The translations under genes were made by a program, and so were the position numbers. A model generated the notes under the pieces. The model worked only from the letters and a program-made list of their open reading frames with translations. It was not told the DNA's origin and did no database searches. Below are positions 1 through 46,277 of a stretch of DNA of 46,277 bases, piece after piece. This DNA is from Clostridia bacterium (GTDB lineage Bacteria; Bacillota; Clostridia; UBA1381): the NCBI GenBank assembly GCA_017404065.1, contig JAFRDB010000070.1, positions 1 to 46,277 of the forward strand, read 5' to 3'. Each line of letters starts with the position of its first letter. The stretch's first letter is position 1.

Positions 1-12
1 GATAATTTGTAA

Positions 13-936
13 TTATCCTTTATTGATATTCAGCTTCTTTCGGGGATGTTTCCGCTGTAGAATCTGCTTTTGCTTGGAGGCGGAAACATGGGTGTATATC
101 TCTGTAGTGCGGATGGAGCTGTGTCCTAAAATGGACTGAATATAGCGTATATCGACATCAGCTTCAAGCAGCATGGTCGCAAATGTATGGCGAAACATAT
201 GCGGAGTTATATGCATGCAGTTTTTAATCGTATCGGCATATTTGTTTATCATAAACCGTACTGACTGCTCGGACAGACGATTGGAAAGGCGGTTTACAAA
301 AAAGTATCCGCTGGAGTTTATTTCTGATTCAAATTCCTTGTTGTAGTGTTTGAGCGCAGATAGAACATCCGGAGTACATATTTGTATAATCCGCTCTTTT
401 GCTCCCTTGCCGAATACTTTTATAAAATTGTCTGATAGGTTGACATCATCTGATTTCAAATTACACAGCTCAGATACTCGAAGTCCGGTAGCAAATAATA
501 ATTCTAATACAGCAACATCGCGCAGACTGCATTTTATAGAGTAGCCTGTTTTTGCACTGTTCAGCTCTTTGTAAGCCGCATTTAATATTTTCACTAACAT
601 TTTTTCAGGGATTACCTTAGGCAGAACTACAGGCTCACGCATCTTAAGATTTATTCTATTAAAGGGGTTTTCTGCAATCAGTTCTTCATATGACAGGTAT
701 TCAAAAAAAGCCTTTAGTGTGGCGACTTTGCGTTTTATTGTTTTGGGCTTGTACTGCGGGCGAATACTTTCGATAAAACTGCATATGATGTCTTTTTCAT
801 AGAAACAATGCGGCAAACAGAATGTTTCGTATTGATTTAGATCAATATTGTAAGCTTTTGTTGTTTTTGAGTTCAGTCCTTTTTGAAATTGACAATAGGA
901 AATATATTTTTGTATTAATATAGATAGATTTTTCAT
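13..936 (-). CDS. Tyrosine recombinase / integrase (XerC/D-like)
   Basis: This 307-residue protein is a complete site-specific tyrosine recombinase. An N-terminal SAM-like core-binding domain covers about residues 1-95 and a C-terminal catalytic domain about 110-295. The full catalytic set is visible: R153 (ATGLRVSEL), a beta-hairpin lysine in GKGAKER (about 177), H246-x-x-R249 (HMFRH), H272 (LGHSS) and nucleophile Y281. The start has an AGAGGG ribosome site just upstream. Its 5' end faces a tRNA 3'-end scar about 220 bp away (1156-1183), the usual place for the integrase of a tRNA-targeting integrative element. The element itself would therefore lie mostly to the left of this window. The protein could also act as a Xer-like or phase-variation recombinase, but no inverted repeat pair is visible beside it. 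Confidence 0.93.
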   Translation of the reverse strand: MKNLSILIQKYISYCQFQKGLNSKTTKAYNIDLNQYETFCLPHCFYEKDIICSFIESIRPQYKPKTIKRKVATLKAFFEYLSYEELIAENPFNRINLKMREPVVLPKVIPEKMLVKILNAAYKELNSAKTGYSIKCSLRDVAVLELLFATGLRVSELCNLKSDDVNLSDNFIKVFGKGAKERIIQICTPDVLSALKHYNKEFESEINSSGYFFVNRLSNRLSEQSVRFMINKYADTIKNCMHITPHMFRHTFATMLLEADVDIRYIQSILGHSSIRTTEIYTHVSASKQKQILQRKHPRKKLNINKG

Positions 937-1155
937 GGTGTTAATCCCTCTCGTATTATTTAGACATACATCTATGGGAAATAATTATATAAGAAATAAG
1001 ATTATGTTACAAGATAAAATATCATTATTCATCTGTTATGTTAGGGGAATAGATGAAACTGCACTGATTAATGTTGATATAAGGAATATTGCAAATTTTA
1101 ATGAGTAAAAGTTTAATAGTAACATAATGATGCTATGACATGTATTGCTATTATT

Positions 1156-1183
1156 GTAGGTTTGAGTCCCGCCGGGCGTACCA
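1156..1183 (+). other. tRNA 3'-end fragment, probable att scar
   Basis: The segment reads as a T-arm and acceptor 3' strand. The parts are stem GTAGG, a seven-base loop TTTGAGT, stem CCCGC, acceptor strand CGGGCGT, discriminator A and encoded CCA. No D-arm, anticodon arm or matching 5' acceptor strand lies upstream, so this is not an intact tRNA. A lone tRNA 3' end next to an integrase gene is the expected attR/attL duplication of elements that integrate into tRNA genes. One T-stem pair (A-C) is mismatched. The tRNA identity cannot be decided from this piece. Confidence 0.65.
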
Positions 1184-1211
1184 TAATCGTATCACGAATT
1201 TGATACAATGC

Positions 1212-1236
1212 AAAACCGCAGCAGTGCTGCGGTTTT
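1212..1236 (+). terminator. Rho-independent terminator after tRNA scar
   Basis: A perfect 11-bp stem (AAAACCGCAGC with GCTGCGGTTTT) closes a three-base loop and ends in TTTT. It sits 28 bp after the CCA end, as expected for a tRNA gene's own terminator. This suggests that the DNA to the right is the original chromosomal side of the junction. A smaller dyad, GTATCA-N6-TGATAC (about 1189-1206), lies between the tRNA end and the terminator. Confidence 0.75.
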
Positions 1237-1295
1237 GGCGTATTCGGGCAAATTTTTTGCAGCTAAAAACAGCCCATTTTTAAAGCAATGACCGC

Positions 1296-1410
1296 AGCAG
1301 GGGTCCCCCCTATAATAATTTCGATTAATGGTAGTCCCCCCCTTGAAATAATTTCGATTAATTGTTGGTACCCCCTGAAATTCACTAAAATATGGTTTTG
1401 ATTAATTGTA
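1296..1410. repeat. Short direct repeats (iteron-like), possible IS end
   Basis: The 15-mer ATAATTTCGATTAAT occurs at 1315-1329 and again at 1348-1362. A third diverged copy (TTTGATTAATTG) follows near 1395. The repeats are interleaved with C-tracts (TCCCCCC). Multiple transposase-binding repeats with this look occur at the ends of IS21-type elements, but no transposase is present, so the assignment is weak. No credible gene lies between 937 and 1561. Apart from the tRNA scar and terminator, the rest of that stretch is AT-rich and featureless. Confidence 0.4.
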
Positions 1411-1561
1411 TAAAAACGTTGTCGAATAGTCGTCAAGCAGATGCATTGCCTATTCATTAATATGCACAAACCTATTCCTTTTATTTCCCTATATATTCTA
1501 CCTTTTAGCCGATTGATAACATCTCAATTATACGGTAATATGTCACGATGGGTGATATATT

Positions 1562-1861
1562 ATGGAAGGCAATATTGTAATGATAAGTATTGATAAGCTG
1601 GTCGATTTTTCAGACCATCCATATAAGGTGCTTGACGACGAGGCTATGGACGAGTTATGCGAGAGTATCAGAATAGTAGGCGTACTTGTGCCGATAATTG
1701 TAAGGACAGCAGAGGACGGAAGGTATGAGATAATCTCTGGACACCGGAGGAAAAGAGCCTGCGAAAGAGAGGGGATAGGAACTATTATTGCTTGTGTACT
1801 TGCGATAGCACTCCTTCTCACGAAGCCATCTTTAACAATCAGCACTTGTAAATATTGGTAG
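1562..1861 (+). pseudogene. Truncated ParB/Srx N-terminal domain protein
   Basis: The first ~75 residues match the ParB N-terminal nuclease-like domain. A VxxxxDFSDHPYKVLDDE segment is followed by ELCESIRIVGVLVPIIVR and the box-II motif YEIISGHRRKRACEREG. ParB-like proteins of mobile elements usually continue with a helix-turn-helix region for 200 or more residues. Here the reading frame drifts after GIGTI into unrelated hydrophobic residues (about 77-99) and stops. The ORF lacks a clear ribosome site. It is best read as a fragment left by a deletion or frameshift in a plasmid- or ICE-type ParB gene, in keeping with the mobile-element debris around it. Confidence 0.6.
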
Positions 1862-1887
1862 GATATTGTTGATGTACATATATGTAT

Positions 1888-2736
1888 TCATACTTGTTGA
1901 GCATTTTTTAAAGACTTAAGGTATTTTTTTGTGGACATGCCATATTCTTTTTTGAAGCAGCGGAGAAAATAGTTATAATCTGAAAAGCCAACAGCGTCTG
2001 CTACCTCGGCGACTGACATATCAGTGTTTTTTATAAGCTGACGGGATACTTCAAGCCTGCGTCGGCGGATAAAGGATGCGATGCCACCGTTCTGATACTC
2101 GCTCATAAGCTTATACAGCTTTGTGCGGCTGATACTGAACTCACGGCAGAGTCGTTCTACCGATAAAGACTCACTTATGTGCTCATCAATATAACTTTCT
2201 ATTGGCTCAATAAGCCGCTTTCCGGAAAGTTGAACCATTCCCTTTAAATGGATATATTCTGTTAAGGCATCAAGTATATTTGCAGCGGCGCGTATCTGCC
2301 GGTCACTTCGATATTTTATTTTTTTGATTTTTTCATATACATTCTCAGACATATGGTATTCTCTACATAACTCCTCGAGTTTAATTTGCGATTCATTCTT
2401 ATCCTTATTCCCTAAGACCTGACCAAACATCATATAGCCTATTACATTGTCATTTTCAATTATTGGAGCAACGGCTTCTGTAAGTCCGGAATGGCATTTG
2501 TATATGTATAGTTTTTTTTGGGCTCTGCATTTTTCTAATGAATTTTTATCGCTGATTTTGCATTTTTTATCAAATTCGGCGTTTTTTCTCATACATAGAC
2601 AAAATGTTTCTTTGTTATTGGGATAGGAGATGAGCCGATTACAGTCCTTGTCATATAAAGCGATTCTTATTCCTGTAAGAATATAAAAGTCCTCCATAAG
2701 CTCAATTAGATCCTTATCATGAAATAAAAGTGCCAT
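1888..2736 (-). CDS. AraC-family regulator with PocR sensory domain
   Basis: The 282-residue protein has an N-terminal PocR-type ligand-binding domain (about 1-165) and a C-terminal AraC double helix-turn-helix (about 182-278). The PocR signature is the cysteine-rich run FCLCMRKN..C..C followed by YKCHSGLTEAVAPI and GYMMFGQVL. The AraC signature is VERLCREFSISRTKLYKLM and VAEVADAVGFSDYNYFLRCFKKEYG. PocR domains are thought to sense small hydrocarbon-like ligands, including sugar or diol metabolites. The gene diverges from the sugar operon starting at 2848 across a ~110-bp shared promoter region, so it is most likely that operon's local activator. Its ribosome site is GAGGTGAAA just before the ATG. 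Confidence 0.88.
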   Translation of the reverse strand: MALLFHDKDLIELMEDFYILTGIRIALYDKDCNRLISYPNNKETFCLCMRKNAEFDKKCKISDKNSLEKCRAQKKLYIYKCHSGLTEAVAPIIENDNVIGYMMFGQVLGNKDKNESQIKLEELCREYHMSENVYEKIKKIKYRSDRQIRAAANILDALTEYIHLKGMVQLSGKRLIEPIESYIDEHISESLSVERLCREFSISRTKLYKLMSEYQNGGIASFIRRRRLEVSRQLIKNTDMSVAEVADAVGFSDYNYFLRCFKKEYGMSTKKYLKSLKNAQQV

Positions 2737-2847
2737 AAAAATTTCACCTCGGTACGAATTTACAGTTTTTTGGTATGTTATTATATATAATTATATCACA
2801 GTTTCTGATAAAATCAAGATATAAAAATGGAATTGGAGGATTTGGCA
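2737..2847. promoter_or_regulatory. Divergent promoter region, regulator / sugar operon
   Basis: This AT-rich 110-bp gap separates the AraC gene from the catabolic operon. It contains TATATAATTATAT-type stretches suited to -10 elements on both strands, with no unambiguous -35 partner. The ribosome site GGAGG at 2835-2839 fixes the first operon gene's start at the ATG at 2848. An in-frame ATG at 2827 lies before that site and is not preferred. Confidence 0.5.
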
Positions 2848-4251
2848 ATGAAAAAACAAACATTTGCTTTATATTTTGGCAACCGCGGGTTTATGCCGGC
2901 AGAGCTTATAGAAGGAGCGCGCGATGATATGGTCAAGGCGGTGACAGAAGCCGGATATGACTACATCATGCCGGACAAAAACGCAACCCGCTACGGAGCT
3001 GTTGAAACACGCGATGAGGGCAGGGTATATGCGGCATGGCTCAAAGAACATGAGGGTGAATATGACGGAGTTATACTGTGTATGCCGATATTCGTTGATG
3101 AGAACGGAGCGATCACAGCGTTGCAGGATGCGGGTGTGCCGATACTTATGCAGGCATATCCGGACGAGATCGGCAAAATGGACTTTGCGCGCCGGCGTGA
3201 TGCGTACTGCGGAAAGTTCTCGGTTACTGATGTGTTTGAGCAGTACCGTGTACCGTATACGATTATGAAACCGCATGTGGTACATCCGCTCTCAGAGGAG
3301 TTTAAGCAGAATTTGAAGGACTTTGCGGGCGTATGCCGCGTGGTCAAGGGTATGAAGCGGTTTAATATCGGTTGTATTGGTGCGAGAACTACTGCATTCA
3401 AGACGGTCCGCTTTGACGAGCTTACCATGCAGCGGCACGGGATCAATGTTGAAAGCTTTGATCTTTCGGAGCTGTTTGAGCTTGTACGCTCAAAGAGTGA
3501 TACAGACAACGCAGTCCTTGAAAAGAAAAAGGCACTTGAGGCATATACGGATTTCACCAATGTGCCGGAGGATAAAAAGCTTATGCTTTCAAAGATAAGC
3601 GTAGTTATAGATGAATACATAGAGGAATATCATCTTGACGCGATAGCTCTAAGATGCTGGAACGAGATGGAGACATATTTAAGAGTTTGCCCGTGCGTTC
3701 TTTTAAGTGAATTAAATGACAGAGGCATAACCGCGTCATGCGAGATAGATATGTGTTCTGCGATCACAATGCGTGCGCTGTCGCTTGCTACCGAGGGCGC
3801 GGCGGCATGTCTTGACTGGAACAATAACTACGGTGACGATCCGGATAAGGTTATCCTGTTCCACTGCGGCTCGACGGCGCAGTCGCTTATGAAGGAGAAG
3901 GGAACACTAACATCACATAAGATGTTCGATAAGACCGATCCGGGCAGCGGTTGGGGAACGAACGAGGGGCGGATAGCGTCATTCCCGATGACATTCTCAA
4001 ACTGCAAGACCGAGGACGGAAAGATAACTATCTATTTCAGTGAGGGTGAGTTTACCGATGACGATATAGAGCCGGCATTCTTCGGCTGCGGCGGAGTTGC
4101 AAAGATAGACGGACTCCAGGACAAGCTGATATGTCTTGCAAGAGGTGGCTTCAAGCATCATACCACAGTTGCCAACGGACATGTTAAGGCGATTCTTGAG
4201 GAAGCATTCAAATACTATCTGGGATATGATGTTGTGAGTATAGAGGGCTGA
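2848..4251 (+). CDS. L-fucose isomerase-like protein
   Basis: This 467-residue protein belongs to the L-fucose/L-arabinose isomerase superfamily, which interconverts an aldose and its ketose using a bound divalent metal. Recognisable segments are the Rossmann-like N-terminal half (VILCMPIFVDENGA) and the active-site region RCWNEMETYLRVCPC...CEIDMCSAITM, where the glutamate and aspartate are the likely metal ligands. A C-terminal FHCGSTAQSLM segment follows. It is shorter than classical FucI (~590 residues) and resembles the shorter, poorly characterised group. The start at 2848 follows GGAGG by 8 nt. It leads a tight operon with an FGGY kinase 3 nt downstream, the classic isomerase-kinase pair. 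The substrate sugar is not certain; a deoxyhexose or pentose is likely. Confidence 0.85.
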   Translation: MKKQTFALYFGNRGFMPAELIEGARDDMVKAVTEAGYDYIMPDKNATRYGAVETRDEGRVYAAWLKEHEGEYDGVILCMPIFVDENGAITALQDAGVPILMQAYPDEIGKMDFARRRDAYCGKFSVTDVFEQYRVPYTIMKPHVVHPLSEEFKQNLKDFAGVCRVVKGMKRFNIGCIGARTTAFKTVRFDELTMQRHGINVESFDLSELFELVRSKSDTDNAVLEKKKALEAYTDFTNVPEDKKLMLSKISVVIDEYIEEYHLDAIALRCWNEMETYLRVCPCVLLSELNDRGITASCEIDMCSAITMRALSLATEGAAACLDWNNNYGDDPDKVILFHCGSTAQSLMKEKGTLTSHKMFDKTDPGSGWGTNEGRIASFPMTFSNCKTEDGKITIYFSEGEFTDDDIEPAFFGCGGVAKIDGLQDKLICLARGGFKHHTTVANGHVKAILEEAFKYYLGYDVVSIEG

Positions 4252-4254
4252 TAT

Positions 4255-5727
4255 ATGTATATAGGCGGACTTGATGTTGGTACGACCGGATGCAAGCTCT
4301 CGGTTTGTGATGATAATGGAAAGTTTATATATAACTCATATAAGGAATATGAGGCTGACCGCTATGGAGGCGTGCATGAAATAGACGCGGAGCTTATATT
4401 TGACGCTGTATGCGGCGTCTTACGCGATACGGCGGCTAAATATGAGCTGAAGGCAATAGGTGTTACGACCTTTGGCGAGACCTTTACGGCGCTTGATGAG
4501 GACGACAGACCGCTCTTGCCGTCAATGTTGTATACCGATCCGCGCGGTGGTGAGGAAACAAAGGAATTGTGTGAAAAGCTCGGTGAGAAGGCTATCATTG
4601 ATATAGCAGGAGTAAAGCCGAACAGTATGTACAGTATACCTAAAATAATGTGGATAAAAAAGCACAAGCCGCAGGTATATAATAATATACAGCGCATCAT
4701 GCTCATGGAGGACTATATCGTATATATGCTGACGGGAACAGCGCAGATAGACTATTCCTTGGCGGCAAGGACAATGGGGCTCGATATACGGAAAAAGTGC
4801 TGGAGCAAGGAGATATTTGATGCGGCGGGTATAGATGTGTCACTTATGTCTGAGCCTGTCAGAACAGGCACGATTGCCGGGATAATAAAGCCGGAGCTTG
4901 CTAAATTGCTGGGTATAGAATATGATATACATATAGTAAGCGGCTGTCATGATCAGGTGGCGGCGTGTATAGGCTCGGGTGTATTTGAACCGGGCGAGGC
5001 AGTGGACGGAACAGGAACGGTAGAATGTATAACACCTGTTTTTGACGGTATACCCGACAGCTCTGAGTTTTACGATAAGGGCTACTGTGCGGTCCCATAT
5101 GTATTTGATAATACCTATGTATGCTATGCATTCTCATTCACCGGAGGCGCAGCTGCAAAATGGTTCCGCGACAATTTTGGTAAGGACAAGTCTTATAAAA
5201 AGCTTGATGAGAGCGCGGGGGAAGACCCGACGGGTATACTGATAATGCCGCATTTTGCCGGAGCTGCGACACCGTATATGGACAGCGGCTCAAAGGCGGC
5301 AATAATCGGACTCACGCTCGAGCATACGGCAGCGGATGTGTATAAGGCTGTTATGGAGGGAGTAACCTACGAAATACTCCTTAACCTCAGTCAGCTTGAA
5401 AGTTTCGGCATAAGACCGGAAAAACTGTACGCAACCGGAGGCGGTGCGCGCAGCCGTGTGTGGCTTGGAATAAAGGCTGATATTTTAAACCGTCCCATAA
5501 CCGCGCTTGCGGCGGAGGAGGTCGGCGCATGCGGGACCTGTATGCTTGCGGCAACGGCTATAGGGATATATAAGAATCTGATATCAGCAAAAAAGGTATT
5601 TGTAAAAGAGGGTGATACATTCCTTCCGGATAAAGAGAAAACAGCACAGTACAAACAGTTGTATGGGGCATATACAGGAATATATGCGCCTGTACGCAAA
5701 ATTGTAAAGGAGGCAAACTATGAATAA
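4255..5727 (+). CDS. FGGY-family carbohydrate kinase
   Basis: The 490-residue protein is an ATP-dependent sugar kinase of the FGGY family (xylulo-, rhamnulo- and fuculokinase group). The N-terminal phosphate-binding motif is GGLDVGTTGCKLSV. The catalytic-base region lies around SGCHDQVAACIGSG, and the C-terminal ATP-binding motif is LYATGGGARSRVWLGIKADI. Length is normal for the family. It should phosphorylate the ketose made by the preceding isomerase to a ketose-1- or 5-phosphate for the downstream aldolases. It begins 3 nt after the isomerase stop and overlaps the next gene's start by 8 nt, so the three are co-translated. The exact sugar cannot be read from sequence alone. Confidence 0.92.
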   Translation: MYIGGLDVGTTGCKLSVCDDNGKFIYNSYKEYEADRYGGVHEIDAELIFDAVCGVLRDTAAKYELKAIGVTTFGETFTALDEDDRPLLPSMLYTDPRGGEETKELCEKLGEKAIIDIAGVKPNSMYSIPKIMWIKKHKPQVYNNIQRIMLMEDYIVYMLTGTAQIDYSLAARTMGLDIRKKCWSKEIFDAAGIDVSLMSEPVRTGTIAGIIKPELAKLLGIEYDIHIVSGCHDQVAACIGSGVFEPGEAVDGTGTVECITPVFDGIPDSSEFYDKGYCAVPYVFDNTYVCYAFSFTGGAAAKWFRDNFGKDKSYKKLDESAGEDPTGILIMPHFAGAATPYMDSGSKAAIIGLTLEHTAADVYKAVMEGVTYEILLNLSQLESFGIRPEKLYATGGGARSRVWLGIKADILNRPITALAAEEVGACGTCMLAATAIGIYKNLISAKKVFVKEGDTFLPDKEKTAQYKQLYGAYTGIYAPVRKIVKEANYE

Positions 5728-6700
5728 ATATATAGGTCAGCCGCTTCAGCTTTATGGTGTTGAGGAAATGCGGCTTGTAGGAGGAAAAGGTGACGGAATG
5801 AGGATACTGAATGTCAGAAATGACGAGGGATTGCAATTTGTTATTTCACTTGACCGCTGCGGGGATATATCGAGATTGTCTTTCAAGGGAGACAATTTTG
5901 GCTATTTTTCTCCATGCGGTTATGTGTCTCCGCAATACTATGACGGTAAGGGTAAAGGTTTTCTGAAATCTTTTACAGCAGGATTTTTTACGACCTGCGG
6001 ACTTACAGCCGTTGGCAAGCCTTGTACGGATAATGGCGTGGAGCTGCCGCTGCATGGAACTATATCCAATACACCTTGTGAGAGCTATGCTTATTGGTCG
6101 GACTGCGGTGTGATACATATTAAGCTTATGATAAGAGATGCGGCAATGTGTTCTCATAAGCTCTTGCTTGAAAGAGAATATATATGCAGCATACATAAAA
6201 ATGTGCTTACAGTCAAAGACCGCGTTAAAAATATCGGTTATGACGAAGCCCCGTTTGAGATATTATATCACTGTAACATGGGATATCCTTTGCTTTCGGA
6301 AAATGCTGTTCTGAAAATACCTTCAACAGAGGTAAAGCCGAGGAATGAACACGCAGCGGAAGGAATAGAAAATTGTCTTATTATGGAACCGCCACAGCGA
6401 GGATATGAGGAAAAGTGCTATTATCACACTATGAACGGAAAGACAAAGGTATCAATATTCAATCCCGATATAGGCAAGGGGCTTAATATTCGATACGATG
6501 CGTCTGCGCTGAAATGTTTCACTGAGTGGAAGATGATGGGTGAATATGAATATGTTCTTGGTCTTGAGCCGGGAAATTGTCTGCCGGACGGTCGTGATGT
6601 TATGAGAAAGACCGGAATGCTTGAGATAATAAAACCGGAAGAGACACGGGAATACAGCGTTACATTTGAATTTACGGAGGACAATAAACATGTTGGTTGA
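5720..6700 (+). CDS. DUF4432 aldose-1-epimerase-like protein
   Basis: This 326-residue protein matches the DUF4432 group of galactose-mutarotase-like beta-sandwich proteins. It shows the LDRCGDISRLSFKGDNFGYFSPCG start, the central AGFFTTCGLTAVG...PLHGTISNTPC segment with the conserved histidine, and FEILYHCNMGYPLL. These proteins are usually encoded with sugar isomerases and kinases and probably interconvert anomers of the imported sugar so that the isomerase gets the right form. There is no signal peptide, so it acts in the cytoplasm. The ATG overlaps the kinase stop, and its own end overlaps the next gene by 11 nt. Confidence 0.8.
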   Translation: MNKYIGQPLQLYGVEEMRLVGGKGDGMRILNVRNDEGLQFVISLDRCGDISRLSFKGDNFGYFSPCGYVSPQYYDGKGKGFLKSFTAGFFTTCGLTAVGKPCTDNGVELPLHGTISNTPCESYAYWSDCGVIHIKLMIRDAAMCSHKLLLEREYICSIHKNVLTVKDRVKNIGYDEAPFEILYHCNMGYPLLSENAVLKIPSTEVKPRNEHAAEGIENCLIMEPPQRGYEEKCYYHTMNGKTKVSIFNPDIGKGLNIRYDASALKCFTEWKMMGEYEYVLGLEPGNCLPDGRDVMRKTGMLEIIKPEETREYSVTFEFTEDNKHVG

Positions 6701-7520
6701 TTTAAAGGAAATATTAAAGATAGCCGAGGAAAACAAAAGTGCGATAGGCTCTTTCAATACTCCGAACTATACGAGTCTGAAGGCGGTGATAGACGCTGCG
6801 GAAGAGCTTGAGCAGCCTGTCATCATAACACATGCGCAGCTGCATGAGGAAATGGGATTATGCAAAATGGAAGAGATAGCGCCGATAATGCTTTTTGCGG
6901 CGGAGAGGGCAAAGATCCCGGTATGCCTGCACCTTGACCACGGCACAGATCTTGATTATGTTAAACGAAGCATGAAGCTGGGCTTTACATCCGTAATGTA
7001 TGACGGCTCGGAGCTTACTGAGGCGGAGAATTTTAAAAACACCGCGCTTGTTGTTAAGTGGGCGCATGAAGCGGGCATATCAGTGGAAGGCGAGATAGGT
7101 ACAATGGGCGCAAGGGAGCGCATAAGCACAGATAACGGTAGTATATATACAGAGCCTGATGAAGCGCGCGAATTTGCGGAGAAAACCGGAATAGACGCTC
7201 TTGCTTGCGCATTCGGGGCCGCGCATGGAGTATATGCAAAAGAACCTAAGCTTGACTTTGACAGGCTTGATAAGATAAGACAGGCTGTGTCTGTTCCTCT
7301 CGTTATGCACGGCGGAAGCGGAGTGAGTGATGATGATTTCCGGCACGTTATCAAAAATGGTATACGCAAGGTGAATTATTATACATATATGGCTATGGCA
7401 GGCGGCAAGGCGGTAAGGGAATTGTCGGATATGACATATTTTCATGATATTGAGCTTGCGGGGCTGATTGCAATGAAGGCAGATGTGAAACACGCGATCA
7501 GTGTGTTCTCGTGTAAATGA
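6690..7520 (+). CDS. Class II (FbaA/GatY-type) aldolase, copy 1
   Basis: This 276-residue protein is a zinc-dependent class II aldolase that would split a ketose phosphate into dihydroxyacetone phosphate and an aldehyde. The catalytic aspartate and zinc ligands are visible: D83 and H84 in HLDHGTD, H179 in GAAHGVY and H207 in VMHGGSG. The VEGEIG motif is near residue 132. The start was set at 6690, 9 nt after GGAGG; a longer reading from 6666 lacks a ribosome site. The phosphate- and substrate-binding segment reads KVNYYTYMA instead of the usual N-[IV]-x-T-[DE]. This suggests a substrate unlike fructose-1,6-bisphosphate, perhaps a 6-deoxyketose-1-phosphate. Its 31-bp-distant neighbour is a paralogue. 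Confidence 0.88.
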   Translation: MLVDLKEILKIAEENKSAIGSFNTPNYTSLKAVIDAAEELEQPVIITHAQLHEEMGLCKMEEIAPIMLFAAERAKIPVCLHLDHGTDLDYVKRSMKLGFTSVMYDGSELTEAENFKNTALVVKWAHEAGISVEGEIGTMGARERISTDNGSIYTEPDEAREFAEKTGIDALACAFGAAHGVYAKEPKLDFDRLDKIRQAVSVPLVMHGGSGVSDDDFRHVIKNGIRKVNYYTYMAMAGGKAVRELSDMTYFHDIELAGLIAMKADVKHAISVFSCK

Positions 7521-7540
7521 TCGGACGGAGGTAAATTTAA

Positions 7541-8377
7541 ATGCTTGTTAATTTAAACAGGGTATTAAAACAGGCGCAGCGGGAGCATTATGCCGTAGGC
7601 TTATTTAATACCACTGATACGGATATGCTCGAGGCTGCCATATCGGCAGCGGAGGAGATGAATTCACCTATAATAATCGGCACTGCCGAGGTGCTCTTGC
7701 CATACGGCGATCTTAAGCTGATAGCGCCCGGACTTATAAACGCCGCAAAACGCGCATCGGTGCCGGTAGTTGTACATTATGATCATGGGCTGACTATGGA
7801 TAGATGCGTGGAGGCACTTCACGCGGGGTTCACAAGCATAATGTTTGACGGATCTGCGGGTGATCCTGATGCAAATATCCGCGATACCCGCAACATGGTG
7901 AATATGGCGCATTACAGAGGCGCGACGGTTGAGGGTGAGATAGGTCATGTCGGAGTTGCGGCAACAGGCGATAATGAAACAGCGGATATGTATACCACGC
8001 CGGAAGAGGCTGTAGCGTTCGTAAAAGCTACGGGAGTGGACGCATTGGCAGTTGCGATAGGAACAGCGCACGGCGCGTACAAAACAAAGCCGAAGCTTGA
8101 TATAGAGCGGCTAAAACAGATAAGAGCTGTGGTAAGTACCCCGTTGGTACTTCATGGCGGCTCAGGCCTTTCAGATGATGATTTTAAACAAACGATCGCA
8201 AACGGTATAGCTAAGGTCAACATTTTTACCGATCTTTGCATAGCGGGTGAGCACGCATCAAAAGAAAGCATCGAAATGGGTCAGAGCTATCTGGATATGC
8301 GTAATAACAGAGTTGAAGAGATAAAGGAAGCTATAAAGAAAAAACTGCAATTATTCGGCTCGGCAGGGAAAGCTTGA
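7541..8377 (+). CDS. Class II (FbaA/GatY-type) aldolase, copy 2
   Basis: This is a second class II aldolase of 278 residues. D81 and H82 lie in HYDHGLT, H177 in GTAHGAY and H205 in VLHGGSG, with VEGEIGHVG at about 130. The substrate loop KVNIFTDL keeps the canonical N-x-x-T-D pattern, unlike the upstream copy. It is co-directional with the preceding aldolase and has GGAGG 9 nt before its ATG. Two paralogues side by side imply either two ketose phosphates, or a hetero-oligomer in which one subunit is specialised. The sequence does not decide between these. Confidence 0.88.
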   Translation: MLVNLNRVLKQAQREHYAVGLFNTTDTDMLEAAISAAEEMNSPIIIGTAEVLLPYGDLKLIAPGLINAAKRASVPVVVHYDHGLTMDRCVEALHAGFTSIMFDGSAGDPDANIRDTRNMVNMAHYRGATVEGEIGHVGVAATGDNETADMYTTPEEAVAFVKATGVDALAVAIGTAHGAYKTKPKLDIERLKQIRAVVSTPLVLHGGSGLSDDDFKQTIANGIAKVNIFTDLCIAGEHASKESIEMGQSYLDMRNNRVEEIKEAIKKKLQLFGSAGKA

Positions 8378-8417
8378 TTTTAAGACGTTTTCAGTATAAA
8401 TACGGAGGCATATAAAA

Positions 8418-9182
8418 ATGGACAAGTATAACAGATTGGCACAAAAGCTCAAAAACAGAGAAAAAGTGATAGGCACAACAATGATACTTTTCAAAAGTCC
8501 GCTCATATTGGAGCAAATGAATCGTGATACGCTTGATTTTATCCTGTTTGACGCTGAACATGGAGTTTTTGATATTCAGAATACAATAGAGCTTTTGCAG
8601 GTGTGCAGACTCATGGGCTTGCCGTCGTTTTTACGCGCGCAGGACAGTATGTACCATCTCATCGCAAAGGCGATAGATATGGGCGCGGATGGTATTATGA
8701 TCCCGCGCACAGAGACACTGGAGCAGATAAAGACGGCAATAGATGCGCTCCTGTTCTATCCGGAAGGCAGAAAGGGCAGCGGCGGTCACGCGCAGTTCAG
8801 ACCGGGTGAGGCATACGATGACTTTAAAAAGACGCGGTTTCTGATGCTGCAGATAGAGTCACCTGCGGGTATCGAAAAACTGCCGGAGATGCTTGAGGTG
8901 TACGGCGAATATATAAGCGCCGTAATGATAGGTCCGTATGACTTATCTATAATGGTGGGTACGCCTAAGAATATAAAAAGCCCTGAAATGATGAACGCGA
9001 TACAAAAGATATTCGATATAAGCAATTCATACGGCAAGTCGTGCGGAATATTCTGTGATGATGAGGTTCTTGCGCAAAAATATCGTGATATGGGTTGTAA
9101 CGTTTTGTGGACAGGCAGCGATAAGGATTTCTTTATGCGCGGCTATAACGAGGAAATGAGTGTGCTTGAAAAAATAAATTAA
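8418..9182 (+). CDS. HpcH/HpaI-family 2-keto-acid aldolase
   Basis: This 254-residue protein belongs to the metal-dependent HpcH/HpaI aldolases, which cleave 2-keto-3-deoxy sugar acids or related hydroxy-keto acids to pyruvate (or a similar keto acid) and an aldehyde. Key residues are H48 (FDAEHG), R73, metal ligands E147 (LQIESPAG) and D175 (IGPYDLS), plus the GADGIMIPR segment. In this cluster it may serve a non-phosphorylated deoxy-sugar-acid branch beside the isomerase-kinase-aldolase route, or condense the lactaldehyde or glycolaldehyde that route produces. The ribosome site GGAGG lies before the ATG. Confidence 0.88.
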   Translation: MDKYNRLAQKLKNREKVIGTTMILFKSPLILEQMNRDTLDFILFDAEHGVFDIQNTIELLQVCRLMGLPSFLRAQDSMYHLIAKAIDMGADGIMIPRTETLEQIKTAIDALLFYPEGRKGSGGHAQFRPGEAYDDFKKTRFLMLQIESPAGIEKLPEMLEVYGEYISAVMIGPYDLSIMVGTPKNIKSPEMMNAIQKIFDISNSYGKSCGIFCDDEVLAQKYRDMGCNVLWTGSDKDFFMRGYNEEMSVLEKIN

Positions 9183-9195
9183 AGGAGATTATCGT

Positions 9196-10194
9196 ATGAA
9201 ATACGGAAGGATCAAAGGACTTGATAAGGATATATCAAGGCTTGTATTTGGAACGGCAACGCCAAAGCTTTTCGCGGCAGTCGCACCGGATGCTGCGAAA
9301 CAGGACGAAGCGGCGGCTTTTGAACTGCTTGATATGGCATATGCTGCGGGTATAAACACCTTTGACTGCGCGGCGCACTATGGTGAGGAGATAACGGGAA
9401 GGTGGATGGAAAGTCGAGGCAATCGGGACAAATGCGTTGTTATAACAAAGGGCGCGCATCCAAACCAATGGCGGGACAGAGTTACCGATTATGATATTCT
9501 GTCAGATGCACACGATTCACTGAAAAAATTAAAAACAGATAAGATAGACATTTATATGCTGCACCGTGACAGCCATGTTGTTCCCGTAGGCATTATAGTT
9601 GAAACGCTCAACCGTCTGTATGACGAGGGTAAGATATCCGTGTTCGGCGGTTCAAACTGGACGCATGAACGCATTGAGGCGGCGAACGAGTATGCGGCAA
9701 AGCATAACCTTATTCCTTTTTCGGTTTCAAGTCCAAATTTCGGGCTTGCCGAGCAGGTTGCGGACCCGTGGGTGGGTGACGCTAAATTTGCAGACGGATG
9801 TGTAACCATATCAGGACCGGAAAACAAACTTGCGCGCGAATGGTATGAAAAGAACAAGATCCCTGTGTTTGCGTATTCGGGTCTTGCACGCGGATTTATG
9901 GCAGGACTGTTTAAGAGCAGCGAGCCTGAGATGGCAAAAGAAAAGCTTGATGGTCCCGGTATGCTCGGATATTTCTGTGAGAATAACCTTGAACGGCTCA
10001 GACGCTGCGAACAGCTTGCCGAAAAGAAGGGTGTAAGTGTGGCGCAGATCGCAATGGCATGGATATATAACCAGCCGTTCGAGGTATACGCCCTTTCAAG
10101 CCCCGTGACGAAAAATCAAATCGAAGAGAACACGGCAGCGCTTGATATAGATCTCACACCCGATGAGGTGCAATGGTTAGACCTTCTCAAATAA
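9196..10194 (+). CDS. Aldo/keto reductase
   Basis: The 332-residue protein has the aldo/keto reductase TIM-barrel signature with the full catalytic tetrad: D57 (FDCAAHYG), Y62, K85 (VITKGAH) and H123 (YMLHRD). Length is typical. The C-terminal segment SSPVTKNQIEENTAAL is the usual nucleotide-phosphate-binding stretch. Members reduce aldehydes or oxidise sugars with NAD(P)H. Beside three aldolases, a natural role is handling the aldehyde product (lactaldehyde or glycolaldehyde), or oxidising the sugar at the head of an acid branch. AGGAG precedes the start at a good distance. Confidence 0.9.
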   Translation: MKYGRIKGLDKDISRLVFGTATPKLFAAVAPDAAKQDEAAAFELLDMAYAAGINTFDCAAHYGEEITGRWMESRGNRDKCVVITKGAHPNQWRDRVTDYDILSDAHDSLKKLKTDKIDIYMLHRDSHVVPVGIIVETLNRLYDEGKISVFGGSNWTHERIEAANEYAAKHNLIPFSVSSPNFGLAEQVADPWVGDAKFADGCVTISGPENKLAREWYEKNKIPVFAYSGLARGFMAGLFKSSEPEMAKEKLDGPGMLGYFCENNLERLRRCEQLAEKKGVSVAQIAMAWIYNQPFEVYALSSPVTKNQIEENTAALDIDLTPDEVQWLDLLK

Positions 10195-10223
10195 ATACCA
10201 TGATGACCGGGAGGAATAATATC

Positions 10224-11189
10224 ATGAAAATTGTAATACTTGACCACCCGCGTGAAAATCCGGGTGAAATGGATTGGAGCGGATTTGAACGTTTCGGCAG
10301 TGTAACGCGCTATGAGAGGACTGTTGAGGCAGATGCGGTGGAGCGCATAGGCGACGCTGATGTCATATTCTTAAATAAAACGGTAATCACAAAGGAAACG
10401 CTTTTAAAATGCCCTGATCTTAAATTCATTTCGGTAATAGCCACAGGCTATAATACCGTGGACGTGAATGCTGCGGCGGAGCTGGGTATACCGGTTGCAA
10501 ATGTGCCGTCATACGGAACGGAGGCAATAGGTCAGCATGCTGTGGCGCTACTGCTTGAGATCACGAACCATGTGGCATACCACGACGGCGAGGTTCGCAA
10601 GGGACGGAAAAATGATGAAAATGACTGGTGCTTCTGGGATTATCCGTCCATAGAGCTTGAGAACAAGACGATAGGCATTATTGGTCTTGGAAGGATCGGT
10701 CAGGTCACATACAGGGCAGCGCTGGCATTTGGTATGAAGGTGCTGGCATACGACAGCTATAAAAACGAGTCTCTCATAAATGAAAATTGCAGATATACGG
10801 ATTTGGACACGCTTTTAAAGGAGTCGGATGTAATAGCATTACATTGTCCGCTTTTCCCAGAGACTGAAAATATCATAAACCGCGATGCCATATCTAAAAT
10901 GAAGGACGGGGTAATAATCATCAACAACAGCCGCGGTGCATTGGTAGATGAACAGGCACTCGCGGACGCGCTCAACAGCGGCAAGGTGTACGCGGCAGGT
11001 CTGGACGCGGTAAGAGATGAGCCGATAAAGCCGGACAATCCGCTTCTTCATGCCAAAAATTGCTTTATAACACCGCATATAAGCTGGGCAGCGATAGAGT
11101 GCCGTCAGAGACTTGTTGATTATTCACTTGAAAATCTTAGCTGCTACCTTGACGGAAGCCCCAAAAACATTGTTAACGGCGTGAAATGA
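10224..11189 (+). CDS. D-isomer-specific 2-hydroxyacid dehydrogenase
   Basis: This 321-residue NAD-dependent dehydrogenase shows the Rossmann motif GLGRIGQ (154-160) and the catalytic R237 (NNSRGALVDE), E266 (DEP) and H285 (TPHISW). The family acts on D-lactate, glycerate or hydroxypyruvate; the SYGTEAIGQHAVALLLE region resembles glycerate dehydrogenase and hydroxypyruvate reductase types. The start was placed at 10224, 9 nt after GGAGG; an in-frame ATG upstream (10173) would overlap the previous gene. It probably reduces a 2-keto acid formed by the HpcH-type aldolase or downstream of the aldehyde product. Confidence 0.88.
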   Translation: MKIVILDHPRENPGEMDWSGFERFGSVTRYERTVEADAVERIGDADVIFLNKTVITKETLLKCPDLKFISVIATGYNTVDVNAAAELGIPVANVPSYGTEAIGQHAVALLLEITNHVAYHDGEVRKGRKNDENDWCFWDYPSIELENKTIGIIGLGRIGQVTYRAALAFGMKVLAYDSYKNESLINENCRYTDLDTLLKESDVIALHCPLFPETENIINRDAISKMKDGVIIINNSRGALVDEQALADALNSGKVYAAGLDAVRDEPIKPDNPLLHAKNCFITPHISWAAIECRQRLVDYSLENLSCYLDGSPKNIVNGVK

Positions 11190-11204
11190 TAGGGAGGCAC
11201 TGTT

Positions 11205-12008
11205 ATGTCAAAACTACCGTGGGCAGGCTATGTTAAGCCGTTCAGGATATGGGGTAACCTGTATTTTGTCGGAACAGAGCCCGCATCAACTCATATAATA
11301 GATACCGGAAGCGGATATATCATGCTGGATTCGGGGTATCAGCATTCGCTTTATCTTGTGCTGCATAATATGTATCTTCTCGGACTGGATCCACTCCGGC
11401 TGAAATATATCGTTCATACACATGGTCACATAGATCACATGGGCGCTACAAGGGCGTTGGTCGAGCTTACTGGCGCGAAGACGTTTTTGGGCGAGGCTGA
11501 CAAGGACTATGTTAACGGCAAGCTTGATCTTACCTATGCAAAAGAGCTTGGTATGGAGTTTAACGAGACCTTTGAAACTGATGTTCTCATAAACGATGGT
11601 GATATTATAAAGCTCGGCAATACTGAGATAACTGCAAAGGCAACGCCGGGACACACACCCGGAGCCATGTCTTATTTCTTTGATGTAACGGACGGAAAAC
11701 GTACTATGCGTGTGGGACTGCATGGGGGAATGGGTACAAATACGATGTGCCGCAAGTTTCTCGATAAGTACGGTCTGTCGTATGACTGCCGCGATAATTT
11801 TATTGCTGCAATGGACAGACTCAAAGATGAGCCGGTCGATATATTCCTCGGTAATCATATGCAGCATAATAAAACTCTTGAAAAGTACAAGCTGCTTACA
11901 GAAGGGAACAGCGATGCGTTTATAGAGCCTTTCGAGTGGGGAGAATATTGTAAATGGGCAAAGCAAAATCTTCTGAATATGATAGCGGATGAAAAAGAGC
12001 AGAGCTGA
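11205..12008 (+). CDS. MBL-fold metallo-hydrolase
   Basis: The 267-residue protein has the metallo-beta-lactamase fold motif HTHGHIDH (71-78, with H73, H75, D77 and H78 as metal ligands) and H150 in TPGHTPG. A late histidine in LGNHMQH (about 215) is a likely third-site ligand. The layout resembles subclass-B3-like hydrolases, but there is no signal peptide, so a cytoplasmic role is likely. As the last gene of a sugar operon it could hydrolyse a lactone, thioester or glutathione-like adduct formed from reactive aldehydes. An antibiotic role is not supported by context. It ends 8 nt before a strong terminator. Confidence 0.85.
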   Translation: MSKLPWAGYVKPFRIWGNLYFVGTEPASTHIIDTGSGYIMLDSGYQHSLYLVLHNMYLLGLDPLRLKYIVHTHGHIDHMGATRALVELTGAKTFLGEADKDYVNGKLDLTYAKELGMEFNETFETDVLINDGDIIKLGNTEITAKATPGHTPGAMSYFFDVTDGKRTMRVGLHGGMGTNTMCRKFLDKYGLSYDCRDNFIAAMDRLKDEPVDIFLGNHMQHNKTLEKYKLLTEGNSDAFIEPFEWGEYCKWAKQNLLNMIADEKEQS

Positions 12009-12016
12009 AAAGCCGC

Positions 12017-12057
12017 AAAAAAGTCATTCCCCGGACAAATCGGGTGATGACTTTTTT
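12017..12057 (+). terminator. Terminator of the sugar operon
   Basis: An 11-bp stem AAAAAAGTCAT / ATGACTTTTTT with an inner GC-rich part ends in TTTTTT immediately after the MBL-hydrolase gene. The same stem sequence recurs in the terminator at 12291-12333 that serves the converging minus-strand gene. Confidence 0.9.
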
Positions 12058-12060
12058 CAG

Positions 12061-12290
12061 CGTGTAGACAAACCTATCTACACGCTGGCAGGCTGTCGAA
12101 AATTAGGCTGGATTTTGCGAAAATAAACTCGTCGGCGTACGTTGGTACGGTAGAGTTTGTTTTCGCAAAAAGCGCATAAACACACTGTTTCTCGATGGAA
12201 CAGTGTGTTTATTTATGATGCATGCTTTCGAATTTATAATAATTATTTAGAGAGACCGCTGCGCGGTCCGGTCAATTTGTCGACAGTCTG
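12061..12290. repeat. Hairpin-dense MITE-like element
   Basis: Four hairpins follow one another after the operon terminator. They are CGTGTAGA/TCTACACG (12061-12084), an 18-bp stem with one mismatch (12113-12130 with 12153-12170), a perfect 13-bp stem (12177-12189 with 12199-12211) and GACCGC/GCGGTC (12254-12268). Imperfect terminal inverted repeats built on CAGgCTGTCGA (12089-12105) and the complement of CAGaCTGTCGAC (12272-12290) enclose three of them. No ORF is present. The pattern fits a small non-autonomous transposable element or repeated structured intergenic element. Confidence 0.55.
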
Positions 12291-12333
12291 AAAAAAGTCA
12301 TTCCCCCGGTTGAACCGGAGGGATGACTTTTTT
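12291..12333 (-). terminator. Terminator of the secreted glycosidase gene
   Basis: This stem AAAAAAGTCAT...ATGACTTTTTT with a GC-rich centre (CCCCGGT/ACCGGAGG) lies just after the minus-strand gene's stop. It is U-rich on both strands, so it may work bidirectionally. It shares its outer stem with the terminator at 12017-12057. Confidence 0.85.
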
Positions 12334-12341
12334 ATATATCA

Positions 12342-15300
12342 TCAATCGATCATCATACATTTGTCTGCGGCTACAAGAGTATCCAGATTCCAGAAGAAGC
12401 ACTTGGCAAACGCATTTTCGGGGGCGGGAGCGTCAAGGGTTATTTTGAGCGTTATAACATCTGTTGGTGTCTTAATATCATACGTTAATAATCTTCCGCT
12501 GCCATCAAACAAAGCCAATATAGCTTTGTGATCCGCAATTTTATTAGGTGTAAGTGTCAGACTGATCTCTTTCATACCTCCGCAGGAGGTTAGCGCTTCT
12601 CCGCTTTGTCCGGTACGAGTCAGAGATACATCAGAGAACAGAATATACTCATCATCGTATATGCCAAGCCTGATCAAATCCGATTTTGTGTACGTTCCTG
12701 AGCATATAAGTTCACTTGAACTGTAAACATTCGCTATCGCGTCCGCAACGTTTTTGCCTAAGCTGTCCGGCTGCACCTCTTTGAAAAAGTCGCGATCAAG
12801 GTAATAAACCGGGCGTATGCCTCTTTTATCTTTGCTTGGAATGGCATGGATGCTTTTTCCGCTTGTATGAGAAACATATCTTACCGTATTTATATTTGCG
12901 CCCGGTGTACGCATCCACCATGTTATGCCTTGGTTTTGCGGCTTATATCCGAATTTACCGGCGTAATCATTCCATTCCTGCACGGAGAGCAGACTCAGAC
13001 CACACTTTACAATATAGTCGGTGGGACATTTTGAGTCCGCAGAGCCCGCTTCAGTCAGCCATTCGTGCTCCGTATCGATATATCTTCTTATATCCGGATC
13101 AACAGTGTATCTGTTGTTGAGGTAGTATGCAATATTATTGCTGTCCTCCGTGTCGAATTTTATATCGTATGTGTCACCGTCATAATAATCGGATTTTGTA
13201 ACATTCTCCTCCATTACAAAGAACTGAGAGCTTTTATCATCGGTAGTATCGAGCAGGATATATTTCTTTCCGTTAACCACAAATATATTCTCCGCGGGCG
13301 TTGATTCGACCTGATAACTGTTTTCTATCGTGCTGTCAGAATAAGGTCCGATCTGAGTGTCAACAAGTATGCTGTGTGAGGATATAAGCGTGTTGCCGCT
13401 CATAAGCTTAAGACGGTAGAAATACTGCCCGGTCATATCGGAGGTCGGGATATCAACGTTGATGGTTTTTTGCACGACCGCGCCGGCGGCAATGCTTATA
13501 TTGGATTCGTATACCGTTGCACCGCTGCGGTTTTCAAGCTTAAGGACACCGTTGATTGCGGAGCCTGTTTTGTTTTCTATGGTTGCCGTGAGCTCGTGTG
13601 TGCCGGCGGATTCTATCATAAACGGTGATGTCAGGAAAAGTATATCCCTGTTGTTATCAGCTGTCTCTATGCCTGCTGCAGTCTCTGCCAGATCCGCAAG
13701 ACGGCTTGATATAAGGTCATATATTGTAACAGATGAACCTTTTATCGGACCGCTGTATGCTGAATTCATAATTGTGTGAGCGTATCCGTTATATTTTTTC
13801 GCCTGCTTAAGTATCGCTTCGGAAAACGGAAGACTTCCGCCGTCAGATAACGCGTTCAGCTCCGATTCAAGCCCGGCAATGCCGGTGTCTGATGAAAGTG
13901 AACCGGGCACGCCCGTGCCGGCGTGTTTATACTTGTAAAGAATGCTCCATTTTAAAGCTGCTTTATGAAGCTGATATGCCGCTGCGAAGCGTTCGCTTGT
14001 ATCCGACTCATCGGACCGCGCGGAGCTGATAATCGACTTGGCTATCTCATAATTACTTTCACACGCGGATCGTATCTCTGCGGCAGACATGGTTTTCGGG
14101 GTTGCTCCTTCAAGCGCATCAAGCGCGCTTGTGCGGTAGCCTGCGGGTATTTTGCCGTAGTACGAGCTTATGCTGTTTGAAAGCGCGGAGTACAAAGCGT
14201 TCGCATTTGCAATTATATATATCGGATCATTTGACAAAGCCGGTGAAGCTATTGCTTCTCCATAAAGGTCATATGCTGTTTCATTGCCGGTAAAGCCCAA
14301 AGAGGAGAGTGGGACGGACTGATCGTTCATTGTCCATGCCATTGCAATGATCCGTGTGTTTTTGTGATATACATATGCGAATGACTTTTGGTCGGCGCTC
14401 GTTATTTTGCCCACATAATCTGCCCCGCTTATCATATCCTGATACTGCTTTAAGGCATGATATCCGAGCTTTTTCCGATAATCGTATGTTGCCAGACCGT
14501 AATTGTTTTCTGTGAGTGTTTCATGACCGGCACCGTCAATAAGCTCATACAGATTTATACCGCTCATATCGTTGTCATCGGCGAGAACGATTGCTTTGAT
14601 AATGTTTGCTGCCTGGTTTTCTTCGGAAGCATTTGCAGCAGCTGAGGAGCCGGCACTGAACCAGCCTATTTCGGAGATATAAGCGTCCTTCCACCCGCCA
14701 TGTCTGCTGAGAACGTCATTCATACCGCGCAATCTGTATTCATAAGTGCCGTAGTCGGCATTGGATGGCGCAACATACGGTTGGAATGATATAACATCGG
14801 CATATTGGTATATACCGCACTCAAACAGCTGATCCAGATACAGCAGCGATGGGACGGATGCAACGCCTGCTACTATAGTCGCATCCGGGATATATTCTTT
14901 AAAAGCCATAGATGCCTCTTTTACCATGTTGAAGTATGATGTCGGATTGGGGCGGCTGCCATGCCAGAACGCGGTGTTATTCGGCTCGTTCCAAATCAGA
15001 AAGGTCTTTATTTTCGGATGATTTGCGGAAAGATATTGCGCAAGCTTGCTGCAATACCGTTTGAACGCATCGAGATTTGATTTTGATATAATGCCGGTCC
15101 GGATATCGCTTGTTCCCGAATACAGATTATTGTTAACACCTATACCAACGGCAGAGTTGATGTTCTTGTTCTTGATCAAAGCTAAGCGGTTTTCGATGTA
15201 GGCTGTGTCCCACTTATCTGTCCCGGTTTCGAATTTATGCCAGTTAAGCGCATATCGTATCGTATTTATGCCAATATCATCCAACATATCAACAGCCTGC

Positions 15301-16226
15301 GGATCATCCGGTTCGGCTCTGATACCGACTCTTGACAGCTCAGGCAATACCGGCACATTCAGCTCCTCATCCGGAGTTGCATATATCGAATCGAGCTCAT
15401 CATCCGTATACCCTGCGGTTTCCAGCTCATAGCGGGTGTAGTTCTCTTTCAGGGCATCTATGACCTTCTCACCCGTATTAGCCAGATCCAGCTTTACATT
15501 CTTAAAGAAATCTACCCCAAGCCAGAAGCAAGGACGGAAACGGTAAGTTCCCGTTATGGTGGCTGCGCCGCGATTGCCTGTGTCCTTGGATATGTATAAC
15601 CCCGCTGAAAGATCTGTCTTCTGCGGTGATCTCAAGAGCCAATTCTGATTTGAATGGTTTGCCGCAGTATCACCGACAAAACCGATCTTCTCCTTATGTG
15701 TCTCATGCTCATCTCTGGATAATACAGTGATGGGGCATGTAATCGTTGTCTTCTCGGCAGTTGTCAATTCGTCATAGCCAGGCATTGCCCACTCATGGTT
15801 TTGGTCTATGTAGCTCTTGACCTCCGGTATCAATGTATATACAGCCGCGCTCGAGCCTGTTCCGGTAGGCAGCACCGTAGTTGTTGCCGCGCTCCCGTCC
15901 GTGTTGAACCATGTTTGGTTCAGATACCCGGAAAGAGTGTCAGCGTCCGTCGGATCCCATGAGAAGCTATTATCGCCCGCATTGTGTATAGGACCCGCTC
16001 CGTAGTTAGCCGATGCTATCACAAAAAAACGTGAAGCTTCGCTTTCACTGTCGGTATCAAGCAGCACAAACCTATATCTGAAAGTGTTGCTTGACGCGTT
16101 GTTTGCGACAGTGAATACATACGCGGAATCGTTTGTTGAGCTGTTGGCATATGCAACGTTCGCCAATGGGACGGCAGCGATGAGAACCATCGCTGTCGCC
16201 GATATCGTAGAAATAAGTTTTTTCAC
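12342..16226 (-). CDS. Secreted clan-A glycosidase flanked by DUF6273-like domains
   Basis: This 1294-residue protein starts with a signal peptide (about 1-27, cleavage after VAYA). A first DUF6273-like domain spans about 30-275 (ASANYG, HEWAMPGY, CPITVLSRDEH, NWLLRSPQ, FRPCFWLGVDFF). A TIM-barrel glycosidase resembling GH39 and other clan-A families spans about 295-600, with acid/base E414 in FLIWNEPN and nucleophile E519 in YISEIGW. Helical and beta linker regions follow. A second DUF6273-like domain lies at about 990-1180 (LLSVQEW, TWWMRTPG, IRPVYYL), and the C-terminal beta domain ends in CFFWNLDTL. The GTG start overlaps the response-regulator stop by 4 nt, so the two are co-transcribed. 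The first ~285 residues differ from the 26308-28869 protein at only about 20 positions by eye. Substrate unknown. Confidence 0.75.
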   Translation of the reverse strand: MKKLISTISATAMVLIAAVPLANVAYANSSTNDSAYVFTVANNASSNTFRYRFVLLDTDSESEASRFFVIASANYGAGPIHNAGDNSFSWDPTDADTLSGYLNQTWFNTDGSAATTTVLPTGTGSSAAVYTLIPEVKSYIDQNHEWAMPGYDELTTAEKTTITCPITVLSRDEHETHKEKIGFVGDTAANHSNQNWLLRSPQKTDLSAGLYISKDTGNRGAATITGTYRFRPCFWLGVDFFKNVKLDLANTGEKVIDALKENYTRYELETAGYTDDELDSIYATPDEELNVPVLPELSRVGIRAEPDDPQAVDMLDDIGINTIRYALNWHKFETGTDKWDTAYIENRLALIKNKNINSAVGIGVNNNLYSGTSDIRTGIISKSNLDAFKRYCSKLAQYLSANHPKIKTFLIWNEPNNTAFWHGSRPNPTSYFNMVKEASMAFKEYIPDATIVAGVASVPSLLYLDQLFECGIYQYADVISFQPYVAPSNADYGTYEYRLRGMNDVLSRHGGWKDAYISEIGWFSAGSSAAANASEENQAANIIKAIVLADDNDMSGINLYELIDGAGHETLTENNYGLATYDYRKKLGYHALKQYQDMISGADYVGKITSADQKSFAYVYHKNTRIIAMAWTMNDQSVPLSSLGFTGNETAYDLYGEAIASPALSNDPIYIIANANALYSALSNSISSYYGKIPAGYRTSALDALEGATPKTMSAAEIRSACESNYEIAKSIISSARSDESDTSERFAAAYQLHKAALKWSILYKYKHAGTGVPGSLSSDTGIAGLESELNALSDGGSLPFSEAILKQAKKYNGYAHTIMNSAYSGPIKGSSVTIYDLISSRLADLAETAAGIETADNNRDILFLTSPFMIESAGTHELTATIENKTGSAINGVLKLENRSGATVYESNISIAAGAVVQKTINVDIPTSDMTGQYFYRLKLMSGNTLISSHSILVDTQIGPYSDSTIENSYQVESTPAENIFVVNGKKYILLDTTDDKSSQFFVMEENVTKSDYYDGDTYDIKFDTEDSNNIAYYLNNRYTVDPDIRRYIDTEHEWLTEAGSADSKCPTDYIVKCGLSLLSVQEWNDYAGKFGYKPQNQGITWWMRTPGANINTVRYVSHTSGKSIHAIPSKDKRGIRPVYYLDRDFFKEVQPDSLGKNVADAIANVYSSSELICSGTYTKSDLIRLGIYDDEYILFSDVSLTRTGQSGEALTSCGGMKEISLTLTPNKIADHKAILALFDGSGRLLTYDIKTPTDVITLKITLDAPAPENAFAKCFFWNLDTLVAADKCMMID
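15340..16226 (-). repeat. Long inverted repeat, arm 1 (shared DUF6273-like 5' end)
   Basis: The 5' ~890 bp of the 1294-residue gene are closely similar to 26308-27190 on the opposite strand. They encode a nearly identical signal peptide and first domain. A third, more diverged copy begins the gene at 23566. Arms 1 and 2 bracket the transporter/sensor region in inverted orientation. Confidence 0.8.
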
Positions 16227-17392
16227 GTTATCTCATCCTTTCTCTTATCCAATTTGTTTTTATAGTCTACGGGTGACATCCCGGTATATTTTTTAAAAGC
16301 ATTGCGAAAGCTTTTTATGTCTTTGTATCCTATACTGTTGCATATCTCGTATATTCGGTATCTTTGTGTTTTCATCATCATTATAGCGACCTCCATTCTG
16401 TATGACAGAAGATATGAGGAAAATGATGTGCCGGTTGCTTTTTTAAACAGAAGCATAAAATGCGATTCACTAAAGCCGAGCGCGTCGGCAACATCTTTAG
16501 TACTTATGCTTTTTGAATAATTTTCTTTTACAAATTGCTTTGCCTGTGCCACGATAGAATAAATATGGGTGTCGTTCTGGATCCCAAAAGAGACATTGAC
16601 GCCGTTTTTGCAGTTCTGATATGCCCGGTGCGCGTTCTCAACAGATACAGATAAATCGGAAATATCACTGAAAATGTTGCTTACCCCTATCTTTGCATTA
16701 CCGTTTTGCTCGGCAAGCTTCAAGGCAAAGGAATACTTTTCATCATTAAATATTATAAATCCGTAGCTATCATTTTCAATATTGCAGCCGATATAATTGC
16801 AGATATTAGAATCGGGCAGTGCAGGCTTTGAGCCGGACATTGTTGCATACACGCTGTAAAAAGAGTCGAATTGAGGATCCAAGCCCAAAACATCAAACAG
16901 CTTATTTGATTCACGACCATGAACTCCGTTGATAAAAAATGTTCTTATAAAATCTTCTTTAAGGCGTGAGAGCTTATCGTTGACCTCCGCGACTGCCATG
17001 CGCTCCTTTTGCATTTTATCAAGCCTGCTCTTTACCTTTAACAGAATACGTATCAATTCATCATTTTTTATTGGTTTTAAAAGATAATCAACGACTCCGA
17101 GAGCTATGGATGATTTCATATATTCAAAATTGTTGTAGGCGGACAAAATGATAAACTGACAATGCCCGTCATCAAGCTTGCTGATCTCCTCTAACATTTT
17201 AAGCCCGTCGCAAATGTCCATTCTTATATCTGTAATTATAACATCGGGTTTATACTTTATATACGATTTAACACCGTTCAGACCGTTGTCCGCATTGTCA
17301 ATGATACAGAAACCGATGCTGCTGTAATCTATTGTGGTAACAAGGCTTTCTCTGACCAAAGGCTCGTCCTCTACGATCAGTATTTTGTACAT
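16223..17392 (-). CDS. YesN-type response regulator (REC + AraC HTH)
   Basis: The 389-residue protein has an N-terminal receiver domain (about 1-120) with acidic pocket E8-D9-E10, phospho-acceptor D55 (ITDIRMD), S84 and K106 (LLKPIK). A middle coiled or GGDEF-like linker follows. The C-terminal AraC helix-turn-helix (about 285-385) contains DVADALGFSESHFMLLFKKATG and IYEICNSIGYKDIKSFRNAFKKYTG. This architecture pairs with YesM/LytS-like histidine kinases in carbohydrate uptake loci. Its partner is most likely the kinase at 21818-23545 in the divergent operon. An AGGAGGGGG ribosome site precedes the start. It shares a message with the surface glycosidase downstream (4-nt overlap) and probably controls both divergent transcripts. 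Confidence 0.92.
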   Translation of the reverse strand: MYKILIVEDEPLVRESLVTTIDYSSIGFCIIDNADNGLNGVKSYIKYKPDVIITDIRMDICDGLKMLEEISKLDDGHCQFIILSAYNNFEYMKSSIALGVVDYLLKPIKNDELIRILLKVKSRLDKMQKERMAVAEVNDKLSRLKEDFIRTFFINGVHGRESNKLFDVLGLDPQFDSFYSVYATMSGSKPALPDSNICNYIGCNIENDSYGFIIFNDEKYSFALKLAEQNGNAKIGVSNIFSDISDLSVSVENAHRAYQNCKNGVNVSFGIQNDTHIYSIVAQAKQFVKENYSKSISTKDVADALGFSESHFMLLFKKATGTSFSSYLLSYRMEVAIMMMKTQRYRIYEICNSIGYKDIKSFRNAFKKYTGMSPVDYKNKLDKRKDEIT

Positions 17393-17521
17393 GACAGCTC
17401 CCCCTCCTGTTCAAATGCAGTTTATACTTATTTTTAGTTTAGAGTATCATATATGATTTTTAAAGTCAATAAATTTTCGATTTGTAATAGAATTCCCCAT
17501 CTAAATAATAGATTTACCACC

Positions 17522-17551
17522 TTGAAAAAAACCCCCCGATTTTTGTATACT
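17522..17551 (+). promoter_or_regulatory. Probable promoter of the ABC importer operon
   Basis: TTGAAA (17522-17527) and TATACT (17546-17551) are separated by 18 bp and lie 35 bp before the importer's start codon. The rest of 17393-17585 is the shared divergent control region with the response regulator. No clear operator repeat was seen in it. Confidence 0.5.
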
Positions 17552-17585
17552 ATGTATATAATAAACTCAAAACAGGAGGGTAAAT

Positions 17586-18974
17586 ATGAATAGAAATATC
17601 AAAAAAGCAGGCGGTTTTTTCCTTGCATGCGCGATCATGTGTGTTATGCTGTCAGGCTGCGGCGGAAGCTCGGCCGGCGATGGAGGCACAAAGATATCTG
17701 TAAGCAACTGGCCAACCTCAAATGATAAGGTCAACCTTGAACTGTATGAGGGGTATCTTGCGCAGATGAATGAGAAATACCCGGATATCAAGGTAGTGCC
17801 CGATACTTGGCAATATGATGTAAATTCATTTCTTCCCAAGGCAGCGAGCGGACAGCTGCCCACGGTTTTCCAGACGTATTTTACGGAATCAAAGAAAATC
17901 ATAGGTGCCGGATATGCAAGGGATATTACGGATGAATTAAAGGAAGCGGGATACGAAACATTATATAACGATGTATATATGGACCTGCTGAGAAAAGACG
18001 GGAGAAGCTACGGTATCGTTAAAAACGGATATGTAATGGGGCTTTTATGCAATGTAAAGCTGTTTGAGGAAGCCGGGCTTGTTGATGTGGATGGCGTTCC
18101 GATATTCCCAAAGACATTTGATGAACTCAGAGCAACGGCAAAAACGATAAAGGAAAAGACCGGAAAGACCGGATTTTATATGCCGACCATCAATAACCAG
18201 GGCGGCTGGATATTCTGTAACATAGCATGGGGCTTTGGCGCGGAGTTTGAAAAGCAGGAAAACGGTAAATGGGTGGCAGCCTTTGACAGCGATGAATGTT
18301 ATGAAGCGTTAAAGTACATAAGAGATATGAAGTGGGAGGATAATTCTCTCCAGGATGATATTTTGGGTGATGCGTCAAACAACTTCATAAGAATGTACGC
18401 ATCAGACCAGGCGGCTATGGGTATACAGGCTCCATCGACAATAAACAGCGCGATAAAGCAGTATGGAATGGATAAGGATAACGCCGCTGTGGCAAGGATA
18501 CCGGAAGGGCCCGCAATGCGTGCCGCACTTCTCGGAGGCGGTGTATATATGTTCAGCGCCAAGGCTACATCGGAGGAGGTCAAGGCCGCGTTTAAGTGGT
18601 TAGAGATAACCGGAGCAATTCCCACAAAGAGCGAGGAGACAACAAGTGCGTGGGCAGATGCTGCCAAGAAAGCGGCAGAAGAGGGAAGGATCGTTGGATA
18701 CGGTATGATAAACGTCTTTTCCGATGAAGAGCTTACAAAGGCAAAGGAAGAGGCGGAACGCCCGTATGTAACCGTAGACCCGAAAAAGTTCATGGATTAC
18801 CAGGGGCTTGAGGATGTAACGGTAAGACCTGAGCCGGAGGTAAACGCACAGGAGCTGTATTCCGTATTTGACCGTATTTTGCAGCAGATCCTTACAGACG
18901 AAAATGCAGACATTAAGACTATCCTGAGCAAGGAAGCGGTGGATTTTCAGACCAAGTACATGGATAATCAGTGA
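17586..18974 (+). CDS. Extracellular sugar-binding lipoprotein (ABC importer)
   Basis: This 462-residue protein is a family-1 extracellular solute-binding protein. It has a lipoprotein signal with lipobox LSGC (lipidated C25), a G/S-rich spacer, then a mature two-lobed binding protein (ISVSNWPTSNDKVNLELYEGYLAQMNEKYPDIKV start; GAGYARDITDELKEAGY; GRSYGIVKNGYVMGLLCNVKLFEEAGL). It would capture an oligosaccharide outside the membrane and deliver it to the two permeases downstream. GGAGGG sits 5 nt before the ATG. Two-component genes follow in the same operon, the usual arrangement for YesMN-regulated plant- or host-glycan importers. Confidence 0.9.
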   Translation: MNRNIKKAGGFFLACAIMCVMLSGCGGSSAGDGGTKISVSNWPTSNDKVNLELYEGYLAQMNEKYPDIKVVPDTWQYDVNSFLPKAASGQLPTVFQTYFTESKKIIGAGYARDITDELKEAGYETLYNDVYMDLLRKDGRSYGIVKNGYVMGLLCNVKLFEEAGLVDVDGVPIFPKTFDELRATAKTIKEKTGKTGFYMPTINNQGGWIFCNIAWGFGAEFEKQENGKWVAAFDSDECYEALKYIRDMKWEDNSLQDDILGDASNNFIRMYASDQAAMGIQAPSTINSAIKQYGMDKDNAAVARIPEGPAMRAALLGGGVYMFSAKATSEEVKAAFKWLEITGAIPTKSEETTSAWADAAKKAAEEGRIVGYGMINVFSDEELTKAKEEAERPYVTVDPKKFMDYQGLEDVTVRPEPEVNAQELYSVFDRILQQILTDENADIKTILSKEAVDFQTKYMDNQ

Positions 18975-18990
18975 CAGGGGGGGAGAACAA

Positions 18991-19914
18991 ATGCTTAAGG
19001 AAAAAAGCACTCAAAGCGTGGGATATGAAAAAAAAGGCGGTTTTTTCGCTGCGATCAGGAAGAACCGCATAGCATGGCTGCTGCTGCTCCCGAGCTTTTA
19101 CGCTTTATTTGTTGTTATGTGGAAGCCTGTGTTTACGGGCGCATATATGTCCCTGTTTGAAACGCAGGGATATGAGACCGTAAAATTCGTAGGTCTTGCA
19201 AATTACATAGATGTTATCAAGGATCCTGTGTTTTTAGAAACACTCATAAATACATTTGAGTATGTATTATGGTCGCTTGTGATAGGCTTCTGTCTGCCTC
19301 TTGCTGTGGCTATCGCATTAAACGAGATGGTACATTTCAAGAGCTTGTTCAGAACGGCAGTGTATCTGCCGGTGCTTGTACCAATGGTGGCATCGAGCCT
19401 GATATGGTATTTCATGTATATGCCGGGTCCGAGCGGAGTGCTGAACATGCTCCTTGCCAAAGCGGGATTGCCGGCGGGGCAATGGCTCCAGAATCCGAAG
19501 CTTACAATATTACTCATTGTCATTTCGATGACCTGGAAAAGCTTTGGTGCAACTGTTGTCATATACCTTGCATCCCTGCAGGGCATAAGTCAGGATCTGT
19601 ATGAGGCAGCCACAATAGATGGAGCGGGTATAATAAAGAGAGCAATGCATATCACAATACCGCAGGTGATGCCGATGGCGCTTCTGATGCTTGTATCGCA
19701 GATAATAAGCGTGTTCCAGACTATGAACCAGCCGATGATAATGACAGACGGCGGACCGAACAACGCGTCAATGACGTTGAGTCTTGAGGCTTATTATGAA
19801 GCATTCAGATACATGCGCGCCGATAAATCGCTTGCGATAGGCATAATATCATTCCTCATTCTCCTTGTCATGACGGTGTTCTATTTCAGACTGCAGAAAA
19901 AGCTGGAGGGTTAA
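18991..19914 (+). CDS. ABC sugar permease, LplB/UgpA type
   Basis: This 307-residue inner-membrane permease has six predicted transmembrane segments and the cytoplasmic EAA loop EAATIDGAGIIKRAMHITIP (E205), which docks the ATPase. A longer N-terminal cytoplasmic stretch (about 1-25) precedes the first segment LLLPSFYALFVVMW. It starts 16 nt after the binding-protein gene and 4 nt before its partner permease. No ATP-binding subunit is encoded in the operon; importers of this class commonly share a genome-encoded MsmX/UgpC-type ATPase. Confidence 0.92.
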   Translation: MLKEKSTQSVGYEKKGGFFAAIRKNRIAWLLLLPSFYALFVVMWKPVFTGAYMSLFETQGYETVKFVGLANYIDVIKDPVFLETLINTFEYVLWSLVIGFCLPLAVAIALNEMVHFKSLFRTAVYLPVLVPMVASSLIWYFMYMPGPSGVLNMLLAKAGLPAGQWLQNPKLTILLIVISMTWKSFGATVVIYLASLQGISQDLYEAATIDGAGIIKRAMHITIPQVMPMALLMLVSQIISVFQTMNQPMIMTDGGPNNASMTLSLEAYYEAFRYMRADKSLAIGIISFLILLVMTVFYFRLQKKLEG

Positions 19915-19918
19915 GTAC

Positions 19919-20836
19919 ATGAAAAAGAAGCAAAACAAATCATTTCATATTAACAAATTCAGCGATAAGACTTATGGAATAATCACCGCGCTTGACTTCA
20001 AAAAAGGTGATGTAAAGCTGATATACGGTATTGCAGTCGCGTTCATTGTGATAGTATCGCTGATATGCATAGTGCCGATAATATGGCTGTTCGTATCATG
20101 TCTCAAGGGGATGGATGAGTTTTTGGCAATACCGCCGACCTTCTTCCCAAAGGAGCTGCATCCGGAAAAAATTGCGGAGGTGTGGAAGGAGCTGAATTTC
20201 GGCAAGTATTTTCTGAACACGGCAGTAATGATAGTCGGAAGCCTTATCGGAACGATATTCCTGAACGGTATTGCGGGATATGCGCTTTCAAGATTGAAGC
20301 CATTAGGTTCAAGTGTATTGTTCGCGCTTATTATGTGGACAATGATGATGCCGCAAACACTCAATCTCGTTCCGTTGTTCAAGAACTTTCTCAATTATAC
20401 GGTGTTTCACTTTAACCTTACCAACACGCATTGGCCTATGTGGATAATTTCAGTTGCCAACTGCATGAATATACTGATGTTTAAGAATTTCTTTGACACA
20501 ATACCGTTATCATATGTTGAATCGGCAAAGCTGGACGGAGCCTCCGACCTCGGTGTCTTTACGAAGATAATCGTTCCGTTAAGCCGTCCTATCATAGCGG
20601 TAATAGCATTGAGGGTCGCGGTAGCGAACTGGGATATGTTCCTGTGGCCGTATCTGATGCTGAAGGATCCGGATAAGTATACCGTGAGCGTAATGCTCTA
20701 CTACATGAAAACCACATTTGGTATAGATAAGCAGATAATGGCGGCATTTTTTGCAATAATACCGCCGGCTGTAATATTCGTTCTGTTCCAAAAGCAGATA
20801 GTACATAACGACAATAATGCGGGAGTAAAGGGTTAA
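19919..20836 (+). CDS. ABC sugar permease, LplC/UgpE type
   Basis: The 305-residue second permease has about six transmembrane segments (first near residues 35-60) and the EAA loop ESAKLDGASDLGVFTKIIVP (E201). It begins with a basic 30-residue cytoplasmic tail. GGAGGG lies within the end of the preceding permease gene. The stop codon is immediately followed by the ATG of the next gene (sensor), showing tight coupling between transport and sensing. Confidence 0.92.
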   Translation: MKKKQNKSFHINKFSDKTYGIITALDFKKGDVKLIYGIAVAFIVIVSLICIVPIIWLFVSCLKGMDEFLAIPPTFFPKELHPEKIAEVWKELNFGKYFLNTAVMIVGSLIGTIFLNGIAGYALSRLKPLGSSVLFALIMWTMMMPQTLNLVPLFKNFLNYTVFHFNLTNTHWPMWIISVANCMNILMFKNFFDTIPLSYVESAKLDGASDLGVFTKIIVPLSRPIIAVIALRVAVANWDMFLWPYLMLKDPDKYTVSVMLYYMKTTFGIDKQIMAAFFAIIPPAVIFVLFQKQIVHNDNNAGVKG

Positions 20837-21805
20837 ATGTCAGCAATCATGAATGCGGCACGGAACGCGGTACATGACAAGAAGTCATTTAGCGCGCGTA
20901 TAAGAACGGCGGTTATACTCATATCGGGACTGAGCATAGTTATATTCAATATCGTTTGCTTCTCGTCTGCAAAAAAGATACTGAGAGAGGATTTTTTCAG
21001 CAGAAACGAGGTCATAGTCGAACAGGCTAATGAATGCCTTAACGAGTATATCGGTGAATATATCATAGACATTGATATGGTTGCGGAAAATGAGGTAATA
21101 TGTCAAAGCGTAGAGAGCGGTTTATATAATTGGAGCCTGCTGCCTACACTGCAGAATCTTGTTGCTATGGACAGGAATATTATAAATGTTGAGATTTACG
21201 GTCTGGATCAAAGTATTTATTACGGTGCAAATGATATTTTGTCGGCAAAAAATGATAAAGAGCTTGTCAATGCGTTTGAGGTGCTTGATAATTCCGGTGA
21301 CACATATAAAGCGCTGCTTTACGAAACGGCACCCGATTGGTTTCAGATAGTTATTATCAGAAGCATTATAAGCAGAGGAACGCGTTTGGGATATATTGTG
21401 TTATATATGGACAGAGCTCAGATAATCGAAGCGTATCACGATACGGAAAACTTTGTAAAGCCGGATAATATTTATATTTCTGACACCAACGGAAGGATAG
21501 TATCATTAAACACCGGAGCAAAAGCAAGCCGTAAGGAGATCGGGACTCTTTTTGCCGACGAGGCGGGCGGCGCTCCGGCGGATGGGATATACACGACGTT
21601 TATAGATAAGCTTGATATGAAGGTGTTTTTTTGTCCTGCAACTGAAAATGTTTCTGTACAAATAAATAGGGTCATGTATAAGAATATCATCATATCAGTT
21701 CTGATGTTTATGGTGTGCGTTTTCGGAGCGCATATGCTCGGCAGGAGCATATCTGAGCCGATAGAGGATATAAAAAGGTATTTAAAGGAAAACCTCTCTG
21801 AATAG
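20837..21805 (+). CDS. Kinase-less membrane sensor (Cache-like, partial HAMP)
   Basis: This 322-residue protein resembles only the sensory half of a YesM-type kinase. It has transmembrane segment 1 (about 24-47), an extracellular double-Cache-like region (about 50-275), transmembrane segment 2 (about 282-302) and a HAMP-like start (LGRSISEPIEDIKRYLKENLSE) that stops at once. There is no histidine-phosphotransfer or ATPase domain. The stop is followed directly by the next gene, a complete histidine kinase with its own sensor. It abuts the upstream permease stop without a gap. It may be a co-sensor that pairs with the kinase or transporter, or a decayed duplicate; the intact reading frame favours a functional role. 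Confidence 0.7.
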   Translation: MSAIMNAARNAVHDKKSFSARIRTAVILISGLSIVIFNIVCFSSAKKILREDFFSRNEVIVEQANECLNEYIGEYIIDIDMVAENEVICQSVESGLYNWSLLPTLQNLVAMDRNIINVEIYGLDQSIYYGANDILSAKNDKELVNAFEVLDNSGDTYKALLYETAPDWFQIVIIRSIISRGTRLGYIVLYMDRAQIIEAYHDTENFVKPDNIYISDTNGRIVSLNTGAKASRKEIGTLFADEAGGAPADGIYTTFIDKLDMKVFFCPATENVSVQINRVMYKNIIISVLMFMVCVFGAHMLGRSISEPIEDIKRYLKENLSE

Positions 21806-21817
21806 CAGGTGTCGTTT

Positions 21818-23545
21818 ATGGTAGGATTACTGAGAAAGCTAAGAATGAGTACGCGCATATTTGTGCTGCTGCTGTTGTTTTCTGCGCTGCCCTGTATGAT
21901 GCTGTTCATGAACACAATTAATGGAGTAGACAGGATCAACAAAGTCGATCTTGACCGATACACGGGCACCTTCAAGGGTATGATCGAAAAGAAGCTCGAA
22001 AATGAGGTGTACAGGAACGCGGTCATCTGCATAAAGCTGTTTTCCGATAACACATTAACCTCAATAATAAATAACGATACTATCTCATTTGAGGAAAAGC
22101 AGGGTGAAATTTTTGAGGTTGTAAGGAGCAGGCTCGCCCGTGATGTCGGCGGATCTTATATCCATGTTATATCGAATAACGGCGGTGAATATTGCCTTTT
22201 TCGTGACAGTCTGGGCAGTTGCCCGGGAAATTATGTTTACGCAGAAGCTGCGGAGGACGGCGGCGTGATGCTTATGGGTGACATTGTATATGATGAGGAC
22301 GGCAGAAGCTATATATCGCTTATACAGCGTCTGAGCAGCTACGATTTCGTTTCCGACAGAATAGCCGTTATAATGTATATTCCGACGGAAATTCCGGATA
22401 GCTATTATAAAAAGATCCAAAACGACGAGAATATGATCTGCTTTATTACGGACATGAACGACAAGATAATTTTTTCCGGCGACAGAACGATCATAAACTC
22501 AAAAAATCTATTCAGCAAATGTCTCAGAACAGAGGATAATGCAAAAAGAGAAATTGTGTTCGGCGGTGACTACTACATCTATACCAAAGAGCAGCTTAAA
22601 TTTGAAAATAATAATATGCCGCAGGACCTCGTAATGAATCTGATACTGCCGAAAAATTTTTATCGTGAGTCAGTCAGTCGGTTTTCATTTGCGACAGGAA
22701 CGGCTCTTGTGCTCATGATAATAATGTTTGCCGTTATCGGTGCACTGCTGTCATACGCGCTTACAGAGCCGGTAAGAAGCATGGAATATCGTGTAAAGGC
22801 ATTCACCAAAGCCCCGGAAATGACTGAGACAGAGCTGCCGGTGAACGGCGGAGATGAAATAGGTGAGCTGAGCGTGATGATAGGTGAGATGTTCGTCCGT
22901 ATACGTGAGCTGCTGAAAAAAAACACCAAGATCCTTGAAGCGAAACACAAAAGTGAGTTTGAAGTTCTTCAGGCGCAGATAGACCCGCATTTTATTTACA
23001 ACACATTGGATATCATAAGCAGTATAGCCAAGATCAAAAAGGAGAAAGAGATAGAGGAGATAGTGTATGCTCTCAGCAGCTTCTTTAAGATAAGTCTTCA
23101 TAACGGGGACAGATATTTAAGCGTGGAGGAGGAGATAGAGCATGTAGCAAGCTATATAAAGATCCAAGAGATCCGCTGGCCGGGACGCTTTAAGATAGAG
23201 TATTCTGTCGAGGAGGAGATCTTGGGTTGTGAGATAATAAAAACAATACTTCAGCCATTTGTGGAAAATGCTATAAAATATGCATTTAACGGCATGGAGG
23301 ATACCGGTAATATTAGAATAAGAGCGTATAAGACCGACAAGTTCCTTGTATTTGAGATAGAGGATAACGGTATCGGTTTTGATACCTCGATTCTTGAATC
23401 GGAACACTATAAGGGGGTGGGGATCAAAAATACGGTAAATAGAATTCTTTACGAATACGGCTCCGAATGCGGCGTCAGCATTGACAGCGCACCGGGGAAT
23501 GGTACTCTTGTAAAGATAAAGGTTTTATGTTTGGAGTATATTTAA
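21818..23545 (+). CDS. YesM/LytS-type sensor histidine kinase
   Basis: The 575-residue protein has transmembrane segment 1 (about 12-32), a large extracellular sensor region, transmembrane segment 2 (about 290-312), HAMP (about 313-365), a His-kinase domain with H391 in QIDPHFIYNTLD, and a HATPase domain (N-box LQPFVENAIKYAF near 478; G-box DNGIGFD near 514; second glycine box KGVGIKNTVNR). The start was set at the ATG at 21818, a few nt after AGGTG; a GTG at 21809 is an alternative. It should phosphorylate the response regulator encoded divergently at 16223-17392 when the transported glycan or its fragments are present. Confidence 0.92.
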   Translation: MVGLLRKLRMSTRIFVLLLLFSALPCMMLFMNTINGVDRINKVDLDRYTGTFKGMIEKKLENEVYRNAVICIKLFSDNTLTSIINNDTISFEEKQGEIFEVVRSRLARDVGGSYIHVISNNGGEYCLFRDSLGSCPGNYVYAEAAEDGGVMLMGDIVYDEDGRSYISLIQRLSSYDFVSDRIAVIMYIPTEIPDSYYKKIQNDENMICFITDMNDKIIFSGDRTIINSKNLFSKCLRTEDNAKREIVFGGDYYIYTKEQLKFENNNMPQDLVMNLILPKNFYRESVSRFSFATGTALVLMIIMFAVIGALLSYALTEPVRSMEYRVKAFTKAPEMTETELPVNGGDEIGELSVMIGEMFVRIRELLKKNTKILEAKHKSEFEVLQAQIDPHFIYNTLDIISSIAKIKKEKEIEEIVYALSSFFKISLHNGDRYLSVEEEIEHVASYIKIQEIRWPGRFKIEYSVEEEILGCEIIKTILQPFVENAIKYAFNGMEDTGNIRIRAYKTDKFLVFEIEDNGIGFDTSILESEHYKGVGIKNTVNRILYEYGSECGVSIDSAPGNGTLVKIKVLCLEYI

Positions 23546-23565
23546 AAATCAGGAGGAAGAAAAAG

Positions 23566-25824
23566 ATGAAAAAATTTATTTCGACAGCTTCGGCAATAGC
23601 AATAGCTTTGCTAGCCGTTGCTCCGGCAACGCTTGTGGCGTATGCGAACACCTCAAGTAATGATGCGGATTATGTATTCACAGTTGCTAATAACGCTGCA
23701 TCAAATCAGTTCAGATATAAGTTTGTATTGCTTGATACAGACGAAAACAGCAACTCATCAAGGTTTTTTGTAATAGCATCCGCAAACTATGGTGCGGGTC
23801 CTATACACAACGCGGGAGATAAGGACTTTTCGTGGGACCCGACGGACGCAGACACGCTTTCGGGTTATCTGAACCAAACATGGTTCAACATAGACGGTAG
23901 TGCAGCAACAACATCGGTGCTGCCGACCGGAACAGGCTCAGGCGCGGCTATATATACTTTGATACCGGAGATCAAGAGCTATATAGACCAAAACCATGAG
24001 TGGGCAATGCCGGGCTATGACGGATTGACAACTTTGGCTAAAACAACAATTACTTGTCCTGTCACTGTTTTGTCAAGAGATGAGCATGAGGCATACAAAG
24101 AGATCGTAGGATATGTAGGCGATACCGCGGCAAATCATTCAAATCAGAATTGGCTCTTGAGATCACCGCAGACGGCATCTCTTACAAATGGATTATATAT
24201 ATCCAAGGACTCCGGTAACCGCGGCGCAGCCACCATCACGGGAACATTCCGTTTCCGTCCTTGCTTCTGGCTGGGCGTAGACTTCTTTAAGAATGTAAAG
24301 CTGGATCTGGCTAATACGGGTTCAAAGGTAGTAGAAGCGATAGCGGATAACTATACAAGATCCGACCTTGAGAGCGTAGGCTATACCGAAGAAGATCTGG
24401 ACGATATTTTTGGTGCCTCAAGCGCGATAGATGAAACAGTAACTCCGTCTATCACCGGCACAGCAAAGCCGGGCTACACGCTCACAGCATCACATGCCGC
24501 GCCGAGCGCGGGTTTGACGGCTGTCTATCAGTGGCAGCAGGCTGATTCCGCCAACGGCGAATACAGCGATATCACAGGTGCGACAGGCTCAACATACACA
24601 CTTAAAAACGCGCAAGCAAACAAATATGTAAGAGTAATTGCATACCTGACCGATGGCGTATCAGACGGTGCTGCAACGGCAAGTGCACCGGTATCGGTGG
24701 CAGCGGCACTCACACCGGGTGCGGCGGACAACACCAACGGCGGACAGCAGGCTCTTAATACGACCTACAGACTTACGGTAGCCGACACAAGCTCAGGCTT
24801 AGGTGAAACGGCGCGCACGTACTTCCTGCTTGATGATTCGGGCAGCGGCGATGCAAAATTTCTCTTAATTGAGGCGGCTGCGGTCGCAAGACTGAAAACT
24901 AACGCTACACAGGGAATGCTCTATACCGACACAAATACAAACAACAGGTTTGACCCGGAGGTTGAGGGTAACCTTGCGTATTGGCTGAAAAATACATATG
25001 CACAAGCCGGTGATATATCTGCGTCCGGTCCTGTAAATTCAATTCTAAACAGCAATAAGCTTGCGCCGGGATTTATACCGTATCTCGATACAGACCATGA
25101 ATGGCTCACAGAGGGCGGATGTACAGCAGGACCGTGTACGGATGACTATGTTGTTAAATCACCGGCGGCGATCCTCTCAAAAACGGAGCTTATGCAATAT
25201 CGTGATAGGTTCGGTTGGGCTGAGGGACTTAGCTGGACAAGCGGTACAGCTGATTTCGAAATGCTCAGAACACCGCGTCAGAATTCGGTAAGCGTAAGGC
25301 TTTTATGGAGAACAAATGATAATAGCGGCAGTGCGGTAGGCGGCGGTATCGTTGCCAATGCTGCAACAGGTAATACCGGTGCAATGATAAGACCTGTATT
25401 CTGGTTGTCCGAGGACGTATTTGAGAATGTAAAAATCGACGTGGCTACAATGGGTGACGGCGTAAAGAGTATGCTTAGCAGCACTTATTCAAGGAGCGAC
25501 TTGAGTGCGTTGTATTCATCGACAGAGCTTGATAAGATCTATGGTACAGAGTCAGTAATCGGAAGATCTGTTGTTTCCGGTATGAATGATGACGGCGCTA
25601 CATACAGAGTGGGCATAACATTTGACTCACTGAACCCATCGGATTATGAAAACATTGTATTCCAGGCAGGAACAGGTGAAGATGCGGTTCAGAAGGGCGG
25701 AACAGTAGCGGAGGTGCTTGGCGGATCATATGATGGAGACGCTATTGTTGCGATAATTCTTGACCATTCACCGAGCAGGACCGTAGCTGTAAAGTTTACA
25801 AATGAAACAGTTTCATTTGAGTGA
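23566..25824 (+). CDS. Secreted protein, two DUF6273-like domains and Ig domain
   Basis: This 752-residue protein has a signal peptide (about 1-26) and a first DUF6273-like domain (about 28-280; HEWAMPGY, VTVLSRDEH, NWLLRSPQ, FRPCFWLG). A bacterial Ig-like repeat follows (about 292-375; YQWQQADSANGEYSDITGAT pattern). A second, divergent DUF6273-like domain (about 398-660) contains HEWLTEGG, AILSKTEL and MIRPVFWLSEDVF, and a short beta tail ends the protein. No catalytic motif is evident. The DUF6273 pattern recalls C-type-lectin or formylglycine-enzyme-like folds, so glycan or protein binding at the surface is a reasonable guess. The start at 23566 follows AGGAGG; it sits in the sensor-kinase operon with a 20-nt gap. 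Confidence 0.8.
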   Translation: MKKFISTASAIAIALLAVAPATLVAYANTSSNDADYVFTVANNAASNQFRYKFVLLDTDENSNSSRFFVIASANYGAGPIHNAGDKDFSWDPTDADTLSGYLNQTWFNIDGSAATTSVLPTGTGSGAAIYTLIPEIKSYIDQNHEWAMPGYDGLTTLAKTTITCPVTVLSRDEHEAYKEIVGYVGDTAANHSNQNWLLRSPQTASLTNGLYISKDSGNRGAATITGTFRFRPCFWLGVDFFKNVKLDLANTGSKVVEAIADNYTRSDLESVGYTEEDLDDIFGASSAIDETVTPSITGTAKPGYTLTASHAAPSAGLTAVYQWQQADSANGEYSDITGATGSTYTLKNAQANKYVRVIAYLTDGVSDGAATASAPVSVAAALTPGAADNTNGGQQALNTTYRLTVADTSSGLGETARTYFLLDDSGSGDAKFLLIEAAAVARLKTNATQGMLYTDTNTNNRFDPEVEGNLAYWLKNTYAQAGDISASGPVNSILNSNKLAPGFIPYLDTDHEWLTEGGCTAGPCTDDYVVKSPAAILSKTELMQYRDRFGWAEGLSWTSGTADFEMLRTPRQNSVSVRLLWRTNDNSGSAVGGGIVANAATGNTGAMIRPVFWLSEDVFENVKIDVATMGDGVKSMLSSTYSRSDLSALYSSTELDKIYGTESVIGRSVVSGMNDDGATYRVGITFDSLNPSDYENIVFQAGTGEDAVQKGGTVAEVLGGSYDGDAIVAIILDHSPSRTVAVKFTNETVSFE

Positions 25825-25846
25825 TAGATCGGAGGAGGACAAGACT

Positions 25847-26017
25847 ATGAAAAAATATTTAGCTCCGGATATGGAAATCAGGAGATTTGCAGAGGAAAAT
25901 GTTGTAACGACAGGCAGTGCAGCTGCAGTAGACAGCTGGAATGAGGATAATGGCTATAATGCGACCAATGTCGACTGGGATAATCTGAAAGTGGCGAATG
26001 TAACACTCGTATTCTGA
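25847..26017 (+). CDS. Small peptide, family member 1 (56 aa)
   Basis: This 56-residue ORF has a strong ribosome site (GGAGGAGG) and starts MKKYLAP. It has no signal peptide or membrane segment. It shares a pattern with two other short ORFs here (26055-26234 and 41350-41529): M-x3-[YF]-x2-P at position 7, then [ML]-x-[IV]-x2-F-x2-E-x-[IV]-[VI]. A VDW motif lies near residue 42 and the tail is hydrophobic (VTLVF). It is located between two DUF6273-like surface protein genes. Function is unknown; similar short ORFs appear beside surface-protein genes in gut Clostridia as far as I recall. A peptide precursor or a small structural or chaperone partner is possible. Confidence 0.75.
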   Translation: MKKYLAPDMEIRRFAEENVVTTGSAAAVDSWNEDNGYNATNVDWDNLKVANVTLVF

Positions 26018-26054
26018 TACAGATATTGATGTGTAATAGAAACGAGGTTATGGG

Positions 26055-26234
26055 ATGAAAGAATATAGTATTCCGAGCTTACAGATCTATCGCTTTATAA
26101 CAGAGTGTATCGTTGTAGGTTCAGCTCAGGCGGTCGATGCATATATGGAAAGGCACAACATCACTCGATCGGCTGAGGTTGATTGGAATAGTCCAAAAAT
26201 GAAAGAAGTTCGAGGGGTAATATCATTTAACTGA
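26055..26234 (+). CDS. Small peptide, family member 2 (59 aa)
   Basis: This 59-residue ORF starts at the ATG at 26055 with GAGG 7 nt upstream. It begins MKEYSIP, continues with RFITECIVVGSAQAVDAY, has VDW at 42-44 and ends GVISFN. The GSA-AVD and VDW blocks line up with member 1, showing duplication. Downstream lies a GC-rich hairpin (CGGGCA...TGCCCG, about 26236-26266) before the next large gene. No known family is recognised. Confidence 0.7.
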   Translation: MKEYSIPSLQIYRFITECIVVGSAQAVDAYMERHNITRSAEVDWNSPKMKEVRGVISFN

Positions 26235-26307
26235 CGGGCAGAGGTTGACGCCCTTTGCCCGCCTCAAAAAAGCGTCATAAAAATAAAAACAGAATGGCGG
26301 AGATAAC

Positions 26308-27190
26308 ATGAAAAAACTTATTTCTACAATATCGGCGACAGCGATGGTTCTCATCGCTGCCGCTCCATTAGCGAACGTTGCATATGCCAACAGCTCAGTA
26401 AACGATTCCGCGTATGTTTTCACTGTCGCAAACAATGCGTCAAGCAACACTTTCAGATATAGGTTTGTGATGCTTGATACCGACAGTGAAAGCGAAGCTT
26501 CACGGTTTTTTGTGATAGCATCAGCTAACTACGGAGCGGGTCCTATACATAAAGCGGGCGATAACAGCTTCTCATGGGATCCGACAGACGCGGATACGCT
26601 TTCGGGCTATCTTAATCAGACTTGGTTCAATCTTGACGGGAACGCGGCAACAACCACGGTGCTGCCTACCGGAACTGGCTCAAGCGCGGCTATATATACT
26701 TTAATACCGGAGGTCAAGAGCTACATAGACCAAAACCATGAGTGGGCAATGCCGGGCTATGACGGATTGACGGCCGTTGAGAAGACAACGATGACTTGCC
26801 CCATCACTGTATTATCCAGAGATGAGCATGAGACACACAAGGAAAAGATAGGTTTTGTTGGTGATACTGCTGCAAATCATTCAAATCAGAATTGGCTATT
26901 AAGATCACCGCAGAAGACTGATCTTTCAGCAGGATTATACATATCCAAGGACACAGGCAACCGCGGTTCGGCAAGCATAACGGGAACTTACCGTTTCCGT
27001 CCGTGCTTCTGGCTTGGCGTAGATTTCTTCAAGAATGTAAAGCTTGATCTGGCTAATACGGGTGAGGAGGTAATAGAGACTCTGAAGGAGAACTACACCC
27101 GTGATGAGCTGGAAGCCGCAGGGTATACGGAGGATGAGCTCAATTCCATATATGTAACTGTGGATGATGATCTGTATATGCCGGTATCCG
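26308..27190 (+). repeat. Long inverted repeat, arm 2
   Basis: This is the counterpart of 15340-16226 in inverted orientation. The similarity runs through the signal peptide and first domain and fades at about residue 290, where the proteins diverge into an Ig domain here and a TIM barrel there. Confidence 0.8.
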
Positions 27191-28869
27191 CCGGCGGCAC
27201 AGCAAAGCCCGGATATGCTCTTACAGCGGAGCATGACACACCGGAGGCGGGCGTTGAAGCAACATATCAGTGGCAGCAGGCCGACTCCGAAAACGGCACA
27301 TATACCAATATTTCAGGCGCGACCGATGCGGTATTCACGCTCAGAAACGCACAGGCAGGAAAATATGTCAGAGCACAGCTCAGGCTTACAACGGATAACG
27401 GCGCTGTCATAGGCCCTGCAACGGTAAGTAATGCGATTTTTGTCGGAGATGCCCTTATGCCGGGTGCAGCGGACAACACCAACGGCGGACAGGAAGCAAT
27501 AAATCTGACTTACTTGCTTACCGTAGCGGCAGATGATTCGGGTATGGGCGAAACAGTGAGAAGCTATTTTCTGCTTGATGATTCCGGCGAGGGTGACGCA
27601 AAGTTCCTGTTGATAGAGGCTGCAGCTGTTGCGAGGCTCGAAAATAATGCCACACAGGGTATGCTTTATACAGACGAGACACAAAACAATAAGTTTGATC
27701 CCGATTTGGAGGGCAATCTTGCGTATTGGCTGAAGCACACCTATGCGGAGGGTGATGCAACGGCAAGTGAGCCCGTGTCGAAAATATTAAACCAAAACAG
27801 TCTTGTGCCGGCATTTATACCATATCTCGATAAGGAGCATGAATGGCTTACAGAGGGCTGCCCTGCTTCATTGACATGTCCCGATGACTATGTAGTAAAA
27901 GCGCCGGCGGCGATCCTCTCCAAGGCGGAGCTTTTAGAGTATCGCGACAGGTTCGGCTGGGCAGAGGGACTTGACTGGGAAAGCGGCACAGCAGATTTTG
28001 AAATGCTGAGGACTCCGCGTGAGAACAATGTCAAGGTAAGGCTGATTTGGAGAACTAACGATAATAATGGCGCTGCGGTCGGCGGCGGTATCATAGCAAA
28101 TTCGGTCGATTCAGGTACGGGCGCAATGATAAGACCTGTATTTTGGCTGTCTGAGGATGTATTCAGGAATGTAAAGCTTGATGTTAAAACTATGGGCGAC
28201 GGAGTAAAAGAAATGCTTCTTGACACATATTCAAAGAGCGAGCTGAAACCTCTGTACAGCGAATCGGAGCTTGCTGTGATCGGTTATGAGAGCGTGAGCG
28301 TTTCCGATGTGTCCATACAGGGCATACCGGCTGTGGGTGATACACTCAGTGTCGACTACAAATATTCAAACTCCAACGCTGAGGCGCCGGAGAGTGTTAA
28401 TATAGAATGGCTCTTCTCCGACACTGAAAACGGTCAATACAGTATTATTCCGGATGCGGAGGGTAAGACATACACGGTCGGTGATGAATACATTAACAAA
28501 TATATTACTGTAAAGGTAACACCTCTTGACACTCACGGAAATGAGGGAGATCCTGTAGTATTCAGCGGCGCCAGGCTGATCATGCCTACGAATGAGGTTG
28601 TGGTAAAGAGCGCAGAGCTTGTTAAGGGCGATGGCAGCTCTGTCGGTAAATTCATAATTAAAAACAATACGGCAGATAACAGGAAGGTACAGCTTATTAT
28701 TGCCGCTTACAACAATGAGCAGAATGTGATGGATGCGATCAATATACAGGAGACAACCATTGCGCCGGGAGAGGCAGAGTATTCTGTATCACTTGAAGGA
28801 TACGGCGATGATGATACAGTAAAAACATTTGTTTGGAACAATCTCTCAGAGATGATTCCTTTATATTGA
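26308..28869 (+). CDS. Secreted protein, DUF6273-like and Ig domains
   Basis: The 853-residue protein has a signal peptide (about 1-27), DUF6273-like domain 1 (about 30-275), Ig-like domain 1 (about 295-378), DUF6273-like domain 2 (about 398-655), Ig-like domain 2 (about 665-755; IEWLFSDTENGQYSIIPDAEGKTY) and a C-terminal beta domain (about 761-853) ending in FVWNNLSEMIPLY. Its N-terminal domain is nearly identical to that of the 1294-residue protein, and domain order resembles the 752-residue protein. No enzyme motif was found. It is probably an extracellular adhesin or glycan-binding protein. GGAG precedes the ATG at suitable spacing. Confidence 0.8.
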   Translation: MKKLISTISATAMVLIAAAPLANVAYANSSVNDSAYVFTVANNASSNTFRYRFVMLDTDSESEASRFFVIASANYGAGPIHKAGDNSFSWDPTDADTLSGYLNQTWFNLDGNAATTTVLPTGTGSSAAIYTLIPEVKSYIDQNHEWAMPGYDGLTAVEKTTMTCPITVLSRDEHETHKEKIGFVGDTAANHSNQNWLLRSPQKTDLSAGLYISKDTGNRGSASITGTYRFRPCFWLGVDFFKNVKLDLANTGEEVIETLKENYTRDELEAAGYTEDELNSIYVTVDDDLYMPVSAGGTAKPGYALTAEHDTPEAGVEATYQWQQADSENGTYTNISGATDAVFTLRNAQAGKYVRAQLRLTTDNGAVIGPATVSNAIFVGDALMPGAADNTNGGQEAINLTYLLTVAADDSGMGETVRSYFLLDDSGEGDAKFLLIEAAAVARLENNATQGMLYTDETQNNKFDPDLEGNLAYWLKHTYAEGDATASEPVSKILNQNSLVPAFIPYLDKEHEWLTEGCPASLTCPDDYVVKAPAAILSKAELLEYRDRFGWAEGLDWESGTADFEMLRTPRENNVKVRLIWRTNDNNGAAVGGGIIANSVDSGTGAMIRPVFWLSEDVFRNVKLDVKTMGDGVKEMLLDTYSKSELKPLYSESELAVIGYESVSVSDVSIQGIPAVGDTLSVDYKYSNSNAEAPESVNIEWLFSDTENGQYSIIPDAEGKTYTVGDEYINKYITVKVTPLDTHGNEGDPVVFSGARLIMPTNEVVVKSAELVKGDGSSVGKFIIKNNTADNRKVQLIIAAYNNEQNVMDAINIQETTIAPGEAEYSVSLEGYGDDDTVKTFVWNNLSEMIPLY

Positions 28870-28881
28870 TACGGACAGTGT

Positions 28882-28903
28882 GGCTGCGGCATATGCCGCA
28901 GCC
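28882..28903. repeat. Perfect 22-bp palindrome
   Basis: GGCTGCGGCAT and its exact reverse complement abut with no spacer, 12 nt after the upstream stop codon. There is no T-tract after it, so it is not a standard terminator. It may stabilise the 3' end of the upstream message or bind a dimeric protein. Confidence 0.6.
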
Positions 28904-28926
28904 GCATTAAAACAGGGGGAATGAGC

Positions 28927-31647
28927 ATGAGCAGCTTGGAGTGTTTGTTCGATCCGAATGATAAGTACAGACCTATGCCATTTTGGTCATGGAACGACAG
29001 ACTTGATACGTCGGAAACTGCAAGACAGATAGATATAATGCATAATGCCGGGCTTGGCGGTTATTTTATGCATGCACGCGGCGGACTTCTTACCGAGTAT
29101 TTGGGTGAGGAATGGTTTGAAAATATTAAGGTCGGCATATCTGAGGGTAAAATAAGAGGTATGCTGCCATGGGCATATGATGAAAACGGATGGCCGAGCG
29201 GATTCGGTGACGGCAAGGTCAACGGACTTGGAGAGCGTTATTGGAGCAAGTATCTCAGATACGAGATAAGCGAAAGGACAACACCGCGTACCATAACACA
29301 TACGGGAGGGTATCATTTCTATTACGATGTAAACGAGTTTTATACCGATAATCTCGACGCAGTTGTGGTAAAAGAGTTTATAAAAGCAGCTTACGAACCC
29401 TATACAGAAAAGAACCTTGATGGGCTTTGCGGATTTTTTACCGATGAACCGCAGCTGTCAAGGAACGGAATACCGTGGAGCAATCTTATCCCGGGTGAAT
29501 ATGAGAAGGAATACGGTGAGGAGCTTCTTCCAAAGCTCCCGGATCTGTTTTTTGAAACGGACGGGTGCAGGCAGACGCGCATTAGGTTTTGGCGGATGGT
29601 GACAAAGCTCTTCGCGCAATCGTATTTCAAACAGATATATGACTATCTCGACAGACATGGAATGAAGCTTACGGGGCATGTTCTGCTTGAGGACGATCTG
29701 TTGTCACAGCTGACAACAAACGGTGCGGTCATGCCGCTGTACGAGTATTTTCACATACCCGGCATCGATGCGTTGTTCAGAGAACCGGTATCGAAGCTGG
29801 CGGTGCTCCAGGTCGCGTCTGTAGCGCATCAACTCGGCAAGAAGCAGGTGCTATCCGAAAGCTTTGGCGCGGGCGGAGACAGTATAACCTTTGATGATAT
29901 GCGGCATCTTTACGAATTCCAAATGGTTCGTGGAGTTAATCTTTTATGCCCGCATCTTGAGGGGTATTCGCTGCGCGGAATGAGGAAGTTTGACAGACCG
30001 CCGGCAATGTATTATCAGCAGCCGTGGTGGAGTAAGTACCATATTTTTAATGACATGGCTGCTTGTCTTGGTATGCTGATGTCTGAAGGACGGACAAATT
30101 TTCGTACACTGCTCATACATCCGCAGACCACTGCGTGGGCTTTGTATAATACTAAAAATGATGAAGATATTAAAGCGCTTAATGACAGATTCAATGAAGC
30201 CATTGACAGTCTTGAGCGCAAGCATATTCTGTTTGATCTTGGAGACGAGCTGATAATGGAAAAATATGCGTCTGTAAAGGACGGCAGACTTATTATAGGC
30301 AAGGCAGAATATGACCGTGTCATAATACTTCCGAATACGGAGCTTTTAGAAACAACAAAAGGTATTCTTGCCGGATTTACAGAGGCGGGAGGACAAATCG
30401 TTTCGTGTCAAGCGGTTGAGTCCTCAGATGTTATAGATAATGAACAGATAACATATACAAAAAGAGAATTTGATGGTTTTTCCGCGCACTACTTTGTTAA
30501 CAGCACGGAAGTGAGGCAGAACGCCGAAATAAAGCTCTTGGGACAGCGGATGGATTTTGGCGAAAAAAAGCTTGTACCGTTTGACGGCGGATATGAGTTT
30601 GCTCCGCATGAGAGCATAGTTATAATAGATAATCACAGCCGATCCGTATGCTCGGAGCGTGAAACTGAGAAAAAAAAGAGACTTATCCCGGAAGGCGCAT
30701 GGGAGATAGAGGACATCAGTCCCAATGCGCTTTTGATAGATAAGTGTGACTATTATATAGATAACAAGCTTTACGGCGAGAATCAATATGTTCTCGACGC
30801 GGAGGTGACCGCGCTGGAAATGAAAAAGCCGGTTACGATAGATGTCCGGTTCAGATTTGATATAACAAATGTTCCGGAAAGGATATTCCTTGTTACGGAG
30901 AATTACAATGCACGGATATATGTCAACGGCAGGCTCTTGGAGAATAAGCCCTGCGGTTGGTTCACCGATCCGTCCATGAAAAAGATCGACATAGGCGGCT
31001 ATGTAAAAAAAGGCGAAAACGTTGTCAGATTAGAAATGCTTTTCGCCCAAAGCAAAGAAACATATGATAGTATCGAAAAATCCAAAAAATTTGAAAGTGA
31101 AAAAAATAAGCTCAGTCTTGATACCGAGCTTTCAGCGATCTGCATAACGGGGGATTTTGAGGTATCTACAGAGAAGGATAAATTTACTGTTCTTGCCGGT
31201 AATGCCGTAAGATACACAGGTGATTTCAGCATAGCAGGACAAAGAAAGCAAACTGAGCTAAAGGAGCTGCAAATGAACGGCTATCCGTTTTTTGCCGGAC
31301 AGATAACAGTTAAAAAGGTAGTAGATATTGAGGATATCAACCGTGAGTTTGCTATCGCGCCGAGCGGCTTCAACGCTGCGGATGTATATATCAACGGAGA
31401 ATTTGTGAGGACACTGTTGTGGAGTCCGTTCACAGCAGATATAAGCAAATATTTAAGAAAAGGGAAGAATGAGATCAGGATGACGCTGTACAATAATCTC
31501 AGAAATCTTATGGGACCGCACCATCTTGAGGAGGGTGAGTGCCGGCGCGTAAGGCCGGGCTGTTATTTCAAAAAGAAGTGGCTGTTCCATTGTGATGATA
31601 TAGTATGGAATGATGATTATTGCTTTATCCGAACATCGTTATGGTAA
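28927..31647 (+). CDS. Cytoplasmic GH106-like glycosidase (putative alpha-L-rhamnosidase)
   Basis: The 906-residue protein lacks a signal peptide. Its N-terminal TIM-barrel region opens with PMPFWSWNDRL, GGYFMHARGGLLTEYLG and WAYDENGWPSG. This pattern is typical of the large GH106-like/GH2-sugar-binding family often annotated as alpha-L-rhamnosidase. Candidate acidic residues sit in GFFTDEPQLS and VLSESFGAGG. The C-terminal half has jelly-roll sugar-binding domains (RFDITNVPERIFLVTENYNARIYVNG and a second copy near FNAADVYINGEFVRTLLW). The start was chosen at 28927, 6 nt after AGGGGGA. It would remove a deoxyhexose or similar unit from imported oligosaccharides, feeding the isomerase operon. 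Substrate assignment is an inference. Confidence 0.7.
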   Translation: MSSLECLFDPNDKYRPMPFWSWNDRLDTSETARQIDIMHNAGLGGYFMHARGGLLTEYLGEEWFENIKVGISEGKIRGMLPWAYDENGWPSGFGDGKVNGLGERYWSKYLRYEISERTTPRTITHTGGYHFYYDVNEFYTDNLDAVVVKEFIKAAYEPYTEKNLDGLCGFFTDEPQLSRNGIPWSNLIPGEYEKEYGEELLPKLPDLFFETDGCRQTRIRFWRMVTKLFAQSYFKQIYDYLDRHGMKLTGHVLLEDDLLSQLTTNGAVMPLYEYFHIPGIDALFREPVSKLAVLQVASVAHQLGKKQVLSESFGAGGDSITFDDMRHLYEFQMVRGVNLLCPHLEGYSLRGMRKFDRPPAMYYQQPWWSKYHIFNDMAACLGMLMSEGRTNFRTLLIHPQTTAWALYNTKNDEDIKALNDRFNEAIDSLERKHILFDLGDELIMEKYASVKDGRLIIGKAEYDRVIILPNTELLETTKGILAGFTEAGGQIVSCQAVESSDVIDNEQITYTKREFDGFSAHYFVNSTEVRQNAEIKLLGQRMDFGEKKLVPFDGGYEFAPHESIVIIDNHSRSVCSERETEKKKRLIPEGAWEIEDISPNALLIDKCDYYIDNKLYGENQYVLDAEVTALEMKKPVTIDVRFRFDITNVPERIFLVTENYNARIYVNGRLLENKPCGWFTDPSMKKIDIGGYVKKGENVVRLEMLFAQSKETYDSIEKSKKFESEKNKLSLDTELSAICITGDFEVSTEKDKFTVLAGNAVRYTGDFSIAGQRKQTELKELQMNGYPFFAGQITVKKVVDIEDINREFAIAPSGFNAADVYINGEFVRTLLWSPFTADISKYLRKGKNEIRMTLYNNLRNLMGPHHLEEGECRRVRPGCYFKKKWLFHCDDIVWNDDYCFIRTSLW

Positions 31648-31658
31648 GGGAGATGCGT

Positions 31659-33305
31659 ATGAAAAGAATATTTAGTGTTTGCGCGGTAATTCTTGTGCTT
31701 TTCGGTTTAGCGGGTGCGGCTCACGCCGGACAGATTGAGGTAGCGAAGGATAATCTTGTGGATAAATATACGGTTTCGGGGACGGTTGATGAGGCCGCGC
31801 TGACCGGCAAGGTATCTGTTCTGGCAGTGTCGGACGATAACTACATAGTCCATGCCGCAAATGTTGCGACGGATATAAAGGGCTCGTTCAGTTACTTTTT
31901 TATGATGCCGTCAGACGCGCCTTCGGGCAGATATATCGTTAAGGTGTCGGCATATGGAAGAACAGTGCCTTTGTCTGCTGTTCTTGATGAGTTTTACGTG
32001 TCAGAGACAAGAAAGAACGAGATACTTACCTATATAAATACAACTGTGTCCTCAGCAGATGAGCTCAGAGCTTATCTGAGCGGGAGCATAATGCGAGAGC
32101 TTGGACTTGACGCGCCGCGCGCAATACATCTTTCGGAGTCGTCCCTAAATAAGATATACAATGAGATCTACAATAAAAAACCATATTCCTCAGTGTCGGA
32201 TATAAGGCAAGTGTATTATAAAGTGGCAGGTATATGCGCCCTGAACGAAGCAACAAGCTCCAACGCGGCGGATATATGGGGGCAGTATGGCATGTATTTT
32301 GATATCAGCAGTTCTGTAACTGCGAAGCTGTACAGCGGCTATACCGAGCCGGAGAGACTTCTTGCCGTGAGCCGGATAGGAAGCGGCGAAATAAACAACG
32401 AGTCAGATATTATAAAGGCTCTCGACGCGTCCGTATTCTTGTACGAGCTCTCAAAAACCAAGAGCTACAGTGGCGTTAACACTCTGTTTGACAAATACCG
32501 CGCTGCGGTTACTTTTGATCTTTCGAAATTTGACAGCCTTAACGGACTTCTTCGAGGCAATGCTCTGTATGGCAGGTCGTTTGCCGATATGCCTGCTTTA
32601 AAAGCGGCTATAGATGCAATAAACCAAAACGGTTCATCAGACGGCTCGTCCTCTGGCGGCGGCTCATCAGGCGGAGGCGGCTCATCGAGCGGCGGCTCAT
32701 ACGGGCTGCCTGTATCGGGCAGTACCTCGATAAGCGTACCTGTAGAGATGGCGCAGAAATCTGCTGACACAACACGTTTCAGCGATGTGACGCGCAGCTT
32801 TTGGGCTTGTGAGGCTATAGAGCGGCTTTCTCTTGCCGGTATTACAGACGGCTATCCGGACGGGCGCTTTTTACCCGATAATAATATCACAAGAGAGGAA
32901 TTTGTTTCACTCATTGTAAGGTATCTTGGGCTTGATAGTGGCGGCAAGATATGCAGCTTTGACGATGTTCCCAAAAGCAGATGGTCATACGATGCGGTTG
33001 CTGCAGCATATGACAGCGGCATTATTAAAGGCATTTCGGAGAATTTGTTCGGGGCTGAACAGTTGCTTTCAAGACAGGATATGGCGGTAATAGTCGCAAG
33101 AGCTGCCGGTGTAAAGTACAATGATATGAGTACGGACGATTTTGCCGATAACGGAAATATCTCGGATTATGCCATAGACAGCGTGAGAGCTCTTAAGGCA
33201 ATGGGTATTATAAGCGGTTTTGATGATAATACATTCAGACCACATGGGTATGCAACGCGGGCTGAGGCTGTGATGATGATCAGCCGATTGAACAAAGGAG
33301 AATAG
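31659..33305 (+). CDS. SLH-domain surface protein with Ser/Gly linker
   Basis: This 548-residue exported protein has a signal peptide (about 1-22, ending AHA), a beta-sandwich domain (about 25-110) also seen in two small secreted proteins downstream, a helical middle region, a Ser/Gly-rich linker (about 325-350), and three C-terminal SLH repeats (about 375-548; FSDVTRSFWACEAIERLSLAGITDGY is the first). SLH repeats bind pyruvylated secondary cell-wall polymer, so this protein is anchored to the wall. It begins 11 nt after the GH106-like gene and ends 3 nt before the next SLH protein. It likely forms part of the S-layer-linked glycan-handling surface. Confidence 0.88.
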   Translation: MKRIFSVCAVILVLFGLAGAAHAGQIEVAKDNLVDKYTVSGTVDEAALTGKVSVLAVSDDNYIVHAANVATDIKGSFSYFFMMPSDAPSGRYIVKVSAYGRTVPLSAVLDEFYVSETRKNEILTYINTTVSSADELRAYLSGSIMRELGLDAPRAIHLSESSLNKIYNEIYNKKPYSSVSDIRQVYYKVAGICALNEATSSNAADIWGQYGMYFDISSSVTAKLYSGYTEPERLLAVSRIGSGEINNESDIIKALDASVFLYELSKTKSYSGVNTLFDKYRAAVTFDLSKFDSLNGLLRGNALYGRSFADMPALKAAIDAINQNGSSDGSSSGGGSSGGGGSSSGGSYGLPVSGSTSISVPVEMAQKSADTTRFSDVTRSFWACEAIERLSLAGITDGYPDGRFLPDNNITREEFVSLIVRYLGLDSGGKICSFDDVPKSRWSYDAVAAAYDSGIIKGISENLFGAEQLLSRQDMAVIVARAAGVKYNDMSTDDFADNGNISDYAIDSVRALKAMGIISGFDDNTFRPHGYATRAEAVMMISRLNKGE

Positions 33306-33308
33306 AAA

Positions 33309-35873
33309 ATGAAAAGAGTATTGTTGTTCCTTATCTCTCTGTCATTTATTATTCAAACGGTAAATGTCAGCGCAAAAAGCACCACTGAAACAGTTACCGA
33401 TGTCAATGACCGTTTTGAGATACTTAAAAGAATAGATGTAGTGGATTGGAGCACGGACGGAGCGGTCACAAGAGGTGAATTTGCTAAAATCACGGTGGGA
33501 CTTGCAAACGGGTTTAATGCCGAGGATTATGCTAAGTATGATTCGCCATTCTATGATGTTAATGAAAACACAAGATACAGAAATGAGATAATCGGCGCAT
33601 ATTCACTTGGGATAATATCCGGCGGCGGAGAGTTCAGACCAAATGATGTGATAACTTATAATGAAGTTGTAAAGATGCTGATGTCTCTGATGGGATATGA
33701 TACCTATGCTTCGTACAGGGGCGGATATCCTTCGGGATATTTATCGGTTGCAAATGAGCTGGGGATTAAAAAAATCGGCAGCGGCGTAGTTACGCGCGCG
33801 GGCTGCGCGGCTGTGCTGTTGGATGCTCTTGACGCAGCCGTGTCCGAAATATCCTCGTTCGAAGGTAATTTGCCGCAATATTCACGAGGCGACACCTTGT
33901 TATATAAAGCAAGAGAAATGTATAAGACGGAGGGCGTTGTTGAGGATAATGGTATAACGTCTATTAATGCGGCGACTACTGTCGGTAAGAATAGTATAGT
34001 GATCGGCGGCACGACATATCTTAACGGGTATAAAAATTCTCAGCCGTTGCTTGGTCATAACGTTTATGCGTATATGAAGGAGAATAAAGGCGATTCCGAT
34101 ACTCTCATATATGCATATGACCACCTGAACGAGGTGGTTACTGTCAGTGATGAAGAGTTTGATGATTTTGAAGAGGGCAGGATATATTATTATAAAGAGA
34201 ATTCATCAAACCGCAAACACGTTAATTTCCGTGGCAGTGTCCCGGTGATCTATAACGGTCGTGTTCTGACAGAGTATAGCATTAAGGATTTTGATATTGA
34301 AAATGGAACTATTTCGTTTATAGATAACGACCATGATACACAGTATGATGTTATAATAATAACCGATTATTCCGATTATTTCGTTCTGTCCGCATCGAAT
34401 GATATGTATGTTGTGACTGACAGGAATAACAATCGCCGCACCATAAAACTTGATGACAGCGTCAGCGATATAACCATCCAAAACAAAAACGGAGTAAATT
34501 TGAGCTATGCTGACATAACCGAAAATATCGTATTATCGGTGGCGGCGAGTAAGGATGGGAAATATGCACAGTGCATTCTCTCCACCGATTCGGTCAGCGG
34601 ATATGTTGATATGGTTTCAACAGATAAATATGCACAGATAAACGGCGTAGAATACAAGATTTCAGACTCAATGGACAGCGAGAGCATAGACAAGATAAAG
34701 GCGGGTGAGGAAGGCACATTTTATATCAGTGCGTTCGGAAAAATAGCCGGGTATCTGTCATCTGTGCGTGTGAGCGAATTCGCTTATCTGGTATCTTCTT
34801 ATGTTGATGATATACCCGACGGAAAAGCGTTTTTCAAGCTGTTCTTATCAAACGGTACCTTTGTTAAGCTTAATACGGCAAAAAAATACTATGTGGACGG
34901 AGTAAGATACGATGATCAGACTCTGCCTCCTGTTCTGATGAATCAGCAGCTTGTTCGGTACAAAACAAACGCAAATATGGAGATAACGGATTTTGACACT
35001 GCCCATAGGACGGGCAAGAGTGAGTTTGATACCCTTGCGGATTTCGGAGCGATGGAGGATCGGACATATTGGAGCAGAGGTGTATGTATGGGCGGTATAG
35101 TTGTTCCGGACAGCATACTAATTTTCTCAGTACCCGATGCCGATGATAATATTAAGAATGAAGGTGAATTTGAAGTAATGACGCGTTCTCAGCTCACTGC
35201 CGGCAAAAAGACTATGCAGTTCTTTAACGCAAAGGCGGACTCGTATGTTCCGGCGGTTATGGTACTCCAGAATTCAGGCGCGCCAAAGATAAGTGCATCT
35301 GCTGATCTGGGACTTGTAGCAAAGCTTGAACGGGCGCTAAATGATGAAGGAGATGTCGTAGATCGTGTACACCTCCTCAATTCCGTGGGAGAGCAGGATC
35401 TGTTTTTCAAAACCGATGGCATAGTATCGTTGAGAGGTATTTCAGAGGGTGATGTCATAGCCTATGAGACAAATTCAAAACATCAGATAACAGCTGCAAA
35501 TATCATTATTGATTACGATAAGGATAATGCTAAGGACAGTATCCTGAGATCCGATACGGATGTTCCCGGTCTCACACTGCCGTCAAGGTCGTATGACGCG
35601 AATTTCAGAGTGAGATACGGCTACGCGTATGCAAAGGAGGGCAATGTTCTGACCATATCCGATGAGCTTAAGGATAATTTGGATAAGGCTTCCACAGAGT
35701 CGCTTACGATTTCGACTTCAATGGTATACAAGGTAGAGTCGGGTAAGAAGGTAACCGCAAAGCTTATAAATCACAACGAAATAAAGGACTACATACATTT
35801 CGGAAAAGACGTGCAGATGGCGATTGCCTTTTTCCAGAGCACCGCGCCGAAAATGATAGTGGTCTTTGAATAA
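33309..35873 (+). CDS. SLH-domain surface protein, beta-rich
   Basis: The 854-residue protein has a signal peptide (about 1-22). Degenerate SLH repeats follow at about 30-175 (AVTRGEFAKITVGLANG, FYDVNENTRYRNEIIGAYSLGIISGGGEFRPNDVITYNEVVKMLM, YPSGYLSVANELGI). The rest is beta-rich with no enzyme motif. This architecture is common for S-layer or S-layer-associated proteins of Clostridia. AAAGGAG overlaps the upstream stop, so translation is coupled to the first SLH gene. It may be a structural scaffold for the enzymes of this locus. Confidence 0.82.
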   Translation: MKRVLLFLISLSFIIQTVNVSAKSTTETVTDVNDRFEILKRIDVVDWSTDGAVTRGEFAKITVGLANGFNAEDYAKYDSPFYDVNENTRYRNEIIGAYSLGIISGGGEFRPNDVITYNEVVKMLMSLMGYDTYASYRGGYPSGYLSVANELGIKKIGSGVVTRAGCAAVLLDALDAAVSEISSFEGNLPQYSRGDTLLYKAREMYKTEGVVEDNGITSINAATTVGKNSIVIGGTTYLNGYKNSQPLLGHNVYAYMKENKGDSDTLIYAYDHLNEVVTVSDEEFDDFEEGRIYYYKENSSNRKHVNFRGSVPVIYNGRVLTEYSIKDFDIENGTISFIDNDHDTQYDVIIITDYSDYFVLSASNDMYVVTDRNNNRRTIKLDDSVSDITIQNKNGVNLSYADITENIVLSVAASKDGKYAQCILSTDSVSGYVDMVSTDKYAQINGVEYKISDSMDSESIDKIKAGEEGTFYISAFGKIAGYLSSVRVSEFAYLVSSYVDDIPDGKAFFKLFLSNGTFVKLNTAKKYYVDGVRYDDQTLPPVLMNQQLVRYKTNANMEITDFDTAHRTGKSEFDTLADFGAMEDRTYWSRGVCMGGIVVPDSILIFSVPDADDNIKNEGEFEVMTRSQLTAGKKTMQFFNAKADSYVPAVMVLQNSGAPKISASADLGLVAKLERALNDEGDVVDRVHLLNSVGEQDLFFKTDGIVSLRGISEGDVIAYETNSKHQITAANIIIDYDKDNAKDSILRSDTDVPGLTLPSRSYDANFRVRYGYAYAKEGNVLTISDELKDNLDKASTESLTISTSMVYKVESGKKVTAKLINHNEIKDYIHFGKDVQMAIAFFQSTAPKMIVVFE

Positions 35874-35915
35874 TATCAAACAGTATTTAACGTAAAGAGA
35901 GGCGGCGTTCGGATA

Positions 35916-38900
35916 ATGAAGAATATATTGAAAAAAAGCCTGATATTGGTTTTATTTGGCTTGTGGCTCATGCCGTGTACAGCCGGAGCGGGACAGAGTA
36001 TCTATGAAGAGGTGAACATATCATTTCCGGGCGCGCCCTCGTATGTGCAAAACCAGAATGACGCCTATTTCACAGTTGAAATAAAAGTCCTCGGAACTGA
36101 AAATGTTAAGTATAAAATTGCTTATTCAACGGATGATTTTAAAACGGAGACCGATGAGGAGTTTGAGGTCAAACCGGGACGTTATACGCAGAAACGTATA
36201 GACCTGAGCAATATGCCGAAGGGCGCGTATGATATGTCTGTCAAGGTAACAGAGGGCGAAAGGCTTGTTGCGGAAAAGAAGCTGGGTATCGGTATAATAG
36301 AGTTTTACGAACCGACTCCGCTTGATATGTTTTCAAGGATAGGCATCACTGTCGGTATGACGCAAAAGGGTGGGTATGAGATCCGCCAGCTTGCATCTGA
36401 ACAGGCGGCACTGTTAAGACGGTGCGGAATATTTAATGTGCGCTATTCCGGAGCAGGAACGTGGGTATCGGTTGAAAAAATGCCGGGCGTATATAATTTT
36501 TTGGGCACTAACATCTATCGCGATTACTATGAGGATATGAATAATGTCCAGTTTGTGGGCGGCAGTAATGGTATATCGCTTTATAAGGATGAGAAAGGAC
36601 AGCAGGCTCCAAGAACAATGGCGCAGCTTGATGCTCTTATGAATTTCCAGCGGGCAAAGCTTGACAGATACCCTGCTGAAAATGCTTATCGTACTTTGTT
36701 TTCGGTCTGGAACGAACCGAATTTGCAGTATTACTGGCCAAGCGAGCCGAGCGCGTATGAGTATTCGGTGATGCAGAAGCTGATCTCATTGGAGGTTAAA
36801 AAGCGGTATCCGGATATGCCTGTAATAGCTCTTGACATCGCAAACGGTACAAATGCTGTTGAGTATATAAGACAGATGCTTGATACAGACGCTTATCCTT
36901 ATATAGAGGGATATTCGATCCATCCATACAGTTTTCCGAGAGATATTGACCAGACCTACGAGCCGCTCGTATTGAAGTTTCTTGGGATATCTGAAGATTA
37001 CGGCGGTTTTTTGGATGTGTATGTTACGGAGACCGGATATCCAACTCCGAACAGTACGCAGGGTGTAAGTGAACAGACACAGGCGGAGAATATAGTTAAA
37101 GCGCTCGTTTACGATGATAAATATGATATAAAACGCACATACTTTTATAATTTCAAAGATAACGGACCTGATGAAAATGACCGTGAGTCGAATTTCGGGA
37201 TCTTAGACTATGACTGGAGTCCTAAGCCGGCATATGCGGCAATGTCACAGGCAACAAAAATGCTCAACAGCTCCGAATATGTCGGTCAGATGAACACGAT
37301 CGAGGGAATATCGGCATATGTTTATCTGGACAGTGATAATAATAAGCCGTTTATTATCATGTGGGCGACACGGGATGATGTACTCTATAACGCAGAGGAC
37401 GATATGTATATCGAGGATCTGTATGGCAATGAAATAAAGGACAAAAGCTTTATGTTGACCGGGTCACCCATATATATAAATAATATCGACCCTGAATTTT
37501 TATACGGCACGATCTCGAAAACGGTAGCCGATAAAGCAGCAAAGTTGGTAGGAAAATATGAACAAGCAGCAGGGGTATCCGGGTTTGAAGCTATTACGGA
37601 TAAGGCTACGGTACGAAACAAATTAGCCGATCCCGAAATGTTTGCCGACGAATTATTTGCAACGGGAAAGAGACTTATTGAAGACTATGACGGCGAAGTA
37701 TATACACAGGAGCAGCTTGGAGCGATGCTCAGTGATATATTTGACATAAACAAATTCGTTGTGCTTGCGATGGAGGAACGGTCATTTTCGCTTAGCTCGG
37801 TCAACGCTGTCAACAGCATGGGTAAGCTTTTATCGGAGAAAAAGAACGGCAATGATTCATCGCTTAAGCTGACCGATAAGATGTACAACAGAGCGAAAAA
37901 TTACAGCCTTTGGCTTACCGATTCATACGATGGAAAAAACGCAGTGCTGAGGGGTAAGGACCTTTTGGCAGTCGGACTTTGCGGATGGGCAGATAAAATG
38001 CGCGGTATTGAAAAGGTAAACAGCAATGTTAAGCTTGTTACAGCAGCTTATCCGTCGTATATAGATTCTTTCCAGAACATGACCGAAGCTATTCAATATA
38101 CCATTATAAATGACAGAAAAAAGAATGTTGACGGGTATGTTGTAATTACCGATGATGACGGCAATGAGGTGTCCGACAGATATCCGGTAAATACTAAGTC
38201 AGGAACCAGAGAAGAGTTAGAGCTGGAGCTGAGGCTCAGTGCCGATAAGCCTGTTGGTGAATACAAATATAGGATAAGTCTTATTGAAGACGGTGTTGAA
38301 TCAGCCTTTCTGCACCTGCCGGTCAAAGTAAAAACTCTGCTTGATGTGAAATTAAAGTCATTGGGTGTTCCGGTTGATGAGTTAGAAGATGTCGAGTTGG
38401 TAGTTGATTGCCTTTATGACGGCAAGACGGAGAGCACGTTCAAGATCACACCGCCCGAAGGATGGAGCATCAAAAATGACACGTTTGATATAACATTTGA
38501 TTCCTCAGGCGAGCAGGTAATAAAGCTTGAGGTTGATAAAAAGACACGTTCACGCTTTAATGAATATGTGTTTGGCGTTCGTGCCGAGAAACCGAATGGA
38601 GATGTCATAGTCGAAAGAAAGCTTGTGGCTGATTTTGATCTGATACTTTATAGCGCAGAGGATATTGAACCTTCCGACTTTGATGGTGATATTACAGCGT
38701 GGGAAAATGCTTATCCGGTGCATGTTTCACCGCCGTCTGAGCCACAGGCTGCAGAAGCGTGGGAAGAGAGCAATATTTCGGCAAGGGCATTTTTGAAATG
38801 GAGTCCGTCATATCTGTATGTACTTATGGATATTTATGATGACTATCATTCAAATATGTTTTCCGGGAACGGAGCCTGGAATGGTGACTGTATTCAGATA

Positions 38901-39335
38901 TCAATAGATACGTTATGTGATAAATCTGATTCATACCAGTCCGATGATTATGAGATAGGCTTCTCTTATGCATTTGCCGGCAATGATATCTGGGAGTATT
39001 ATAACAGCGAGAATAAGCAAAAGGCGCTTGATCCGGGCTATATGAAGGTTATTCGTGATAACAGATATAATATAACAAGGTATTATATAAGACTGCCGCA
39101 AAGCGAAATAAAACCGGCAAATCTCGAACAGAATTCGAAGATTGGCTTTAACTACGGTATAAATGACGGAGATATGACCGAAAGAGAGCGGTTTATCGAA
39201 TATACGTTGGGTACATGTACAAAAAAATCACCGGCTATGTATAAGGACTTCAAGTTCATAGGCAGTGATGAAACCCCGTATGAAACCGATTTGGGAACAT
39301 ATAGGGTAGCAATACAAAACGATTTTGATAATTAG
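35916..39335 (+). CDS. Secreted clan-A glycosidase with CBM9-like tail
   Basis: The 1139-residue protein has a signal peptide (about 1-26), an N-terminal beta domain (about 30-130), a TIM-barrel glycosidase similar to GH39 and other clan-A enzymes (about 135-450), long linker regions, and a C-terminal CBM9/DOMON-like carbohydrate-binding domain (about 905-1125; the SPSYLYVLMDIYDDYH and WNGDCIQISID signature). Acid/base E267 lies in FSVWNEPNLQYYW and nucleophile E372 in VYVTETGYP. It belongs to the same broad enzyme class as the 1294-residue protein but lacks DUF6273-like domains. No SLH repeats are present, so it may be released or bind its glycan through the CBM. The ribosome site (AGAGG) is a little distant. 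Confidence 0.8.
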   Translation: MKNILKKSLILVLFGLWLMPCTAGAGQSIYEEVNISFPGAPSYVQNQNDAYFTVEIKVLGTENVKYKIAYSTDDFKTETDEEFEVKPGRYTQKRIDLSNMPKGAYDMSVKVTEGERLVAEKKLGIGIIEFYEPTPLDMFSRIGITVGMTQKGGYEIRQLASEQAALLRRCGIFNVRYSGAGTWVSVEKMPGVYNFLGTNIYRDYYEDMNNVQFVGGSNGISLYKDEKGQQAPRTMAQLDALMNFQRAKLDRYPAENAYRTLFSVWNEPNLQYYWPSEPSAYEYSVMQKLISLEVKKRYPDMPVIALDIANGTNAVEYIRQMLDTDAYPYIEGYSIHPYSFPRDIDQTYEPLVLKFLGISEDYGGFLDVYVTETGYPTPNSTQGVSEQTQAENIVKALVYDDKYDIKRTYFYNFKDNGPDENDRESNFGILDYDWSPKPAYAAMSQATKMLNSSEYVGQMNTIEGISAYVYLDSDNNKPFIIMWATRDDVLYNAEDDMYIEDLYGNEIKDKSFMLTGSPIYINNIDPEFLYGTISKTVADKAAKLVGKYEQAAGVSGFEAITDKATVRNKLADPEMFADELFATGKRLIEDYDGEVYTQEQLGAMLSDIFDINKFVVLAMEERSFSLSSVNAVNSMGKLLSEKKNGNDSSLKLTDKMYNRAKNYSLWLTDSYDGKNAVLRGKDLLAVGLCGWADKMRGIEKVNSNVKLVTAAYPSYIDSFQNMTEAIQYTIINDRKKNVDGYVVITDDDGNEVSDRYPVNTKSGTREELELELRLSADKPVGEYKYRISLIEDGVESAFLHLPVKVKTLLDVKLKSLGVPVDELEDVELVVDCLYDGKTESTFKITPPEGWSIKNDTFDITFDSSGEQVIKLEVDKKTRSRFNEYVFGVRAEKPNGDVIVERKLVADFDLILYSAEDIEPSDFDGDITAWENAYPVHVSPPSEPQAAEAWEESNISARAFLKWSPSYLYVLMDIYDDYHSNMFSGNGAWNGDCIQISIDTLCDKSDSYQSDDYEIGFSYAFAGNDIWEYYNSENKQKALDPGYMKVIRDNRYNITRYYIRLPQSEIKPANLEQNSKIGFNYGINDGDMTERERFIEYTLGTCTKKSPAMYKDFKFIGSDETPYETDLGTYRVAIQNDFDN

Positions 39336-39349
39336 GAGGCAAAAAGCAT

Positions 39350-41296
39350 ATGATAGAACCTAAATTTTCGTTCTTATACGGAGGAACGCCGTTTTCGGAA
39401 ATAGAGAAAACGAAAACGTGTAATGACAATAAGACTGTTTATATGACCGATGACGGACTTGAGGTGACACTTTCTGCTATAAAATATCCGGAATACAAAG
39501 CGACCGAGTGGGTGATATATTTCAAGTATACCGGAAAAGGACAGTCAAAAACATTATCGGATATTTATGATGCGGATATTTCCATAGACCTTCCGCCGTA
39601 TAAACGCGGATTTAAGGGAAATCGGCTCAAGGACGGAGCACCAAAGATCGTGAAAATGACAGGATGCGTGCCCGGTGTAAGATACAGCTGCGATGATGAA
39701 GAGACCTCAACGGAATTTTCATTCCATGACGATTATTTGTTTAATGACGGACAGTGCCTTAAATATTTAAATCGGGGCGGTATCTCAAGTAATTATCTTA
39801 TGCCCTTCTTTGAGATAAATCAGGCAGACATAGGTGCAATCATTGCGATTGGCTGGACCGGCGGCTGGAAGGCTGAATTTACCAAGACCGAAAAAGGGAT
39901 CAGCGTCAAAACGGGTTTACAGAATGCGGAATTTTATTTGAACTCACAGGAGGAGGTAAGGACTACATCTGTTCTCGTTATGGAGTATGATAATGGCAGC
40001 GATAACGCTTCAAACACATTCAGACGGCTTATAAAAAATCATTTTTCCTCCAAGGCGAGAAACGGCAGAGTTAAAAACCACCTTATAGCGAATGAGCTTT
40101 GGGGAGGCTTGACATCGCAGGAAATGATAAAGCGTATAAACGAATATAAAGATCATGGCATAGTGTTTGATCAGGAATGGATCGATGCCGGCTGGTACGG
40201 AAGGTCAGTGAAATGTGACGATGCTTTTGAGGGTGACTGGGCATCGTTCACAGGCGATTGGTACATAAATCCTCGAATTCACAAAAACGGCATGAAAGAT
40301 GTCAAGGATGCTTGTGAAGCGGCGGGCATGAGAATGATGCTGTGGATAGAGCCGGAACGTATCATTGCGGGAACAGAGTGCTCCAAGAAACATTCAGATT
40401 TTCTTGTCAGAGCCAAAGATAAAAACACAGGCGAGCTTTCCGCTCATTGTCTTTTATACTACGGTAACGAACAGGCGCGAAAATATGCATTCGATACTAT
40501 ATCCGGATTTGTTGAGGAACTGAACATGGAGTGTCTGCGTCAGGATTTCAATTTTGAGCCTGATATATATTGGAGCTCTAATGATGAACCGGGGCGGATA
40601 GGAATACATGAGATCAAGCATATAACCGGACTGTATAGGCTTTGGGATGATCTCTTAGCAAAATATCCGCAGCTGATGATCGATAATTGCGCTTCAGGCG
40701 GCAGAAGAATAGATATAGAAACCATGAAAAGAGCGATACCATTCTTCAGAAGCGATTATCAGTGTGATTTTGACCCTGAGCCTGAGGTAACCCAGGCACA
40801 CGGGACGAATATTTCAAGATATTTGCCATATACCGGCTGCACAACAAAGGTAAAGTCGGATATATATGCGGCAAGGAGTACCTATGCCTCAAGCTGGGGC
40901 GGCGCTTTTTATAACACTGTGTTCCAAAGCATGGACGATGATGATTTTGAATGGGCAAGACGGATACTTGAGGAATACAAAAGCGTAAGAAAGTATTTCT
41001 CTATGGATTACCATAACCATGGATCCGCAAGACTTGACAGCACATCATGGACAATATGGCAGTATTATGATGGTGGTGAGGAAGGCATCATCATGGCATT
41101 TCGTAAGAAGTCGTCAGAACAGTATGCTTCTTGTATAGGTTTGAAGGGCATATATGCGGAGTACATGTATGAATTTTTCGATTATGACAGCGGAAAGCGC
41201 ACAAACATCTCAGGAAGAGACCTTTTGTCAGATGGGTTCAGAATAGAGTTAATAAATAGACGATCGTCTGCACTTATAAAATACGAGAGAGTATAA
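39350..41296 (+). CDS. GH36 alpha-galactosidase
   Basis: The 648-residue protein matches family GH36 (clan D): an N-terminal beta-supersandwich, a TIM barrel (about 240-560) and a short C-terminal beta domain. Active-site signatures are VFDQEWIDAGWYG, MMLWIEPERI, nucleophile D399 in LRQDFNFEP, CASGGRRID and acid/base D469 in FRSDYQ. It has no signal peptide, so it cleaves terminal alpha-galactose (or a related alpha-glycoside) from imported oligosaccharides. AGGAGG is 10 nt before the ATG. With the GH106-like enzyme it suggests that the imported glycan carries both deoxyhexose and alpha-galactosyl units. Confidence 0.88.
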   Translation: MIEPKFSFLYGGTPFSEIEKTKTCNDNKTVYMTDDGLEVTLSAIKYPEYKATEWVIYFKYTGKGQSKTLSDIYDADISIDLPPYKRGFKGNRLKDGAPKIVKMTGCVPGVRYSCDDEETSTEFSFHDDYLFNDGQCLKYLNRGGISSNYLMPFFEINQADIGAIIAIGWTGGWKAEFTKTEKGISVKTGLQNAEFYLNSQEEVRTTSVLVMEYDNGSDNASNTFRRLIKNHFSSKARNGRVKNHLIANELWGGLTSQEMIKRINEYKDHGIVFDQEWIDAGWYGRSVKCDDAFEGDWASFTGDWYINPRIHKNGMKDVKDACEAAGMRMMLWIEPERIIAGTECSKKHSDFLVRAKDKNTGELSAHCLLYYGNEQARKYAFDTISGFVEELNMECLRQDFNFEPDIYWSSNDEPGRIGIHEIKHITGLYRLWDDLLAKYPQLMIDNCASGGRRIDIETMKRAIPFFRSDYQCDFDPEPEVTQAHGTNISRYLPYTGCTTKVKSDIYAARSTYASSWGGAFYNTVFQSMDDDDFEWARRILEEYKSVRKYFSMDYHNHGSARLDSTSWTIWQYYDGGEEGIIMAFRKKSSEQYASCIGLKGIYAEYMYEFFDYDSGKRTNISGRDLLSDGFRIELINRRSSALIKYERV

Positions 41297-41349
41297 GAGG
41301 TGAATATAACAAACACCCATAATGATAATCTGAAGGAGGAATTGTAATA

Positions 41350-41529
41350 ATGCAAGTATTTTGCAAGCCGTGCATGACCGTAAGACTTTTTGTGAATGAA
41401 ACAGTTATAATGGGAAATGATCCGGCTATTGCATCGTCATATGAAGCATGGACAGGACAGGACAAACCGTTAGTACATATAGAAAAGAATTATGAAAGAG
41501 TCGCAGAGATAATTACATATAAATTTTAA
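41350..41529 (+). CDS. Small peptide, family member 3 (59 aa)
   Basis: This 59-residue ORF has a strong ribosome site (GAAGGAGGA). It starts MQVFCKP with P7, then M-T-V-R-L-F-V-N-E-T-V-I, matching the P-x-[ML]-x-[IV]-x2-F-x2-E-x-[IV]-[VI] pattern of members 1 and 2. The C-terminus ends in an alternating hydrophobic strand (IITYKF). Two cysteines (C5, C8) are specific to this copy. It lies between the GH36 gene and two small secreted proteins. There is no signal peptide and no known family. Confidence 0.7.
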   Translation: MQVFCKPCMTVRLFVNETVIMGNDPAIASSYEAWTGQDKPLVHIEKNYERVAEIITYKF

Positions 41530-41544
41530 TGAGGGAGGCTTATC

Positions 41545-42138
41545 ATGGAAAGAACAGCTGTTTGTGTGATCAGTGCGATTATGATATTGTTATATGGATG
41601 TGTGTATGCGGCTGAGTATAATACCGAAGGAAATTATGTGACGGGTATAACCAATGGTGTCTATAGAAGAGTTTTGATATTAAAAGACGATGGTGACAGC
41701 GATTACGGCAATATCGTATATATTGATGAGTCGCAAAGGAGCCCGTTTTCGACTGCAGCGACATTCATGCTTAAGGATGATTTAGAAAGCGGAAGATATA
41801 TTCTAAGAATGACTGGTGACAGCGGAGAAGCTGTTGAGCTTACGTTTTATATCGGGATGCCGATAGGATATTTTGATCAGAAAAGTGACTATAAGTGGCA
41901 GTCTGACAGCACTGTATCATTCGGATGGGAGGATATAACTCTTTCTGAGTACAATTCAGTTCTGATAGTGGCAGACAGCAAGGTGAGCGGCATACCATTA
42001 AGTGATTTCGTAATGCCTGATAACATAGACGGGTCTGTGAATATAGGATTACGTCTGACAGGCGTTTCTGAAGAATTAGATGCATATTTAAGCCGTGGGG
42101 TGATTTCAGAAAGCGGTACATTGGATATAAGCGCATAA
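41545..42138 (+). CDS. Small secreted beta-sandwich protein
   Basis: The 197-residue protein has a signal peptide (about 1-22) and a single Ig/FN3-like beta domain (YVTGITNGVYRRVLILKDD...IVYIDES...GRYILRMTGDSGE). A second related half, TVSFGWEDITLSEYNSVLIVADS, follows. The domain resembles the N-terminal domains of the 297-residue and 548-residue secreted proteins. No anchor or catalytic motif is seen. GAGGGAGG precedes the start. It is probably a surface or accessory glycan-binding protein. Confidence 0.7.
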   Translation: MERTAVCVISAIMILLYGCVYAAEYNTEGNYVTGITNGVYRRVLILKDDGDSDYGNIVYIDESQRSPFSTAATFMLKDDLESGRYILRMTGDSGEAVELTFYIGMPIGYFDQKSDYKWQSDSTVSFGWEDITLSEYNSVLIVADSKVSGIPLSDFVMPDNIDGSVNIGLRLTGVSEELDAYLSRGVISESGTLDISA

Positions 42139-42292
42139 TTATTATGAGAAAAATACAACTCCACATCACATTTTATCATAAACCAAGGTATAAAACCGCA
42201 ATCAACCGCGGAGTAAAAGGTTGATAGAAAGGGGAAATGTATATTTGTAATGACTGTCAGATTAGTCAATTACAATATACCTGAAAATAATT

Positions 42293-43186
42293 ATGAAGAA
42301 TGCAGTGAAAAGAATCAGCGCGGTTATCACATCTATAGCTGTTTCCGCAGCAATGTCAGTTACAGTAACTGCCACAAATATCACGGCGAAATATGACAAA
42401 GAAACAGATAACGGAAAAGTTGAATTGACAGGAGTCGAAACTACAGGACGGTCTCAGACCATGATCGTTCTTTCGGAGGATTCTAATTCTGTCAATTATG
42501 ATGAAATCGTGTGGCTGAATCAAAAGGACGACGGAACAGCCTTTGATGCGTTTTATTTGCCAAGAGGAATATATGAAAATCTTGGTGAAGGAAAATCAGC
42601 GACATATTATGTTCGTATAGGAGGCTCTAACGGCACGATACAAAGAACAGAACTTACCATCTCAAAAGAAGTGATACCAACACCAACACCCGAACCAACT
42701 GAAGAGCCGACAGGAGAACCTGCTCCGGAAGCAACACCGACAGCAGAGCCGACAGCAACGCCAACGGTAGAGCCGACAGCAACACCGACACCGGCGCCGA
42801 CAGCAACACCAACGCCGCAACCAACGGCAACACCAACGCCGCAACCAACGGCAACACCAACACCTGAGCCAACGGCAACACCGACACCGGCAGTGCCTGA
42901 TATTAAATGCAGAATTGATGTAAATGAGAAAGAAGCTGAAGCGACTGCACATATTTTGAATACATACGATGAGAATAAGAGTGTTGTGATCGCGGTTACG
43001 CAATACGATTCAGAAGGAAATCTTATCAGCATAAAGTCGAAAGAGATAGTTGTTTCGCCTAATCCGGAATTACCGGGAGTATACACAGTTAAGGCTGATC
43101 AAATCGCGGCAAACGTGGATCATGTCAGATGCTTCATATGGGACGGATTTAAAACTATGAAGCCGATAACAGAGTTAAAGGAATAA
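42293..43186 (+). CDS. Secreted protein with Pro-Thr linker and FxW tail domain
   Basis: The 297-residue protein has a signal peptide (about 1-27), a beta-sandwich domain (about 30-125) like that of the 197-residue neighbour, a Pro/Thr-rich linker (about 126-202; PTATPTPQ-type repeats) and a C-terminal beta domain (about 203-297) ending CFIWDGFKTMKPITELKE. The tail domain matches the ends of the 853- and 1294-residue proteins. The ATG at 42293 lacks a clear Shine-Dalgarno site, whereas a good one (AAAGGGG, about 42228) serves a short out-of-frame ORF just upstream. The start is therefore supported mainly by the signal peptide. Confidence 0.7.
   Translation: MKNAVKRISAVITSIAVSAAMSVTVTATNITAKYDKETDNGKVELTGVETTGRSQTMIVLSEDSNSVNYDEIVWLNQKDDGTAFDAFYLPRGIYENLGEGKSATYYVRIGGSNGTIQRTELTISKEVIPTPTPEPTEEPTGEPAPEATPTAEPTATPTVEPTATPTPAPTATPTPQPTATPTPQPTATPTPEPTATPTPAVPDIKCRIDVNEKEAEATAHILNTYDENKSVVIAVTQYDSEGNLISIKSKEIVVSPNPELPGVYTVKADQIAANVDHVRCFIWDGFKTMKPITELKE
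42808..42855 (+). repeat. 24-bp tandem repeat in Pro-Thr linker
   Basis: Two perfect 24-bp copies encode PTPQPTAT and sit in a longer degenerate PT-repeat tract (about 42676-42897). Copy changes would keep the frame and alter linker length only. Confidence 0.8.
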
Positions 43187-43231
43187 ACTTGAAAAGCTTT
43201 AATCATCTCATCCTTTTTAATTTATATAGAT

Positions 43232-43270
43232 GGTTCGTATGCCCGCATCATATGCGGGCATGTGCGAACC
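43232..43270. repeat. Palindrome A (GCCCGC/GCGGGC), boundary region
   Basis: A long hairpin, GGTTCG-TA-TGCCCGCAT, pairs with ATGCGGGCA-TG-TGCGAACC about 45 nt after the last surface-protein gene. It has no following T-tract. Its core recurs at 43452-43478. The 450-bp gap 43187-43639 otherwise holds AT-rich DNA, a dyad (43409-43426), a terminator and the recombinase promoter, with no gene. Confidence 0.65.
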
Positions 43271-43451
43271 AATACTGATTACAGGGCGTATGTGTGCGAT
43301 TCAATCATCCCCGAGCGAATCGATGATTTCTCTCCCCAAACAGAAATTTTATATTTATTTATTTGAAACCACGAAACAATTTATATATACGCATATATGC
43401 CTTGTAATGAGTATTACATAATACTCAAAACTATCTCCTCTTTACCGAGTG

Positions 43452-43478
43452 TTCATGCCCGCATAATGCGGGCATGAA
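43452..43478. repeat. Palindrome B, same core as palindrome A
   Basis: Two 13-bp arms (TTCATGCCCGCAT and its complement) flank a single base. The ATGCCCGCAT/ATGCGGGCAT core matches palindrome A, ~180 bp upstream. Confidence 0.65.
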
Positions 43479-43556
43479 ATATGGTAAATCCAATCGGAAT
43501 ATGGATGCAAGTAGCTCATAATATACCTCAACTCGAAAGCCGAATTTGCCGGTATC

Positions 43557-43579
43557 AAAGCCGACAGATCCGGCTTTTT
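43557..43579 (+). terminator. Rho-independent terminator before recombinase
   Basis: The stem AAAGCCG/CGGCTTT with a seven-base loop and TTTTT tail insulates the recombinase promoter from upstream transcription. Confidence 0.75.
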
Positions 43580-43590
43580 GGTATAGTGGG

Positions 43591-43619
43591 TTGAAAAACA
43601 TGTACTAAAGATATATAAT
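43591..43619 (+). promoter_or_regulatory. Promoter of the recombinase gene
   Basis: TTGAAA (43591-43596), a 17-bp spacer and TATAAT (43614-43619) lie 20 bp before the recombinase start codon. This gives the recombinase a strong promoter of its own outside the invertible segment. Confidence 0.75.
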
Positions 43620-43639
43620 AACAAACGGAGGATTATTTG

Positions 43640-44482
43640 ATGAACATTGACAAATTTAAAAACTATCTCATTTCCGAGGAAAAGTCGGAGGCAACTGTTG
43701 AGCGGTATATGCGTGATGTGACGGCGTATATAAAGTGGCTTGACGGTCGTGAGATGAGTAAGGAACTGATGATACGGTACAAGGCAGAGCTTGAGAGCAA
43801 GTATGAAGCTGCAAGCGTAAACACCATGCTTTCATCGCTTAATTCATATTTTGACTATATAGGTCATCCCGAATACAAGGTACGAAATCTGAAAATACAG
43901 AAAAGCACATATATCGAACCGAAGCGGGAGCTTACGAAGGAGGAATATGAGCAACTCTTGAAAACGGCATATGATATGGGTAAGCACCGTATCTATTACA
44001 TTATGCAGACTATATGCTCATGCGGGATTCGTGTATCGGAACTGAAATTCATAACGGTTGAAGCCATAAAGCGCGGTGTTGCATATGTATCAAACAAGGG
44101 CAAGAGCCGAAGAGTGTTTATTCCAAACGCGCTTTCAAAGCTGCTCCAACAATATATAAATCTGAAAAAGATAACGAGCGGAATGATTTTCATAACACGG
44201 ACAGGCATGCCTATTGACCGGAGCAATATATGGGCTGAAATGAAAAGGTTATGCGCAAAGGCGGGAGTGCTTGCATCGAAGGTATTCCCTCACAATTTAA
44301 GACATCTTTTTGCACAAATGTACTATAAAATTCACCAAGACGTAGTACGTCTTGCGGATATACTCGGACATTCGAGCGTGAACACAACAAGAATATATAC
44401 CGCCGAGAGCGGCGAGATACACTATAAAAGGATACAAATACTTGGGCTTGTATTCGACTTCAAGTGTCGAAATACCACATAA
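43640..44482 (+). CDS. Tyrosine recombinase, probable inversion recombinase
   Basis: This 280-residue protein is a complete tyrosine recombinase with an N-terminal core-binding domain (about 1-85) and a catalytic domain (about 95-270). All catalytic residues are present: R131 (CGIRVSEL), K155 (SNKGKSRR), H218 and R221 (PHNLRH), H244 (LGHSS) and Y253. The start at 43640 is set by GGAGG 8 nt upstream; a TTG at 43637 is less likely. The last codons and TAA stop lie inside the left arm of the inverted repeat at 44474-44494. This physical linkage strongly suggests that it inverts the adjoining segment. It is not closely similar to the integrase at 13-936. Confidence 0.93.
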   Translation: MNIDKFKNYLISEEKSEATVERYMRDVTAYIKWLDGREMSKELMIRYKAELESKYEAASVNTMLSSLNSYFDYIGHPEYKVRNLKIQKSTYIEPKRELTKEEYEQLLKTAYDMGKHRIYYIMQTICSCGIRVSELKFITVEAIKRGVAYVSNKGKSRRVFIPNALSKLLQQYINLKKITSGMIFITRTGMPIDRSNIWAEMKRLCAKAGVLASKVFPHNLRHLFAQMYYKIHQDVVRLADILGHSSVNTTRIYTAESGEIHYKRIQILGLVFDFKCRNTT

Positions 44483-44646
44483 TTCTGATTATGTGATAAT
44501 TATACTATGCCTTAAGATGTTTGTCAATAATCTTTCCGGCAATTTAAATAACAATCGTCAGACAGAAAAACCGATTTAATATATAACTCCGACAAAATAA
44601 TACTACCTTTTGCTATCATTCAACGACATAATCAGAATTATGTGGT
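44474..44646. promoter_or_regulatory. Invertible DNA segment (promoter switch)
   Basis: Perfect 21-bp inverted repeats at 44474-44494 and 44626-44646 flank 131 bp. Each repeat contains a dyad, CACATAAT-TCTG-ATTATGTG (last base imperfect on the inner side of the right repeat), which is the architecture of a tyrosine-recombinase core site: two binding arms around a short crossover region. The flanked DNA is AT-rich, non-coding and carries a consensus promoter on the minus strand. It lies directly after a recombinase gene and before a phage-type gene module. Confidence 0.88.
44499..44527 (-). promoter_or_regulatory. Consensus promoter inside the invertible segment
   Basis: On the minus strand TTGACA (44522-44527), exactly 17 bp and TATAAT (44499-44504) form a perfect sigma-A promoter. 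Transcription would start near 44492 and run antisense into the recombinase gene in the sequenced orientation. After inversion it would occupy about 44593-44621 on the plus strand and fire toward 44884. A much weaker rightward candidate (TTGTCA-17-TTAAAT, from 44521) exists in the present orientation. Confidence 0.82.
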
Positions 44647-44650
44647 TAAT

Positions 44651-44677
44651 GCGTAAAAACAGTCACAGTTTTTACGC
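44651..44677 (+). other. 10-bp hairpin in switch leader
   Basis: GCGTAAAAAC and GTTTTTACGC form a perfect 10-bp stem with a 7-nt loop just outside the right repeat. No T-tract follows. In the inverted (on) state it would sit within the first ~50 nt of the transcript. Confidence 0.65.
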
Positions 44678-44703
44678 ATAAAAAGCAAAAGGAGGACAAT
44701 CGA

Positions 44704-44832
44704 GTGGACGGAAAACCGAATAGGCGGGAATGCCGGGGTAGGCACCGTCTTATAACCATACAAGAAAATATAAAGCTAAAAAAGCCTGATTCGACAGCGA
44801 CGCTGCCGGGTCAGGCTTTTAACATTTTCTGA
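44704..44832 (+). CDS. Possible 42-codon leader ORF
   Basis: A GTG codon at 44704 follows GGAGG (44691-44695) by 8 nt and opens 42 basic, polar codons ending in TGA at 44830-44832. The ORF runs through the terminator hairpin at 44780-44820, so ribosome movement could affect terminator folding. It matches no family I know and might be chance. Confidence 0.3.
   Translation: MDGKPNRRECRGRHRLITIQENIKLKKPDSTATLPGQAFNIF
44780..44820 (+). terminator. Terminator/attenuator between switch and phage genes
   Basis: AAAAGCCTGA pairs with TCAGGCTTTT around an inner CAGC/GCTG stem, followed by TTTTAACATTTT. It lies between the switch and the first gene at 44884. On-state transcripts would have to pass it, which implies attenuation or antitermination. 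Confidence 0.75.
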
Positions 44833-44883
44833 TGCGAAAAATATCGGAATATGTAAATTAATGAGAAACAGGAGGAAGTGAAT

Positions 44884-45210
44884 ATGTCAAAAATCAAATT
44901 GTATCTTGATGTGGTGGAGGAGCTACGCTCGCTTGCCGACTGCATAGAGGCGTTGGCGCGTGGTATGGCGGACGGGGACAGCAGACCGAAGCCGACACAG
45001 GAGCCGAAGGAGATCAAGCCTGCGATAACACATGAAATGCTGCGTGAGCTTGCCATAACGCTTTCGCGCAGCGGCAGGAAGGACGATATAAAGGCTCTGT
45101 TAGAAAAATACGGTGTTAAGAATATAACAGCTGTTTCAGAGACAGACCTTGAGAGCTTCTATGCTGACTTGAAAGCTATGGAGGACGATGACAATGCCTC
45201 CACGTACTGA
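44884..45210 (+). CDS. Small phage-module protein (108 aa)
   Basis: This acidic 108-residue protein has an N-terminal helical segment (MSKIKLYLDVVEELRSLADCIEAL) and a C-terminal GRKDDIKALLEKYGVKNITAVSETDLESFYADLKAM segment. Similar short proteins regularly precede DUF2800 genes in phage and mobile-element replication modules of Clostridia. Database entries sometimes name them 'rRNA biogenesis protein rrp5', which is not informative. The start at 44884 fits AGGAGG about 8 nt upstream better than the GTG at 44878. Its 3' end overlaps the next gene's start by 17 nt. Role unknown, probably in the recombination/replication module. Confidence 0.75.
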   Translation: MSKIKLYLDVVEELRSLADCIEALARGMADGDSRPKPTQEPKEIKPAITHEMLRELAITLSRSGRKDDIKALLEKYGVKNITAVSETDLESFYADLKAMEDDDNASTY

Positions 45211-46277
45211 CAAGAAGGTCAGGCGCACCGAAGGTGCGAGTTTTGCGCGAAGCGCAAAATCTGCTGAAAGTAACCATGCAAGGCTGTCCGCATCCTCGGC
45301 GCATCGCTGGCTTGAATGTCCGCCGTCGGTTGCGGCAACGGAGCATCTACCGGACGAGACGAGCATATATGCCGAGGAAGGCTCCGCAGCGCATGAGGCG
45401 GCGGAATATAAGGTGCGGTGGTATTTGGGAGAGCGTAGCCTTACACCGCCGTCAACGGGAGAATTTGACGCGGATGAGATAGACCGGCACACGGATACAT
45501 ATGCTTTTTATGCAGCTGATAAAATAGAGGAGATCAGAAAGAACTGTCCCGATGCGGTAGTCCTTGTAGAGCAGTATCTCGACTTTTCAAATTATGTCGA
45601 GGACGGATTCGGAACAGGAGACCTTGTTATAGTAGCGGATGATGTGATACATGTTATCGACTTCAAATACGGTAAAGGCGTGCCTGTCTCGGCAATGCGT
45701 AATCCGCAGATGATGCTGTATGCTTTGGGAGCATTAAACCTGTATGACTACTTGTACGATATCCATACAGTAAAAATGTCCATCGTTCAGCCGAGACTTG
45801 ACAGCATATCGGAATGGGAGATATCCGTTGATGATCTGAAGGATTGGGCGGAAAACACTCTGAAGCCCGCCGCCGAGCTTGCGGCAAAGGGCGAAGGTGA
45901 GTTCAAGGCCGGATCGCATTGCCGATTTTGCAAGCTTAAGGCGACCTGCAGGAAGAGAGCCGAATATATGCTTGATGCTGCAAAATATGAGTTCGCACAG
46001 CCTGCAGAGCTTTCCGATGAAGAGATAGCCGATGTGCTGAAGCTGTCGGGTGAGCTTGCAAAATGGGCGGATGATGTGTTTGCGTATGCGCAGGCTAAAG
46101 CTGTGAACGACGGTAAGCGGTGGGACGGATACAAGGTAGTTGAAGGGCGGTCTGTTCGTAAATATGCAAACGAGGGCAAGATAGCGGAGATATGTCAGGC
46201 TAACGGATATAAGCTGCCTGAGATATATAAGCAAACGCTCATAGGCATAACAGATATGGAGAAGCTTATGGGCAAAA
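45194..46277 (+). CDS. DUF2800 RecB/Cas4-like nuclease (partial, 3' cut)
   Basis: This ORF is open to the window end (361 codons visible). From about residue 28 it shows the DUF2800 pattern: HARLSASSAHRWLECPPS, EEGSAAHEAAEY (H67), GTGDLVIV (D143) and VIDFKYGKG (D156, K158), i.e. a PD-(D/E)xK nuclease core. C42 together with C243, C246 and C252 (HCRFCKLKATC) matches the iron-sulphur cysteine layout of Cas4/AddB-type nucleases. These genes sit in phage replication modules, usually beside a DUF2815 single-strand-binding protein and a DNA polymerase. The first ~27 residues are an unusual extension encoded by two palindromes (45224-45259). No later in-frame start precedes the conserved region, so the start at 45194 is preferred. 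Confidence 0.85.
   Translation, partial: MPPRTDKKVRRTEGASFARSAKSAESNHARLSASSAHRWLECPPSVAATEHLPDETSIYAEEGSAAHEAAEYKVRWYLGERSLTPPSTGEFDADEIDRHTDTYAFYAADKIEEIRKNCPDAVVLVEQYLDFSNYVEDGFGTGDLVIVADDVIHVIDFKYGKGVPVSAMRNPQMMLYALGALNLYDYLYDIHTVKMSIVQPRLDSISEWEISVDDLKDWAENTLKPAAELAAKGEGEFKAGSHCRFCKLKATCRKRAEYMLDAAKYEFAQPAELSDEEIADVLKLSGELAKWADDVFAYAQAKAVNDGKRWDGYKVVEGRSVRKYANEGKIAEICQANGYKLPEIYKQTLIGITDMEKLMGK
45224..45259 (+). repeat. Two in-frame GAA-loop palindromes in a gene
   Basis: CGCACC-GAA-GGTGCG (45224-45238) and TTTTGCGC-GAA-GCGCAAAA (45241-45259) are adjacent perfect hairpins with the same GAA loop. They lie within codons ~11-22 of the DUF2800 gene and keep its frame open, adding the sequence RTEGASFARSAK. 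Confidence 0.8.

Follow-up and report, generated by a model that had tools for sequence, protein, structure and literature searches.

Does a promoter flipped by its own recombinase stand in front of the replication genes of a prophage, so that chance inversion may switch on the activity of the virus? The question is raised by the right-hand end of a 46,277-nt contig of a gut Clostridia bacterium, here named C27 and analyzed over its whole length as the window, where a tyrosine recombinase gene, a pair of inverted repeats enclosing a promoter, and phage-type genes follow one another. As the best explanation of the locus as a whole we lean, with moderate confidence, towards a cis-acting inversion switch whose ON form would drive the early module of a prophage.

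The inverted repeats of the switch (44474-44646), at 44474-44494 and 44626-44646, are 21 nt each and 100% complementary, with 131 nt between them (invertible segment, 44495-44625), as the first-pass annotation of this DNA had described; when the window was shuffled 100 times with dinucleotides preserved, the perfect inverted repeats with a loop of 60-500 nt were at most 11-16 bp long, depending on the shuffle, and 21 bp was reached in none (0/100). The TTGACA-17-TATAAT promoter reported within the repeats was likewise found there, running from 44527 to 44499 on the minus strand, and it is the sole perfect match in the 46-kb window, for which 0.03 are expected. The perfect repeats and the promoter are far beyond chance. 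Each repeat holds an 18-bp site, ACATAAT-TCTG-ATTATGT at 44477-44494 on the left and ACATAAT-CAGA-ATTATGT at 44626-44643 on the right. The TCTG spacer proposed earlier was thereby retained, and the 8-bp arms drawn around it were revised to a 7-bp arm, a 4-bp spacer and a 7-bp arm, the eighth arm base being symmetrical only in the left repeat copy. The -10 end lies 4 nt from the left site, and the promoter points at the 3′ end of the recombinase gene, whose last codons run into the left repeat and whose stop codon (TAA, 44480-44482) lies inside it; both this placement of the stop codon and the reading of the switch as OFF in the sequenced form, made at first pass, held. With inverted repeats around a promoter, beside a recombinase, the locus has the make-up of an inverton. 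Two terminator-like hairpins on the minus strand (44336-44354 and 44400-44415) lie just downstream of the OFF-oriented promoter, within the recombinase 3′ end, and could shorten the antisense transcript of the OFF state.

The recombinase gene (43637-44482, plus strand; alternative ATG start at 43640) encodes a 281-aa XerC/D-like tyrosine recombinase, a probable invertase, and is preceded by a promoter-like TTGAAA-17-TATAAT (43591-43619, plus strand, 11/12 consensus), with a similar promoter recognized by eye ahead of a related copy on contig C94. Its product matches PF00589 (E 1.8e-26), residues R132, H219, R222, H245 and Y254 of the R...H-x-x-R...H...Y signature are invariant, all catalytic residues are present, and the nearest solved structures are XerC-like, XerD and XerA proteins; the catalytic domain thus places it among the tyrosine recombinases (Phage_integrase, XerC/D-like). 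The best matches reached 36% in phage records and 50% in a Monoglobus plasmid record, and since the best phage match is only 36%, no annotated phage in the searched collection carries this recombinase; a scan of IMG/VR with its clade gave no relative. A second tyrosine recombinase, distantly related (26% identity), is encoded at the opposite contig end (13-936, minus strand). Classification as a phage integrase, a class defined by an attachment site and not by paired inverted sites, was considered and set aside, as paired inverted sites flank a promoter here and in relatives.

Five more recombinases of the same kind are encoded in the source genome, and searches of relatives and of GTDB genomes added about 100 loci, nearly all from metagenome assemblies of Clostridia. 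Paired inverted ACATAAT-N4-ATTATGT sites were found 3′ of the recombinase in 92 loci, and the N4 spacers were exact reverse complements of each other within the locus in 87/87 loci with two strong sites (some loci occur in both collections), despite the 43 spacer types present across loci, for which random re-pairing would match 3.5%. Once identical loops were removed, 81 unique ones were left, and 79 of them had a promoter at their exit end, compared to 1.3% in shuffled loops, and 32 of these promoters were perfect (12/12). Sixty loops were OFF, with the promoter toward the recombinase, and 19 were ON, with the promoter facing away. Three ortholog groups contained flipped loops (L085 compared to L083, L086 and L093; L059 compared to L058 and L060; L115 compared to L116, L125 and L132), matching at 77-83% as reverse complement versus 57-76% directly, and around them the recombinase (80-92%) and the downstream DNA (55-75%) stay collinear. 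Such flipped orthologous loops evidently record inversion over evolutionary time. Because orthologous loops are inverted and both orientations exist, the family is established as one of invertible promoters with their own recombinase, of the same kind as the invertible promoters of Bacteroides and C. difficile (PMC5903667, PMC6109161). The family supports invertibility at the window locus, where the promoter is very probably worked by the adjacent recombinase.

The usual first genes downstream of these loops encode secreted or surface proteins with leucine-rich repeats or S-layer domains; TetR regulators occupy that position at some loci, as do a GGDEF protein, an ABC transporter, Hsp70 and further proteins. 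In the source genome, the two paralogs that are more distant, on contigs C96 and C58, precede BspA-like leucine-rich proteins. Across 79 unique loops, the spacing between the -10 end and the site falls into groups near 5, 17, 27, 38, 48, 58 and 70 nt, with steps of roughly one helical turn (Rayleigh R 0.72 at a period of 10.7 versus 0.07 at 8, with relatedness among loops inflating the p-value), which suggests that promoter and recombinase site must sit on a fixed face of the helix.

On the far side of the window switch, about 540 bp separate the right repeat from a DUF2800 gene, a stretch taken up by a leader with a short ORF and a strong hairpin and then by the gene for a small phage protein, phrog_408 (44884-45210, plus strand). 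The DUF2800 gene (phage exonuclease, PF10926, phrog_69; 45188-46277, plus strand; E 1e-143), which bears out the DUF2800-type assignment made at first pass, is truncated where the contig stops. Among the nine core genes of Ca. Heliusviridae, DUF2800 comes first, and the Ca. Heliusvirales core comprises DUF2800, DUF2815, PolA, VRR-NUC, SNF2, TerL, portal, Clp protease and MCP (PMC9226167). Contig C26 of the same genome begins within DUF2800, after which come DUF2815, DNA polymerase A, a VapE helicase/primase, an SNF2 helicase and an HNH nuclease. Like C123 and C132, it is collinear with CHVD 5762 (PV036456), a Monoglobales phage of the Ca. Heliusvirales. Given this collinearity and the place of DUF2800 as first Heliusvirales core gene, the module can be identified as a prophage early module. 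Of the 9 core genes, the 8 other than VRR-NUC were searched for, and all 8 were found in the source genome (C17, C26, C27 and C94; C123 and C132). As C27 ends inside DUF2800, its linkage to the rest of the module is derived from homology, and C26 could continue C27, C94 or C17. The first-pass proposal of a phage-type replication module gated by the switch is therefore upheld for the identity of the module, now narrowed to Heliusvirales early genes; its other half, control by the flipped promoter, is put forward here as probable.

Elsewhere in the source genome, a lysin related to that of the CHVD phage is followed by tandem large serine recombinases (L193, equal to C38, 1863-5736), and these by a tRNA-like stretch and tandem repeats with palindromic CGGCACAAAAGCTGTGCCG and tRNA-like ends. 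A junction between this candidate right end of the prophage on C38 and the left ends was sought and not found. Between the small and large terminase genes on C132 (L175, 6716-8974) lies a 752-aa ORF that by eye resembles ribonucleotide reductase.

The leader opens with a hairpin bearing an invariant AGTCACA loop (44648-44682, plus strand; -14.3 kcal/mol, z -6.2), kept in 4/4 related copies within the source genome, with stem sequences that vary yet fold (z of -6.2, -2.7 and -1.9 in three versions; covariation is slight, with four sequences only). It is followed by a 42-aa ORF (VDGKPNRRECRGRH..., 44704-44832, plus strand) with a ribosome-binding-like AAAAGGAGG at 44687-44695, similar ORFs being present in the other three copies, and by a very strong terminator-like hairpin (44780-44820, plus strand; -26.1 kcal/mol, z -6.3) that is nearly invariant across the four (-26 to -28 kcal/mol, z -6.3 and -7.2). 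A terminator scan did not score the latter as an intrinsic terminator, its plus-strand T-tract being weak, and it may be an attenuator. An Rfam scan of the leader and related loci gave no match, the leader core pattern was not found in IMG/VR, and a promoter scan from the switch to the module revealed no other forward promoter of the quality of the switch promoter.

The four copies concerned (C27, C94, C17 and C41) carry recombinases that form one clade in the tree (support 0.99), nested in the inverton family. Three of them (C27, C94 and C17) front phrog_408 and DUF2800, and in the fourth, C41, the same cassette and leader precede a sigma-region-4-like gene, so cassette and phage module can occur apart. 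The site arms have changed together between the copies, with spacers TCTG, TTCG and ATTG each matched within its own locus; the C17 sites are degenerate, with 2 and 3 mismatches. All four copies are OFF. The proposal of a promoter inverted by a tyrosine recombinase is thus borne out by the architecture and, in relatives, by both orientations and flipped orthologs, and not at the locus itself, where no inversion is seen because 4/4 clade copies are OFF. Such uniformity would be expected of a lysogen if the ON form leads to phage replication, and equally of a locked relic.

The block common to the diverged copies on C27, C94 and C17 takes in recombinase, switch, leader and DUF2800; it extends from 26 bp before the recombinase start through DUF2800, reaching farther upstream, to about -215, in C94 and C17, and the adjoining upstream flank of C27 is not common to the other copies. 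Because the block is shared while that flank differs, cassette and phage module appear to move together. C94 and C41 have chromosomal upstream genes in common (about 80% identity). Most simply, a Heliusvirales prophage would have acquired, at its head, a switch that had served a surface protein of the host, and the two would then have multiplied together within the source genome. Among 95 genomes of the order, a search with the clade returned the source genome and one 63% relative only, and a switch before a DUF2800 module occurred in one genome only; neither the 13 DUF2800 loci in relatives nor 80 DUF2800 loci of IMG/VR have a recombinase or comparable repeats in front. As other family members mostly stand ahead of genes for secreted or surface proteins, prophage gating would be a derived use, seen in the source genome alone.

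The mechanism that we infer joins predicted catalysis by the recombinase to flipping at the window locus, transcription through the leader and an effect on induction. The recombinase would bind both 18-bp sites, cut within or around the 4-bp spacer, and flip the 131-bp segment in cis. In the OFF form, as sequenced, transcription from the promoter would run leftward into the 3′ end of the recombinase gene; once ON, the promoter would fire rightward from a transcription start inside the right repeat, and the transcript would cross the first hairpin, the 42-aa ORF and the terminator-like hairpin into phrog_408, DUF2800, DUF2815, PolA, VapE and SNF2. Replication of the prophage would then be set off by a rare flip, in a small number of cells, and the leader hairpin would act as a second lock by attenuation. 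Against the full model stand the -26 kcal/mol hairpin between switch and module, the OFF state of all four clade copies, the degenerate sites of C17, and the occurrence of the arrangement in only one of 95 genomes of the order and in none of the 80 IMG/VR loci. It is somewhat doubtful that the switch flips often enough in living cells to matter for induction.

That same hairpin carries an alternative which we regard as unlikely, namely that the inverton is real and its output is the short ORF or leader RNA only, the hairpin stopping transcription and the prophage genes using another promoter or activator. Its near invariance, the conserved short ORF in 4/4 copies and the different gene behind the C41 cassette would all fit; against this, the hairpin is without a long plus-strand T-tract and went unscored as an intrinsic terminator, no good forward promoter separates it from phrog_408, and the module lies directly downstream in three copies. 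It is quite improbable, too, that the locus is a phase switch of the host chromosome beside which prophages integrated by chance, with no regulatory link. The family does lie mostly beside host genes, often for surface proteins, and the upstream chromosomal genes of C94 and C41 are alike at about 80% identity; however, the block running from 26 bp before the recombinase to DUF2800 is shared by C27, C94 and C17 despite the different flank of C27.

Integrases often sit at prophage ends, and the recombinase does lie at the left edge of the common prophage block, so that it might be the prophage integrase and the repeats parts of an attachment site rather than a switch. We consider this very unlikely: its nearest relatives mostly stand beside paired inverted sites around a promoter in loci without a phage module, the four recombinases nest in the inverton family, the related phage CHVD 5762 has a separate integrase and excisionase, and tandem large serine recombinases come after the CHVD-like lysin of the source genome. 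A switch that once worked and is now locked OFF would account for four OFF copies, for the degenerate sites of C17 and for a sister locus (L015/L055) without its right-hand site; but at the window the sites, promoter and recombinase are perfect, and the concerted change of arms between copies, spacers included, makes a dead relic highly improbable.

Invertible promoters worked by tyrosine recombinases are known from the Tsr-type systems of B. fragilis, RecV of C. difficile (cwpV, flagellar operon) and FimB/fimS of E. coli, which have in common with the window a tyrosine recombinase, short inverted repeats, an inner promoter facing in or out and stochastic ON/OFF states (PMC5903667, PMC6109161, PMC9993118); their targets are surface proteins, flagella and signalling, whereas that proposed for the window is a prophage replication module, and the ACATAAT-N4-ATTATGT site belongs to the Clostridia family. 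Carriage on mobile elements is also known: the IP-ARG of Bacteroidales ICEs combine an invertible promoter with an invertase but control ICE cargo, the resistance genes, and not, as proposed here, the replication genes of the element itself, a phage, in Clostridia (PMC8748976). Phage-linked DNA invertases are known as well, among them Rin, which works a shufflon in prophages of bifidobacteria and was reported to be the first tyrosine invertase encoded by a phage (PMC6109161), and Gin, Cin and Min, but these swap the ends of tail-fibre or receptor-binding genes, with no promoter flipped and no replication genes involved. Ca. Heliusviridae and Heliusvirales (PMC9226167; CHVD 5762) share with the source genome DUF2800, DUF2815, PolA, SNF2, terminase, portal, protease and capsid genes, and CHVD 5762 differs from the window in that sigma-region-4-like genes precede DUF2800, an Int/Xis of its own is encoded and an inverton is lacking. 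The first-pass annotation knew of no description of such an arrangement, and open-access PubMed Central likewise yielded none of an invertible promoter before phage replication genes.

Phage lysis and lysogeny are understood to be controlled mainly through repressors and activators. If the proposed switch operates, prophage activation would, through inversion before the early operon, become heritable and, for each single lineage, a matter of chance; prophages that are active although no stress signal is present would then be accounted for. We suggest only tentatively that the lysogeny-to-lytic decision of a temperate phage is set here, wholly or partly, by heritable inversion through a phage-borne invertase, giving stochastic, repressor-independent activation in a subpopulation. 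The locus further suggests that viruses can take over a switch that serves surface proteins in bacteria. Activation of Heliusvirales would be of wider interest because these phages are widespread in the human gut and linked to metabolic syndrome (PMC9226167).

Among minor observations, the C41 copy (L010, about 970-1440, and L009, 11211-20000) continues after the cassette with the sigma-region-4-like gene and with genes for leucine-rich secreted proteins and for a large serine recombinase, its homology to the other cassettes stopping at a tandemly repeated 23-bp TTCTGATGCGAAAATTATCGAA-type sequence; it may be a remnant or another element that makes use of this cassette. In the 63% relative (L015/L055), the sister recombinase keeps one degenerate site, the remainder of the switch, including the right-hand site, is lost, and a convergent large serine recombinase about 540 bp downstream resembles by eye that of C41. 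In three of the four copies, a gene of a Thr/Pro-rich secreted protein family lies 1-4 kb upstream of the recombinase, the member at 42293-43186 of the window and its C17 and C41 homologs sharing 70-79% DNA identity.
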